From: Planctomycetales bacterium
Lineage (GTDB): Bacteria; Omnitrophota; Gorgyraeia; Zapsychrales; Zapsychraceae
Reading direction: 5' to 3'
Length of the DNA: 46,164 bases
Assembly (NCBI GenBank): GCA_005239675.1
Contig: SBBO01000022.1
Location: 1 to 46,164, forward strand
Each line of letters opens with the position of its first letter. Positions within the stretch are counted from its first letter, which is position 1. The notes below the pieces were generated by a model. It saw nothing but the letters and a program-made list of their open reading frames with translations, searched no databases and was not told the DNA's origin. The position numbers were made by a program, and so were the translations under genes. Shown one piece after another: positions 1-46,164 of this stretch.

Positions 1-22
1 CGTTGTCCACAAAATTAATAAA

Positions 23-775
23 CTATCGTATTGCCAGGCCGCCGTCGATCTGGATGATCTGGCCAGTTATGTACTGGGCGCCGTCGCTTAAAAGAAATGC
101 GACGCAATGAGCCACCTCCTGCGGCTGGCCCAGACGCTGCAACGGAATACGGCTGACAATCTCTTTTTTATGTTCTTCTGTCAACTGGGACAATATGGCC
201 GTGTCGATAAAGCCAGGGGCAACGGCATTGACGCGCACGCCCCAAGGGGCAACTTCTTTAGCCAATGCCTTCGTAAAGGCATTGACCCCCCCCTTGGAGG
301 CTGAATAATTAGTCTGACCGGCGAGGCCAAATATCCCGCTCACGGAAGAAATGTTGATGATGTCTCCCTTTCTTTGTTTGAGAAATGTAACAATGCAAGA
401 ACGCGCGGTATTAAACATGCCATCCAGATTTGTATGAATGACCTGTGCCCAATCCTCAGGAGACATCATCATAAGCGGCCTATCGATGATAATCCCTGCG
501 TTGTTGATCAAGATGTCGATACGGCCAAAATTTTCTTTGACCTGTGCGATCCATCCCTTGACGTTGTCAAAATTCCTAACATCAACACACTGGGATTGAC
601 AACCTACGCCTTTGGCCTTAATTTCATCTTCCAGCTGCAGGGCCGCCTCATCGCAGGCTTGATAATAATTAAACGCGATCGCACACTGCTCCTGGGCTAA
701 TCTCGTAACAATTGCCCGCCCAATCCCTCGCGAACCCCCTGTGACAATGGCAACTTTCCCCTTCAGCGTACTCAT
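23..775 (-). CDS. fabG: 3-oxoacyl-[ACP] reductase (SDR family)
   Basis: This short-chain dehydrogenase/reductase (250 aa) would reduce 3-ketoacyl-ACP with NADPH in fatty acid or polyketide chain elongation. The sequence shows the N-terminal Rossmann motif TGGSRGIG (about residues 12-19), the NNAG motif near 91, the catalytic Ser in INISSVSG, and YSASK with the Tyr/Lys pair near 157-161. The C-terminal ITGQIIQIDGG is typical of FabG, and the length is normal. Its ATG overlaps the TGA of the upstream ketosynthase-like gene by 4 bp (ATGA), so the two are probably translationally coupled. It ends 22 bp from the window edge. Many SDR enzymes look alike, so the exact substrate is inferred from the ketosynthase neighbour. 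Confidence 0.88.
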   Translation of the reverse strand: MSTLKGKVAIVTGGSRGIGRAIVTRLAQEQCAIAFNYYQACDEAALQLEDEIKAKGVGCQSQCVDVRNFDNVKGWIAQVKENFGRIDILINNAGIIIDRPLMMMSPEDWAQVIHTNLDGMFNTARSCIVTFLKQRKGDIINISSVSGIFGLAGQTNYSASKGGVNAFTKALAKEVAPWGVRVNAVAPGFIDTAILSQLTEEHKKEIVSRIPLQRLGQPQEVAHCVAFLLSDGAQYITGQIIQIDGGLAIR

Positions 776-2010
776 GGGTTATACCGTCCTAAGACCATGC
801 AGCTATTGCTGCCGTTGGGACCAAAACTGTTAATCAAAATTTTATTCAATCTGGCCTGACGTGACTGATTGGGGACGTAATCCAAGTCACAGTCGGGATC
901 CTTCTCTTTATAATTGACCGTCGGTGGAATGAATCCCTCATTCAGGGCCCCGATGCACGCGGCAACCGCCAGCGCCCCCGAGAGACTATAGCATTCGCCC
1001 GTCATGGATTTAATAGAGCTGACCGGAATTTCATAGCTATGTTTCCCAAATACTTCCTTAATGGCTTCGGTCTCAATCTTGTCCGCTGCCGGCGTTGAAT
1101 TGGCATTGGCGCAGATATAATCAATATCCCTTATCCCTACCCCGGCATTATTGAGGGCGCGGCGCATTGCTTCTTTCATGCCGGTGCCGCGGGGATTAAA
1201 TTTACTGATGCGAAATGGGTCAAAATAATACCCAAATCCCAATACCTCCGCCTGAATGGCTGCTTTGCGCCGGCGGGCATGTTTACAATCTTCCATCGCC
1301 AAAAGACACGCCCCCTCGCCAAAGGTAATGCCGTTACGCCGTTTGTCAAACGGACAATTGATGAACGATGTCCCCTCTTTAGATCCCGATAGATACTTGA
1401 GTGTATAAAAACCATAATACGTATGGAAACACATCTCTTCCACACTACCGGCAAAAATTACTTTATAGTCATACAGATGAAAGAGGTCATAGGCATAATT
1501 GAATGCCTCAATGCTCGAGGTAAACCCTGAAGAAATGGTTGTGTTAAATCCCTTGATATTATTCCAAATAGAGACCTGACTGGCCGGTGAATTAATGACG
1601 GTATTGGGGAAAAGAGCGGGGTTGACATAGCGCGGCCCTTCTTTAAGCGTGACCTCATCAAATTCGGCAATGCTCTTAAGGCTCCCCAGTGTTGTCCCCA
1701 CCGACACGCCTAGTTTATAAGTGTTACGGTTAGTTATAACAACTTTACTATCAGCAATGGCGAGCTTGGAGGCCGCAACTAACAGACGCGTGCTACGATC
1801 CAGCAGGCGTAACCCCTTGGGGCCAAAATATTGCTTGGCGTCGAAGTCCTTGACCTCAGCACCGATGTTGACCGACAAATCGGAAGGATCAAACAATGTG
1901 ACCGGCGCGTAACCAACCTTGCCCTCTCGCAACGACTGGTAAAATTCCTCTTTTCCTTTTCCGTTACCGGCCAAAACCCCGACGCCGGTAATGACCACGC
2001 GCTTGTGCAT
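772..2010 (-). CDS. beta-ketoacyl synthase homologue lacking the catalytic triad (chain-length-factor-like)
   Basis: This 412-aa protein has the full thiolase-fold KS architecture of FabF/KASII: VVITGVGV at the start, a GTTLGS segment near 105-110, FGEGACLLAME near 230-240 and a C-terminal NSFGPNGSNS glycine-rich loop. The three catalytic positions are changed. The nucleophile Cys163 of E. coli FabF aligns with Phe in SSGFTSS, the first His with Asn in NANSTPAAD (about 302), and the second His with Glu in KSMTGEC (about 339). The conserved Lys of KSMTG remains. It is therefore unlikely to condense on its own. By analogy with KS-beta or chain-length factors it may pair with an active KS, possibly encoded beyond the left edge. 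It lies 1 bp after ribE and overlaps fabG. Confidence 0.8.
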   Translation of the reverse strand: MHKRVVITGVGVLAGNGKGKEEFYQSLREGKVGYAPVTLFDPSDLSVNIGAEVKDFDAKQYFGPKGLRLLDRSTRLLVAASKLAIADSKVVITNRNTYKLGVSVGTTLGSLKSIAEFDEVTLKEGPRYVNPALFPNTVINSPASQVSIWNNIKGFNTTISSGFTSSIEAFNYAYDLFHLYDYKVIFAGSVEEMCFHTYYGFYTLKYLSGSKEGTSFINCPFDKRRNGITFGEGACLLAMEDCKHARRRKAAIQAEVLGFGYYFDPFRISKFNPRGTGMKEAMRRALNNAGVGIRDIDYICANANSTPAADKIETEAIKEVFGKHSYEIPVSSIKSMTGECYSLSGALAVAACIGALNEGFIPPTVNYKEKDPDCDLDYVPNQSRQARLNKILINSFGPNGSNSCMVLGRYNP

Positions 2011-2011
2011 C

Positions 2012-2599
2012 TTATCCCTTCGCCCTGTTCAAAATATATTTGGCCAAAATATCCGTTTCAATATTGACCCAATCGCCTTCTTTCTTGGATTCCAGCGTCG
2101 TTACCTTCTTAGTGAACGGAATTAAATGAATAACAAAGTGATCGCGCCCGACTCTGCCCACAGTGAGACTTACCCCATCCAGGCAAACCGATCCCTTAGG
2201 GACAATGTAGGGCAACAACCTTTTAGACAGACAAACATGCAGTTGTGTATAATTTTTCCCCCAGATCTTTTTCTTAATCTGTCCCACCCCGTCAATATGC
2301 CCAGTGACAAAATGCCCGTTCACGCGACCATTAACCTTCAAAGCACGCTCCAGGTTGACCTTAGCCCCGCTTTTAAGCCTCCCCAGGGTGGTCTTGTTAA
2401 GCGTCTCCTGCACGACATCAAAGGCCAGGACATGCCGGTGGATACCCGTGACCGTTAGGCACACCCCGCTAACACAAATGCTGTCTCCGGGCTTAGCTTG
2501 ACCCACCACCTTTCGGGCGCGAACAAAAAGAGCCGTCAACCCCGTAGGATGAAGGATGGCCTCAACGGTTCCCATTTCCTCGACAATACCACTAAACAT
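2012..2599 (-). CDS. ribE: Riboflavin synthase alpha chain
   Basis: This protein catalyses dismutation of two 6,7-dimethyl-8-ribityllumazine molecules to riboflavin, the last step of the pathway. The 195-aa product has the two tandem lumazine-binding barrels expected. The N-terminal repeat begins with MFSGIVEEMG and carries GDSICVSGVCLTV. The second barrel contains VNGHFVTGHIDGVG and GSVCLDGVSLTVG. Length is close to the family norm of about 200 aa. The start overlaps the end of ribD by 8 bp, indicating coupled translation within the rib operon. Confidence 0.96.
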   Translation of the reverse strand: MFSGIVEEMGTVEAILHPTGLTALFVRARKVVGQAKPGDSICVSGVCLTVTGIHRHVLAFDVVQETLNKTTLGRLKSGAKVNLERALKVNGRVNGHFVTGHIDGVGQIKKKIWGKNYTQLHVCLSKRLLPYIVPKGSVCLDGVSLTVGRVGRDHFVIHLIPFTKKVTTLESKKEGDWVNIETDILAKYILNRAKG

Positions 2600-3686
2600 A
2601 AGCGATGATCAAGATGTCGGGGCCGATAGTTTGAACGTGGACACGCTTCAAGCAAACAGCTCGATTAACATGGGCCGTTGGCATCCCGGTAACCGCGCTC
2701 AAGGCGTTTTGGTCGCCGATAATCTTTGGCGCGACATAAATATAAAATTTATCAATCAAACGCTCTTTGAGGGCTTGACCAATTATCCTGGCGCCCCCCT
2801 CCATTAGGATACTCGTGATTTCCTCTTTGGCAAGTGCTTTCAACAGCCATTTTAAGTCGACGCGACCCTCTTTTGAGGGACAGACAACAACACGGATTCC
2901 TTTGCGCCGAAACTCTTGGACTCGACGCCCTGATGCTTTTTTAGTCACCGCAAGCAAGCAACGGGCCCAAGAGGCCCCAAAAAATAATCGCGCCGTCAAG
3001 GGCGTGCGCAACGAAGAATCCAAGACAATCTTCAGTAATCGTTGGGTAGGGCGCATGCCATCAAGCCGTGGATTGTCCTTCAAGACGGTATTGACCCCCA
3101 CACAGATTGCGTCAAATTCATCCCGGATGCGGCGCGCATACTGACGCGCCGCAGAAGAAGTTATCCATTTAGATTGGCCGGTCACGGTTGCGATCTTACC
3201 ATCGATGGTCTGGCCACACTTGGCCGCGACAAAGGGCATACGCGTACGCATATATTTTATAAAGACTTCGTTGAGCATCTTAGCATCTGAACGCAAAATC
3301 CCCAGCCTCACTTTAATCCCCGCGCGTCGCAATTTTGCAATCGATTTGCCGCATGTTAACGGATTAGGGTCAACCATGGCAATAATGACCTCCTGAATGC
3401 CGCTACGGATGATCTGATCAACGCACGGAGGGGTACGTCCAAAATGAAAACACGGCTCGAGCGTCACATACATCCTTGCCCCGCGCGCACGCTGGCCTGC
3501 CTTTTTAAGCGCCATGATCTCCGCATGGTCCGCCCCACAGCGTTGATGCCAGCCCTTGGCAATGACACGCCCTCTCTTTCCGCTACCTCGAACAATCACC
3601 GCTCCCACCATGGGATTAGGTGAGGTCCAACCCTTGGTCTTGACGGCAAGGTCTAATGCTACCCGCATGAAATATTGGTCGGACAT
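2592..3686 (-). CDS. ribD: Bifunctional diaminohydroxyphosphoribosylaminopyrimidine deaminase / 5-amino-6-(5-phosphoribosylamino)uracil reductase
   Basis: RibD carries out the second and third steps of riboflavin synthesis, deamination then NADPH-dependent ribose reduction. The 364-aa protein has an N-terminal cytidine-deaminase fold with the zinc site HAEIMAL (about 52) and PCFHFGRTPPC (about 77-87). The C-terminal reductase domain includes KCGQTIDGKIATVTGQSKWI and the MEGGARIIGQAL cofactor loop near 315. Length matches the family. The gene starts 8 bp after the PHP gene stop and overlaps ribE. Confidence 0.95.
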   Translation of the reverse strand: MSDQYFMRVALDLAVKTKGWTSPNPMVGAVIVRGSGKRGRVIAKGWHQRCGADHAEIMALKKAGQRARGARMYVTLEPCFHFGRTPPCVDQIIRSGIQEVIIAMVDPNPLTCGKSIAKLRRAGIKVRLGILRSDAKMLNEVFIKYMRTRMPFVAAKCGQTIDGKIATVTGQSKWITSSAARQYARRIRDEFDAICVGVNTVLKDNPRLDGMRPTQRLLKIVLDSSLRTPLTARLFFGASWARCLLAVTKKASGRRVQEFRRKGIRVVVCPSKEGRVDLKWLLKALAKEEITSILMEGGARIIGQALKERLIDKFYIYVAPKIIGDQNALSAVTGMPTAHVNRAVCLKRVHVQTIGPDILIIAYV

Positions 3687-3694
3687 TGCTACTC

Positions 3695-4522
3695 CTATTT
3701 ACCATTGACCGCTTGCTTTAATCTCTCCACCAAATCATAGGGAATCCGCACCTTCCCAATAAAGGCGTGTTGCCTGGCCTGACCGTGGGCATCCGATCCG
3801 CCGGTAACAACCACCCCGTACTTTTTCGCCAATCCCTCGTAAAAATGGATCACCGAATCTAAACAATGCGGATAATACACCTCAAGGCCTCCTAACCCAT
3901 CGCGAACAAAACCAGCGATCAGTTCATCGACGTTACTGAGCATTGGATGTGCCAACACGGCAATGCCACCCCAACCTTTGATGAGGCGTATTCCCTCTTG
4001 TGGGGTCTGTTTGAATTTTGGGACATAAGCCAGGGCGCCTTTCGCCAAGAACTTATCGAAGGCCCTCTTCATCGTCGTCACGATCCCCTTCTTGACCAAG
4101 AGGGCAGCTAGGTGTGGACGACCCAGCGCCTTAGTCTGAGCCAAACCACAGACCTCTTCAAAATGGATATTGCGGATACCCAACGCAACAAGCCTTTCAA
4201 TCATCTTTTTCATCCGCTCAACACGGGCCGCCTGAATAACGGCCAAGCGTGCGTGTAGTGAGCTATTCTGCCAGTCAAAAAAATATCCTAGGATATCTAT
4301 CTCCTTGCCATTGAGTTCCGTGGATAGTTCAATGCCGGAAATGACTTCCAGGTCATACAGACGCGCCGACTCTATCGTCGGTTGTATGCCATCGATTGTA
4401 TCATGATCAGTAATGGCAATACAGCTAAGACCCGCAGCCTTGGCCTGAACTACGACCTCCTGCGGCGACAGCGTGCCGTCGGAATAATAGGTATGGATAT
4501 GCAGATCAGCCAACTTCGTCAT
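3695..4522 (-). CDS. PHP-domain metal-dependent phosphoesterase (YciV/RNase AM-like)
   Basis: A 275-aa PHP-domain protein of the YciV/TrpH-like group. Members hydrolyse 3',5'-nucleoside bisphosphates or trim 5' ends of RNA. Metal-binding motifs are visible: [11 protein letters not shown] at residues 6-16, ITDHDTIDG near 37-45, a Glu in ISGIELST, and downstream His residues including VLAHPML and GSDAHG near the C terminus. The start overlaps the nusB stop as ATGA, so translation is probably coupled to nusB. It sits inside the riboflavin operon without an obvious role in the pathway. The exact substrate cannot be read from sequence. Confidence 0.85.
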
Positions 4523-4944
4523 TGCACAATCTTGGAGAGGGTCTCGGTCTTGTGGATTTTATCTAATATGCCGTTGACAAACTTTCCGGATTCGAGGTCA
4601 CCGTATTTCTTAGCCAACTCAACAGCCTCATTGATCGTGACTTTAGGTGGGATGTCCTGGGTATGCATCAATTCATAAACACCCAAACGCAGGATATTGC
4701 GGTCGATCGTCGCCATACGTTTGAGCTGCCAATTGGCGGCATATTGGGAAATGTGGGTATCGATTGTCTCACAATGTGTGGCAACGCCTTCTATTAAACG
4801 CTGGACAAATTCCCGGACATTATCTTCGATAACCTCCTCTTCGCTTAAAAACTGCTGGGCGGTTACTAAAATTTCCCGGCGCGTCATCTCGGCTTGATAT
4901 AAAATTTTCAGCGCATACTCGCGTGCCAATGTCCGTTTACGCAT
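4519..4944 (-). CDS. nusB: Transcription antitermination protein NusB
   Basis: NusB binds boxA RNA with S10 (NusE) and supports rRNA antitermination. The 141-aa product is all-helical in appearance and carries the family signatures [13 protein letters not shown] at the N terminus, [12 protein letters not shown] in the middle, and [17 protein letters not shown] followed by [11 protein letters not shown] at the C terminus. Length is normal. It starts 4 bp after the ribH stop. The ribH-nusB pairing is a very common bacterial arrangement, which supports both calls. Confidence 0.96.
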
Positions 4945-4948
4945 GCAT

Positions 4949-5416
4949 TTACCGCAGCTGCGCCATCAAGTCAATCATAATGAGGGCGTCCATCGCCGCA
5001 TCTCTCCCTTTATTGGCCTTGCGCTCATCAGAACGCTTATAGGCTTGTCCTACGGTATCGGTCGTCAATATGCCGAAAATGACTGGCTTGCCCGAGACAA
5101 GCGCGGCCTGGGCAATGCCCTGGGCAGCCCCGTTGGCAACCAGTTCAAAATGAAATGTCTCACCGCGAATGACCGCGCCTAAACAAATCACGGCCTGGAT
5201 GTTTCGCTTCCGAGCTAACGCCAAGGCAACGAGAGGAATCTCGAAAGATCCCGGGACCCGCGCGAGGGTAATATCTTTCTCCTGAACACCGCGCTCAATA
5301 AGCTCCTTGAGGCATCCATCCAATAGACGCTCAGTGACGAAATCATTGAATTGGGCGACCACAATGCCAATTTTCCTAGCCTTCCCTTTGGGTCTTCCTT
5401 GAAGCGTTGTTGTCAT
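4949..5416 (-). CDS. ribH: 6,7-dimethyl-8-ribityllumazine synthase
   Basis: Lumazine synthase condenses 5-amino-6-ribitylaminouracil with 3,4-dihydroxy-2-butanone 4-phosphate and assembles into capsid-like or pentameric shells. The 155-aa protein shows [17 protein letters not shown] near the N terminus, the substrate loop [26 protein letters not shown] with the conserved GETxH segment, and [15 protein letters not shown]. Length and motif order are canonical. It lies 19 bp downstream of ribBA. Confidence 0.97.
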
Positions 5417-5435
5417 GGTCTTGCAGGATCAACGG

Positions 5436-6635
5436 TTAGAGCATGTGGCCCAATTTGTCCTTCTTGGCCTTCAGATATTGTTTATTGGCTGGGGTGTGCG
5501 GAGTTTTTAAGGGGACTCGCTCGGAAACGGACAGACCATACCCATCGAGACCAACAATCTTGCGCGGATTATTGGTCAATAATCGGATTTGTTTGACTCC
5601 AAGGTCAGCAAGGATCTGTGCCCCAATGCCGTAATGACGCAAATCCGGCAAAAAGCCCAACGCCTCATTGGCCTCAACGGTATCCAAACCCTTGTCTTGC
5701 AAATTATAGGCCTTCAATTTATTAATAAGTCCTATGCCGCGACCTTCTTGGCGCATATAAACCACGATGCCGTGACCATCTTTGCTGATCGTCTTAAAAG
5801 CGCTGTGCAGCTGGGAGTTGCAATCGCAGCGCAGTGAATGAAAGACATCCCCCGTGAGACACTCTGACTGGACCCGGACCAAAATAGGCACAGATTCATC
5901 AATCTTGCCCATGACCATGGCGACATGGACAAAGTCATCCACCTTCGACTGGTAGGCAAAGGCTGTAAATTCGCCGTATTCGGTGGGGATTTTCGTCTCT
6001 ACGACGCGCTCGATCAGTTTTTCATATCGACGACGGTGTTCGATAAGGCTGTCAATCGTACACATCTTCAAATGATGTATCTTCGCAAATTCAAGAAGAT
6101 CACTGGTCCTAGCCATAGTGCCATCTTCATTCATGATCTCACAGATGACACCGCATGGATATAGGCCTGCCATCCGCATCAAATCGACCGATGCCTCGGT
6201 GTGCCCGGCGCGCACTAAGACGCCACCCTTCAAGGCGCGCAAGGGAAACAGATGCCCTGGAGTAATAAAGTCCGATGGTTTGGATTGCGGGTCAATGAGT
6301 GTTTGAACGGTATGCGCACGGTCAGCTGCTGAGATTCCTGTAGTGATTCCCTTGGCTGCATCTACTGAAATGGTCCAAGCGGTATCGCTTTTCTGATGCC
6401 GGTGGTTAAGATCGATCGCCATTGGATGCAATTCCAATTCCTTTAAACGCTCATCTTCCATAGGGACACAGATAAGACCCCGTGCCTCTCGTGCCATAAA
6501 ATTAATATTTTCGGCGGTTATAAACTGGGCAGCGCACAAGAGGTCTCCTTCGTTCTCTCGGCCCTCATCATCCATCACGATGACCAGCTTGCCTTTTTTC
6601 AGGTCTTGCAGAATGTCTTCAATTGTGTTAAACAT
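5436..6635 (-). CDS. ribA: Bifunctional 3,4-dihydroxy-2-butanone 4-phosphate synthase / GTP cyclohydrolase II
   Basis: This 399-aa RibBA fusion supplies both precursors of riboflavin. The N-terminal half is the DHBP synthase ([11 protein letters not shown] near residues 22-32; [19 protein letters not shown]). The C-terminal half is GTP cyclohydrolase II, with the zinc site [16 protein letters not shown] near 255-270 and [13 protein letters not shown] near 290. Both active sites look intact. It is the first gene of the minus-strand rib operon. The 5' region to the divergent pncC gene is short and AT-rich and shows no FMN riboswitch that I can recognise. Confidence 0.97.
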
Positions 6636-6660
6636 ATTCTCTATCTATAACTTATTGAAA

Positions 6661-6690
6661 TTATAGCTAGTTACAAAATAGATATTAAAA
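6661..6690 (-). promoter_or_regulatory. Weak candidate sigma70-type promoter for the rib operon
   Basis: On the minus strand a perfect TATAAT hexamer lies at 6666-6661, about 26 bp before the ribBA start codon. The region about 18 bp upstream reads TTTAAT, a poor -35. The whole stretch is AT-rich, so chance matches are likely. Placement is right, but the element is only a suggestion. Confidence 0.35.
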
Positions 6691-6720
6691 TATATTTTAC
6701 TATATTCTAAATGTTATTTC

Positions 6721-6749
6721 TTGTCAAGCGTTTTATCCCATCCTATAAT
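6721..6749 (+). promoter_or_regulatory. Sigma70-type promoter of pncC, probably giving a leaderless mRNA
   Basis: TTGTCA at 6721-6726 and TATAAT at 6744-6749 are separated by 17 bp. A start point 7 bp after the -10 box would fall on the A of the ATG at 6756, so the transcript may have no 5' leader. This promoter is divergent from the rib operon. Confidence 0.65.
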
Positions 6750-6755
6750 GTTTTT

Positions 6756-7223
6756 ATGTCCCCAGAGAAAATAGTCGCTCGATTATTGATTGCCCAACAC
6801 AAGACACTGGCCATTGCTGAGTCCTGTACTGGGGGATATCTAACCCATTGCCTGACCAATATCCCAGGAAGTTCAAAGTTTCTTGAAGCTGCGGTAGTCG
6901 CCTATAGCAACAAGGCCAAGCAAAGGCTTCTCAGGATCCCTGCAGGGATCCTGCGTCAACACGGTGCCGTAAGTAAGCAAATAGCACAGGCCATGGCGCT
7001 ATGTGTACGCACAATCCACCAAACCGATCTGGGGGTAGCAATAACCGGTATTGCCGGCCCAACAGGGGCAACCAAGACTAAGCCAGTAGGAGTAGTCTAT
7101 ATTGCGGTGAGCGCTCCTGCAAAGACATTATGCCTTGAATATCTTTTCAAGGGAGATCGGATTCGCATCAAACAAAAGGCGGTTACCCAAGCGCTTTACC
7201 TACTCAAAAAATGTCTATCGTAA
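6756..7223 (+). CDS. pncC: Nicotinamide-nucleotide amidase (CinA C-terminal domain family)
   Basis: A stand-alone CinA C-terminal domain (155 aa from the chosen start) that deamidates NMN to nicotinate mononucleotide in NAD salvage. It shows the catalytic-Ser motif AIAESCTGGYL near residues 22-32, VAYSNKAKQRLL, and AITGIAGPTGATKTKPVG. An in-frame ATG 45 bp upstream (6711) would lie inside the promoter, so I prefer the ATG at 6756. There is no Shine-Dalgarno before it, consistent with a leaderless message. The thpR gene follows after 14 bp. The competence/molybdopterin N-terminal half of full CinA is absent, as is common for PncC. Confidence 0.9.
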   Translation: MSPEKIVARLLIAQHKTLAIAESCTGGYLTHCLTNIPGSSKFLEAAVVAYSNKAKQRLLRIPAGILRQHGAVSKQIAQAMALCVRTIHQTDLGVAITGIAGPTGATKTKPVGVVYIAVSAPAKTLCLEYLFKGDRIRIKQKAVTQALYLLKKCLS

Positions 7224-7237
7224 TCGCCAGGAGAGTC

Positions 7238-7813
7238 ATGGCCGAGACGATACGTACCTTTATTGCCATAGAATTAAACGATCAGGTCAAACAAACCATC
7301 CAGGAGCTTCAGGCATCCCTGAAGCCGCTAGGTGGCGATATCTCCTGGGTAAGGCCTGAGAATGTACACCTGACTTTAAAATTCTTAGGAGACCTGAAGC
7401 CTAAAGTAATTCCATTATTGACTGAAACCTTAACGAATGCGTGTCAAGGGATGCGGCCTATGGCAACGACCCTGACGCAGCTGGGCGTCTTCCCTGACTG
7501 GAGGCGTCCTAGGGTCATCTGGATAGGCCTCCATGATGAAAAAAAAGAGATTGCCCATTTGGCAATGGCGCTAGAAACTGTCTTGGGGAATATTGGTTAC
7601 AAAAAGGAGGGTCGAAACTTTCAGGCCCATATTACGTTTGGTCGGGTACGCACTGCGAAAAATATCATACCGCTTTGCGAAACAATCAAAGGATTATGCG
7701 TGTCTGCCAATATCAAGCAATCGATTAACAAAATTACACTCTTTCAAAGCACCTTAACCTCCCAAGGGCCAATCTATAATAGACTCAAGGAATTCCATTT
7801 TCAAACAGCATAA
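7238..7813 (+). CDS. thpR: RNA 2',3'-cyclic phosphodiesterase (2'-5' RNA ligase family)
   Basis: A 2H-phosphoesterase-family protein that opens 2',3'-cyclic phosphates on RNA ends. The two signature histidine motifs are present: HLTLKFLG near residues 46-53 and HITFGRV near 131-137. The N-terminal TIRTFIAIEL is typical. I chose the ATG at 7238, preceded by AGGAG at about 5-nt spacing, over the upstream in-frame ATG at 7211, which overlaps the end of pncC. From this start it is 191 aa, normal for the family. pncC-thpR pairing is common in bacteria. Confidence 0.93.
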   Translation: MAETIRTFIAIELNDQVKQTIQELQASLKPLGGDISWVRPENVHLTLKFLGDLKPKVIPLLTETLTNACQGMRPMATTLTQLGVFPDWRRPRVIWIGLHDEKKEIAHLAMALETVLGNIGYKKEGRNFQAHITFGRVRTAKNIIPLCETIKGLCVSANIKQSINKITLFQSTLTSQGPIYNRLKEFHFQTA

Positions 7814-7817
7814 AATA

Positions 7818-8513
7818 ATGAAACGATTATTCATTCTCTGGGTGGGCGTCATGGCAACACTAGTCATTTCCGTTCCCCCGCTAACTCTAGCCAGCCTTCC
7901 TTGGATAAAAATAATCATGGCCGAATTCTATAAACCGCATTACAACATATGCCTGCCCCCTTATATCGCCGGCAACAACTTCTATGTCTTTGTTTATCTT
8001 GCGTTTCTTATCGTTGTGCCTTCTGTGCACCTTATTAGAAGATTCCATAACCACAAGATGCACAGCAAGGCCTCCGGCATCCTTACCACGGCCCTCTTTA
8101 CCGCCTTTGCGTTATTTTATCTCCTCAGCGTCCTACAAACAATCAGCCAAATCGATAATGCCCGGGCGGAATTTAAAATCTTTACCAACAAATCTAACGA
8201 TGAAAAAAATATCGCCATCGCAGGGAAAAAACTTTACGGATTCGTCCAATACTGTCGAAAAATCCTTCCCGGTGTTCACAATGCCCAATTCTTAACAGAC
8301 ATGGATCTGTCGAATGACCCAGGGATGATCACCCAAAGGATGTTGGCCTATTACCTTTACCCTATTGATATCCGCAACGTGCGTAACGACCCCCTTGACA
8401 GCCTCATTGTCTTCGCCAAAAAGGATGCCGTCGCCAACGTGCCGGATGATTTTCGAATCATCGGTGTTTTTGATCAATCCAGCGTCATTGCCATCAAGAA
8501 AGTTGACCCATAA
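7818..8513 (+). CDS. Small membrane protein with an extracytoplasmic tail, unknown function
   Basis: A 231-aa protein with about three hydrophobic helices in its first half (roughly residues 5-27, 53-75 and 85-108), followed by a polar domain of about 120 residues. The tail contains MLAYYLYPIDIR followed by a short hydrophobic strand SLIVFAKK. Tail segments of this kind occur in putative cell-surface polysaccharide membrane proteins (recollection, not a search result). It starts 5 bp after thpR and ends 6 bp before the large membrane protein, so the two probably act together, perhaps in envelope glycan assembly. No catalytic motif was recognised. Confidence 0.6.
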   Translation: MKRLFILWVGVMATLVISVPPLTLASLPWIKIIMAEFYKPHYNICLPPYIAGNNFYVFVYLAFLIVVPSVHLIRRFHNHKMHSKASGILTTALFTAFALFYLLSVLQTISQIDNARAEFKIFTNKSNDEKNIAIAGKKLYGFVQYCRKILPGVHNAQFLTDMDLSNDPGMITQRMLAYYLYPIDIRNVRNDPLDSLIVFAKKDAVANVPDDFRIIGVFDQSSVIAIKKVDP

Positions 8514-8519
8514 GCCCCC

Positions 8520-9893
8520 ATGACACCGTTTCTTGCCCTGATTGCTCTCATGCTTCCCGTGGCCTTAGGCTATAGCCTCATCAGCCTGCTGGATACCAGA
8601 AAGATTATCCCGACGACGCTCAGACTCGCCCTGGCCTATGGACTGGGAAGCGGATTGCTGACACTGTGGATGTTTTTACTGGGGGCCCTACACATGCCAC
8701 TGACGATCCAAACGCTTAATTATCCCCTAGCAACCTTCCTTGCCATTTGCCTTTTATTCATCAGCAAATCCGCCAAGAGATCCTTCAGTAAAAGATTGCG
8801 CCACGCCATTCCATCCTTCTCCCTAGATCCTTTATCGTTCCTTTTCCTATTGTTTATCCTACTGCAGACAGGCTATGTTTTCTGGCGAAGCTTTACCGTT
8901 CCCGTTTCAGCATGGGATGCCTTTGCCACACACACCTTCAACGCCAAAATCCTTTTTTATGAACAATCACTCAAATATCTATCGAGCATGCCCCATAACA
9001 ATTACCCACTGCACGTACCGCTTTTACAGGCATGGCTTGCGCTCAATCTTGGTCAATGGGATGACTTGTTTATCCATGCCATCTTTCCACTTTATTTCTT
9101 AAGCACTTTAATTGTTCAATATCATTTCTTAAGAACCTATGTTTCCATCCGCTGGTCACTCTTAGGGCTTGGGCTTCTTGTCTCCTCTCCATTCTTAATC
9201 TACCATGCCACCATCGGCTACCGGGATTTCTCCATGCTTTATTACAATTTTACGACCATAGTGCTTCTTTTGCTCTGGCACAGAAAGAAAAAAAATGCTC
9301 ACCTTGTCCTCGCTGCCCTTTTTGCCGGAATCACAAGCTTCGTCAAGCTGGAAGGAATCGGTTATCTTGCCATCCACCTCGTGCTTTTAACGACAATCCT
9401 GGCCCATGAACAATCAATGCCCCTTTTCAGGAAATTCAGGTTATTCTTTACCTTCTTCATTCCCGCTGTCAGCGTTTGTCTTATCTTTCACGTTTACCAG
9501 CATCTAATCCACCCAGGCACGCTGCCCCCTAACAACAATGCTTTTGGCCTCTATAGCATTGGCCTGGAACATGGAATCGATTATATAGGAAGACTGAGCA
9601 CTGTTTTGGGGAAAATAATTCAAAATTTATTTTTTTCCGGTAACTGGAATCTTCTCTGGCTGATCTTAAGCATCAGTGTGTTGCAATTAATCCACAGAGG
9701 CATCTCTGTCGAGATTAAATTATTGTTTCTGGCGTTAATTCTGTTTGCGGCTATTTATCTGCCTGCCTACACCCTGACACAACACTATTATTGGATCTCG
9801 CAAACAGAGACCGTCCTTTCCAGGTGCATCCTACACATTCTTCCTCTCGCTACCGTCTTGATCGTCCTTATAAATTTTTCAAAGAAATCTTAG
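8520..9893 (+). CDS. Polytopic membrane protein, probable GT-C-type glycosyltransferase
   Basis: This 457-aa protein is strongly hydrophobic, with roughly ten to twelve predicted membrane spans across its length. A first-loop segment FTVPVSAWDAFATH (about residues 126-139) has the acidic residue that GT-C enzymes of the PMT/ArnT type carry in their first large loop, and NYPLHVPLLQAW follows. GT-C enzymes use polyprenyl-phosphate sugars as donors outside the membrane. The neighbouring methyltransferase/GT2 fusion on the opposite strand resembles polyprenyl-phosphate sugar synthases, so donor and user could be encoded side by side. It converges with the methyltransferase at 9896, leaving 2 bp between stop codons. 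The substrate is unknown. Confidence 0.55.
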   Translation: MTPFLALIALMLPVALGYSLISLLDTRKIIPTTLRLALAYGLGSGLLTLWMFLLGALHMPLTIQTLNYPLATFLAICLLFISKSAKRSFSKRLRHAIPSFSLDPLSFLFLLFILLQTGYVFWRSFTVPVSAWDAFATHTFNAKILFYEQSLKYLSSMPHNNYPLHVPLLQAWLALNLGQWDDLFIHAIFPLYFLSTLIVQYHFLRTYVSIRWSLLGLGLLVSSPFLIYHATIGYRDFSMLYYNFTTIVLLLLWHRKKKNAHLVLAALFAGITSFVKLEGIGYLAIHLVLLTTILAHEQSMPLFRKFRLFFTFFIPAVSVCLIFHVYQHLIHPGTLPPNNNAFGLYSIGLEHGIDYIGRLSTVLGKIIQNLFFSGNWNLLWLILSISVLQLIHRGISVEIKLLFLALILFAAIYLPAYTLTQHYYWISQTETVLSRCILHILPLATVLIVLINFSKKS

Positions 9894-9895
9894 TG

Positions 9896-10663
9896 CTAGG
9901 GGGTCGGGGCAGGCTGTCTGGTAGATGGATCCGTTGGCTTAAAAGCCCTAATATAAAGGGAACCGGCGATTTCGTTAAGGACAGGTGTATTCTCCAGACA
10001 GGTCCCCAGACGACGGACAAACGGGATGATCCACTGGGGCGTTAGAGGATGTAAAAAATCAAAAGGGACAATCCGTATGTTGCCAAAGCCGTGTCTCAAC
10101 AATTGTTTATTCAGATTCCAGCGGATAAAGGCAGTTTCATCAGGGCTCTTGCGGATCAGGTGACCAAAGAGTGCTGTATGTCTTTCAAGAAAAATCTGCG
10201 GGTTGAGCATGTTAGGCTCGGTAAAACAGATACTACCCCCCGGCTTTAATACCCTAAAGAATTCCGCCAGCGCCTTATCGACATCCAGATGATGTAGGAT
10301 GGAACTACCCACCACCGTATCAAAGATACCCGCGGGACATTTGAGGTCATAAGCGTTTTCCACCTTAAACAGAACCCCGGGATTCCCGACTCTTTCTCGG
10401 GCATATTCTAAAAGATCAGGCGAGATGTCGATGGCCGTGACACAAGCCCCTGTTTGGGCAAGTTCCCCAGTGAGATACCCGACACCGCAACCAACTTCCA
10501 AGACCTGCATCCCCGCCACACTATGAAAAGAAAGCATTTTAACGCGACGTCCCCAGCGTAGTTTGCCAGCCGGGGTTTCCCAATACCAAAATTTTCCCGC
10601 CCACAGGTTCTTTAAACGCCTACCATGCGCGATCTCATGCTCAAGTCGTTGATCAGTCATCAT
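9896..10663 (-). CDS. Class I SAM-dependent methyltransferase
   Basis: A 255-aa methyltransferase with the SAM-binding motif I VLEVGCGVGYLTGELA (about residues 54-69), the acidic motif II residue in VTAIDISPDLL, and the post-motif FDTVVGSSILHHLDVDKAL. The FRVLKPGGSICFTEPN stretch is typical of the UbiE/COQ5-type Methyltransf_11 group. The acceptor is unknown. It overlaps the methyltransferase/glycosyltransferase gene by 11 bp, so the two are coupled and probably serve the same lipid or glycan pathway. Confidence 0.85.
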   Translation of the reverse strand: MMTDQRLEHEIAHGRRLKNLWAGKFWYWETPAGKLRWGRRVKMLSFHSVAGMQVLEVGCGVGYLTGELAQTGACVTAIDISPDLLEYARERVGNPGVLFKVENAYDLKCPAGIFDTVVGSSILHHLDVDKALAEFFRVLKPGGSICFTEPNMLNPQIFLERHTALFGHLIRKSPDETAFIRWNLNKQLLRHGFGNIRIVPFDFLHPLTPQWIIPFVRRLGTCLENTPVLNEIAGSLYIRAFKPTDPSTRQPAPTP

Positions 10664-12059
10664 GGGATAAAATTAACTCGCGAAAACCTCTAAAGCACGC
10701 CCATAACAGATGAAACCCATGCTGGAATGTTTTCATCTTCGACTCACCCGATTTTCTGGTCATATAATGAACGGGGACTTCCATAATCTTGCTGCCCATG
10801 CGAGCGGCGCTGAACAACAGATCGAAATCTCCCCAGCGGTCCAACCCCCAGCGGACACGAGCAAGGTCGCGTTTGTACATCGCCTTGGTCCCGCAAAGAG
10901 TATCCGAGAGGCTCTGCTGCACAAGAAAGGACATCAAGGCCCCAAACATCTTGTTTCCTAAAAGATTCAAGATGCGCATGGCCTGGTCCTGCATGAGATA
11001 AACCATCCTGGTGCCATTAACAAACTGACAGATCCCCTTATTTAAGGGATCGAAGAATAAGGGTAATTCCTCTGGGGGTGTGGACATGTCCGCGTCAAGG
11101 ATCATCAGGATCTCCTGGCTGGCTACTTCAAATCCCTGGCGCACGGCATACCCCTTGCCACGGTTTGGCCTATAATCAACGAGCTTTAGATTCGGCATCC
11201 CAGCCTGAAGACTCTTGACTTTCATGGCGGTATTGTCTGTACTCCCATCGTTGACAACGATAATTTCCGTCTCCCGTCCCATGCGAGGGACCCGCCTTAT
11301 GACCTCTTCGATATTATCCTCCTCATTGTAAGAGGGAATAACCACTGAACAGCCGTACCCCAAATCCGTCCTGTTCGCTGTCATCGGCTGGATGATCATG
11401 TACTGGGCCGATGAGAGACGGTTCAACCCCCAGATGCGCACCCCCAGAGAATTGGCCAAATACGATAACACCGGGATTCTCTTAGGAAACAACAACAAGA
11501 ATCCACTATAACTGACGGTGAAATCCATCACCTCGAAAATTTTACGCAGCGTCCCTTTTTCAATGAAGTTGTGCGGGCCTTCCGGCATCTTGGCTCCAAT
11601 CTTTTCCATCCATGATAAAATCGGCTCCCACCAAGGATTGATCGTCGTCAAGATGATCCGCGTGGTTGGCGTACAAAAGCGGAACAGGTTTCGGAAGACG
11701 TCCATAACGTCACACACATGGTCCACCACATCTACCATGATAATATAATCAAACCTTTGTTCCAACTCTAGATTCTCGATAGGCGCATGGATAAAGGTAT
11801 ACTGAGGAAATTTGTGGGAAGCAATATTCACCATTTCTCGGCTAATATCGATGCCGACCCCATAACTCGGTTGCACGGCCGCAAGAATCTCTCCGGTCCC
11901 ACAACCAACTTCCAGAATACGCTGACCCGCAGGGATTAACCGACAGACAAAATTTTTAATCGTGCTGTAATAATAAGCGTTCTTTTTCTTCCAATAATCA
12001 TAGCTCGGTGCTATGGTATCAAAATGTTGCTGAACTTCCACTTTATTCATCATTGGCAT
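10653..12059 (-). CDS. Fusion of a SAM methyltransferase and a GT2 (polyprenyl-phosphate-type) glycosyltransferase
   Basis: A two-domain protein of about 468 aa. The N-terminal half has a class I SAM motif ILEVGCGTGEIL (about residue 48) and EQRFDYIIMVDVVDHV. The C-terminal half is a family 2 glycosyltransferase: CSVVIPSYNEEDNIEEV, IIVVNDGSTDNT, the metal-binding LDADMSTPPEELP, and GESKMK near the end. It resembles dolichyl/polyprenyl-phosphate mannosyltransferases but without C-terminal membrane helices. The start is uncertain: in-frame ATGs lie at 12059, 12053 and 12050, and an earlier one at 12089 overlaps pgpA. An AGGAG near 12076 is too far from the preferred ATG. Methyltransferase-GT2 fusions are less common than separate genes. 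Confidence 0.82.
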   Translation of the reverse strand: MPMMNKVEVQQHFDTIAPSYDYWKKKNAYYYSTIKNFVCRLIPAGQRILEVGCGTGEILAAVQPSYGVGIDISREMVNIASHKFPQYTFIHAPIENLELEQRFDYIIMVDVVDHVCDVMDVFRNLFRFCTPTTRIILTTINPWWEPILSWMEKIGAKMPEGPHNFIEKGTLRKIFEVMDFTVSYSGFLLLFPKRIPVLSYLANSLGVRIWGLNRLSSAQYMIIQPMTANRTDLGYGCSVVIPSYNEEDNIEEVIRRVPRMGRETEIIVVNDGSTDNTAMKVKSLQAGMPNLKLVDYRPNRGKGYAVRQGFEVASQEILMILDADMSTPPEELPLFFDPLNKGICQFVNGTRMVYLMQDQAMRILNLLGNKMFGALMSFLVQQSLSDTLCGTKAMYKRDLARVRWGLDRWGDFDLLFSAARMGSKIMEVPVHYMTRKSGESKMKTFQHGFHLLWACFRGFRELILSHDD

Positions 12060-12076
12060 CAGAAGTGAGATAGCTC

Positions 12077-12526
12077 CTAACCCGCCCACCGGATGGCGAG
12101 TTGCATCGTAATATTAGTGTATAATCCCGCCAAGAGATCATCGGCCATGATGCCCAGAGCGCCATCGCAACGCTCCAGCCTGTTCATGGGGTAAATCTTA
12201 AACATGTCGAAGGCGCGGAAGAGAAAAAATGTTGTTAGAATAATAGCGGGGCTGAGGGGTAACATAAAAAAGGCCAATAGGACGCCGCTAAGCTCATCGA
12301 TGACAATACATCCCGCATCTTTCTTGCCGCACAGTCTTTCCATACGGCCGCTGACCAAGAAACCGACTAATGTTATAAAAAAGAATAAAAATAGATGAAG
12401 GCCTGGATGCCCGTAAAGGGCAATGGCCAATAATGCCCCCGCCGCACTCGCCAAACTCCCTGGGGCCCCAGGGACATTGCCGATAAAAAGACACGTAGCA
12501 AACAACTTGATCAAATCCTCACGCAT
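12077..12526 (-). CDS. pgpA: Phosphatidylglycerophosphatase A
   Basis: PgpA removes the phosphate from phosphatidylglycerophosphate to give phosphatidylglycerol. The protein (149 aa from the preferred start) has the family features FIGNVPGAPGSLAS near the N terminus, the acidic VIDELSGVLLAF, RAFDMFKIYPMNRLE and GALGIMADDLLAGLY, with about four hydrophobic segments. An upstream in-frame start at 12652 lies within pgsA and adds an atypical segment, so I prefer ATG 12526, which overlaps the pgsA stop by 8 bp. It follows pgsA, giving consecutive steps of the same lipid pathway. Confidence 0.9.
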   Translation of the reverse strand: MREDLIKLFATCLFIGNVPGAPGSLASAAGALLAIALYGHPGLHLFLFFFITLVGFLVSGRMERLCGKKDAGCIVIDELSGVLLAFFMLPLSPAIILTTFFLFRAFDMFKIYPMNRLERCDGALGIMADDLLAGLYTNITMQLAIRWAG

Positions 12527-13091
12527 ACACCGACCGGCGATTGTTCCATACAAAGGAAATCCCTGAGAATAAAGTAACGGCAACGACAATACACATGAGG
12601 ATATAGATTCCCTGAAAGAGCTGAGCAACAAAGAACTCAAGCCAATGATCATGGAAAGTTGTCTCAGTTAGAATCAGAAATAATAAAATCGAGAGAATAG
12701 CGGCAAATTGTAAGACGGTCTTAATTTTTCCAGCCTGTTCGGCGGAGAGTATTTTCCCCTGGCCGATGGCATACAGTCGAACAATGGTCACCACCACTTC
12801 ACGAATAAAAATAACCATAAACATCCACCAGGCAATCATATGCATGGTCATAAAGACGAAAAAGGCGGCTAGAATAAGCAGTTTGTCTGCAATAGGGTCC
12901 ATGATCTTCCCGAAATTAGTGCTCAGATCATGCTTCCTAGCGTAATAACCATCGTAAAAATCGGTCCAGGACGCCAGAAGAAAAATGGCCGCAGCGCTAA
13001 TCTTAGCGGGCAGCCCCGGTTGAAAAATAAATAAAACAAACACCGCGGTTAAGACAATCCGGAAAATCGTCAGCTGGTTGGGCAGGCTCAT
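12519..13091 (-). CDS. pgsA: CDP-diacylglycerol-glycerol-3-phosphate 3-phosphatidyltransferase
   Basis: PgsA makes phosphatidylglycerophosphate from CDP-diacylglycerol and glycerol 3-phosphate. The 190-aa membrane protein carries the CDP-alcohol phosphotransferase motif D-G-x2-A-R-x8-G-x3-D-x3-D in DGYYARKHDLSTNFGKIMDP (about residues 47-66), and several transmembrane helices. It begins MSLPNQLTIFRIVLT, typical of PgsA. Its ATG lies at the rimO stop, and pgpA follows with an overlap. Confidence 0.94.
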   Translation of the reverse strand: MSLPNQLTIFRIVLTAVFVLFIFQPGLPAKISAAAIFLLASWTDFYDGYYARKHDLSTNFGKIMDPIADKLLILAAFFVFMTMHMIAWWMFMVIFIREVVVTIVRLYAIGQGKILSAEQAGKIKTVLQFAAILSILLFLILTETTFHDHWLEFFVAQLFQGIYILMCIVVAVTLFSGISFVWNNRRSVYA

Positions 13092-14416
13092 CAGGCTCTT
13101 CCTGCAAGGTCATATTCATACGCATCGGTAATCTCGACTGTCACGATATCTCCGGGAGATAATCTCTTCTGGGAATGGACATAGACCGCCCCATCCACCT
13201 CGGGTGCGTCGTATGAGGTGCGTCCCAAATACATGTGCTGTTCCCCTTGTTGGACCTCATCGATAAGGACATCCAGACGACGTCCTATCTTCGCCTGATG
13301 AATAGAGGCGGATATCTCCTTTTGAACACTCATCAAGGTATCAAGCCTTGCTTTCTTAATCGGGTCAGGAACTTGGTTAGGCATCTGGTAGGCCAAGGTC
13401 CCTTCTTCCCGAGAATAAACAAACGCGCCGACCTTCTCAAACTTCATCTCTCGGACAAATTCGATCAATTCCTGAAAATTTTCTGGTGTCTCCCCGGGTA
13501 ACCCAACGATAAAGGTAGTGCGCACATGCGCCCCGGGAATCTGAGAACGAATCTTAGCGATCAGGTCCCTGGTCTGGCGGGTCGTAATCCCTCGATGCAT
13601 ACTCAAAAGCAAGTTATCGCTAATATGCTGCAAAGGGACATCGATATATTTACAAATTTTGTCCTCCTGGGCAATCGTATCAATGAGTTCATCGGTCACA
13701 TGTGCCGGAAAGGCATACAGCAAACGTATCCAGCGGACATTCTTAGTCTCCCTGGCAATCTGGCGCAGCAAACGAGCCAATGCCATTTCCCGATAGATGT
13801 CCATGCCGTAGGCGGTTATATCCTGGCCGATTAGATTAATTTCTTTGACACCGCGTTCGTCGATCCCCTTAATCTCGCGGATAACGGACTCCATCGTCCT
13901 AGAGACAAATTTTCCTTTAATGGCGGGAATGATACAAAAACTGCAGCGATTGTAACAACTCTCGCAAATCTTGACGTACGCAAAATGCGATGGGGTAAGC
14001 GACACCTGCTCAGGGACATCGTGACGGTCTAGCCTACGCACTCCCGTGACCGTATCCACCTCTTTTAATTCATCGGCTAATTCCTTGGCATAACGCTGGG
14101 CCAAACATCCCGCAACAATAATTTTCTTCACCTGACCTTTCTTCTTTAATTCAATCAAATCCAAAATAGTATCAATGGATTCACGTTTGGCCTCCTCGAT
14201 AAACGCACACGTATTAACGACTACCGTATCCGCGTGTGCGGTATCCGTCAGGCGGTAGCCACGGCGCTTAAAATCTCCCAGAATGGCTTGAGAATCTGTC
14301 AGATTGCGAGAGCATCCCAGAGTAATGACACCGACCGTCTTTCCCTTGCGGATAGATTTTCCTGGAGGGTAGATGCGTTCTTGAAAGAAATCGTTGGTCG
14401 TTTTTGTCCTGATCAT
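13091..14416 (-). CDS. rimO: Ribosomal protein S12 methylthiotransferase RimO
   Basis: A radical-SAM methylthiotransferase that modifies the conserved Asp of ribosomal protein S12. The 441-aa product has the N-terminal UPF0004 domain (VITLGCSRNLTDSQ, VVNTCAFIEEAK, VAGCLAQRY) with its three cluster cysteines, the radical-SAM CxxxCxxC motif in CESCYNRCSFC, and a C-terminal TRAM domain. The extended CSRNL and FIIPAIKGK-like context separates RimO from MiaB. Order rodZ-rimO-pgsA is common in bacteria. Confidence 0.95.
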   Translation of the reverse strand: MIRTKTTNDFFQERIYPPGKSIRKGKTVGVITLGCSRNLTDSQAILGDFKRRGYRLTDTAHADTVVVNTCAFIEEAKRESIDTILDLIELKKKGQVKKIIVAGCLAQRYAKELADELKEVDTVTGVRRLDRHDVPEQVSLTPSHFAYVKICESCYNRCSFCIIPAIKGKFVSRTMESVIREIKGIDERGVKEINLIGQDITAYGMDIYREMALARLLRQIARETKNVRWIRLLYAFPAHVTDELIDTIAQEDKICKYIDVPLQHISDNLLLSMHRGITTRQTRDLIAKIRSQIPGAHVRTTFIVGLPGETPENFQELIEFVREMKFEKVGAFVYSREEGTLAYQMPNQVPDPIKKARLDTLMSVQKEISASIHQAKIGRRLDVLIDEVQQGEQHMYLGRTSYDAPEVDGAVYVHSQKRLSPGDIVTVEITDAYEYDLAGRA

Positions 14417-14438
14417 TTTTCTTAAGATCCGATAATCT

Positions 14439-15380
14439 TCAAGGAATAACAGACAGGCCTTCTGGCGTAATCACCACTTTCTTGGCATTGCGTTGGCGAC
14501 GGGTTAAAGAGCCGAGTAATTTACCGTTAAGTTCAAACTCCAGCTGATCAATATTCTTGCCCGAAATTTCAATTTTTTTACTTGCGTTCCAGCTTTCCGC
14601 CTTACCCCGACCCAAGGTACCTTGATATACGATGACGCCATCTGAGTCGACACGAAGCCAATTGTCTTTCTTGGTACGAATGGTCAGGACAATATCTTTC
14701 TCAATCTGGCGATGAGGTGTCGCCACAGGATGGGATGCCACATAAACCGTCTTGGGCGCAATGGGGGTGGACGGCTCAGAAGACTTGGCGCTCTTCATTG
14801 TGGTCGCTATGCGTGGAGCAGTCGCTGCGCTGGGCGCAAAGGAGCTTTTCTTCTTCGTAGGAACTGCGACCGGGACAGTGCGGGTATTCTTCGGAGCAAT
14901 AGTTTTCTGTGTTTGACCAACCGCCGAACTCCCTGAAGGGGGGCGTCGATGCGTAAAGAATGTAATTATCTTAAACAAGGCAAATAAAATGCACAAAAAT
15001 CCCAAGAAAGCAACGATCTTTTTCTTGCGTCGATGAGTAAAGATGTGTGCCGCCCACTGCGTGGCATCAAAATCAAATTCCCCGGGCTCCTTGAACGCCC
15101 TCGGTTCCCTCGACAGCGTGACTATCCTGGAAGGCGGTTCCTTCGTTGCCGCATATTCCGGGATAATCTCCTTAACATTAACCTGCAGATATTGCGCATA
15201 CATCTTAATAAATCCCCTGAGATAGAAAGGAGATAGGGTGCGCACGGTGTAGCCCTCTTCGATCGCCCGCAGGACATCCATGGGGATTTTGGTCGCCTCA
15301 TGCACGGCCTCCAAAGAAATGGCTTTAGCCTGCCGTGTGGATTTTAACAATGAGACCGGTTGTGGTGTTATTGTCTTCAT
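14439..15380 (-). CDS. rodZ: RodZ-like cytoskeletal/cell-shape protein
   Basis: A RodZ-family protein (313 aa from the ATG at 15380). It has an N-terminal HTH_25 domain (LLKSTRQAKAISLEAV then IPMDVLRAIEEGY and LSPFYLRGFIKMYAQYL), one membrane span near residues 120-140 (VAFLGFLCILFALFKIITFF), a Ala/Pro/Thr/Lys-rich linker, and a C-terminal DUF4115-like beta domain including WLRVDSDGVIVYQGTLGRG. RodZ links the MreB cytoskeleton to the membrane. The ATG at 15380 has a GAGGA-type ribosome-binding site. A TTG 12 bp upstream is less likely. Confidence 0.88.
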   Translation of the reverse strand: MKTITPQPVSLLKSTRQAKAISLEAVHEATKIPMDVLRAIEEGYTVRTLSPFYLRGFIKMYAQYLQVNVKEIIPEYAATKEPPSRIVTLSREPRAFKEPGEFDFDATQWAAHIFTHRRKKKIVAFLGFLCILFALFKIITFFTHRRPPSGSSAVGQTQKTIAPKNTRTVPVAVPTKKKSSFAPSAATAPRIATTMKSAKSSEPSTPIAPKTVYVASHPVATPHRQIEKDIVLTIRTKKDNWLRVDSDGVIVYQGTLGRGKAESWNASKKIEISGKNIDQLEFELNGKLLGSLTRRQRNAKKVVITPEGLSVIP

Positions 15381-15462
15381 CTTGATCCTCAATATTTTTT
15401 CATAGAATCCAATGCCGTGTCAGGACTATAGACAGAGGACTAAAACATCATCCAATCAACTG

Positions 15463-17751
15463 TTACAAACCGCTAGGACGCGAAGATTCCCCCTTATCTT
15501 TGTTGTTCATATTTTCCAACAACCACTGTTCGCGGTCAACAAGAATATCCCTGGGCTTGCTGCCGCAATAAGGACCCACAATGCCATTGTGCTCCATCAT
15601 ATCAATCAACCGCGCGGCCCGGGTATACCCTAGACGCAGCCGCCGCTGCAAAATCGATACTGATGCCTGGTTGGATTCGATCACTAGACGCATAGCCTCA
15701 TCATAATACTCATCGTACCGGTCATCGGCCCCACCTGACCCACCGCTGCGCTGGTATTGGGTGATGCTCTCGTCATACGCCGGCGCCTGCTGATCCTTAA
15801 TAAACTCGATAACCCGCCGGATCTCTTCATCGCGCACGAAACTGCATTGTCCGCGCGTTGGCTTAGCATCACCAGGCTGGATAAACAGCATATCACCTTT
15901 ACCCAATAAACTCTCGGCACCGTTCATGTCCAGAACAGTACGTGAATCAACCTTGGAGGCTACTTTAAACGAAATACGCGCAGGAAAATTAGCCTTGATG
16001 ACCCCCGTGATAACATCCACCGATGGCCGCTGGGTGGCTAGGATTAAATGAATCCCCACTGCCCGGGATAACTGGGCAATCCGTGTAATGGCACTCTCGA
16101 CTGCCTTGGCCGAGACTTGCATGAGGTCAGCTAATTCATCGATAATTAAGACGATATAGGGCATCTTGTTTCCTCGCGCATTATACGCCTGGACGTTACG
16201 CACGCCCTCTTTAGAGAGAGTCCGGTAACGTGTCTCCATTTCTCCAACGACCCAGTGCAGCGCTGCGGCCGCTTTCTGGGAATCCGTAACGACAGGAGAC
16301 AAAAGATGCGGGATGTTATTGTATTGGGCCAACTCCACCATTTTAGGATCAACCATAACGAATTTGACCTCATCAGGAGAGGCATTGAGCAGTATGGACA
16401 TAATGATACCATTGACGCAGACCGTTTTTCCTGAACCGGTTGTCCCTGCAATTAACAGGTGCGGCATTTCCGCTAAATCCGCAACCATAGGCTTGCCCGC
16501 AATGTCTTTGCCCAACGACAAAGTCAATTTAGAGCCGTGCGACCGAAACTCATTGGTGGACAAGACCTCCTTGAGAAAAACTGTTGAAAAGTCTGAATTG
16601 GGGACCTCAATGCCCACCCTATCCTTCCCGGGGATAGGCGCAACGACACGCACCGTCATGGCCCGCATCGCCAAGGCAATATCATCAGAGAGAGTCGTAA
16701 ATTTCTGCACCTTGACGCCGGGTGCCGGCTCAAGCTCGTAACGAGTGATTGCCGGGCCGCGTTCGATATTCGCCACGCGGGCACTAACACCAAAATTCGC
16801 CAAGGTGCCTTCCAGAAGCTTTGCCCCGTTCATCAAACTGCTTTGCAATTTCCCAGCGGAGACCGAAGGTGGATCCTCCAAAAGATTCAACGTTGGCATG
16901 CGGTATGCCCCCACCAGGCCGGTGTCTCCTCCACGCGCTAATGCCACTTCTTTCGCCGATGCTTGAGACGGCTCGATGATATGAATCTGAGGTTTATTAA
17001 GATGCTGCGCTGCCACGGCTGAAATGTTCGGTTCTTTCTTTGTTTGAACATCTTTGACTGCCGTGTCTCCTTTAAGAAGAAGGTGTGGCGATTTACTAGC
17101 AATCTCTTGATGGGAGTTAGGTCTCGAGTCGACATTAAGCTTCAAGGGGGCCCAGAGACGATGACCTTGGCCGTGGGGCCCCTCCTTTCTTTTCTCACGG
17201 TCTTCGTGCCATGAGCGAGAGATATTCCGTATCTTCTCTACCCCACGCTTGAATAAAGGCACCACCAGCACCTCGCCCGTCAATAAAAGCGACAAGGTCC
17301 CCAGCATTGCCAGGCTAATGTAAGAACCGAGCAACCCTAAACAACGTATGAAGAAATCTGACAGGATAAACCCAACCAACCCTGAACGCTGAAAACGCAG
17401 TGTCGTCTCTTGCGGGCCCATTATACCCAGCAGCGTACTCAATACACAAAAAAGGACGATGAGGCTCAATAGTTTGGCACTGGAGAATGTTAGCTGGCGT
17501 AACATGAATTTGTTCCAGCTCCAGAACAAGAGAATAATGACCAGCATATATGCGCTGTAACCAAAGATAAAAAATAACGCGCCCGCGGTGTAGGCGCCGG
17601 TCACGCGGATCCAATTATGGGCAGGGGTGTTGGGATTTGAGGTGTACCACGAAAGGTCTTCAGGAACAAACGAGATGAGGCTTGCTAGCAGGATAAGCCC
17701 CAGAGCGAGGATAACAACGGCCTTAATCTCACTTTTATGTTCCTGTTTCAT
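15463..17751 (-). CDS. ftsK: DNA translocase FtsK
   Basis: FtsK/SpoIIIE-type hexameric DNA pump for chromosome segregation at division. About 762 aa: four N-terminal membrane helices (roughly residues 15-170), a short linker, then the motor with SARVANIERGPAITRYEL, Walker A LIAGTTGSGKTVCVNG, Walker B YIVLIIDELADLM, and LATQRPSVDVITGVIKAN. A C-terminal winged-helix gamma domain (SVSILQRRLRLGYTRAARLI) would read KOPS-like sites. The linker is short compared with E. coli FtsK and similar to compact FtsKs. I chose ATG 17751; a GTG 9 bp upstream is possible. Confidence 0.96.
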   Translation of the reverse strand: MKQEHKSEIKAVVILALGLILLASLISFVPEDLSWYTSNPNTPAHNWIRVTGAYTAGALFFIFGYSAYMLVIILLFWSWNKFMLRQLTFSSAKLLSLIVLFCVLSTLLGIMGPQETTLRFQRSGLVGFILSDFFIRCLGLLGSYISLAMLGTLSLLLTGEVLVVPLFKRGVEKIRNISRSWHEDREKRKEGPHGQGHRLWAPLKLNVDSRPNSHQEIASKSPHLLLKGDTAVKDVQTKKEPNISAVAAQHLNKPQIHIIEPSQASAKEVALARGGDTGLVGAYRMPTLNLLEDPPSVSAGKLQSSLMNGAKLLEGTLANFGVSARVANIERGPAITRYELEPAPGVKVQKFTTLSDDIALAMRAMTVRVVAPIPGKDRVGIEVPNSDFSTVFLKEVLSTNEFRSHGSKLTLSLGKDIAGKPMVADLAEMPHLLIAGTTGSGKTVCVNGIIMSILLNASPDEVKFVMVDPKMVELAQYNNIPHLLSPVVTDSQKAAAALHWVVGEMETRYRTLSKEGVRNVQAYNARGNKMPYIVLIIDELADLMQVSAKAVESAITRIAQLSRAVGIHLILATQRPSVDVITGVIKANFPARISFKVASKVDSRTVLDMNGAESLLGKGDMLFIQPGDAKPTRGQCSFVRDEEIRRVIEFIKDQQAPAYDESITQYQRSGGSGGADDRYDEYYDEAMRLVIESNQASVSILQRRLRLGYTRAARLIDMMEHNGIVGPYCGSKPRDILVDREQWLLENMNNKDKGESSRPSGL

Positions 17752-17796
17752 GGTGAACACAGATGTTACCGATAAAGGCCTTAGAAAACGGTGTGA

Positions 17797-19920
17797 TCAC
17801 ACGCTTATGTTGAGCTCCTTTTCGGCTTGTTTCTTGCTCAGATTGATGCGTTTCATTTCATCGATCTCAATGATCTTGACCTTAAACCGGTCGCCAATCT
17901 TCACAACCTGATTGATATCTTTAACATATTTTTCCGAAAGTTCCGACACATGCACCAACCCCTGCTTGCTTGGCAGGAATTCGCAGAAAGCCCCAAAATT
18001 CATAATCCGCATAACCTGGGCATCATAAATCTTACCCACCTCAGGCACCTCCATCATGCCGTTAATGTATTTGAGGGCCTTTTCGGCGGATTCTCTTTCT
18101 AGCGAGGCGATAAGAACCTTACCATCATCATCGATATCAATAGTCTCAACACCCGTCTCCTCAATGATCTTCTTGATGGTCTTGCCTCCGGGACCAATGA
18201 CATCTCCTATTTTATCCACAGGAACCTGGACGGTCACTATCCGTGGTGCATAGGGAGAGATGTCTGGCTTTGGAGTAGAGATGGCCAAATTCATCTCTTT
18301 TAAAACAACACCGCGGGCCTCCTCGGCATGATCGATTCCTTTTTCTAGTATCTCAATGGCCACCCCACGGACCTTGATATCCAGCTGAATGGCAGTCACT
18401 CCTTTATCAGTGCCAGCCACCTTAAAATCCATATCACCGAAATGATCTTCAAGGCCCATGATATCGGTCAAAAGACGCCATTCATCCCCCTGGGTAATCA
18501 GGCCAACAGAAATACCCGCAACCGCATTGGCAATGGGCACACCCGCGTCCATCAAGCTCAAGGAACCTGAACAGACACTCGCCATGCTCGATGAGCCATT
18601 GGATTCTAGGATTTCAGAGACAACGCGGATCGTGTAAGGAAATTCTTCTTTGGTAGGCATAACCGCCCGTAGTGCCTTGGCGGCGAGCGCACCGTGACCT
18701 ATTTCACGACGACCGGGTCCGCGCATGGGCCTGGTCTCGCCTACGCTAAACGAGGGGAAATTATAATGTAGCATAAAATTGTTATAGGAAAGCCCGTCGA
18801 GGGCTTCAACCATCTGCTCGTCTTTTCTAGTTCCTAAGGTCACCACCGCCAGACTCTGGGTCTGACCGCGCGTAAAAAGACTCGACCCATGGGTGCGAGG
18901 CAAGATATTAATTTCACAAGCAATATTACGGATATCTTTGAAGCCGCGGCCATCGGCGCGTTTGCCATCCTGAAAAATCAGACGCCGGACTTCGTCATAC
19001 TCTAACTGGTCGAAAATCAATTTTATATCAGATTCTATCAGGGCACGACCATTAAGTTTATAGGATTCAAACACCGCCATATTGCTCAAAACTTCTTTCC
19101 GTAATTCGTGAAGGGCCTCTTCTCTTTTTTCCTTCTCCCCAACATTGTAAACCTTGGTCAGGCGCCCTTCTATCATGTGCGCGACCTTGTCTTTGAGCTC
19201 ATCAGGAAATCGAAACAAATCTACCTTGGCCTTTTCCAGACCGACCTGCTTTCGGAACTCATGCTGGAATTTCAAGATAGGCTGGAGTTCCTGGAAGGCA
19301 TACCGCATGGCCTCCTTAATTCTCTCTTTGGGGACTTCATTGGCCTCACCCTCGATCATCACGATACCGCGCTCAAGACCGACTACCACCAGATCAAATT
19401 CACTCTTTTCTCTTTGCGCATAAGTTGGATTCAATATAAATTCTCCGTTGATACACCCTACACGCACAGCCCCTACTGGGCCATCGAATGGAATATCCGA
19501 GATGTGCACCGCTGCTGAGGCGCCAACCACCGCGAGGATGTCTGGATCGTTTTCCCCATCACTGCTAAGGACGGTCGCGGTTATCTGGACCTCGTTATAA
19601 AATCCTTCCGGGAAAAGCGGACGCAACGGTCGGTCGATCAAACGTGCGCTCAAAATTTCTTTTTGGGTGGGACGGCCCTCGCGTTTAAAAAATCCACCAG
19701 GGATACGACCGGCTGAATACGTCTTCTCTTGATATTCAACCATCAGTGGAAAGAAATCCACCCCCTCCCGGGGGCCCTGGGACATACACGCCGCCACCAA
19801 GACAACAGTCCCTCCACAGGTCACAGTCACGGTACCATTGGCCTGCCGGGCAAGCCTGCCTGTTTCCACAATCAGATTATTATTCCCAAAAGGAACCTCA
19901 ATGCGTCCTTGCCTATTCAT
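17797..19920 (-). CDS. pnp: Polyribonucleotide nucleotidyltransferase (PNPase)
   Basis: PNPase degrades RNA 3' to 5' by phosphorolysis and can add 3' tails. The 707-aa product has two RNase PH domains (first with RLARQANGTVTVTCGG and SARLIDRPLRPLFPEGF; second with DGRGFKDIRNIACEI, RTHGSSLFTRGQTQ and MDFKVAGTDKGVTAIQLD), a KH domain with IGDVIGPGGKTIKKI, and an S1 domain at the C terminus. Length and domain order are canonical. It follows rpsO after 19 bp, the classic arrangement. Confidence 0.98.
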   Translation of the reverse strand: MNRQGRIEVPFGNNNLIVETGRLARQANGTVTVTCGGTVVLVAACMSQGPREGVDFFPLMVEYQEKTYSAGRIPGGFFKREGRPTQKEILSARLIDRPLRPLFPEGFYNEVQITATVLSSDGENDPDILAVVGASAAVHISDIPFDGPVGAVRVGCINGEFILNPTYAQREKSEFDLVVVGLERGIVMIEGEANEVPKERIKEAMRYAFQELQPILKFQHEFRKQVGLEKAKVDLFRFPDELKDKVAHMIEGRLTKVYNVGEKEKREEALHELRKEVLSNMAVFESYKLNGRALIESDIKLIFDQLEYDEVRRLIFQDGKRADGRGFKDIRNIACEINILPRTHGSSLFTRGQTQSLAVVTLGTRKDEQMVEALDGLSYNNFMLHYNFPSFSVGETRPMRGPGRREIGHGALAAKALRAVMPTKEEFPYTIRVVSEILESNGSSSMASVCSGSLSLMDAGVPIANAVAGISVGLITQGDEWRLLTDIMGLEDHFGDMDFKVAGTDKGVTAIQLDIKVRGVAIEILEKGIDHAEEARGVVLKEMNLAISTPKPDISPYAPRIVTVQVPVDKIGDVIGPGGKTIKKIIEETGVETIDIDDDGKVLIASLERESAEKALKYINGMMEVPEVGKIYDAQVMRIMNFGAFCEFLPSKQGLVHVSELSEKYVKDINQVVKIGDRFKVKIIEIDEMKRINLSKKQAEKELNISV

Positions 19921-19939
19921 GAATTATCCCTTTATTTGT

Positions 19940-20209
19940 CTACTTACGCAGATTCAACTTAGAAATCGTCTCTTGATACTTCTGGAAGTCTTTCTCTTGC
20001 AGGTAGGCTAAAAGACGGCGTCTTTTCCCAATCATCAGCAAAAGACCTCGACGAGAATGAAAATCTTTGGTGTGGATCTTAAAATGCTCTGCCAAATAAT
20101 TGATCTTCTCGGTCAGTAACGCGATCTGAACACTAGGGGATCCGGTATCCTTGGAATGCGTTTTAAAATCTTCGATGACCTGTGTTTTTTTCGACTTCAA
20201 TAAAACCAA
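19940..20209 (-). CDS. rpsO: 30S ribosomal protein S15
   Basis: S15 binds 16S rRNA in the platform. The 89-aa protein has the family signatures [35 protein letters not shown] and [12 protein letters not shown]-like sequence (here [13 protein letters not shown]). The start codon is TTG, set by an AAGGAGG ribosome-binding site 8 nt upstream. It is the first gene of the rpsO-pnp-ftsK operon. Confidence 0.98.
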
Positions 20210-20280
20210 TTTTATTTCCTCCTTAACCTTTTGTTTCTTTAATATCCTATTCTATTTCTTTCTAAATAATAAGTGGCGAT

Positions 20281-20309
20281 ATTATACAATCCGACCCTAC
20301 AACCGTCAA
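20281..20309 (-). promoter_or_regulatory. Strong sigma70-type promoter of the rpsO-pnp operon
   Basis: On the minus strand TTGACG (20309-20304) and a perfect TATAAT (20286-20281) are separated by exactly 17 bp. The start point would be near 20274, giving a leader of about 65 nt before rpsO. Confidence 0.8.
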
Positions 20310-20314
20310 GTTTT

Positions 20315-20340
20315 AAAAAATCGGTCGACCGATCGATCTT
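20315..20340 (-). terminator. Intrinsic terminator after the CpaF-type gene
   Basis: Reading the minus strand, the palindrome ATCGGTCGACCGAT is followed directly by six T residues. A 5-bp stem with a TCGA loop, perhaps extended, lies about 25-50 bp after the CpaF-type gene's stop. It separates that operon from the rpsO promoter. Confidence 0.6.
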
Positions 20341-20365
20341 TATCTGTAGAAATGGCGATGGATAC

Positions 20366-21721
20366 TTAAGTCTCACCGCGTAAAATTTTCGCACGGTCGA
20401 AGCCCATACTCGCCGTTGCCTGATCAGGATTGCGACTGTAGGCGCGGCAAAAGGTCGCAACCTCCTTCATGCTGACCATGTTGCGCTGATCCAATTGCTG
20501 TAACAAAAAGGTACGCAAGAAATGTTCACGCATAACCTCACGCGACGTCACCCCCGCCTGCTGGGCCAAGCGATCTCGAAAGACAGTGCTGGGATTCACT
20601 TGTTTTAGTTTATGACCTTCATAATCATATTTATACACTTGAGATAAAAGGATCTTAACTTGTTCCATGCCGCTGGTTTCACTGACCTCATCAATAACGC
20701 GGAACATCTTGTCTTGAACATGGTATCTTTTTAAGACAATGAAGACATCGATCAGATTGACCAAGATCTCCGGGATATTCATCGGCTCTGTTTGCAGACG
20801 AATAATAGCCTCCCGGGAAGTCAGGGCATGGATAGTGCAGATGCAATACTTGCCGATATTGCAGGCAGTAATCATGTCACGGGCCTCTACTCCACGCACT
20901 TCACCCACGATAATTCGTTCCGGGCGCATGCGTAACGCGTTCTTAACTAGATCCGCCAGGCTCAACTCCTCATCACTTTCCAGACGTGAACAGCTCTCTT
21001 CCAAGAACGTATTTAACTCTAAGGTGTCTTCAATCACAACCAGTCGATCTGTTTCTGGAATGAAAGAAAAAAGGGCATTCAAGAGTGTCGTCTTTCCCAC
21101 CCCAGGGCCCCCCGCGATGATAATATTAGCCGGACGAATGGACATCCCTTGCAGATAGAGCCACAATTGGGCGGCGACCTCATGGGTTACGCTTTTAGCA
21201 CGCACGAGCTCCAATATGCTTAACGGCGATACTTTGGCCTTGGTAATCGTAATCTGCGGACCAAAAGGCGAAAAGATGATATTGACCCGCCCCTCCATGT
21301 TGGGAAGTTCCAAGTTGATGATTCTGCCGAGCTTCTTGCGGCCAGCGAACAAGAGAATCTTGCGGATGAAAAGCTCTAATTCCCTCTGACCCTTGAATTG
21401 CTTACCCGTTGATATAAAGCCCTTTTGGCTGTGATGGATGTAAATGGGGTTAAGATTATTAATAATCAAATCCTCAACGCAGAAGTCACAGAGAAGTTCG
21501 GTCACGATCCCATAGGAAAGGAAATTACGGACAAATTGAACACGGGTCTCTTCGTTTTCTAAGTCATGTTTTAATTCGCCAAATTCCCCGTTGCTCAAGA
21601 CCCCATTTAAGGCATCGACGATCAACTGCTCCCGTTCTTTCTGGGGCTGGAGTAAACTCATCTTGCCATAGAGGGCCTCAATCAGGCGGAATTCCAAATC
21701 TAGGTATTTTAACTGATTCAT
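20366..21721 (-). CDS. CpaF/VirB11-type secretion or pilus ATPase
   Basis: A 451-aa hexameric secretion ATPase of the CpaF/TadA type. It shows Walker A GGPGVGKTTLLNALFSF (about residues 204-220), the Asp box VVIEDTLELN, the Walker B-like RPERIIVGEVRGVEARDM, and the His box CTIHALTSREAIIRL. The N-terminal domain contains FCVEDLIINNLNPIYIHHSQ, as in CpaF proteins. No Tad/Flp pilus genes (prepilin, secretin, TadB/C) are near, so it is an orphan here. The extra C-terminal part with LRTFLLQQLDQRNMVS is not recognised. Confidence 0.85.
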   Translation of the reverse strand: MNQLKYLDLEFRLIEALYGKMSLLQPQKEREQLIVDALNGVLSNGEFGELKHDLENEETRVQFVRNFLSYGIVTELLCDFCVEDLIINNLNPIYIHHSQKGFISTGKQFKGQRELELFIRKILLFAGRKKLGRIINLELPNMEGRVNIIFSPFGPQITITKAKVSPLSILELVRAKSVTHEVAAQLWLYLQGMSIRPANIIIAGGPGVGKTTLLNALFSFIPETDRLVVIEDTLELNTFLEESCSRLESDEELSLADLVKNALRMRPERIIVGEVRGVEARDMITACNIGKYCICTIHALTSREAIIRLQTEPMNIPEILVNLIDVFIVLKRYHVQDKMFRVIDEVSETSGMEQVKILLSQVYKYDYEGHKLKQVNPSTVFRDRLAQQAGVTSREVMREHFLRTFLLQQLDQRNMVSMKEVATFCRAYSRNPDQATASMGFDRAKILRGET

Positions 21722-21772
21722 ATTGCAACCGTTTATTCTCTAATTATAAATATAAATACCCCATGGGCAAGT

Positions 21773-24382
21773 TCATTTTGTATTCTTGCGCGCCGTTACC
21801 TCAACGGCCTTGTTCAAATCAAGGTATTGCCTGGCCAGGCGCTGGATGTCTTGGGCCGTCACTCTATCAATGGCCGCTTCATATCCCATATAATGCTGGT
21901 AACCCAACCCATAAAGCTCATCGAGACTACTCGTGAAACTAAGGGCCGAATTGGTCTCCAGGCCCGCCCTGAAATTCCCCTGCAAATATTTCTTCATATC
22001 GGCCAATTCCTTGTCTGTCACCCCTCCAAGCCCCCCGAAGGGGGATTCGAAGGCCTGAAGCTTCTGGATTTCCCGGCGTATCAGTTGGCGCACCTGCGCG
22101 AGTCGACTGTCATCTGTTAAGACATAAAAATAGATGTATCCGCCATCAACAGCCGGCACAAAATCACCGCCCAACGCATAGGCCTGTCCCAATTCTTCAC
22201 GAATGCTGTTAAAAAGCCTCCCGCTAAATGATGACCCCAAGAGCGCCGTTAATACCTCTAGACCATAGCGATCCTGACTCTTAAAGTCAGCCCCGTGAAA
22301 TCCTAAGATCGCCATGGCCTGCTCTTTATCCATCTGTATTTCTTTGGAACGCGGTGACGAAGGCAGGGTCTCCATAGCATAGTTTAAACGGATATCACGC
22401 TTAGATAAAGAACTAAACTCTTTTTCAACAGATGCCAGCACGTCATCGGCGGCGATATCACCAAAAATGGAAAGGACCATATTTCCTGGCACTGCCAATC
22501 GTGCGTAGAAATCCATGACATCACGACGCCCAATGCGCTCGAGCGTCTCTTGCGTGCCGTTCTCATCTCGACGCAACGGATGGGTAAGAAAAAGCGTTTC
22601 TTTGAGTGCCAAGATCGTCCTTTGAAAGATACTGTCCTCGCGTATCCGCACGGCTGCGATCATGTCCTCTCTGACCTTGATCATTTCCTCATGGGGAAAC
22701 GTTGGTGTCTTGGCTATCTCTTGCGCCAAATCCAGCGCCTGGTAAAAATCTTCAGACAGGCATTCTATATTCATCCCTAAACTATTCTTGCCGGAGAACG
22801 TGTCTAGGTCAATCCCCAGCGACTCGACGGCCGAAGCAATTTGATCGGCGCTACGCGCCTTGGTCCCCTTGGTCCAAAGGGTGGCCGTCATCTTGGAGAG
22901 ACCATTTAATTCCGGTGGCTCCTGGCGCGTACCCGCTTGCATTGATAACCGAAGAGAGACAATCGGCAACGTATGGTCTTCCCTGAGCAAAACAGTCAGA
23001 CCATTACTTAAAACATGTTTACGGATGGCGGGCACTTCTAATGGTACGGTAGCCTCTGGTGCCTTTTTCTCCTCGACTGGCCTCAAGACAGTCATCGTTA
23101 AGGCTGATTTCGTCAGATAACGCTTCGTGACACGTCGAATGTCTGAGGCAACAACCGACTTTATTCCACCAATGTATTTCCGTGAAAACTGCGCGTCCCC
23201 GGTAAAGGCCTCGTCTAAGGCCTGGGCGTAAGCAACAGAGGCGGCCTTCTGGTGATTAAAAAAATAATCGCTTAGCACCTGGCGCTTAGCCTTAGCTAAT
23301 TCCCTGGAAGTAACCCCCCGGTGCTGGATCAACCGAATTTCTTGCCAAATAGCCCCGATGGCCCTGCCCACATTTTCCTCTTTCAGGACGGCCGCGATCT
23401 CAAAAAAGCCACGGTCAGAGGGTGTATGATTCGTTGACGTAATGCTATGTACCAAGCCTTGCTTTTTATAAACCTCTAGATACAAACGAGAACTCTCTTT
23501 GTATCCCAAAATCATGGCCAAGACATCCAATGCGTACATATCCCTGTCCAGCAGGCTGACCCCACTAAAGGCCAGGACAAGCCTAGACAATGCCGTGTGG
23601 TATTCTTCTTCATAATGTCGGCAACTTATTTGCGGCGGTTCAACCAAGATGTGATGTCCCATACCACGCTGACGTTTAAAAACACCGAAGACCTCCTTGA
23701 TCTTCGGTAGGACTTCTACGCTACGCACCTGTCCTGCGATGGATAAAATGATATTGTTAGGGGCATAATGACGGCGGTAATATTCGAAGACATCCTCGCG
23801 GGTCAGAGCGACAAACAAATCCTGGTAGCCAATAATCGGATGGCGATAAGGATGCTGCATATAGACGTTTCGGAAGACGCGGTCCGCTAGCCAATGGTCT
23901 GGATTATCATTGCGCATGCGCATTTCCCCTAGAACAACCTCACGTTCCTTCTCTAGCGCCTCGGAACTAATGGTAGCATTCATCAGCATGTCCGCCAGGA
24001 TATCAAGCGCCGTATCGAATGCCGATGGCGGGACCTGGATAGTGTAGATCGTATAATCCCTTGCGGTAGCGGCGTTAATTTCGCCACCGACCCCCTGAAT
24101 CTGGACAGCGATTTCACCCACCTTACGTCTTTGTGTCCCCTTAAACAAAAGGTGTTCCAGAAAATGTGAAACTCCGCTTCCTAAATATTCACCTTCAGTC
24201 GCCGAACCCGTCTTAACCAACGCGTAAAGACAGACAACAGGACTTGTGGGCATTTCGCTCACCAAGACCGTCAATCCGTTTTCCAAGGTCTCTTTAGATA
24301 ATGTCTGCGCGAAGGCTACGGCAAGGGATGGGGCAAAAAAGAAAGAGATGTAGATACACCACAAGACAGGGATTCGACGCAT
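21773..24382 (-). CDS. Exported M16 family zinc metallopeptidase, two-domain
   Basis: An 869-aa M16 (pitrilysin-type) peptidase with an N-terminal signal peptide (hydrophobic stretch about residues 5-24, ending SLAVAFA). The first M16 domain has the inverted zinc motif HFLEH near residue 69 and the downstream Glu region EREVVLGEMRMR. The second M16 domain (from about 430, KHVLSNGLTVLLREDHTLP) lacks HxxEH (NGLSKMTATLW occupies the position), as expected for the inactive partner in fused M16 proteins. It would act in the periplasm or outside the cytoplasm on peptides or small proteins. It sits between an uncharacterised gene and the CpaF-type ATPase. Confidence 0.9.
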   Translation of the reverse strand: MRRIPVLWCIYISFFFAPSLAVAFAQTLSKETLENGLTVLVSEMPTSPVVCLYALVKTGSATEGEYLGSGVSHFLEHLLFKGTQRRKVGEIAVQIQGVGGEINAATARDYTIYTIQVPPSAFDTALDILADMLMNATISSEALEKEREVVLGEMRMRNDNPDHWLADRVFRNVYMQHPYRHPIIGYQDLFVALTREDVFEYYRRHYAPNNIILSIAGQVRSVEVLPKIKEVFGVFKRQRGMGHHILVEPPQISCRHYEEEYHTALSRLVLAFSGVSLLDRDMYALDVLAMILGYKESSRLYLEVYKKQGLVHSITSTNHTPSDRGFFEIAAVLKEENVGRAIGAIWQEIRLIQHRGVTSRELAKAKRQVLSDYFFNHQKAASVAYAQALDEAFTGDAQFSRKYIGGIKSVVASDIRRVTKRYLTKSALTMTVLRPVEEKKAPEATVPLEVPAIRKHVLSNGLTVLLREDHTLPIVSLRLSMQAGTRQEPPELNGLSKMTATLWTKGTKARSADQIASAVESLGIDLDTFSGKNSLGMNIECLSEDFYQALDLAQEIAKTPTFPHEEMIKVREDMIAAVRIREDSIFQRTILALKETLFLTHPLRRDENGTQETLERIGRRDVMDFYARLAVPGNMVLSIFGDIAADDVLASVEKEFSSLSKRDIRLNYAMETLPSSPRSKEIQMDKEQAMAILGFHGADFKSQDRYGLEVLTALLGSSFSGRLFNSIREELGQAYALGGDFVPAVDGGYIYFYVLTDDSRLAQVRQLIRREIQKLQAFESPFGGLGGVTDKELADMKKYLQGNFRAGLETNSALSFTSSLDELYGLGYQHYMGYEAAIDRVTAQDIQRLARQYLDLNKAVEVTARKNTK

Positions 24383-24391
24383 AGCAACCTT

Positions 24392-24925
24392 TTATCTCTC
24401 TTTCTTGTGATATTCCTCTAGCAGCCGACGGATATCGTCATTGATATTGCGAGTAATCTGCGTGCAGATAAAAATCATTAAGGAAAACTGCCAAATGTCT
24501 TCTGGTCCGACCATGAGTCCTGTATCCACGTTTTCCTTCTGCTGTAAGAGTTCCTTATAATATTGGACGGCGCCAGAAAGTCTCCCCTCGTAGACATTGA
24601 GCTTATGGGTTCGATTGTCATAGCGTAGCGATGGGATCGTTACCCCCCGAACAATCAAAAAATTAATAAACGAATCCTGCCGGAAGCCCTCCGCCTCGTC
24701 TAGTTCAAAACCATTAAATTGAGGATTAAAAGGGGGAATAATTAACGACGGCTTCTCCACATAAACCTCACCCTCGCGTACGACCGTATCCCCCTGGTTG
24801 ATGGCCGACTCCGAAAGCAGGATATAGGGCACTCGGGTGGCGCTTGTCGTTATCAGGGCCTGCACCCGCGCGCGGATGATCTCGGTCTCTTTTAATGCCC
24901 TAGTCCAAGCGCTTTCGATATCCAC
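24392..24925 (-). CDS. Uncharacterised protein, 177 aa
   Basis: I do not recognise this family. The product has no signal peptide or clear membrane segment, is rich in charged and polar residues, and contains PSLIIPPFNPQFNGFELD and DSFINFLIVRGVTIPSLRYDN, which look like a folded globular domain. The C terminus (NINDDIRRLLEEYHKKER) is probably helical. The start is GTG, with an AAGGAG ribosome-binding site about 10 nt upstream. It is 9 bp from the M16 peptidase gene and shares its promoter, which suggests a linked role. Confidence 0.75.
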   Translation of the reverse strand: MDIESAWTRALKETEIIRARVQALITTSATRVPYILLSESAINQGDTVVREGEVYVEKPSLIIPPFNPQFNGFELDEAEGFRQDSFINFLIVRGVTIPSLRYDNRTHKLNVYEGRLSGAVQYYKELLQQKENVDTGLMVGPEDIWQFSLMIFICTQITRNINDDIRRLLEEYHKKER

Positions 24926-24972
24926 TGCCTAGTTTCTCCTTATAAAAATACTTTTAACTTTCTAAAATATTA

Positions 24973-25000
24973 AGAATAACATAAATATGAAATTATGCAA
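24973..25000 (-). promoter_or_regulatory. Candidate sigma70-type promoter for the unknown-M16-CpaF operon
   Basis: On the minus strand TTGCAT (25000-24995) and TATTCT (24978-24973) are separated by 16 bp, about 48 bp before the GTG start. The region is AT-rich, which raises the chance of a spurious match. Confidence 0.45.
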
Positions 25001-25071
25001 TTAATTCACCACTTCGTCATTTTCGTCATTTTTTGTAGAAAGTTTCTTGAAAATCGATAATCGAAAATCTC

Positions 25072-25093
25072 CAAATTTGCCCAGCAAATTTGT
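25072..25093. repeat. Short perfect inverted repeat (hairpin)
   Basis: CAAATTTGC and GCAAATTTG flank a 3-nt spacer in the intergenic region between the tRNA-Ser gene and the 177-aa protein gene. No T-run follows on either strand, so it is not a standard terminator. It could be an operator or a processing site. The rest of 24926-25127 is AT-rich with a CGTCATTTT direct repeat near 25015-25035 and nothing else I can name. Confidence 0.4.
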
Positions 25094-25127
25094 ATGGTTT
25101 GTTCATTTTCATATACGGTAAAAAGAA

Positions 25128-25212
25128 CGGAGAGGTAGAGATTCGAACTCTAGAAGGCTTTCGCCTCAACGGTTTTCGAGACCGCCGCTTTCGACCACTC
25201 AGCCACCTCTCC
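25128..25212 (-). tRNA. tRNA-Ser (anticodon CGA)
   Basis: An 85-nt class II tRNA on the minus strand. The acceptor stem pairs GGAGAGG (from 25212) with CCTCTCC, and the discriminator is G at 25128. The D arm contains GCTGAGTGGTCGAAAGC. The anticodon loop CTCGAAA gives anticodon CGA, reading UCG serine codons. A long variable arm with TGAGGCGAAAGCCTTCT is diagnostic of Ser, and the T loop is GTTCGAATC. The CCA end is not encoded (GTT follows). A T-run follows shortly after. Confidence 0.95.
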
Positions 25213-25370
25213 TATCGCAATCCTACACGGATGCCATGCTGGTAAAGGCTTCCGAATCTTAGATCACGTTGTGCGGCCAAATCCTTAGACCCCAACAGCA
25301 AAGTCGCCATATTCTTCATACTCAGAGAAAGTCTTATCAACTACAGTATTTTCTGATAGCCGATTATGCC

Positions 25371-27044
25371 TCAACTCTCTTTGTATTTATTGGTAATCGG
25401 CAATCGCCAGTCCTTGCCGAAGGCCCGCGGGGTAATCTTGATGCCCGGCGGGGCCTGCCGACGCTTGTATTCATTATGATCAACCATCGCAATCACTTTC
25501 TTGACCAATTCCCGGTCCTTGGTGCGTACCATATCTGCCAAAGACCGATGCCCCTCCACATATTCACTCAAGATCTGATCCAAAACGTCGTAAGCCGGCA
25601 GAGAATCCTGATCTTGCTGGTTTTCTCGCAGTTCAGCGGTGGGGGGGCGCTCGAACACACTTTGAGGGATCACGGGCTTATGTTGCTGAGCATTGTACCG
25701 TTGCGCCAAGGCGTACACCTGCGTCTTATGGACGTCTTTGATCACGGCAAAACCCCCGCTCATGTCCCCATACAACGTGCAATACCCCACCCCCACCTCG
25801 CTTTTATTGCCTGTTGTCAAAACCAGGCTCCCCCAACGATTCGACAGCGCCATCAGCAGGGTACCCCGAATACGTGCCTGTAGATTTTCCTCTGTCACGC
25901 CAAAAGGATGCTCCCCGAAAATATCCTGCAACTGCCCCAGATACGCGGCGAATATCCCCTCGATGGGAATTTCATAAAATTTGATCCCCAGATGGGTGGA
26001 TACAATCTGTGCATCCGTCCTAGTCTCGGCGCAAGTAAACCGCGAAGGCATGGAAATCCCGATCACATGGTCTTGACCAACAGCATCGACAGCAATGGCA
26101 GCAACGAGCGACGAATCAATACCACCACTTAATCCAATCAAGACATCACGAAATTTATTTTTGCGAACATAATCTCTCGTGCCCAAGACCAACGCCCTGT
26201 AAATCCCATCGATCGTTGACAAGCTAGAGGAGACTTGTCGTTGAATCGGCGCCTTGATAGTAGAGATAACACCCTTGCTCAATAGTATTGTTGACGATAC
26301 TCTTCTTTTTAATGGTAGGGGGATATCGGCGACAACCAAATCTTCTTCAAATTGCCTGCCGAAGGCAATCGTTCGACCGCGCGGATCAATGATAAAACTC
26401 CCACCATCGAAGACCAGCTCGTCCTGGCCGCCAACAAGATTCACGTAACCAATAAACGCCTTGGTCTGCCTGGCACGCTTCTGTAACAACTCTTGCCGCC
26501 TTTTCAGCTTACCCACATCATACGGCGAGCTGGAAATATTGATCAACAAAGAGACGCCCCGGCGCGCCTGGGTAGCGCATATGCCACCCTCGACCCAGAT
26601 GTCCTCACAGATGGTTACGCCAAAGACATGACCAGCCAATGAAAAAACAATGTCATCGGCTCCGGATTTGAAATACCGTTTTTCATCAAAGACCCCATAA
26701 TTGGGCAATTCTTTTTTACGGTAAACGCCTTTAATCAGGCCATCGGCAATCACGGCGGCGGCGTTGTACAGCTGCTTGTTTGTATCCATGTCCACAAATC
26801 CGATAACGGCAGCAATCCCTCTAATCTTGCGGGCCAATGCCTGTAAGGATCGAATGGTGTCACGGACAAAATGCTCTTTTAAGAGTAGGTCTTCCGGTGG
26901 ATATCCACAGATCGCCAGCTCTGGGAAGGCAACGATATCCACCTGCCGACCCTTGGCCTGTTCAATAGAGGCCACAATCAACTGGGCGTTACCGGCTAGG
27001 TCGCCGACCGTTGGATTGATTTGTGCTAGACCGATACGTAGCAT
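25371..27044 (-). CDS. nadE: Glutamine-dependent NAD(+) synthetase
   Basis: This protein converts nicotinate adenine dinucleotide to NAD using glutamine-derived ammonia. The 557-aa product has an N-terminal nitrilase-type glutaminase domain (catalytic Glu in VAFPELAICGYPPEDLL, Lys in YRKKELPNYGVFDE, Cys in GVTICEDIWVEGG) and a C-terminal synthetase with the PP-loop GLSGGIDSSLVAAIAVDAVG near residue 300 and TGNKSEVGVGYCTLYGDMSGG. Both sites appear intact. It lies 13 bp after the glutamine amidotransferase gene. Confidence 0.96.
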   Translation of the reverse strand: MLRIGLAQINPTVGDLAGNAQLIVASIEQAKGRQVDIVAFPELAICGYPPEDLLLKEHFVRDTIRSLQALARKIRGIAAVIGFVDMDTNKQLYNAAAVIADGLIKGVYRKKELPNYGVFDEKRYFKSGADDIVFSLAGHVFGVTICEDIWVEGGICATQARRGVSLLINISSSPYDVGKLKRRQELLQKRARQTKAFIGYVNLVGGQDELVFDGGSFIIDPRGRTIAFGRQFEEDLVVADIPLPLKRRVSSTILLSKGVISTIKAPIQRQVSSSLSTIDGIYRALVLGTRDYVRKNKFRDVLIGLSGGIDSSLVAAIAVDAVGQDHVIGISMPSRFTCAETRTDAQIVSTHLGIKFYEIPIEGIFAAYLGQLQDIFGEHPFGVTEENLQARIRGTLLMALSNRWGSLVLTTGNKSEVGVGYCTLYGDMSGGFAVIKDVHKTQVYALAQRYNAQQHKPVIPQSVFERPPTAELRENQQDQDSLPAYDVLDQILSEYVEGHRSLADMVRTKDRELVKKVIAMVDHNEYKRRQAPPGIKITPRAFGKDWRLPITNKYKES

Positions 27045-27057
27045 GGATACAACAAAA

Positions 27058-27792
27058 TTATAAACGTGCCTTTGCGTTAACGGTTGTGTTCTTTTCTGCT
27101 ATTATTTTTAGAAAGTTCTCATATATTTTATCAGCAACGTCCTTGAATCGTTCTTTTTTATTTTGGTAATCATCGACCATCTTCTGTCTTTGAGCAATAA
27201 GGGTAGTATCCCCTTGGTCAAGATATTCCTCTGTCCACTCACGAATACTGCGGTCGGTTATCTCCAGATGGAATTGCAGACCGTACGCATAACGCCCGAT
27301 GCGCATGGCCTGATGCGGACATCCGCAAGAGGATGCCAACCACTCTGCGCCTTTCGGGATTTGAAACATATCCCCATGCCATTGGAAAACCTCCAGTTTG
27401 CGTTCCAATCCCTGAAACAGGGGATCATGCACCCCAGCCGACGTCAGCTCAACAGAAAAAAACCCAATCTCTTTTTGTGGAGATTTTCCGACACTGGCCC
27501 TACAGGCCTTGGCCAACAATTGGGCGCCCAGGCATATCCCCAGCAAGGGAATTTCCTGTGCCAGGGCCTCTTGGATGAAACTATCTTCCGCTTTTAAAAA
27601 AGGATATTTATCTTCCTCGTCAACGTTCATAGGACCGCCCAAGATAACAAGCGCCTTAATACCATCCCAGGAAATTGGCAATCGGTCGCCAGCGCCCAAA
27701 TCAATTGTCTTGGTTATATATCCTCGATCAGAAAAGAAATCACCTAACGTCCCGGGACCTTCAATATCAATATGTTTAATAAATAATATCAT
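27058..27792 (-). CDS. Class I glutamine amidotransferase (GMP-synthase-like)
   Basis: A stand-alone class I glutamine amidotransferase of COG0518 type, 244 aa from the preferred start. The nucleophile elbow is GICLGAQLLAKA, with the Cys near residue 84. The catalytic His-Glu pair is in GLQFHLEIT. An in-frame ATG at 27828 overlaps the glnA terminator, so I chose the ATG at 27792, which begins MILFIKHID. Such proteins hydrolyse glutamine or gamma-glutamyl compounds, and the true substrate is not visible. It is co-directional with nadE and lies downstream of glnA. Confidence 0.85.
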   Translation of the reverse strand: MILFIKHIDIEGPGTLGDFFSDRGYITKTIDLGAGDRLPISWDGIKALVILGGPMNVDEEDKYPFLKAEDSFIQEALAQEIPLLGICLGAQLLAKACRASVGKSPQKEIGFFSVELTSAGVHDPLFQGLERKLEVFQWHGDMFQIPKGAEWLASSCGCPHQAMRIGRYAYGLQFHLEITDRSIREWTEEYLDQGDTTLIAQRQKMVDDYQNKKERFKDVADKIYENFLKIIAEKNTTVNAKARL

Positions 27793-27825
27793 GGTCAAGT
27801 GAGCGCGCCCTACCAGGTGCACCAC

Positions 27826-27860
27826 CAAAAAAAGCCCTGTACTGTACGGTACAGGGCTTT
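27826..27860 (-). terminator. Strong intrinsic terminator after glnA
   Basis: A perfect 12-bp inverted repeat AAAGCCCTGTAC / GTACAGGGCTTT with a 6-nt loop lies 37-66 bp past the glnA stop. On the minus strand it is followed by a run of T residues, fitting termination of glnA transcription. On the plus strand the T-run is only three bases long. Confidence 0.85.
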
Positions 27861-27896
27861 ATCATTCTCTAACTACACGATGGTCATACTACCCTA

Positions 27897-29420
27897 TTAA
27901 ACATCAAAATACAGATAGAACTCGTGTGGATGCGGCCTTAAACGCATCGCATCGATCTCCACCTGATGTTTGTATTCAATCCAGACATCGATCACATCTG
28001 GCGTGAATACCCCACCCTCGAGAAGGAACTGACGATCCTTATCTAGGGCATCCAGGGACTCCTCTAACGAACGAGGAACAGTCTTGATTTTCTTCGCTTC
28101 GTTCTCTGGGAGTTCATAGATGTTTTTTTCAATGGGTTGTCCCGGATCAATCTTATTATTGATGCCATCGAGTCCTGCCATCAGCATCGCCGCAAAGGCA
28201 AGATACGGATTGGCCGATGGGTCAGGCGGTCTAAACTCGATTCTCTTGGATTTTTCGCTCTTGGAATACATCGGGATACGAACAGCTGCCGAGCGGTTTC
28301 TCTGGGAGTAAACCAGGTTGACCGGCGCCTCATATCCAGGGACCAACCTCTTGTAGGAATTGGTCGTCGGGGCGCAAAACGCCATCAAGGCATGGGCATG
28401 CTTGAGCAACCCACCAATGTACCATTTGGCCATATCGCTCAACAAGGCATAGCCATTCTTGTCAAAGAATAGGTTCTTACCATCGTTCCACAAACTCTGA
28501 TGCACGTGCATCCCAGAACCGTTATCCTTGAAGATTGGTTTGGGCATGAAGGTGGCGGTCATATTGTATTTCTTAGCGGTATTCTTAATGATGTATTTAT
28601 ACCACAGAAGATTGTCACCCATCTTTGTCAGCGTACCATAGCGGATATCGATCTCGCACTGACCGCCGGTTGCGACCTCATGGTGATGAACCTCCACCGG
28701 AACTCCAACCTTTCTTAATGTCAGCATGATTTCCGAGCGGATGTCCTGTAAGGTGTCGTGTGGTGGAACGGGGAAATACCCTTCCTTGTAACGCGGTTTA
28801 TACCCAAGGTTCGGCTTCTCGTCGCGTCCTGTATTCCAATCACCCTCATTAGAATCAATAAAATAGTAACCAGAATTTTCTGTCTGGTCGAAGCGGACAT
28901 CGTTTAAAAGAAAGAATTCTGCTTCCGGCCCCCAATAACTGGCTGTAGCAATCTTAGATTTGATCAAATATTGCTCTGCCTTTTTAGCGATGTAGCGCGG
29001 GTCGCGGCTGTAGGGGTCGTGTGTCACTGGATCAAAAATATCACAGATAATACTGACCGTAGGTATCTGACAAACTGGGTCGATAACAGCGCTCGTTGGG
29101 TCGAGCTTCAAAATCATGTCGCTTTCCTGGATCTTCTGAAAACCCCGAATACTAGAACCGTCAAAGCCGATGCCATCATTCCAAATACTATGTGGATGGT
29201 CAACGTCTTCGATGGCCTCCGCCGTAGGAATAGAAAAATGTTGCCATAGGCCTGGGAGGTCGTTAAATTTCAGGTCAATGATCTGGATATTGTTTTTCTT
29301 GATAAGTTCAACAACGCCTTGGACCGCCTTGACCGCACCATCTGTGCCTTGCCGAGACGTGGCCTTGGCCACGGCAGCACGCCGGGTCGCTGGGTCTGTT
29401 CTCGTTACTAGTGTTGTCAT
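27897..29420 (-). CDS. glnA: Glutamine synthetase, type I
   Basis: GlnA makes glutamine from glutamate and ammonia with ATP. The product is 507 aa from the chosen start. It contains [18 protein letters not shown] (the family's DGSS region), [10 protein letters not shown], the metal/ATP region [33 protein letters not shown], the NRSAAVRIP signature, and a KNIYELP segment equivalent to the adenylylation site, whose Tyr is present. The ATG at 29420 has an AGGAG at 7-nt spacing. The in-frame ATG at 29450 would put that site inside the gene, so I reject it. About 30 N-terminal residues precede the conserved domain. A structured leader lies upstream. Confidence 0.95.
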
Positions 29421-29483
29421 GCCCTTTCTCCTTTTTCTCTTAGCCGCCATAGATTGCTATAGCGTAATGCCTTTTGTAATTTT

Positions 29484-29489
29484 TGTCAA
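29484..29489 (-). promoter_or_regulatory. Possible second -35 element for glnA
   Basis: A perfect TTGACA lies downstream of the leader terminator, on the minus strand. The hexamer 17 bp further on (TACGCT) is a poor -10. If used, glnA would have its own start and the upstream transcript would be a separate RNA. Confidence 0.25.
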
Positions 29490-29505
29490 TATTTTTGACA
29501 CAAAC

Positions 29506-29543
29506 AAAAAATCCGATACCCTCTCCCAAACAAGAATATCGGA
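29506..29543 (-). terminator. Intrinsic terminator/attenuator in the glnA leader
   Basis: In the minus-strand RNA, UCCGAUA (29543-29537) pairs with UAUCGGA (29518-29512). The stem continues with wobble-rich pairs (UUCUU with GAGGG) to about 12 bp around an 8-nt loop. Six U residues follow directly. It lies between the upstream promoter and the glnA ATG, so it would stop transcripts before glnA unless relieved. Confidence 0.65.
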
Positions 29544-29654
29544 CCTCTGTGCCCAATCATTCTACTGTCACTGTCGAACCGTCGCTAGTCTGGCCGACCC
29601 TTCGTTCCTAGACTAAGGGTGTATACGGAACATCAAGACAACTACCTAGATAAT
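29544..29654 (-). ncRNA. Candidate structured leader RNA or small RNA upstream of glnA
   Basis: From the predicted start near 29654 to the terminator, the transcript would be about 150 nt. It holds complementary segments that compete or interleave: GUUCC (29631-29627) with GGAAC (29608-29604), CCCUU (29619-29615) with AAGGG (29602-29598), and UAGUCU (29615-29610) with AGACUA (29591-29586). It does not match the glnA glutamine riboswitch as I remember it. It may be a cis-acting switch or a free RNA. Confidence 0.4.
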
Positions 29655-29756
29655 GGGCAGAATATACCCTGCACTCCCAAATTTGTCAAGGTTTTTTTAA
29701 GCGGAAGAGGCTGTGGAAGCAGTGGCAACTTTAATCTCCCACAGGCATCGAGCAGC
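29590..29756. repeat. Left copy of a ~166-bp direct repeat flanking the carbohydrate-active insert
   Basis: Matches 32484-32649 in the same orientation, with about four to five substitutions and one single-base length difference. It contains the last 20 or so codons of galT, the promoter and the start of the leader RNA. Here the galT tail is joined in frame to a GH10 fragment rather than to galT. Confidence 0.95.
29661..29689 (-). promoter_or_regulatory. Near-consensus sigma70 promoter upstream of glnA (left repeat copy)
   Basis: TTGACA (29689-29684), 17-bp spacer and TATATT (29666-29661) on the minus strand. The -35 box lies a few bases from the stop codon of the galT-tail reading frame. 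It reads through the candidate leader RNA toward glnA. The same promoter is present in the right repeat copy. Confidence 0.8.
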
Positions 29757-29981
29757 CTCCGTGAAGTCAAAGTCAGCCTGGGTCGGGCGACTACCATCAC
29801 CCCCAAAAATCCCAACAGCCATCACGTCCATCTCCCGCTCGAAGATCTGATCGTAACGGTCGCTGCGCAGGTCGTACTGGTAGAAGGCGCCGAATTTGAT
29901 GCCCCGTCGTCCGGCAAGCGTCTTGAGGGGCTCGGGGCTGCGGGGCGATCGCGCACAGGAGGGGTGGGAGTCCCCAACCAT
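29697..29981 (-). pseudogene. Truncated GH10 (xylanase-type) N-terminal fragment fused in frame to the galT tail
   Basis: The reading frame contains LKTLAGRRGIKFGAF, then IFEREMDVMAV, GGDGSRPTQADFDFTEA. This matches the start of a GH10 catalytic domain (the LAxxRGIKxG strand and the DFTEAD strand before the substrate cleft). After FTEA the sequence switches to ARCLWEIKVATAS..., which is the galT C terminus duplicated in the repeat. All GH10 catalytic residues are missing. It overlaps the end of the GH5 frame, so a frameshift may once have joined GH5, a Pro-rich linker and GH10 into one enzyme. I infer non-functionality. Confidence 0.6.
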
Positions 29982-31300
29982 AACTCCTGAAACAGTTTGA
30001 TGAGGTCGTGATTGGGGGTGACCTGATCGGTTCGGCTCGTCTCATACCCCGTCCCATCCTCGGAGGCCGCATCGTGATCCCAATCATAGAACCCAAAGTC
30101 GGGGTCTCGAAACGCCCAGTTTAAGATAATAGGAATCTCCAACTCTTGCGCGATCTGGTAAACATCCCGGTAATACTGAGCACGCGACGTCTGGTCCGCA
30201 TGCGCATTGGCGGCAAATTCCCCCAACATGAACGCCACCTGTCCGTGATTGGGGGCCGACATGATGTGCTGGATGAGGGCCTTGAGTTTCGCTTTGTCAT
30301 ACCACACCTCTTCAATGGTGGCAGGATAGCGAAACACATCGGCCGGATCGATCGCCCCTGGCAACCAATCGACCCCTTGATGGGTGAAGAGAAACGGTTC
30401 ATAAAAATGAAACTCGTAGACAATGTTGGGATCGTCGAACGCCTGATCGTGGAATGTATCATCCATGCTCTGCGCCACAAAAATGATGTGATGCTCGTCC
30501 TCTGCCTCGGTGCGGATGGCGTGGATCGTTCGCTCCACCAGGGGGAGATAGTGCTCGTCCGTTGTGGCCGGCTCATTCATGAGCCCATAGCCGACAATGG
30601 CGGTTTCGTCCTTGTACTGCTTCGCGATAAACACCCAGAGGTCCACAAACTGATCTTGGAGCGTCTGGTCCTCCCAGATAGCTTGACTCGCGTCATCCTC
30701 AGGACTGTACCCCTGGTAGCCACCTGGAGGGATGTGTAGATCCAAGATCAGGCTGATCCCATGGGTCTTGCCCCAGCCAAGATGGCGATCGATGTACTGG
30801 ATGCCGACAGCATTGGAGGAAAGCACCCCATCCACAGAAAACCATTCATGGGAGAGCGACAGCCGGACGACATTCGCACCCCATGAGGCAAGATGCGCGT
30901 AGTCCTGTTCGGTGACGTACCAGGCATAGGGGGTCCTCCCCGAATCCGAAATGGCGTAGTTACAGATATTAGTTCCCTGCAACGTGATAGGCTGACCATC
31001 TTTAAGAAGGCGTGTTCCTGAGACTTGAAAGAACGCACTGGATGGTGGCTCGGCATGCGCATCGTTGGGCGAGAGGCCTCCTCCGGCCCCCCTCGTGGTG
31101 AGGATGGCCATCACCAGCAGCAGCATGGGGATCATGGCAATGCCAGACGCTTTAGCGAGGTCATGCCTCAGTTTCGATGGGGTCCACAGACTCCTTGGCG
31201 TTGGCACCACGCGATCCCCCAGCTTCTTGTTGGAGATAGACGATGGGGACTGGTTTTGAAGGTGCCTGTCCTGGTTTTTGTCCGCTCCCAACATGATCAT
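29822..31300 (-). CDS. Membrane-anchored GH5 glycoside hydrolase
   Basis: A family 5 glycosidase of up to 492 aa. From the ATG at 31300, 2 bp after the esterase stop, it has a polar leader of about 55 residues, a hydrophobic anchor or signal segment (GIAMIPMLLLVMAIL), and then the TIM-barrel. Barrel motifs include GTNICNY, VVRLSLSHEWF, ILDLHIPPGGYQG, the acid/base Glu in GLMNEPATT, VYEFHFYEPFLF, and the nucleophile Glu in FMLGEFAANAH. Both catalytic glutamates are present. After LFQELW the frame becomes Pro-rich and then nonsense-like, overlapping a GH10 fragment in another frame, so the true C terminus is probably disrupted. The substrate is probably a beta-glucan or hemicellulose. Confidence 0.82.
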   Translation of the reverse strand: MIMLGADKNQDRHLQNQSPSSISNKKLGDRVVPTPRSLWTPSKLRHDLAKASGIAMIPMLLLVMAILTTRGAGGGLSPNDAHAEPPSSAFFQVSGTRLLKDGQPITLQGTNICNYAISDSGRTPYAWYVTEQDYAHLASWGANVVRLSLSHEWFSVDGVLSSNAVGIQYIDRHLGWGKTHGISLILDLHIPPGGYQGYSPEDDASQAIWEDQTLQDQFVDLWVFIAKQYKDETAIVGYGLMNEPATTDEHYLPLVERTIHAIRTEAEDEHHIIFVAQSMDDTFHDQAFDDPNIVYEFHFYEPFLFTHQGVDWLPGAIDPADVFRYPATIEEVWYDKAKLKALIQHIMSAPNHGQVAFMLGEFAANAHADQTSRAQYYRDVYQIAQELEIPIILNWAFRDPDFGFYDWDHDAASEDGTGYETSRTDQVTPNHDLIKLFQELWLGTPTPPVRDRPAAPSPSRRLPDDGASNSAPSTSTTCAATVTIRSSSGRWT

Positions 31301-31302
31301 GT

Positions 31303-32301
31303 TCACTTGGAGTGCTTCTGAAAGAAATCCCAGATTACATCCGTCGCGTTGAGTGTGGCGACATTCTTCCCCGCCACACGCTCCGGCAGCGCGCTCCTCC
31401 CACCGGGCCAATGGTGCCCGTGCCCTACAATGGTGTAGACAACCATCGTATCCACTCCGTTGTGACGGCAATAGGCCTTGCCTGTTTCTCCTTCCTGTTC
31501 ATACACCACGCGCGGTTCGTCGGAACAGCCGTGGATGGTCACCCAATTGGCAATCATGTCTTGAGTCGAGGCTTTCTGACCGTATGAGGTTGCACCGATG
31601 CGAACCTCACCGCCCTCAAAAGGGTTCTGGGGATCGGCTGTGCCGGTGATGTACAATAGTGGCACCGCACGCCCAGGCGGTGTGTCACCCAGCCAGTCGG
31701 CACCCGCAACGGGAGCCATCGCCGCGATCACCTGCGATAACTCGCGAGCCACGCGAAACGACATGGAGGCGCCATTGGAGAAACCGGTCACATAGATCCG
31801 GCGCGCGTCGATTGTGAAACGTTCCTTCAGATCGTTAAGCATCGCTGCAACGAACGCCACATCCGCGACGTGACGTGCTGCCGCACCAATCCGTTCGCTG
31901 CCATCGTTCCACGTTTGCGGGTTGCGCCTGAAACTCGCTGGCCGGGACGGGTCGTGCGGCGTGCCCTCGGGGAAAACCGCCAGAAAATGTTCCTGGTCCG
32001 CCTTCTTCGCCCACTCGGTCTGCCAGATGGCGTTTCTGGCCGTCCCGCCCCCACCATGGAACATGATCACGATAGGCAAGGGGCTCTTTCCCGTGTAGTG
32101 TTGTGGGAGATGGAGGATGTATTCGCGCGGGGTGTCTTCAACAGTTACGGTCAGCTTGTAATTCCCAGGCGTGTACTCGGCCACACGTGTTCCGGAAGCG
32201 AACGCATCCTGTGTCTGTCTCCATCGTGTGATGCGGGCACCCAAGATGATGGGCGTGATGACCAACACAGTAGCGAGTAATACCGGCGTGCTCTTTTTCA
32301 T
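31303..32301 (-). CDS. Exported CE1/LpqC-type esterase (feruloyl or acetylxylan esterase-like)
   Basis: A 332-aa alpha/beta hydrolase of the poly(3-hydroxybutyrate) depolymerase/LpqC group, part of which falls in carbohydrate esterase family 1. It has an N-terminal signal or anchor helix (residues about 5-21). The oxyanion-hole region is IVIMFHGGGGTARNA. The nucleophile is in VTGFSNGASMSF, the Asp in YITGTADPQNPF, and the His in VGHGHHWPGG. Next to GH5 and a GH10 fragment, deacylation of plant xylan side groups is a reasonable role, but depolymerase activity on polyesters cannot be excluded. Sampled lines of this segment are relatively GC-rich. Confidence 0.85.
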   Translation of the reverse strand: MKKSTPVLLATVLVITPIILGARITRWRQTQDAFASGTRVAEYTPGNYKLTVTVEDTPREYILHLPQHYTGKSPLPIVIMFHGGGGTARNAIWQTEWAKKADQEHFLAVFPEGTPHDPSRPASFRRNPQTWNDGSERIGAAARHVADVAFVAAMLNDLKERFTIDARRIYVTGFSNGASMSFRVARELSQVIAAMAPVAGADWLGDTPPGRAVPLLYITGTADPQNPFEGGEVRIGATSYGQKASTQDMIANWVTIHGCSDEPRVVYEQEGETGKAYCRHNGVDTMVVYTIVGHGHHWPGGRSALPERVAGKNVATLNATDVIWDFFQKHSK

Positions 32302-32452
32302 GAATGTCTGTTGCGCCTACAATCGGCTGCAGAACTTCCTGCGCTAGATTGCCGTGATGGATCAGCCTCTGCCCATTGACCCATCGACTTCACTTTAGAT
32401 AACACCACCTAGAGAGGGATTCCACATTGGACCAGCCTAGAAGGATAAAAAA

Positions 32453-32482
32453 GCTTGACAAATTTTGAAGTACAGGATATAG
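32453..32482 (+). promoter_or_regulatory. Plus-strand promoter-like element, inverted relative of the repeat promoter
   Basis: TTGACA, a 17-bp spacer and TATAGC read on the plus strand just outside the right repeat copy. The sequence from TTGACAAATTT through the -10 box resembles the minus-strand promoter inside the repeat, so it may be an inverted partial copy. It points into galT in the antisense direction. Confidence 0.4.
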
Positions 32483-32483
32483 C

Positions 32484-32649
32484 CTGGCCGACCCTTCGTT
32501 CCTAGACTAAGGGTGTATACGGAACATCAAGACAACTACCTAGATAATGGGTAGAATATACCCTGCACTCCCAAATTTGTCAAAATTTTTTAAGCGGAAG
32601 AGGCTGTGGAAGCAGTGGCAACTTTAATCTCCCGCAGGCATCGAGCAGC
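32484..32649. repeat. Right copy of the ~166-bp direct repeat
   Basis: This is the copy attached to the intact galT. It covers the galT C terminus from ARCLREIK to the stop, the promoter and the first part of the leader RNA. Its left boundary falls where the esterase upstream region begins. Confidence 0.95.
32555..32583 (-). promoter_or_regulatory. Near-consensus promoter in the right repeat copy, reading toward the esterase/GH5 genes
   Basis: TTGACA (32583-32578), 17-bp spacer and TATATT (32560-32555) on the minus strand, immediately after the galT stop. Transcripts would run about 250 nt to the esterase ATG at 32301. The glnA-type terminator is not part of this copy. I see no other clear promoter in 32302-32483. 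Confidence 0.7.
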
Positions 32650-33618
32650 ATGGCTGGGATCGGTCGGTACACTAAAAAACCCCGTCCCCCGCTCTAGGCC
32701 GATCGTGCGCATTAACTTGGGGATAATAGCAATATGCCAGTGAAAATGCTCATAGCTACTGTCATTAACCGGCGCGACATGAATATAAAAATTGTACGAA
32801 GGGTCCGCAAGGCATCTGTTAATCCTAATCATGGTGGTGCGTAAGATATTTCCTAAAGCACGCTTTTCCCCATCATTCATCGTGGCAAATCGACAGGAAT
32901 GTTCCCGCGGGATAATGCAGCATTCAAAAGGGTATCCTGAGGCAAAAGGACAAAAGGCCAAAAATTGGGGGTTATCAGCGATGATGCGGATTCCATCATG
33001 GTATTCCTGGGCAATCATGTCACAAGAGACGCAGCGCTGACAACGGTCATAATACGCCTTGATTGCCTCTAACTCCTGCATGACATATTGAGGGATCATG
33101 GGAAGCGCGATAATCTGACTGTGTGGGTGCTCTACAGTTGTGCCAGCGGATTCTCCATAATTCTTGAAAATTAAAATGTATTTAAATCTGCGGTCTTTGG
33201 TGAGGTCATTGAGTCGGCTCTGATATTTATCAATCACGTAGAATATCTCTTCGTCATCTAAATCAGCGAGGTTGCGCTCATGCACGGGAGTTTCAATAAA
33301 GACTTCGTGGGCACCGATGCCATTGGAGAGGGTGTACATGCCATCGTGACGTAAATCCAAAGTCCCCTCAATTCTTAAGGCCGGAAATTTATTAGAGACA
33401 ATACGCACCTCCCAACCCGGGGAATTGGCGGCTGAACCGCAAAGACGCAGCGCCTCAACCTCAGGCGGCGTGTAAAATTCTTTGCCGGGACAGAACTGGC
33501 ACGTGGTCTTGGCGCGAATGGCATGATCCTCCCTTTCATATTTCTCTGGTCCCCACGAGTCTTCCACATGGACAATAGCCCACTGTCCGTTAAGGGGATT
33601 ACGCCTTAATTCTGCCAT
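32590..33618 (-). CDS. galT: Galactose-1-phosphate uridylyltransferase
   Basis: A GalT-family HIT-superfamily nucleotidyltransferase of the Leloir pathway, 342 aa. The zinc-site cysteines are in CQFCPG (about residues 40-45). The active-site motif EHPHSQIIALP (His164-Pro-His166-Ser-Gln) is intact. The second HIT half includes FYIHVAPVND and HWHIAIIP. Its last 20 or so codons are part of the duplicated repeat. It lies 13 bp after the second GalT-like gene. Some homologues act on ADP-sugars or other sugar phosphates, so substrate is inferred. Confidence 0.88.
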   Translation of the reverse strand: MAELRRNPLNGQWAIVHVEDSWGPEKYEREDHAIRAKTTCQFCPGKEFYTPPEVEALRLCGSAANSPGWEVRIVSNKFPALRIEGTLDLRHDGMYTLSNGIGAHEVFIETPVHERNLADLDDEEIFYVIDKYQSRLNDLTKDRRFKYILIFKNYGESAGTTVEHPHSQIIALPMIPQYVMQELEAIKAYYDRCQRCVSCDMIAQEYHDGIRIIADNPQFLAFCPFASGYPFECCIIPREHSCRFATMNDGEKRALGNILRTTMIRINRCLADPSYNFYIHVAPVNDSSYEHFHWHIAIIPKLMRTIGLERGTGFFSVPTDPSHAARCLREIKVATASTASSA

Positions 33619-33631
33619 ATATCCTCACTGG

Positions 33632-34612
33632 TCATGCCTCAAGCTCCTCACGTAAATACTGTGCCATGTCTTCGGGGGGGATGGCGCAGATATAAAACCC
33701 GCTGCCCTTTTCAAAGCCTGCCATACATGTCAACCGCGGGACAATTTCCAGGTGCCAATGGTAGTTGCGAGTGGTCGTCTGCCACTCACCCCCCATGGCA
33801 TTATCCTGATGAAAAGGGGCAGTCTGGACAGCCAAACTATACGCCGTATCATCTAAGCCGTTTTTAAACTTCTGCAAGACTGCTTTCAACATAATGGCCA
33901 GATTTCCCTCGTGGCCCTTCACGCCATTGGTAAAATCCGCATGGTGGCTCTTGGGGATAACCCAAGTCTCGAAAAGAAAACGTGGCGCAAATGGGATGAC
34001 CGCCAAAAAAGAATCGTTTTCTATCACTATACGCTTCTCATCTCTGAGCTCCTGACAGATCAGATCGCAATAAACGCAGCGCTGGTGCTGCTCAAAATAT
34101 TGTCGGGCCCCCAAAAATTTTTCAGTCATTTCTAGTGATGGGACAGGCACGGCCATAATATGGGAGCAAGCGTGGTAGGCAAAAGGGGGCAGTCCATAAT
34201 TCTTATAAACTAAGGCATATCTTAGTAGTATATTTTCTTTGATGCTCTCAAGCCGATCGACATAGGTCTTGATAATCTCCTTGATGCTACTTACGGGCAA
34301 ATCGGCCATATTGGGGATGTGTTCAGGGGTCTCGATCACCGTCTCATGGATGCCAACGTCTTTGATGACTTCATAAAAACCATTAGGGGCAGACGGTCGA
34401 CTAGTCGATAATGTGGGTCCCCGATAAGAAATAACAGATATTCCTCCTCGCGTATAAATGGGCTCTTGCGGTTGGTCGCACAAATTACAATGCTCCTTAT
34501 ATTCACGCCGATGTCGATGAATGGGGTCGATAAAATTCCCTGGCCTTCGTGCCCGCTCAAGAGAGATGATAACCCACCGGCCTACGATGGGGTCTTGCCG
34601 TAATTCTGGCAT
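33632..34612 (-). CDS. GalT-family protein with a substituted active site
   Basis: A 326-aa paralogue of the adjacent GalT, with CNLCD zinc-type cysteines, YKNYGLPPFAYHACSH and HWHLEIVPR. The canonical HPHSQ motif reads HACSH (His147, Cys149, His151), so the nucleophilic His is replaced by Cys and the Gln by His. Uridylyl transfer through a covalent His intermediate therefore looks impossible by the usual mechanism. It could act as a phosphorylase or hydrolase with other chemistry, or as a regulatory partner. It starts 13 bp after fmt. Confidence 0.8.
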   Translation of the reverse strand: MPELRQDPIVGRWVIISLERARRPGNFIDPIHRHRREYKEHCNLCDQPQEPIYTRGGISVISYRGPTLSTSRPSAPNGFYEVIKDVGIHETVIETPEHIPNMADLPVSSIKEIIKTYVDRLESIKENILLRYALVYKNYGLPPFAYHACSHIMAVPVPSLEMTEKFLGARQYFEQHQRCVYCDLICQELRDEKRIVIENDSFLAVIPFAPRFLFETWVIPKSHHADFTNGVKGHEGNLAIMLKAVLQKFKNGLDDTAYSLAVQTAPFHQDNAMGGEWQTTTRNYHWHLEIVPRLTCMAGFEKGSGFYICAIPPEDMAQYLREELEA

Positions 34613-34625
34613 GCGTGTCTATCCT

Positions 34626-35558
34626 TTAACTAAAAATAAACCCAACTTCCAGCTTATGCCCCGCGATAAAGCAATGCGCCTCCATCGGGCGGGATGCCTC
34701 CAGATGAACTCTTTTAATAAATAAGGCATCCTGGCCGGTTGCCACTATAAAACCTTGCTTGTTTACATCGATAACCTCTCCGGGGAGATGATCGGTAAAA
34801 TGGCCAGGAACTACCGCTGTTTCCAAAATCTTCAGCAATCTTCCCTGATAATAGGTGTGGGCCGTTGGCCATGGCAGGAGCCCCCGTACCAGGCGGTGGA
34901 GGGCCATGGCCTCTTTGTCCCAGCAGATGCGCCCCATAGCCTTGGTTAACTTCTTAGTCATCGTTGCAGCGTTGGCATCCTGGATGGTAAGAGTATAGGT
35001 CTCTTTAACGATGGAGTCAATTGTCTTTAGTAAAAATGGTGGACTGATGGTCAGCATGCGGGAGCGTAAGGTAATTGATGTATCTTCGTTGTGGATTGTG
35101 ATCTTCTCCTGGGCCAAGATATCGCCGGCATCCAGCTCCTCTGTCAGCTTCATGATAGTCAACCCAGTCTCCTGCTCACCATTAATGATAGCCCAATTAA
35201 TCGGCGCTGCCCCCCTATAGCGGGGAAGCAAAGAACTATGGACGTTGATCGTCATGATAGGCGGCATAGCCAGGACCGATGGTGGAAGAAGACGGCCATA
35301 GGCAATGACGACAAATAAATCCCCGTTACAATTTCTCAGCTCTTTCAAGAAAGATTGCTGGCCAAGATCCAAGGGCTGAAAAATAGGGATGCCATAACGC
35401 GTGGCCGTCTCCTTGATAGGGGAACTAGACATATGCCATCCCCTGCCCCTGGCCTTATCGGGCTGAGTAACGCAGCCGCAAACTTTGTGCACAGAACAGC
35501 TCAGGGCCTCCAGATGAGTTGCAGCAAAATCATCGCTGCCGAAAAATACGATATTCAT
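34626..35558 (-). CDS. fmt: Methionyl-tRNA formyltransferase
   Basis: Fmt formylates initiator Met-tRNA. The 310-aa protein has the N-terminal formyltransferase domain (MNIVFFGSDDFAATHLEAL, VVIAYGRLLP, NVHSSLLPRYRGAAPINWAI with the catalytic Asn-His-Ser set, and TIMKLTEELDAGDIL) and a C-terminal OB-like domain. Length is normal. Its ATG follows the priA stop directly (TGAATG), the widespread priA-fmt type of pairing. Confidence 0.95.
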   Translation of the reverse strand: MNIVFFGSDDFAATHLEALSCSVHKVCGCVTQPDKARGRGWHMSSSPIKETATRYGIPIFQPLDLGQQSFLKELRNCNGDLFVVIAYGRLLPPSVLAMPPIMTINVHSSLLPRYRGAAPINWAIINGEQETGLTIMKLTEELDAGDILAQEKITIHNEDTSITLRSRMLTISPPFLLKTIDSIVKETYTLTIQDANAATMTKKLTKAMGRICWDKEAMALHRLVRGLLPWPTAHTYYQGRLLKILETAVVPGHFTDHLPGEVIDVNKQGFIVATGQDALFIKRVHLEASRPMEAHCFIAGHKLEVGFIFS

Positions 35559-37406
35559 TCACGGATCCACATGAATCGTTACGATGGTATTGCGTTTACG
35601 TTGAAAATTCTTGAAAGTGGATTTCACCAGCATCAGTATATCTTTGACCGATCGGCCTTTCAATAGGATTGTAAACCGGTATCGATCCCGCAGCTTGGGA
35701 TTGATATCAGGATGGGGCTCTACAATTTCTATACGCTTAGGAATCTTTGCCGCCAGCTGGACAAAAAGCTCCTTGGCCTGATTAAAAGTAAAATCTTCGT
35801 TGCGTCCGCGAAGACCAATGGCAACCAAATGTTGATACGGAGGAAATCCCAACTCCTTGCGCAGTCCCAATTCATTTGTATAAAATACGGCAAAATCATC
35901 GGTGCGCACGGCCTGCAGGCAATAATGATCCGGCAGACGTGTCTGGATCAAAAATTTCTCCGTGGCCAGTTGCCGCAATCGCACCAAGAAGGCAAAGGCA
36001 TGATGGGCTGAGCGAAAATCTGGGTAATGGAGCTCTCTGTCGAAATTAACCATAGCCACAAGACATGCGGCGAGTTGGCCCTCTTCGCGTAAAATGACCC
36101 TGGTGGTGATAACGATGTCAGCGTGCCCAGGAAAGTTGACGCTATCGGTATCGTAATGCCCCACGCTGGCCTGTGGATATAGCCGTGCGACCTCGCTGGC
36201 CAGCTTTTCAGTCCCCATCCCCATCGAGCGTAGATAAGCCCCTTGACATTGTGGACAGATCTTGGGTAACGGCGTATTAAACGAACAGTGGCGACAGGCC
36301 AAGACTTTCTGCGCATAGAAATACACCAGATTCGTACTGCAACGCGGGCATTGCATGGTAAACCCGCATTGCTGGCAACGGGTAAGGGTGGTGAATCCCT
36401 TGCGGTTCATTACTAAAACGATTTTCCCTTGACGGGCCAAGGTCTCACGTATGGCATTCTGCAGGGGGAAAGAAAGAATCGAAGTCTTGCCAGGATTGTA
36501 ATTGGTCATGTCGATCAGCTGAACAGGAGTCAATCGCCCAGCCTCCAAGGTGACAATTGACCATTTGTTCTTACGGGCGTCATACCAAGTCTCAGCGCTG
36601 GGCGCTGAGTTCACGTAAAGAAGAGAACAGCGTTCTATCCGGGCGCGCAGTGAGGCAACCATCGGCGCATGATAATGAGGGGTTTGTTCTTGTTTGTAGG
36701 CGGGGTGTTCTTCCTCGTAAACGATGATAAGTCCTAAGTCCACCACTGGCGCAAAGACTGCTGAACGCGTCCCCACCACCACCGACGCCTTACCTTCTCT
36801 TATCTGCAACCAATGGGACAATTCCTCTGAAAGGGACATCCTCCTATCCAGAACGATGATGGGTTCAGACACGCCTTGCTTCAGTCGTCTGGTGACAGGC
36901 TCAATCAAAGACGTCTCCGGCACAAGAAAAATCACGCGACGATTAGCGGTCAAGGCAGCGCGCACCATCTCTACAATAACCGGCCAGCGCTTATGCGGAC
37001 TTTTATCATGCAAGAGGACTGTCTTCGGCTTAAAAGTGCTAGTCTTAGCAGAAGATTTGGGCGGCGTCCACACCCACGGTTTAGCGCGACGTAATGCCGC
37101 TGGGAGCCAGGTCTCCAAGGCCTCCCCCCACGCGCAACCGTAATAGGCACTAAATTCTTTTGTCAACCGCAAGGCATTTTTATCAATAAGGGAAGGCTGA
37201 TCCAGGCAGGATAAAATCGGATTCAATCTCGCAAAGGCGCTTTTCTTCTTAAATCCGACAACGATGCCGATTCTTGGGGCGTGATTGAATATAACCTGTA
37301 CTCGACATCCAACAGTAACCGTCTTAGCTAAAGACGAACGCAGTGAATAATCAAAAGGGCCTTCCACAGGAAGACTGATGACAACTTGAGCAATTGTTGA
37401 AGACAT
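35559..37406 (-). CDS. priA: Primosomal protein N' (PriA) with degenerate helicase motifs
   Basis: PriA recognises stalled forks and reloads the replisome. This 615-aa product keeps the 3'-DNA-binding N-terminal domain, the zinc cysteines (RCQQCGFTMQCPRCSTNL and CRHCSFNTPLPKICPQC) and GMGTEKLASEV. The ATPase is damaged. The Walker A region reads LLHDKSPHKRWPV (about residues 131-143) with no GxGKT. The DEEH box reads YEEEHPAYKQ. The QVAGRAGR motif VI is replaced by RLRQLATEK. It is likely a helicase-dead scaffold. The start is set at the ATG 37406; an in-frame TTG at 37436 is unlikely. PriA-fmt synteny supports the family call. Confidence 0.85.
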   Translation of the reverse strand: MSSTIAQVVISLPVEGPFDYSLRSSLAKTVTVGCRVQVIFNHAPRIGIVVGFKKKSAFARLNPILSCLDQPSLIDKNALRLTKEFSAYYGCAWGEALETWLPAALRRAKPWVWTPPKSSAKTSTFKPKTVLLHDKSPHKRWPVIVEMVRAALTANRRVIFLVPETSLIEPVTRRLKQGVSEPIIVLDRRMSLSEELSHWLQIREGKASVVVGTRSAVFAPVVDLGLIIVYEEEHPAYKQEQTPHYHAPMVASLRARIERCSLLYVNSAPSAETWYDARKNKWSIVTLEAGRLTPVQLIDMTNYNPGKTSILSFPLQNAIRETLARQGKIVLVMNRKGFTTLTRCQQCGFTMQCPRCSTNLVYFYAQKVLACRHCSFNTPLPKICPQCQGAYLRSMGMGTEKLASEVARLYPQASVGHYDTDSVNFPGHADIVITTRVILREEGQLAACLVAMVNFDRELHYPDFRSAHHAFAFLVRLRQLATEKFLIQTRLPDHYCLQAVRTDDFAVFYTNELGLRKELGFPPYQHLVAIGLRGRNEDFTFNQAKELFVQLAAKIPKRIEIVEPHPDINPKLRDRYRFTILLKGRSVKDILMLVKSTFKNFQRKRNTIVTIHVDP

Positions 37407-37438
37407 CTTTAGCCGGGGCTCCCATCTCAATATCAATG

Positions 37439-37466
37439 ATTATATAAATATTCGTGTCCGGGGCAA
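37439..37466 (-). promoter_or_regulatory. Candidate sigma70 promoter for priA-fmt-galT
   Basis: TTGCCC (37466-37461), 16-bp spacer and perfect TATAAT (37444-37439) on the minus strand. The start point would fall about 25 nt before the priA ATG. Confidence 0.55.
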
Positions 37467-37540
37467 TAAAATCATTATCGAACCTCGTTCTCTAAATAAA
37501 TCCTGGTTGGGAAGGCAAAAAGTGGCACTCGGGCCAGTCA

Positions 37541-38380
37541 TCAACGCTGCGAGTGTCTTTGGCGATGACAATCCAGACAGATAAGATAGGGACCTACGGA
37601 CATGTCCGTGGTGCGAATCGAAGGATCGATCATGTTTGCCGCTTTTTGAAGACCAACTTTATCCACCATTCTCTCCTGTTTGTCCAAAAGGGCGCGGTGG
37701 CAAAGACCGCATTTAAAAGAAAGCGAATAGTGGATACGATTCAAAGGGCAACTTTCGCACAAAGGGGTTGGCTTGCAGTAATTCTTTCCCAGGGCGACGA
37801 TGAGGGCATGATATTCCCCAAAAAAAAGAACGTCTCTATTGAGATGGGTCGTAAACAATTTCTGAATTTCCTGATAATTAGCCTCATGGTGGATAAAATT
37901 ATGCCGATATAGGAATCGCTTGGTGTAGGCGTCCACAACAAAGACAGGCTTTTCTAGAGCGTACAGCAAGATAGAATCCGCTGTCTCTGGCCCGATGCCG
38001 CTCACCCCCAAAAGTTTTTGCCGTAACGAATCTCTGTCTTCTTTGCCCATGGCCTGCATGTTGCCCTGATATTCGTCAAAAAAAAATTGAATGAAGTTCT
38101 TAAGACGCCGCGCCTTCACGTTAAAATAACCAGCGGGCTTAATCAAACCGGCGAGTTGGGCAATCGGGATATCCCGCAAGGCGCAGGCCGACAAGAGCCG
38201 ATGAGATTTCAGGAAACCGATGGCCTTTTCCACATTGCCCCAGGAAGTATTCTGGGTCAAGATAGCACCGACAATGACTTCAAACTTAGTCTCTGCGGGC
38301 CACCAATGCTGCGGACCGAACTCCTTAAACAGCTTCTGGTAGATTTGAAGCAGGCTGGCCTTTATCTTGCGGTTCGTCAT
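37541..38380 (-). CDS. Endonuclease III-like HhH-GPD DNA glycosylase with C-terminal zinc-finger-like tail
   Basis: A 279-aa base-excision repair glycosylase. It shows FGPQHWWPAETKFEVIVGAILTQNTSW-type N-terminal sequence, the helix-hairpin-helix LLGVSGIGPETADSI and the catalytic Asp in VFVVDAYTKRF. The iron-sulfur loop is CKPTPLCESC, with His rather than Cys at the usual fourth position. The extra C-terminal 70 or so residues contain FKCGLC and LICLDCHRQRH, two CxxC pairs that could form a zinc site. The ATG at 38380 fits the family start, although it overlaps the upstream lipoprotein gene by 56 bp. A much longer upstream extension of the frame is discounted. Confidence 0.85.
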   Translation of the reverse strand: MTNRKIKASLLQIYQKLFKEFGPQHWWPAETKFEVIVGAILTQNTSWGNVEKAIGFLKSHRLLSACALRDIPIAQLAGLIKPAGYFNVKARRLKNFIQFFFDEYQGNMQAMGKEDRDSLRQKLLGVSGIGPETADSILLYALEKPVFVVDAYTKRFLYRHNFIHHEANYQEIQKLFTTHLNRDVLFFGEYHALIVALGKNYCKPTPLCESCPLNRIHYSLSFKCGLCHRALLDKQERMVDKVGLQKAANMIDPSIRTTDMSVGPYLICLDCHRQRHSQR

Positions 38381-38756
38381 ATTTCCAGCGAATAAGATGC
38401 CCAGATTCGTCCCAATACAGATACACTCTCGGTGAACCAAAAAACTGCACGGCATGGCGGTATACCCAAACGTCCAGCCGGTGGTCATCCTCGGTAAAAT
38501 GCCGGACGTAAATGGGCGGACCAAATTTTCTAGCAACACCCTTTTGAGTTCTATAGGTGCTGATTGTCCCTTTTTGAACCGCTGCAACCAGGTCTTCAAA
38601 TTGGGTATCCTGCCTTGCAATCTGACGAGCCATCTGTTCCTGCTCCGTCGCAAGGCCTCTAAGCGTCAAGAGCTCATCAAGATATTGGAGTTTGGCGCAA
38701 CCGGCGTAAAACAACAAAAATAAAAATAAAGAGGGAACTCCCAAAAAAACTTTCAT
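38325..38756 (-). CDS. Small lipoprotein, unknown function
   Basis: A 143-aa protein with a signal peptide (MKVFLGVPSLFLFLLFYAGC) ending in a lipobox-type AGC, so the Cys at residue 20 would be lipidated. The mature part has a heptad-like helix (YLDELLTLRGLATEQEQMARQ) and a beta-rich C-terminal domain with VWVYRHAVQFFGSPRVYLYWDE. I do not recognise the family. An in-frame upstream ATG (38801) would add 15 residues and blur the signal peptide, so I prefer 38756. It overlaps the glycosylase gene. Confidence 0.7.
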   Translation of the reverse strand: MKVFLGVPSLFLFLLFYAGCAKLQYLDELLTLRGLATEQEQMARQIARQDTQFEDLVAAVQKGTISTYRTQKGVARKFGPPIYVRHFTEDDHRLDVWVYRHAVQFFGSPRVYLYWDESGHLIRWKYDEPQDKGQPASNLPEAV

Positions 38757-38819
38757 CCTACATCTAAAGATTAGGGCATCTGTGCGTTGGGATAATTTCA
38801 TGTTTTTTATTATACCACT

Positions 38820-40763
38820 CTATTTACTGATGCGGTTCTTCTCCTCGGCCAATCGATCGATCGTGGTGCCGATCTCACGAATGCGTCCCTGGATCTCCTT
38901 TAAACGCTGACCATATGTCCTGAGCATATCTTTGTCACGACCGCGAAAAGACTCGGACAAAACCCGAGATTTGACGCATGCCTCCGTCTCGAGCGCTTTT
39001 TGTTCAGCCGCAAGCCTCTTGATCTCTTTCTTGATATCTTCAATTCTCTTGAGAGCGGATTTGTGCCGCTCATGCAGTTCGCTGATGACCGGATTCTCTA
39101 ATTCCTTGCCCTTATGCGATTCTCTCTTAAGTCTTTGTCCCTCTTCTCTTAACTGACGTTCCTTGTCTTTGATGGCCGCATCGCTCGCGGATTTTTTCTC
39201 CAAATAATAATCAAAGCCGCTGGGATAAGCCTTCAAATGGCCATCTTCAACCTCCACGATATGGTTGGCGATCTCTTTAACGAAGAAAAGATCGTGGCTA
39301 ATAAAACACAACGTCCCCTGATAAAGTTTGAACGCGCGCGTCAAGGCCTCAACCCCATCGATATCCAGATGAGTTGTAGGCTCATCCAGGCAAAGAAAAT
39401 TGGGAGGGTTAATCAAAAGTTTAGCTAGGATCAGCCGGCTTTTTTCTCCTCCAGAAAGTACTTTCACCTGTTTAAACACATCATCCCCGCGAAAATTGAA
39501 GATCCCCAAGAGGGTCCTTATCTGCACCGCGGGGATCGCACCCCCCGACATGATCGCAACCTCATCAAATGCCGAGCGATCAGGCTGCAAGACATCGAGG
39601 CGAGTTTGTGAGAAATATCCAAGATCGACTTGGTGTCCGAGTTTTCTCTCACCGGAATCAAATTCCATAACCCCTGCGAGCATTTTCAATAAAGTGGTCT
39701 TTCCTGCACCGTTAGGGCCAACCAAACACACCTTCTGGCCCTTGGTAATCTCAAAATCCAGATTGTCATACACCTTCTTATCGCTGTAAGATTTCGAGAC
39801 ATTGTTCAAGGTAATTACAGTATAACCGCTCTGGCGGGTCTGCGGGAATTCAAAATTCTTAATGCTCACCTTCTCGGGTGGAAGTTCGATTGTCTCTAAG
39901 CGCTCAAGCATCTTGCGTTTGTTGCGTACGGCCGAGGCCTTGTTGGGCTGCGCGTGAAAACGCTCGGCAAAACGCTCCAGCTGTGCTCTTTTCTTATCAA
40001 CCACCTTCTTCGTTCTCTCCAAAGATTTATAACGCTCTTCTTTCATGCGCTCGTATTCTTCGTAGTTTCCCTTTACCTTGGTCATGCGACCGTCCTCTAA
40101 GATGATCGTGTAGTTGGTCACGTCATTGAGGAAAACTTTGTCGTGCGCGATGACGACAAAGGTGCCCTGATAATTTTTAAGAAAATCCTTGAGCCATAGG
40201 GTCGCGCCCAGATCGAGATAATTAGTGGGCTCATCTAAGAGCAAAAGATCATATTGGTAAGTAAGTAGCTTAGCGAGAAGGGTGCGCATCTGCCACCCGC
40301 CGCTTAACTGATTGATTGGTTTGCGCAAATCTTCTTGTTTGAATCCTAGGCCAAAAAGATTCTTTTCAGCTTTATGTTCCAGATCATAGATGCCCAGTTG
40401 CTCAAGTTCATGAAGGACATCACCGTAGCGCATACTGTCGGCCTTGTGTTCCTCTTCCAGCTGATGCTGTTCGGCCTTCAAGGCAACGATCCGGCTATCG
40501 CCAGACGTCACCTCTTCTAGGACCGTGCGATTGCAAGTAAAATGGGCCTCCTGGGGGAGAAACCCGATGTTCAGATTCTTCTGAAGCTGGACATACCCAA
40601 CAATAGGCTCTATCCCACCTAAGATGATAGAAAAAAGAGTAGTCTTCCCCGCACCGTTAGGACCGGTCAGTCCGATCTTTTCTTGTCTAAAAATGCTCAG
40701 TGACACGTCTCGAAAAAGTGTTCGCTGCGAGAATCCCATCGTTAAGTTGTTTATTGTAATCAT
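38820..40763 (-). CDS. ABC-F family ATPase (ribosome-associated, Uup/EttA-type)
   Basis: A soluble 647-aa protein with two ABC domains and no membrane spans. The first has Walker A GPNGAGKTTLFSI and signature LSGGWQMRTLLAK with LLLDEPTNYLDLGA. The second has GPNGAGKTTLLKM and LSGGEKSRLILAK with LCLDEPTTHLDI. The linker between them (about 240-310) has the charged P-site tRNA interaction motif seen in ABC-F proteins (KGNYEEYERMKEERYKSLE). A C-terminal coiled coil follows (about 540-647). These ATPases act on translating ribosomes. The exact subgroup (Uup, EttA or YheS-like) is uncertain. Confidence 0.92.
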   Translation of the reverse strand: MITINNLTMGFSQRTLFRDVSLSIFRQEKIGLTGPNGAGKTTLFSIILGGIEPIVGYVQLQKNLNIGFLPQEAHFTCNRTVLEEVTSGDSRIVALKAEQHQLEEEHKADSMRYGDVLHELEQLGIYDLEHKAEKNLFGLGFKQEDLRKPINQLSGGWQMRTLLAKLLTYQYDLLLLDEPTNYLDLGATLWLKDFLKNYQGTFVVIAHDKVFLNDVTNYTIILEDGRMTKVKGNYEEYERMKEERYKSLERTKKVVDKKRAQLERFAERFHAQPNKASAVRNKRKMLERLETIELPPEKVSIKNFEFPQTRQSGYTVITLNNVSKSYSDKKVYDNLDFEITKGQKVCLVGPNGAGKTTLLKMLAGVMEFDSGERKLGHQVDLGYFSQTRLDVLQPDRSAFDEVAIMSGGAIPAVQIRTLLGIFNFRGDDVFKQVKVLSGGEKSRLILAKLLINPPNFLCLDEPTTHLDIDGVEALTRAFKLYQGTLCFISHDLFFVKEIANHIVEVEDGHLKAYPSGFDYYLEKKSASDAAIKDKERQLREEGQRLKRESHKGKELENPVISELHERHKSALKRIEDIKKEIKRLAAEQKALETEACVKSRVLSESFRGRDKDMLRTYGQRLKEIQGRIREIGTTIDRLAEEKNRISK

Positions 40764-40774
40764 CGTGAAACCCT

Positions 40775-41587
40775 CTATGCCTTGCGCTGGCCGGGCGAAA
40801 TCTTAACCGCAGCGCCCTCCATTCCTCGCCTAGGGATGGGGGCGTTCCGGCGTTGGGACGAAAGGACATGTAGCTGTTCAATCTCTGTCTTATTTAAAAG
40901 ACGCCAATGGCCTGATGCCAGATCACCTAATTGCAACGGCCCTTGGGCAATCCTTTTTAGCTCGAGGACTTTCTTCCCTAAGGAGGCGATCATAAGCCGA
41001 ATCTGACGTTTGCGGCCTTCGTGAATCGTGATTGTAAATTCTGTAGCCCCTTGGCAATCGCGCGAAGTGGGACGCACCACCTTAATCTGGGCAGGCGCTG
41101 TGCGCGGCTGATTAGGCTCCAAAACAATCCCTTGCTCCAATACCTGCCGATCTTTAGCATCTAATGTCCCCTTGATCTTGGCCCGATAGACCTTGTCAAT
41201 ATTAAACCGTGGGTGCGTCAACGCATAGGTCAGATCACCATCATTGGTTAACAATAGCAAGCCTTCTGTGTCCTTGTCTAGACGCCCTACCGGGACCAGA
41301 TGCCGGAAATCCTTCGGTAGCAAATCGAAAACCGTTCTTGACGCAAAGGGATCTTTTTTCGTTGTTACGTAACCGGCTGGTTTGTTCAACACAACATAAT
41401 GATAGGCCTTTTCTTTGATCTCGTTACCGTCCACGCCAATCTTGTCTTGTTTAGGGTCAATAGGCGTTGCTGGTTCCCGAACAGTCTGACCGTTGACGGT
41501 TACCCGACCGGCAAAAATGAAGTCCATAGCCCGACGGCGCGAACAAATGCCCTGACGTGATAAAAAGACCTGGAGACGCAATGACAT
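40775..41587 (-). CDS. 23S rRNA pseudouridine synthase (RluB/RsuA type)
   Basis: A 270-aa pseudouridine synthase with an N-terminal S4 RNA-binding domain (LQVFLSRQGICSRRRAMDFI, GRVTVNGQ), the family strand YHYVVLNKPAGYVTT, and the catalytic Asp motif VGRLDKDTEGLLLLTNDG. EGRKRQIRLMIASLG closes the catalytic domain. It lies directly after the TrmH-type gene, with no gap between stop and start. The exact target uridine (RluB, RluE or RsuA-like) cannot be set by eye. Confidence 0.93.
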   Translation of the reverse strand: MSLRLQVFLSRQGICSRRRAMDFIFAGRVTVNGQTVREPATPIDPKQDKIGVDGNEIKEKAYHYVVLNKPAGYVTTKKDPFASRTVFDLLPKDFRHLVPVGRLDKDTEGLLLLTNDGDLTYALTHPRFNIDKVYRAKIKGTLDAKDRQVLEQGIVLEPNQPRTAPAQIKVVRPTSRDCQGATEFTITIHEGRKRQIRLMIASLGKKVLELKRIAQGPLQLGDLASGHWRLLNKTEIEQLHVLSSQRRNAPIPRRGMEGAAVKISPGQRKA

Positions 41588-42403
41588 CTATCTTTCCCTC
41601 TTATCAGTTCGAGCCGTTCTTTGCCTAAGGACTTCGTAAAGTAAAATCGCGGCTGATGAGGCAACATTCAACGAATCAGCCGCCCCGCGCATTGGGATCT
41701 TGACCATAAGATCCGCATACCGTTGCCAGAAATCGGTAACTCCGTCGTGTTCTGAGCCGATCACCAACGCCCAAGGTAAGGTCGCGTCCATCTGGGTATA
41801 AATACGCTGGGCATGAGGGGAACTCACACAGATCTGGATTCTCTTCGATTTTAAGAATTGATAGGCCTCGTGACTGGAGCTGACAACGGTCTTCACCGAG
41901 AAAATGGCCCCCAGGCTGGCGCGAATCACATTGGGATTGTAAAGGTCAGTCTTTTCATCACAGACAATCACCCCATCGATACCGGCGCCATCGGCTGTCC
42001 TTAAAATAGCGCCCAGATTGCCCGGCTTTTCTATCCCCTCAATAATAAGAAGCAATGGTGTCTTGGAAAAAGATAAATCGGCTAAAGATAAAACCCGCGG
42101 TTGACAAATCCCCAGAATACCTTTGGTATGGTCTCCATACGCCATTTTCTCGAAGACGTCCTCTGAGGTTTCGTAGAAAGTAGCGCCGGATGCCTTAAGG
42201 CCCCTAGCACCTATCGCGGGTATTGCGCATCCCCCACAAACGTAAAATTCCTGAAACTTTACTCCAGCCGCAAGGGCCCGGCCAATCTCCTGATACCCTT
42301 CGACAATGGTTAAGCCATTTCTTATCCTTGAACGATGATTCTTTAAGTCCACCGTACGTTTAACTTTTGGATTGGTTAAACTGGTAATCTTAAGAAGCGG
42401 CAT
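41588..42403 (-). CDS. SPOUT/TrmH-family RNA 2'-O-methyltransferase
   Basis: A 271-aa TrmH/RlmB-type methyltransferase. The N-terminal substrate-binding region starts LTNPKVKRTVDLKNHRSR. The SPOUT knot shows LLIIEGIEKPGNLGAILRTADGAG (motif 1), ALVIGSEHDGVTDFW (motif 2) and IPMRGAADSLNVASSAAILLYE (motif 3). These enzymes methylate ribose in 23S rRNA or tRNA. The start overlaps the GH5 gene stop by 14 bp, and rluB-type synthesis follows directly, so the two RNA-modifying genes are cotranscribed. Confidence 0.92.
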   Translation of the reverse strand: MPLLKITSLTNPKVKRTVDLKNHRSRIRNGLTIVEGYQEIGRALAAGVKFQEFYVCGGCAIPAIGARGLKASGATFYETSEDVFEKMAYGDHTKGILGICQPRVLSLADLSFSKTPLLLIIEGIEKPGNLGAILRTADGAGIDGVIVCDEKTDLYNPNVIRASLGAIFSVKTVVSSSHEAYQFLKSKRIQICVSSPHAQRIYTQMDATLPWALVIGSEHDGVTDFWQRYADLMVKIPMRGAADSLNVASSAAILLYEVLRQRTARTDKRER

Positions 42404-43592
42404 CGCGTAGAACCTTTAAGATAAGTGTGTTGACTTCAAAGGTATCCGTATGCCAGGAACGGATCATGTCCGCGCGCCTAGAACGCCACTGCGCCGAATA
42501 TGTCTGCCAGCCGCACAATGGCCCCTGGCGATTTATCCAGGATGGATTGCCATAATAGCTAAGAATTCCGTCAGGCAATATGCCATTTTTAATGCCCTTG
42601 TACGTCCAATACGTCCAATGAAAACCATATTCCTTAAAATAGTCCAGCATATCTTTGACCCACTGGTCTTCCCCGCAAAATCCGCAGCGGTAATTCACCC
42701 CGAATTCGCCGACGTATACAGGCAGATGTCGCCTACGGCTAATCCGAGCGTATTGGCCTAGGTGTTGATGTAAGAGAGCCTTGGTGCCGATAACATTTTT
42801 ACCGCTCGAAGGATAACGCCGGTACGCTACCAGATTAAAGGTAAATGCCGATGGTTCATAACTATGAATGCTCAAGGCATAATTGTCATCATCAAACTCC
42901 TCTAGGCAGGCGATATCCGTCGCCCACGTGTTCCCTTCCACAAAAAGGATATGGTTGCAGTCAATCGCGCGGATGCGCCGGATCAATGTCTTATAGAAAC
43001 TATTAAGGATAGCCGTATCTTCAAGGACCGATTCGTTTAAAAGATCATACCCCGCAATGGATCTCTCCTTTTGGTAACGATCGGCAAGAAACTCCCAAAG
43101 CGCGAAGACCCGCTGTCCGTAGTATTTCTTAGTCCAAAAGAGCGCCTGACCATCGCTATCAGCGTGCCAATCTTTATTCTGAGAACCGGGGGCAGCATGC
43201 AAATCGAGGATGACCCATATCTTGTATTTCTTAGCCCATCCAATAACCTGATCCAAGAATTTCAAGCCAGGGGCTCGATACTGAAACGGCGCACTCTCGA
43301 CAGCCCGAAAATGAAAAGGCACTCGGATGCAATTAAAACCAAATCCAGCGATCTGGCGGATATCGTCTTCTCCTATAAACGCACTGCGAAAACTCTCGTC
43401 AAAATCCTCTAGGGCCTTTTTACCTAAATGATGAGCGAATTGGGCGCGGAATTGTTTCTCTGGGATATTAGCCCCATGCAGTAGATACCCCTCCATCATC
43501 AGCCAGCCACCGAGATTGACTCCTCGCAAGATAATAGGTCCCGCCGCCTGTTGAACGATCTTTCCGTTATGTACTTTGAGAAATTGGTTCAT
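42390..43592 (-). CDS. Cytoplasmic GH5 glycoside hydrolase (exo-beta-glucanase-like)
   Basis: A 400-aa family 5 glycosidase without signal peptide. It has RGVNLGGWLMMEG near residues 23-35 (as in exo-1,3-beta-glucanase-type members), FNCIRVPFHFR, VILDLHAAPGSQN, the acid/base Glu in GYDLLNESVLED, SIHSYEPSAF, and the nucleophile Glu in VYVGEFGVNYRCG. GWQTYSAQWRSRRADMI lies near the C terminus. Both catalytic glutamates are intact. It differs from the GH5 in the insert and sits in a housekeeping stretch, so it is probably native. Cytosolic location suggests use on imported oligosaccharides or internal glycans. Confidence 0.88.
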   Translation of the reverse strand: MNQFLKVHNGKIVQQAAGPIILRGVNLGGWLMMEGYLLHGANIPEKQFRAQFAHHLGKKALEDFDESFRSAFIGEDDIRQIAGFGFNCIRVPFHFRAVESAPFQYRAPGLKFLDQVIGWAKKYKIWVILDLHAAPGSQNKDWHADSDGQALFWTKKYYGQRVFALWEFLADRYQKERSIAGYDLLNESVLEDTAILNSFYKTLIRRIRAIDCNHILFVEGNTWATDIACLEEFDDDNYALSIHSYEPSAFTFNLVAYRRYPSSGKNVIGTKALLHQHLGQYARISRRRHLPVYVGEFGVNYRCGFCGEDQWVKDMLDYFKEYGFHWTYWTYKGIKNGILPDGILSYYGNPSWINRQGPLCGWQTYSAQWRSRRADMIRSWHTDTFEVNTLILKVLRDAAS

Positions 43593-43595
43593 GAA

Positions 43596-44423
43596 TTATT
43601 CGACAATATGGTGCCCACGCAAGAACGTCAATATACCACGCATCATTTTTTCCTGCGATACGTCAAAGGCGGTATTGTGCCCGCCGGAAATTTCTAGAAA
43701 TTCCTTGGGCGGGGCCGCCGCCAGATACAGCCTCTCTGCCAAGGCAAAGGGGACAAGCTCATCTTGCCGGCTGTGAATAAATAATTTAGGGATAGTGATG
43801 CCAGGTATCTTGCCCAAGGAATCCAGCTTGGTTCTAATCAAAGGTGCGGGGATAAAAGGATAGATCAGTCTGGCTATATCCGCAGCGCTGGTAAACGAGG
43901 AATCGATGATCAGTGCGGCCAGGCCTCTTTTCGTCGCCAAGTCGATGGCGACAGCCCCGCCCAAGGACTCGCCGTACCCAACAATCTTGTCCTTGAGCAT
44001 ATCGGTGCGAGTACCTAGATAATCATACGCAGCCACGGCATCCTTGTAAATACCCGCCTCGGTCGGATGCCCCCCGCTTCTCCCATACCCGCGGTAATCA
44101 ATGATGAATACGTGCAACCCCAGCTGATGAAACAAAAAAACTTTTTCCAAACGATCACCGATATTGCCAGCATTGCCATGAAAAAAAAGCAATGTCCCGC
44201 TATCCAGCTTAGACTTAACTAGCCAGCCGTGGATAGTGACATTATCGGGTGTTTGAATAAAGACATCCTCAAAAGGCAATCCAACGACCGCCGGGGTCAC
44301 TGCCAGATCCCGGGCAGGATAAAAAATAGATCGCTCTTCCAGATAGCGGACATAGATAACAAAAAGAGCTATCCCGATGATTAAACAAACAATGAATCCC
44401 ATGACCACCCGTCTCAAAGGCAT
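43596..44423 (-). CDS. Membrane-anchored alpha/beta hydrolase
   Basis: A 275-aa serine hydrolase of the YqkD/BAAT-like group. It has one N-terminal membrane anchor (residues about 7-26) and the HG oxyanion segment LLFFHGNAGNIGDR. YRGYGRSGGHPTEAG follows, then the nucleophile elbow GYGESLGGAVA. The catalytic Asp lies in FIHSRQDELVPF and the His in ISGGHNTAFD. Function cannot be predicted beyond esterase/lipase or peptidase chemistry. It lies 3 bp from the GH5 start and 8 bp after the ychF stop. Confidence 0.85.
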   Translation of the reverse strand: MPLRRVVMGFIVCLIIGIALFVIYVRYLEERSIFYPARDLAVTPAVVGLPFEDVFIQTPDNVTIHGWLVKSKLDSGTLLFFHGNAGNIGDRLEKVFLFHQLGLHVFIIDYRGYGRSGGHPTEAGIYKDAVAAYDYLGTRTDMLKDKIVGYGESLGGAVAIDLATKRGLAALIIDSSFTSAADIARLIYPFIPAPLIRTKLDSLGKIPGITIPKLFIHSRQDELVPFALAERLYLAAAPPKEFLEISGGHNTAFDVSQEKMMRGILTFLRGHHIVE

Positions 44424-44431
44424 CCCAGCTT

Positions 44432-45508
44432 TTAAACACTAAACCGGACGTGCATGATGTCGCCGTCCTCTACGATATAATCTTTGCCTTTCAAAAAAAG
44501 TTTGCCAGCTTCCTTGAGCTTCGCCTCGCTCCCCAGGGCCATCAAATCAGCATATTTCATAATCTCGGCCCGGATGAATCCCCGCTGGAGATCCGAATGG
44601 ATCGCGCCAGCGGCCTCTGGTGCCAGCGAATTTCTCCTCGTCGTCCAGGCCCGAACCTCGTCTGAGCCCACCGTAAAAAATGAAATCAGCCCCAACGCCT
44701 CAAAACATAAAGCACTCAGCTGGTTAAAGGCAGATTCCCTTATCCCTAACTCCTGGACGAACGTCTCGCGTTCCTGCGGATCCAAGGCGCTTAGCTCCAC
44801 TTCGATCTTAGCAGAGATCTGCATCACGTTGACGGCGTGATCTTTATATTGTTGTTTTACTTGATGGACAATGGCCGTGTCCGCAATTTTATTATCATCG
44901 ACGTTAAGGATGAGGATCATCGGTCTCTGGGTGAGGAACCGGTAGGTGGACATCGCCTTGCGGTCATCATTGGAAAATGCCATCCGCACCAGCGGCAGAT
45001 TATTATCCAACAGCCCTTTCATTGCCCCCAGAATTTCCTTTTCTCTCCCCTGGCCAGGACTGGATATTCCCTTTTTTTCATCCAGGCTGATACGTTCCAG
45101 CCGCTTCTCAACCAAGATGAGGTCATTTAAAATAAGCTCGGCATGCACGTCTTTAATGTCACGTAAAGGATCAACCGAGCCGCGCTCACAAAAAACGGCC
45201 TCGTTTGTAAACCCACGTACCAGATGACAAAGGGCATCACATTTCTCAATATTCTTTAAAAACTCCGTACTGGCTAGTGTTTCTTTATTAAGAGAAGGCA
45301 AGAGAAGGACATCCAAGGTCGCAGGGACACTTTTTTTGGGCTGATACATCTCAACGAGCCTATCAAAGCGGGCATCGCGAATCTTGGCAACGCCAATCTT
45401 GAAGGCCTGACCAACAGGATATGCCTGACCATCCAGCGATTCACCCGTCAACAAGGAAAATAAGGTCTTTTTACCAACCTGCGGCAGCCCTATAATGCCA
45501 ACTTTCAT
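44432..45508 (-). CDS. ychF: Ribosome-binding ATPase/GTPase YchF
   Basis: A 358-aa Obg-family P-loop ATPase that binds ribosomes. The Walker A is GLPQVGKKTLFSLLTG, with the second residue set characteristic of YchF rather than Obg. A predicted helical coiled insert follows (about residues 115-195), then a base-recognition loop ILNVDDNKIA. The C-terminal TGS domain begins FFTVGSDEVRAW and ends with DYIVEDGDIMHVRF. Length is close to the 363 aa of E. coli YchF. Confidence 0.93.
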   Translation of the reverse strand: MKVGIIGLPQVGKKTLFSLLTGESLDGQAYPVGQAFKIGVAKIRDARFDRLVEMYQPKKSVPATLDVLLLPSLNKETLASTEFLKNIEKCDALCHLVRGFTNEAVFCERGSVDPLRDIKDVHAELILNDLILVEKRLERISLDEKKGISSPGQGREKEILGAMKGLLDNNLPLVRMAFSNDDRKAMSTYRFLTQRPMILILNVDDNKIADTAIVHQVKQQYKDHAVNVMQISAKIEVELSALDPQERETFVQELGIRESAFNQLSALCFEALGLISFFTVGSDEVRAWTTRRNSLAPEAAGAIHSDLQRGFIRAEIMKYADLMALGSEAKLKEAGKLFLKGKDYIVEDGDIMHVRFSV

Positions 45509-45535
45509 GAAACGATCCTAATCTCTTTACGATGA

Positions 45536-46009
45536 TCAACGGACAGAAGAGTAATCCTTCAAATTATACTTGATGGTGGTGGGAGGGACATTATGTTTGT
45601 CAATCTTGATACCAGCCTTGGCAAAAAACTGGGTCGCCAGGGTATCATGATAATCCGAAAAAACAACCACCCGCCGGATGCCAGCGGTAACAAAGGCCTT
45701 GGCGCAGGTAGTGCAGGGCATATTGGTCACGTAGGCGATCGCACCTTCCACCGCATGGCCGCGCCTGGCGGCCTGAACCAGGGCATTCATCTCGGCATGG
45801 ACAGTACGCACGCAATGGTTATCCACCAAAAGACAGCCCACGTCCTCACAGTGGTCATCACCGGGGATGGAGCCGTTGTAGCCGGTTGCGATCACATTCT
45901 TGTCTCTGACCAAGACGCAGCCGCAGTGCATCCGCGGACAGGTGGCACGTTCCGATGCCAACATCGCCAACTTCAAAAAATATTCATCCCAATCAGGTCG
46001 TTTGTTCAT
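45536..46009 (-). CDS. dCMP deaminase family protein (ComEB-like)
   Basis: A 157-aa zinc-dependent deaminase that would convert dCMP to dUMP for dTMP synthesis. It begins with the family feature RPDWDEYFLKLAMLAS, and carries the zinc site TVHAEMNAL (about 69-77) and MPCTTCAKAFVTAGI. The GYNGSIPGDDHC loop with extra cysteines matches dCMP deaminases, which can bind a second zinc. Length is normal. A promoter lies just upstream. Confidence 0.93.
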   Translation of the reverse strand: MNKRPDWDEYFLKLAMLASERATCPRMHCGCVLVRDKNVIATGYNGSIPGDDHCEDVGCLLVDNHCVRTVHAEMNALVQAARRGHAVEGAIAYVTNMPCTTCAKAFVTAGIRRVVVFSDYHDTLATQFFAKAGIKIDKHNVPPTTIKYNLKDYSSVR

Positions 46010-46034
46010 GGATAATCCATTTTTTCTATGTCGA

Positions 46035-46062
46035 ATTCTACCAAATTATCTTAAGATTGCAA
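46035..46062 (-). promoter_or_regulatory. Candidate sigma70 promoter for the dCMP deaminase-ychF operon
   Basis: TTGCAA (46062-46057), 16-bp spacer and TAGAAT (46040-46035) on the minus strand, about 25 bp before the ATG. Confidence 0.55.
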
Positions 46063-46097
46063 GGTTTAAACTTCACTTAAACTATAGGGAACGAGAA

Positions 46098-46164
46098 CTA
46101 TCGCGTCGCCAAACGATCGGTAAGGCGCGCAATTCCTTCCTGAAAAACCGGCGGCCTGGGCAAC
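46098..46164 (-). CDS. C-terminal fragment of an unidentified gene, cut by the window edge
   Basis: An open frame runs from the right edge to a TAG at 46100-46098 and encodes only 22 residues: ...LPRPPVFQEGIARLTDRLATR. The composition looks protein-like and helical, but it is too short to assign. Confidence 0.35.
   Translation of the reverse strand, partial: LPRPPVFQEGIARLTDRLATR

Follow-up and report, generated by a model that had tools for sequence, protein, structure and literature searches.

Gene content of the locus

The window analysed here is a stretch of 46,164 nucleotides that makes up one whole contig (C17) of a 1.32-Mb, metagenome-type genome bin, which comprises 50 contigs and is 87% complete. 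The bin represents an uncultured bacterium of a genus within the phylum Candidatus Omnitrophota. Five genus-mates (G001–G005), 31 other genomes of the family and 383 other Omnitrophota genomes (384 searched) formed the comparison set. Between galT2 and glnA, the latter encoding a type I glutamine synthetase (GSI), the window carries an insert of ~2.7 kb that lies between two direct repeats and contains two intact genes for polysaccharide-degrading enzymes along with a truncated open reading frame (ORF; Table 1).

Table 1. Features of the galT2–glnA region, in window coordinates. P denotes the promoter TTGACA-17-TATATT.
Feature	Coordinates	Strand	Remarks
GATase gene and nadE	25371..27828	(-)	Conserved anchor of the glutamine synthetase locus
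glnA (GSI)	27897..29420	(-)	Left flank; probable start at 29420
Leader or small RNA	29507..29653	(-)	Would be read from left P; ends in a predicted intrinsic terminator
Left direct-repeat copy	29586..29756	(-)	galT2 3' tail (29697-29756), promoter and first ~70 nt of the leader/small RNA
Promoter P, left	29661..29689	(-)	Same promoter in G001 (L079:3920) and G004
Truncated ORF, 94 aa	29697..29981	(-)	Runs in frame into the duplicated galT2 tail across the left junction (29756/29757)
GH5, endoglucanase-like	29822..31300	(-)	Intact; hydrophobic N-terminal segment; NEP and GEF catalytic motifs
Esterase, CE1/PHB-depolymerase-type	31303..32301	(-)	Intact; hydrophobic N-terminus; GFSNG serine motif
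Third P copy, inverted	32447..32489	(+)	Right edge of the insert; more diverged, 81% to the left copy
Right direct-repeat copy	32480..32649	(-)	True 3' end of galT2, promoter and first ~70 nt of the leader/small RNA
Promoter P, right	32555..32583	(-)	Faces the esterase-GH5 pair
galT2	32590..33618	(-)	Right flank; complete in the right copy; gap follows in genus-mates

The esterase had been assigned to the CE1 type in the original prediction, and this assignment is borne out by matches to PF10503 (E = 6e-7), to the NCBIfam model e_dPHAscl_type1 (above cut-off) and to the feruloyl esterase 9j07 on the PDB (E = 4e-18). The GH5 assignment is likewise upheld, by matches to PF00150 (E = 3e-27) and CelC (E = 1e-29) and by the presence of both glutamate motifs in the translation. 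Export-type N-terminal segments were read by eye in both proteins, and the esterase is probably exported. The GH5 start codon is situated 2 bases past the esterase stop codon, and the two genes are probably translated together because of this two-base separation. The truncated ORF overlaps the 3' end of the GH5 gene in another frame. Its proposed identity as a GH10 fragment is plausible by eye, but this short fragment gave no match in Pfam, NCBIfam or the PDB, and the name was not retained.

The flanking direct repeats

The insert had been described as bounded by nearly identical, same-orientation repeats (29590-29756 and 32484-32649) with about five differences. Realignment confirmed this arrangement and extended both copies slightly; across 171 aligned columns they differ by 5 substitutions and a single 1-nt gap (96.5% identity), and their longest exact common stretch is 68 nt. 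Read along the minus strand, each copy runs from the last 20 codons of galT2 and its stop codon, through an A-rich stretch and P, into a further ~70 nt. The expected combination of the galT 3' end with this promoter was therefore found in both copies, and, as had been proposed, the event duplicated the promoter. No other long direct repeat is present in the window, and a genome search revealed no further copies of the repeat segment elsewhere in the bin.

The differences between the copies are distributed over both of them. In the galT2 tail of the left copy, the Arg of an LRE motif kept in relatives has been lost and is now Trp. In the right copy, the C preceding TTGACA has changed; the same C is kept in the left copy, in the inverted copy and in G001 and G004. 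Because the differences fall on both copies, duplication followed by drift is favoured, and the pattern suits a duplication made in place that is not brand new. The alignment also bears on the possibility of an assembly artefact, in which the assembler would have threaded a free circle, or the contig of another strain, through the repeat. Although a fragmented and incomplete metagenome-type bin is a setting in which such errors may arise, the copies differ at six places, and at the left junction an ORF continues in frame into the galT2 tail. Misassembly is improbable since no exact repeat exceeds 68 nt, which is below the usual short-read length.

Target duplications of transposons and insertion sequences are usually about 2-14 bp. 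The duplicated length of ~166-171 bp seen here agrees with the original prediction that these repeats are too long for a normal transposon target duplication. A site-specific integrative element was also considered and set aside, as the insert holds only the esterase, GH5 and truncated ORF and no integrase gene.

Promoter copies, leader RNA and terminator

P matches the consensus at 11 of 12 positions. The right copy probably drives the esterase and GH5 genes; no terminator is predicted between it and the esterase, and the resulting transcript would end at the leader terminator at 29507. The left copy would instead make the leader or small RNA, as in relatives. This RNA is closed by a predicted 17-pair intrinsic terminator (29548-29507), and the 3' hairpin was also found in G001 and G004. 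No Rfam family matched the window leader. Three species of the genus share, ahead of glutamine synthetase, a leader or small RNA whose promoter and terminator are conserved (window 29507-29653, L079:3953-4048 and L082:12262-12353). Among the other genera of the family, the P motif gave only 3-mismatch matches, which were taken as chance, and exact matches to the pattern in unrelated phyla were limited to two (a Bacteroidetes bin and Lysinibacillus).

On the 3' side of the leader terminator, a weaker -35-like TTGACA (29489-29484) with a poor -10 was read by eye and is absent from the promoter scan; a good ribosome site precedes the glnA start codon. Because the leader terminator stands between them, glnA probably does not depend on the left repeat promoter alone, and read-through control (attenuation) by the leader is possible. 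The proposal that the event gave the insert and glnA the same promoter holds insofar as a copy faces each, but the left copy reads a terminated leader rather than glnA directly.

The third, inverted copy of P directly adjoins the right repeat. Its end, GGCCAGGCTA, is a near match to GGCCAGACTA of the left copy, and the right junction falls on a 9/10-nt near-identity, GGCCAG[A/G]CTA, between the target and the end of the insert. The right junction may therefore sit on short homology of the kind used in microhomology joining. The inverted copy is probably older than the direct duplication, because it has diverged further than the direct copies have from each other.

Together with the right promoter, the inverted copy forms a 147-bp palindrome (32446-32592) of two convergent promoter copies, which is single in the genome. 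Its arms of 36-43 nt are 81-83% complementary and fold strongly (z -4.9), features that would suit the end of a gene-carrying mobile element, whether a transposon or a MITE. However, the palindrome is present on the right side of the insert only and nowhere else in the genome or genus, and its arms are a promoter that relatives conserve at a different locus. No transposase was recognised among the ORFs, and 166 bp is far above the usual target duplications. With no further palindrome copies, and with an inverted promoter copy at the right end in place of terminal inverted repeats at each end, a composite transposon or MITE is largely refuted, and a mobile-element origin of any such kind is scarcely credible.

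History of the locus in the genus

In the genus-mates, galT2 and P belong to separate loci. The gene order in G001 and G005 is priA-fmt-galT1-galT2-gap, and in G004 a 3' remnant of galT2 lies directly before gap; galT was not found in G002 and G003, the two least complete of the genus-mates. In G001, P is situated directly behind ptsP, and its spacer is conserved. There it reads a leader or small RNA of ~100 nt that ends in a strong terminator; glnN (encoding GSIII), the GATase gene and nadE follow. G004 carries this promoter-leader too, flanked by ptsP and glnN and with one small additional gene close by, and G005 has ptsP-glnN-GATase-nadE without that promoter. The adjacency of galT and glnA is therefore not seen in relatives, three of which have gap behind galT2 and two of which have P at the ptsP/glnN locus.

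This comparison indicates that galT2 became fused to the glutamine synthetase promoter-leader through a rearrangement in the present lineage. When the G001 locus was used as a DNA query against the bin itself, only the gene upstream of ptsP was found, on another contig, where it is followed by a metE-like gene and not by ptsP. The stand-alone gap of the genus-mates was not found in this genome, of which the bin covers 87%. Because the fusion point lies within both repeat copies, the insertion and duplication must be later than the fusion. The order galT-promoter-glnA, which had been proposed as ancestral, accordingly did precede the insertion but is not ancestral for the genus.

A second change is apparent at the same locus. 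The GSI gene sits exactly in the place of glnN, between the same promoter-leader and the GATase-nadE anchor, and the 31 other family genomes contained no match to it at E≤1e-10. GSIII appears to have been replaced in place by a gene that the other sampled family members lack. In the relatives, glnN is itself preceded by a long, well conserved 5' untranslated region (ATGCAAGGGC.ATGAAGTCCTCT...; L079:4150-4345, L081:11394-11590 and upstream of glnN in L082), a possible regulatory RNA that is absent from the window.

Elsewhere in the same genome, the minus strand of contig C14 (L090:8418-16841) carries one uninterrupted frame of ~2800 aa whose N-terminus resembles an export signal. Its domains include triosephosphate isomerase, GAPDH and, as a weak match, a fructose-bisphosphatase-like domain, probably with others, and they are connected by repeated ASSPV, ASSPL and ASSPI linkers. 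The frame is a possible glycolytic polyprotein, and a literature search found no published account of one of this kind.

Composition and search for a donor

The insert has a GC content of 57.0%, compared with 48.3% for the rest. GC3 in the esterase and GH5 genes (0.67-0.68 vs 0.47-0.59) is above that of every other gene tested, but their amino-acid-corrected codon usage (z +0.4 and -1.2) falls inside the range of the host. In the comparison of composition that had been proposed, the insert therefore stands apart by GC and GC3 and not by corrected codon usage.

No relative of the GH5 enzyme at E≤1e-40 was found in the 383 other Omnitrophota genomes, and the esterase is absent from all five genus-mates. 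A donor was sought for GH5 among genome contigs, viral contigs, plasmids and Omnitrophota genomes, and for the esterase among viral contigs and plasmids; these searches returned distant family members at most. As DNA, the whole insert resembled nothing in the plasmid or phage collections. ORF and genome searches revealed no integrase, transposase or second genomic copy. The composition is shifted and the genus and phylum samples contained no close relatives, which together suggest that the insert is foreign in origin.

Route of insertion

The reading that we favour, with a probability of about 0.52, is that a foreign segment entered by illegitimate recombination accompanied by duplication of its target. 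A piece of ~2.7 kb, in which the esterase-GH5 pair is complete and a third gene is broken, would have been inserted between galT2 and glnA. The route may have been a template switch at a broken replication fork, or an incoming fragment that bridged two sister chromatids. Copying would have departed from host sequence within the 5' portion of the leader/small-RNA gene and resumed on it ~166 bases upstream, within the last codons of galT2, and a target of ~166 bp would therefore stand on both sides. On the right, the copy would have kept galT2 whole and placed a strong promoter before the esterase and GH5 genes; on the left, the leader/small RNA before glnA would have stayed intact, as would its terminator.

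The layout, in which directly oriented homologous segments flank the insert, also fits a Campbell-type integration, in which a circle (a plasmid or a re-circularised fragment) already carrying the 166-bp segment beside the esterase and GH5 genes entered by a single crossover. This route has a precedent in E. coli, where single-crossover integration of re-circularised incoming DNA gives flanking duplications of 109-950 bp (PMC3240628), and a donor copy from another strain would account for the 3.5% divergence without drift. However, the circle would already have to hold both odd junctions, namely that of the broken ORF with the galT2 tail and that of the leader with the inverted promoter, and illegitimate joins are therefore needed here too. 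Nor did the plasmid and phage collections or the viral contigs offer similar DNA or a close protein relative, respectively, although donors may be unsampled. The same structure would result from a circular intermediate, and sequence alone does not separate the two routes. Two illegitimate joins are required under any model, and direct insertion with target duplication requires nothing more; Campbell-type integration is a possible but less likely origin.

A bolder reading is that the leader/small-RNA gene before glutamine synthetase is a preferred landing site for an undescribed, integrase-free form of cargo insertion that duplicates ~150-200 bp. Cargo arriving in this way would be supplied with a functional promoter, and the RNA gene would survive intact, but we consider this highly speculative and very unlikely.

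Comparison with known systems

Most likely, the event belongs to a known kind: the gene acquisition itself is ordinary, and the flanking duplication is unusual but has precedents, as the mechanism does in laboratory bacteria. It offers a readable case in which an uncultured bacterium appears to have gained polysaccharide-degrading enzymes and a ready promoter without a recognisable mobile element. It also reveals a stepwise history at one locus, where two loci were fused, GSI took the place of GSIII and an insertion followed the fusion.

Integration of re-circularised DNA in E. coli is alike in placing foreign DNA between host direct repeats of 100-1000 bp without a transposase. The present case differs in that its copies have diverged by 3.5%, short homology may lie at one junction and no donor or circle is known. 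In homology-facilitated illegitimate recombination, described in S. pneumoniae, Acinetobacter and P. stutzeri, foreign DNA of kb size is joined at homologies of 3-10 bp (PMC3240628), again without a mobile element; that process usually deletes host DNA, whereas here a host segment has been duplicated. Merodiploid formation by transformation in S. pneumoniae provides a model for such a duplication, as an incoming fragment bridges sister chromatids and the host DNA lying between the two points of contact becomes duplicated (PMC3784515). That pathway has been described for long homologous repeats and large duplications, in contrast to the 166-bp segment and illegitimate joins of the insert between galT2 and glnA.
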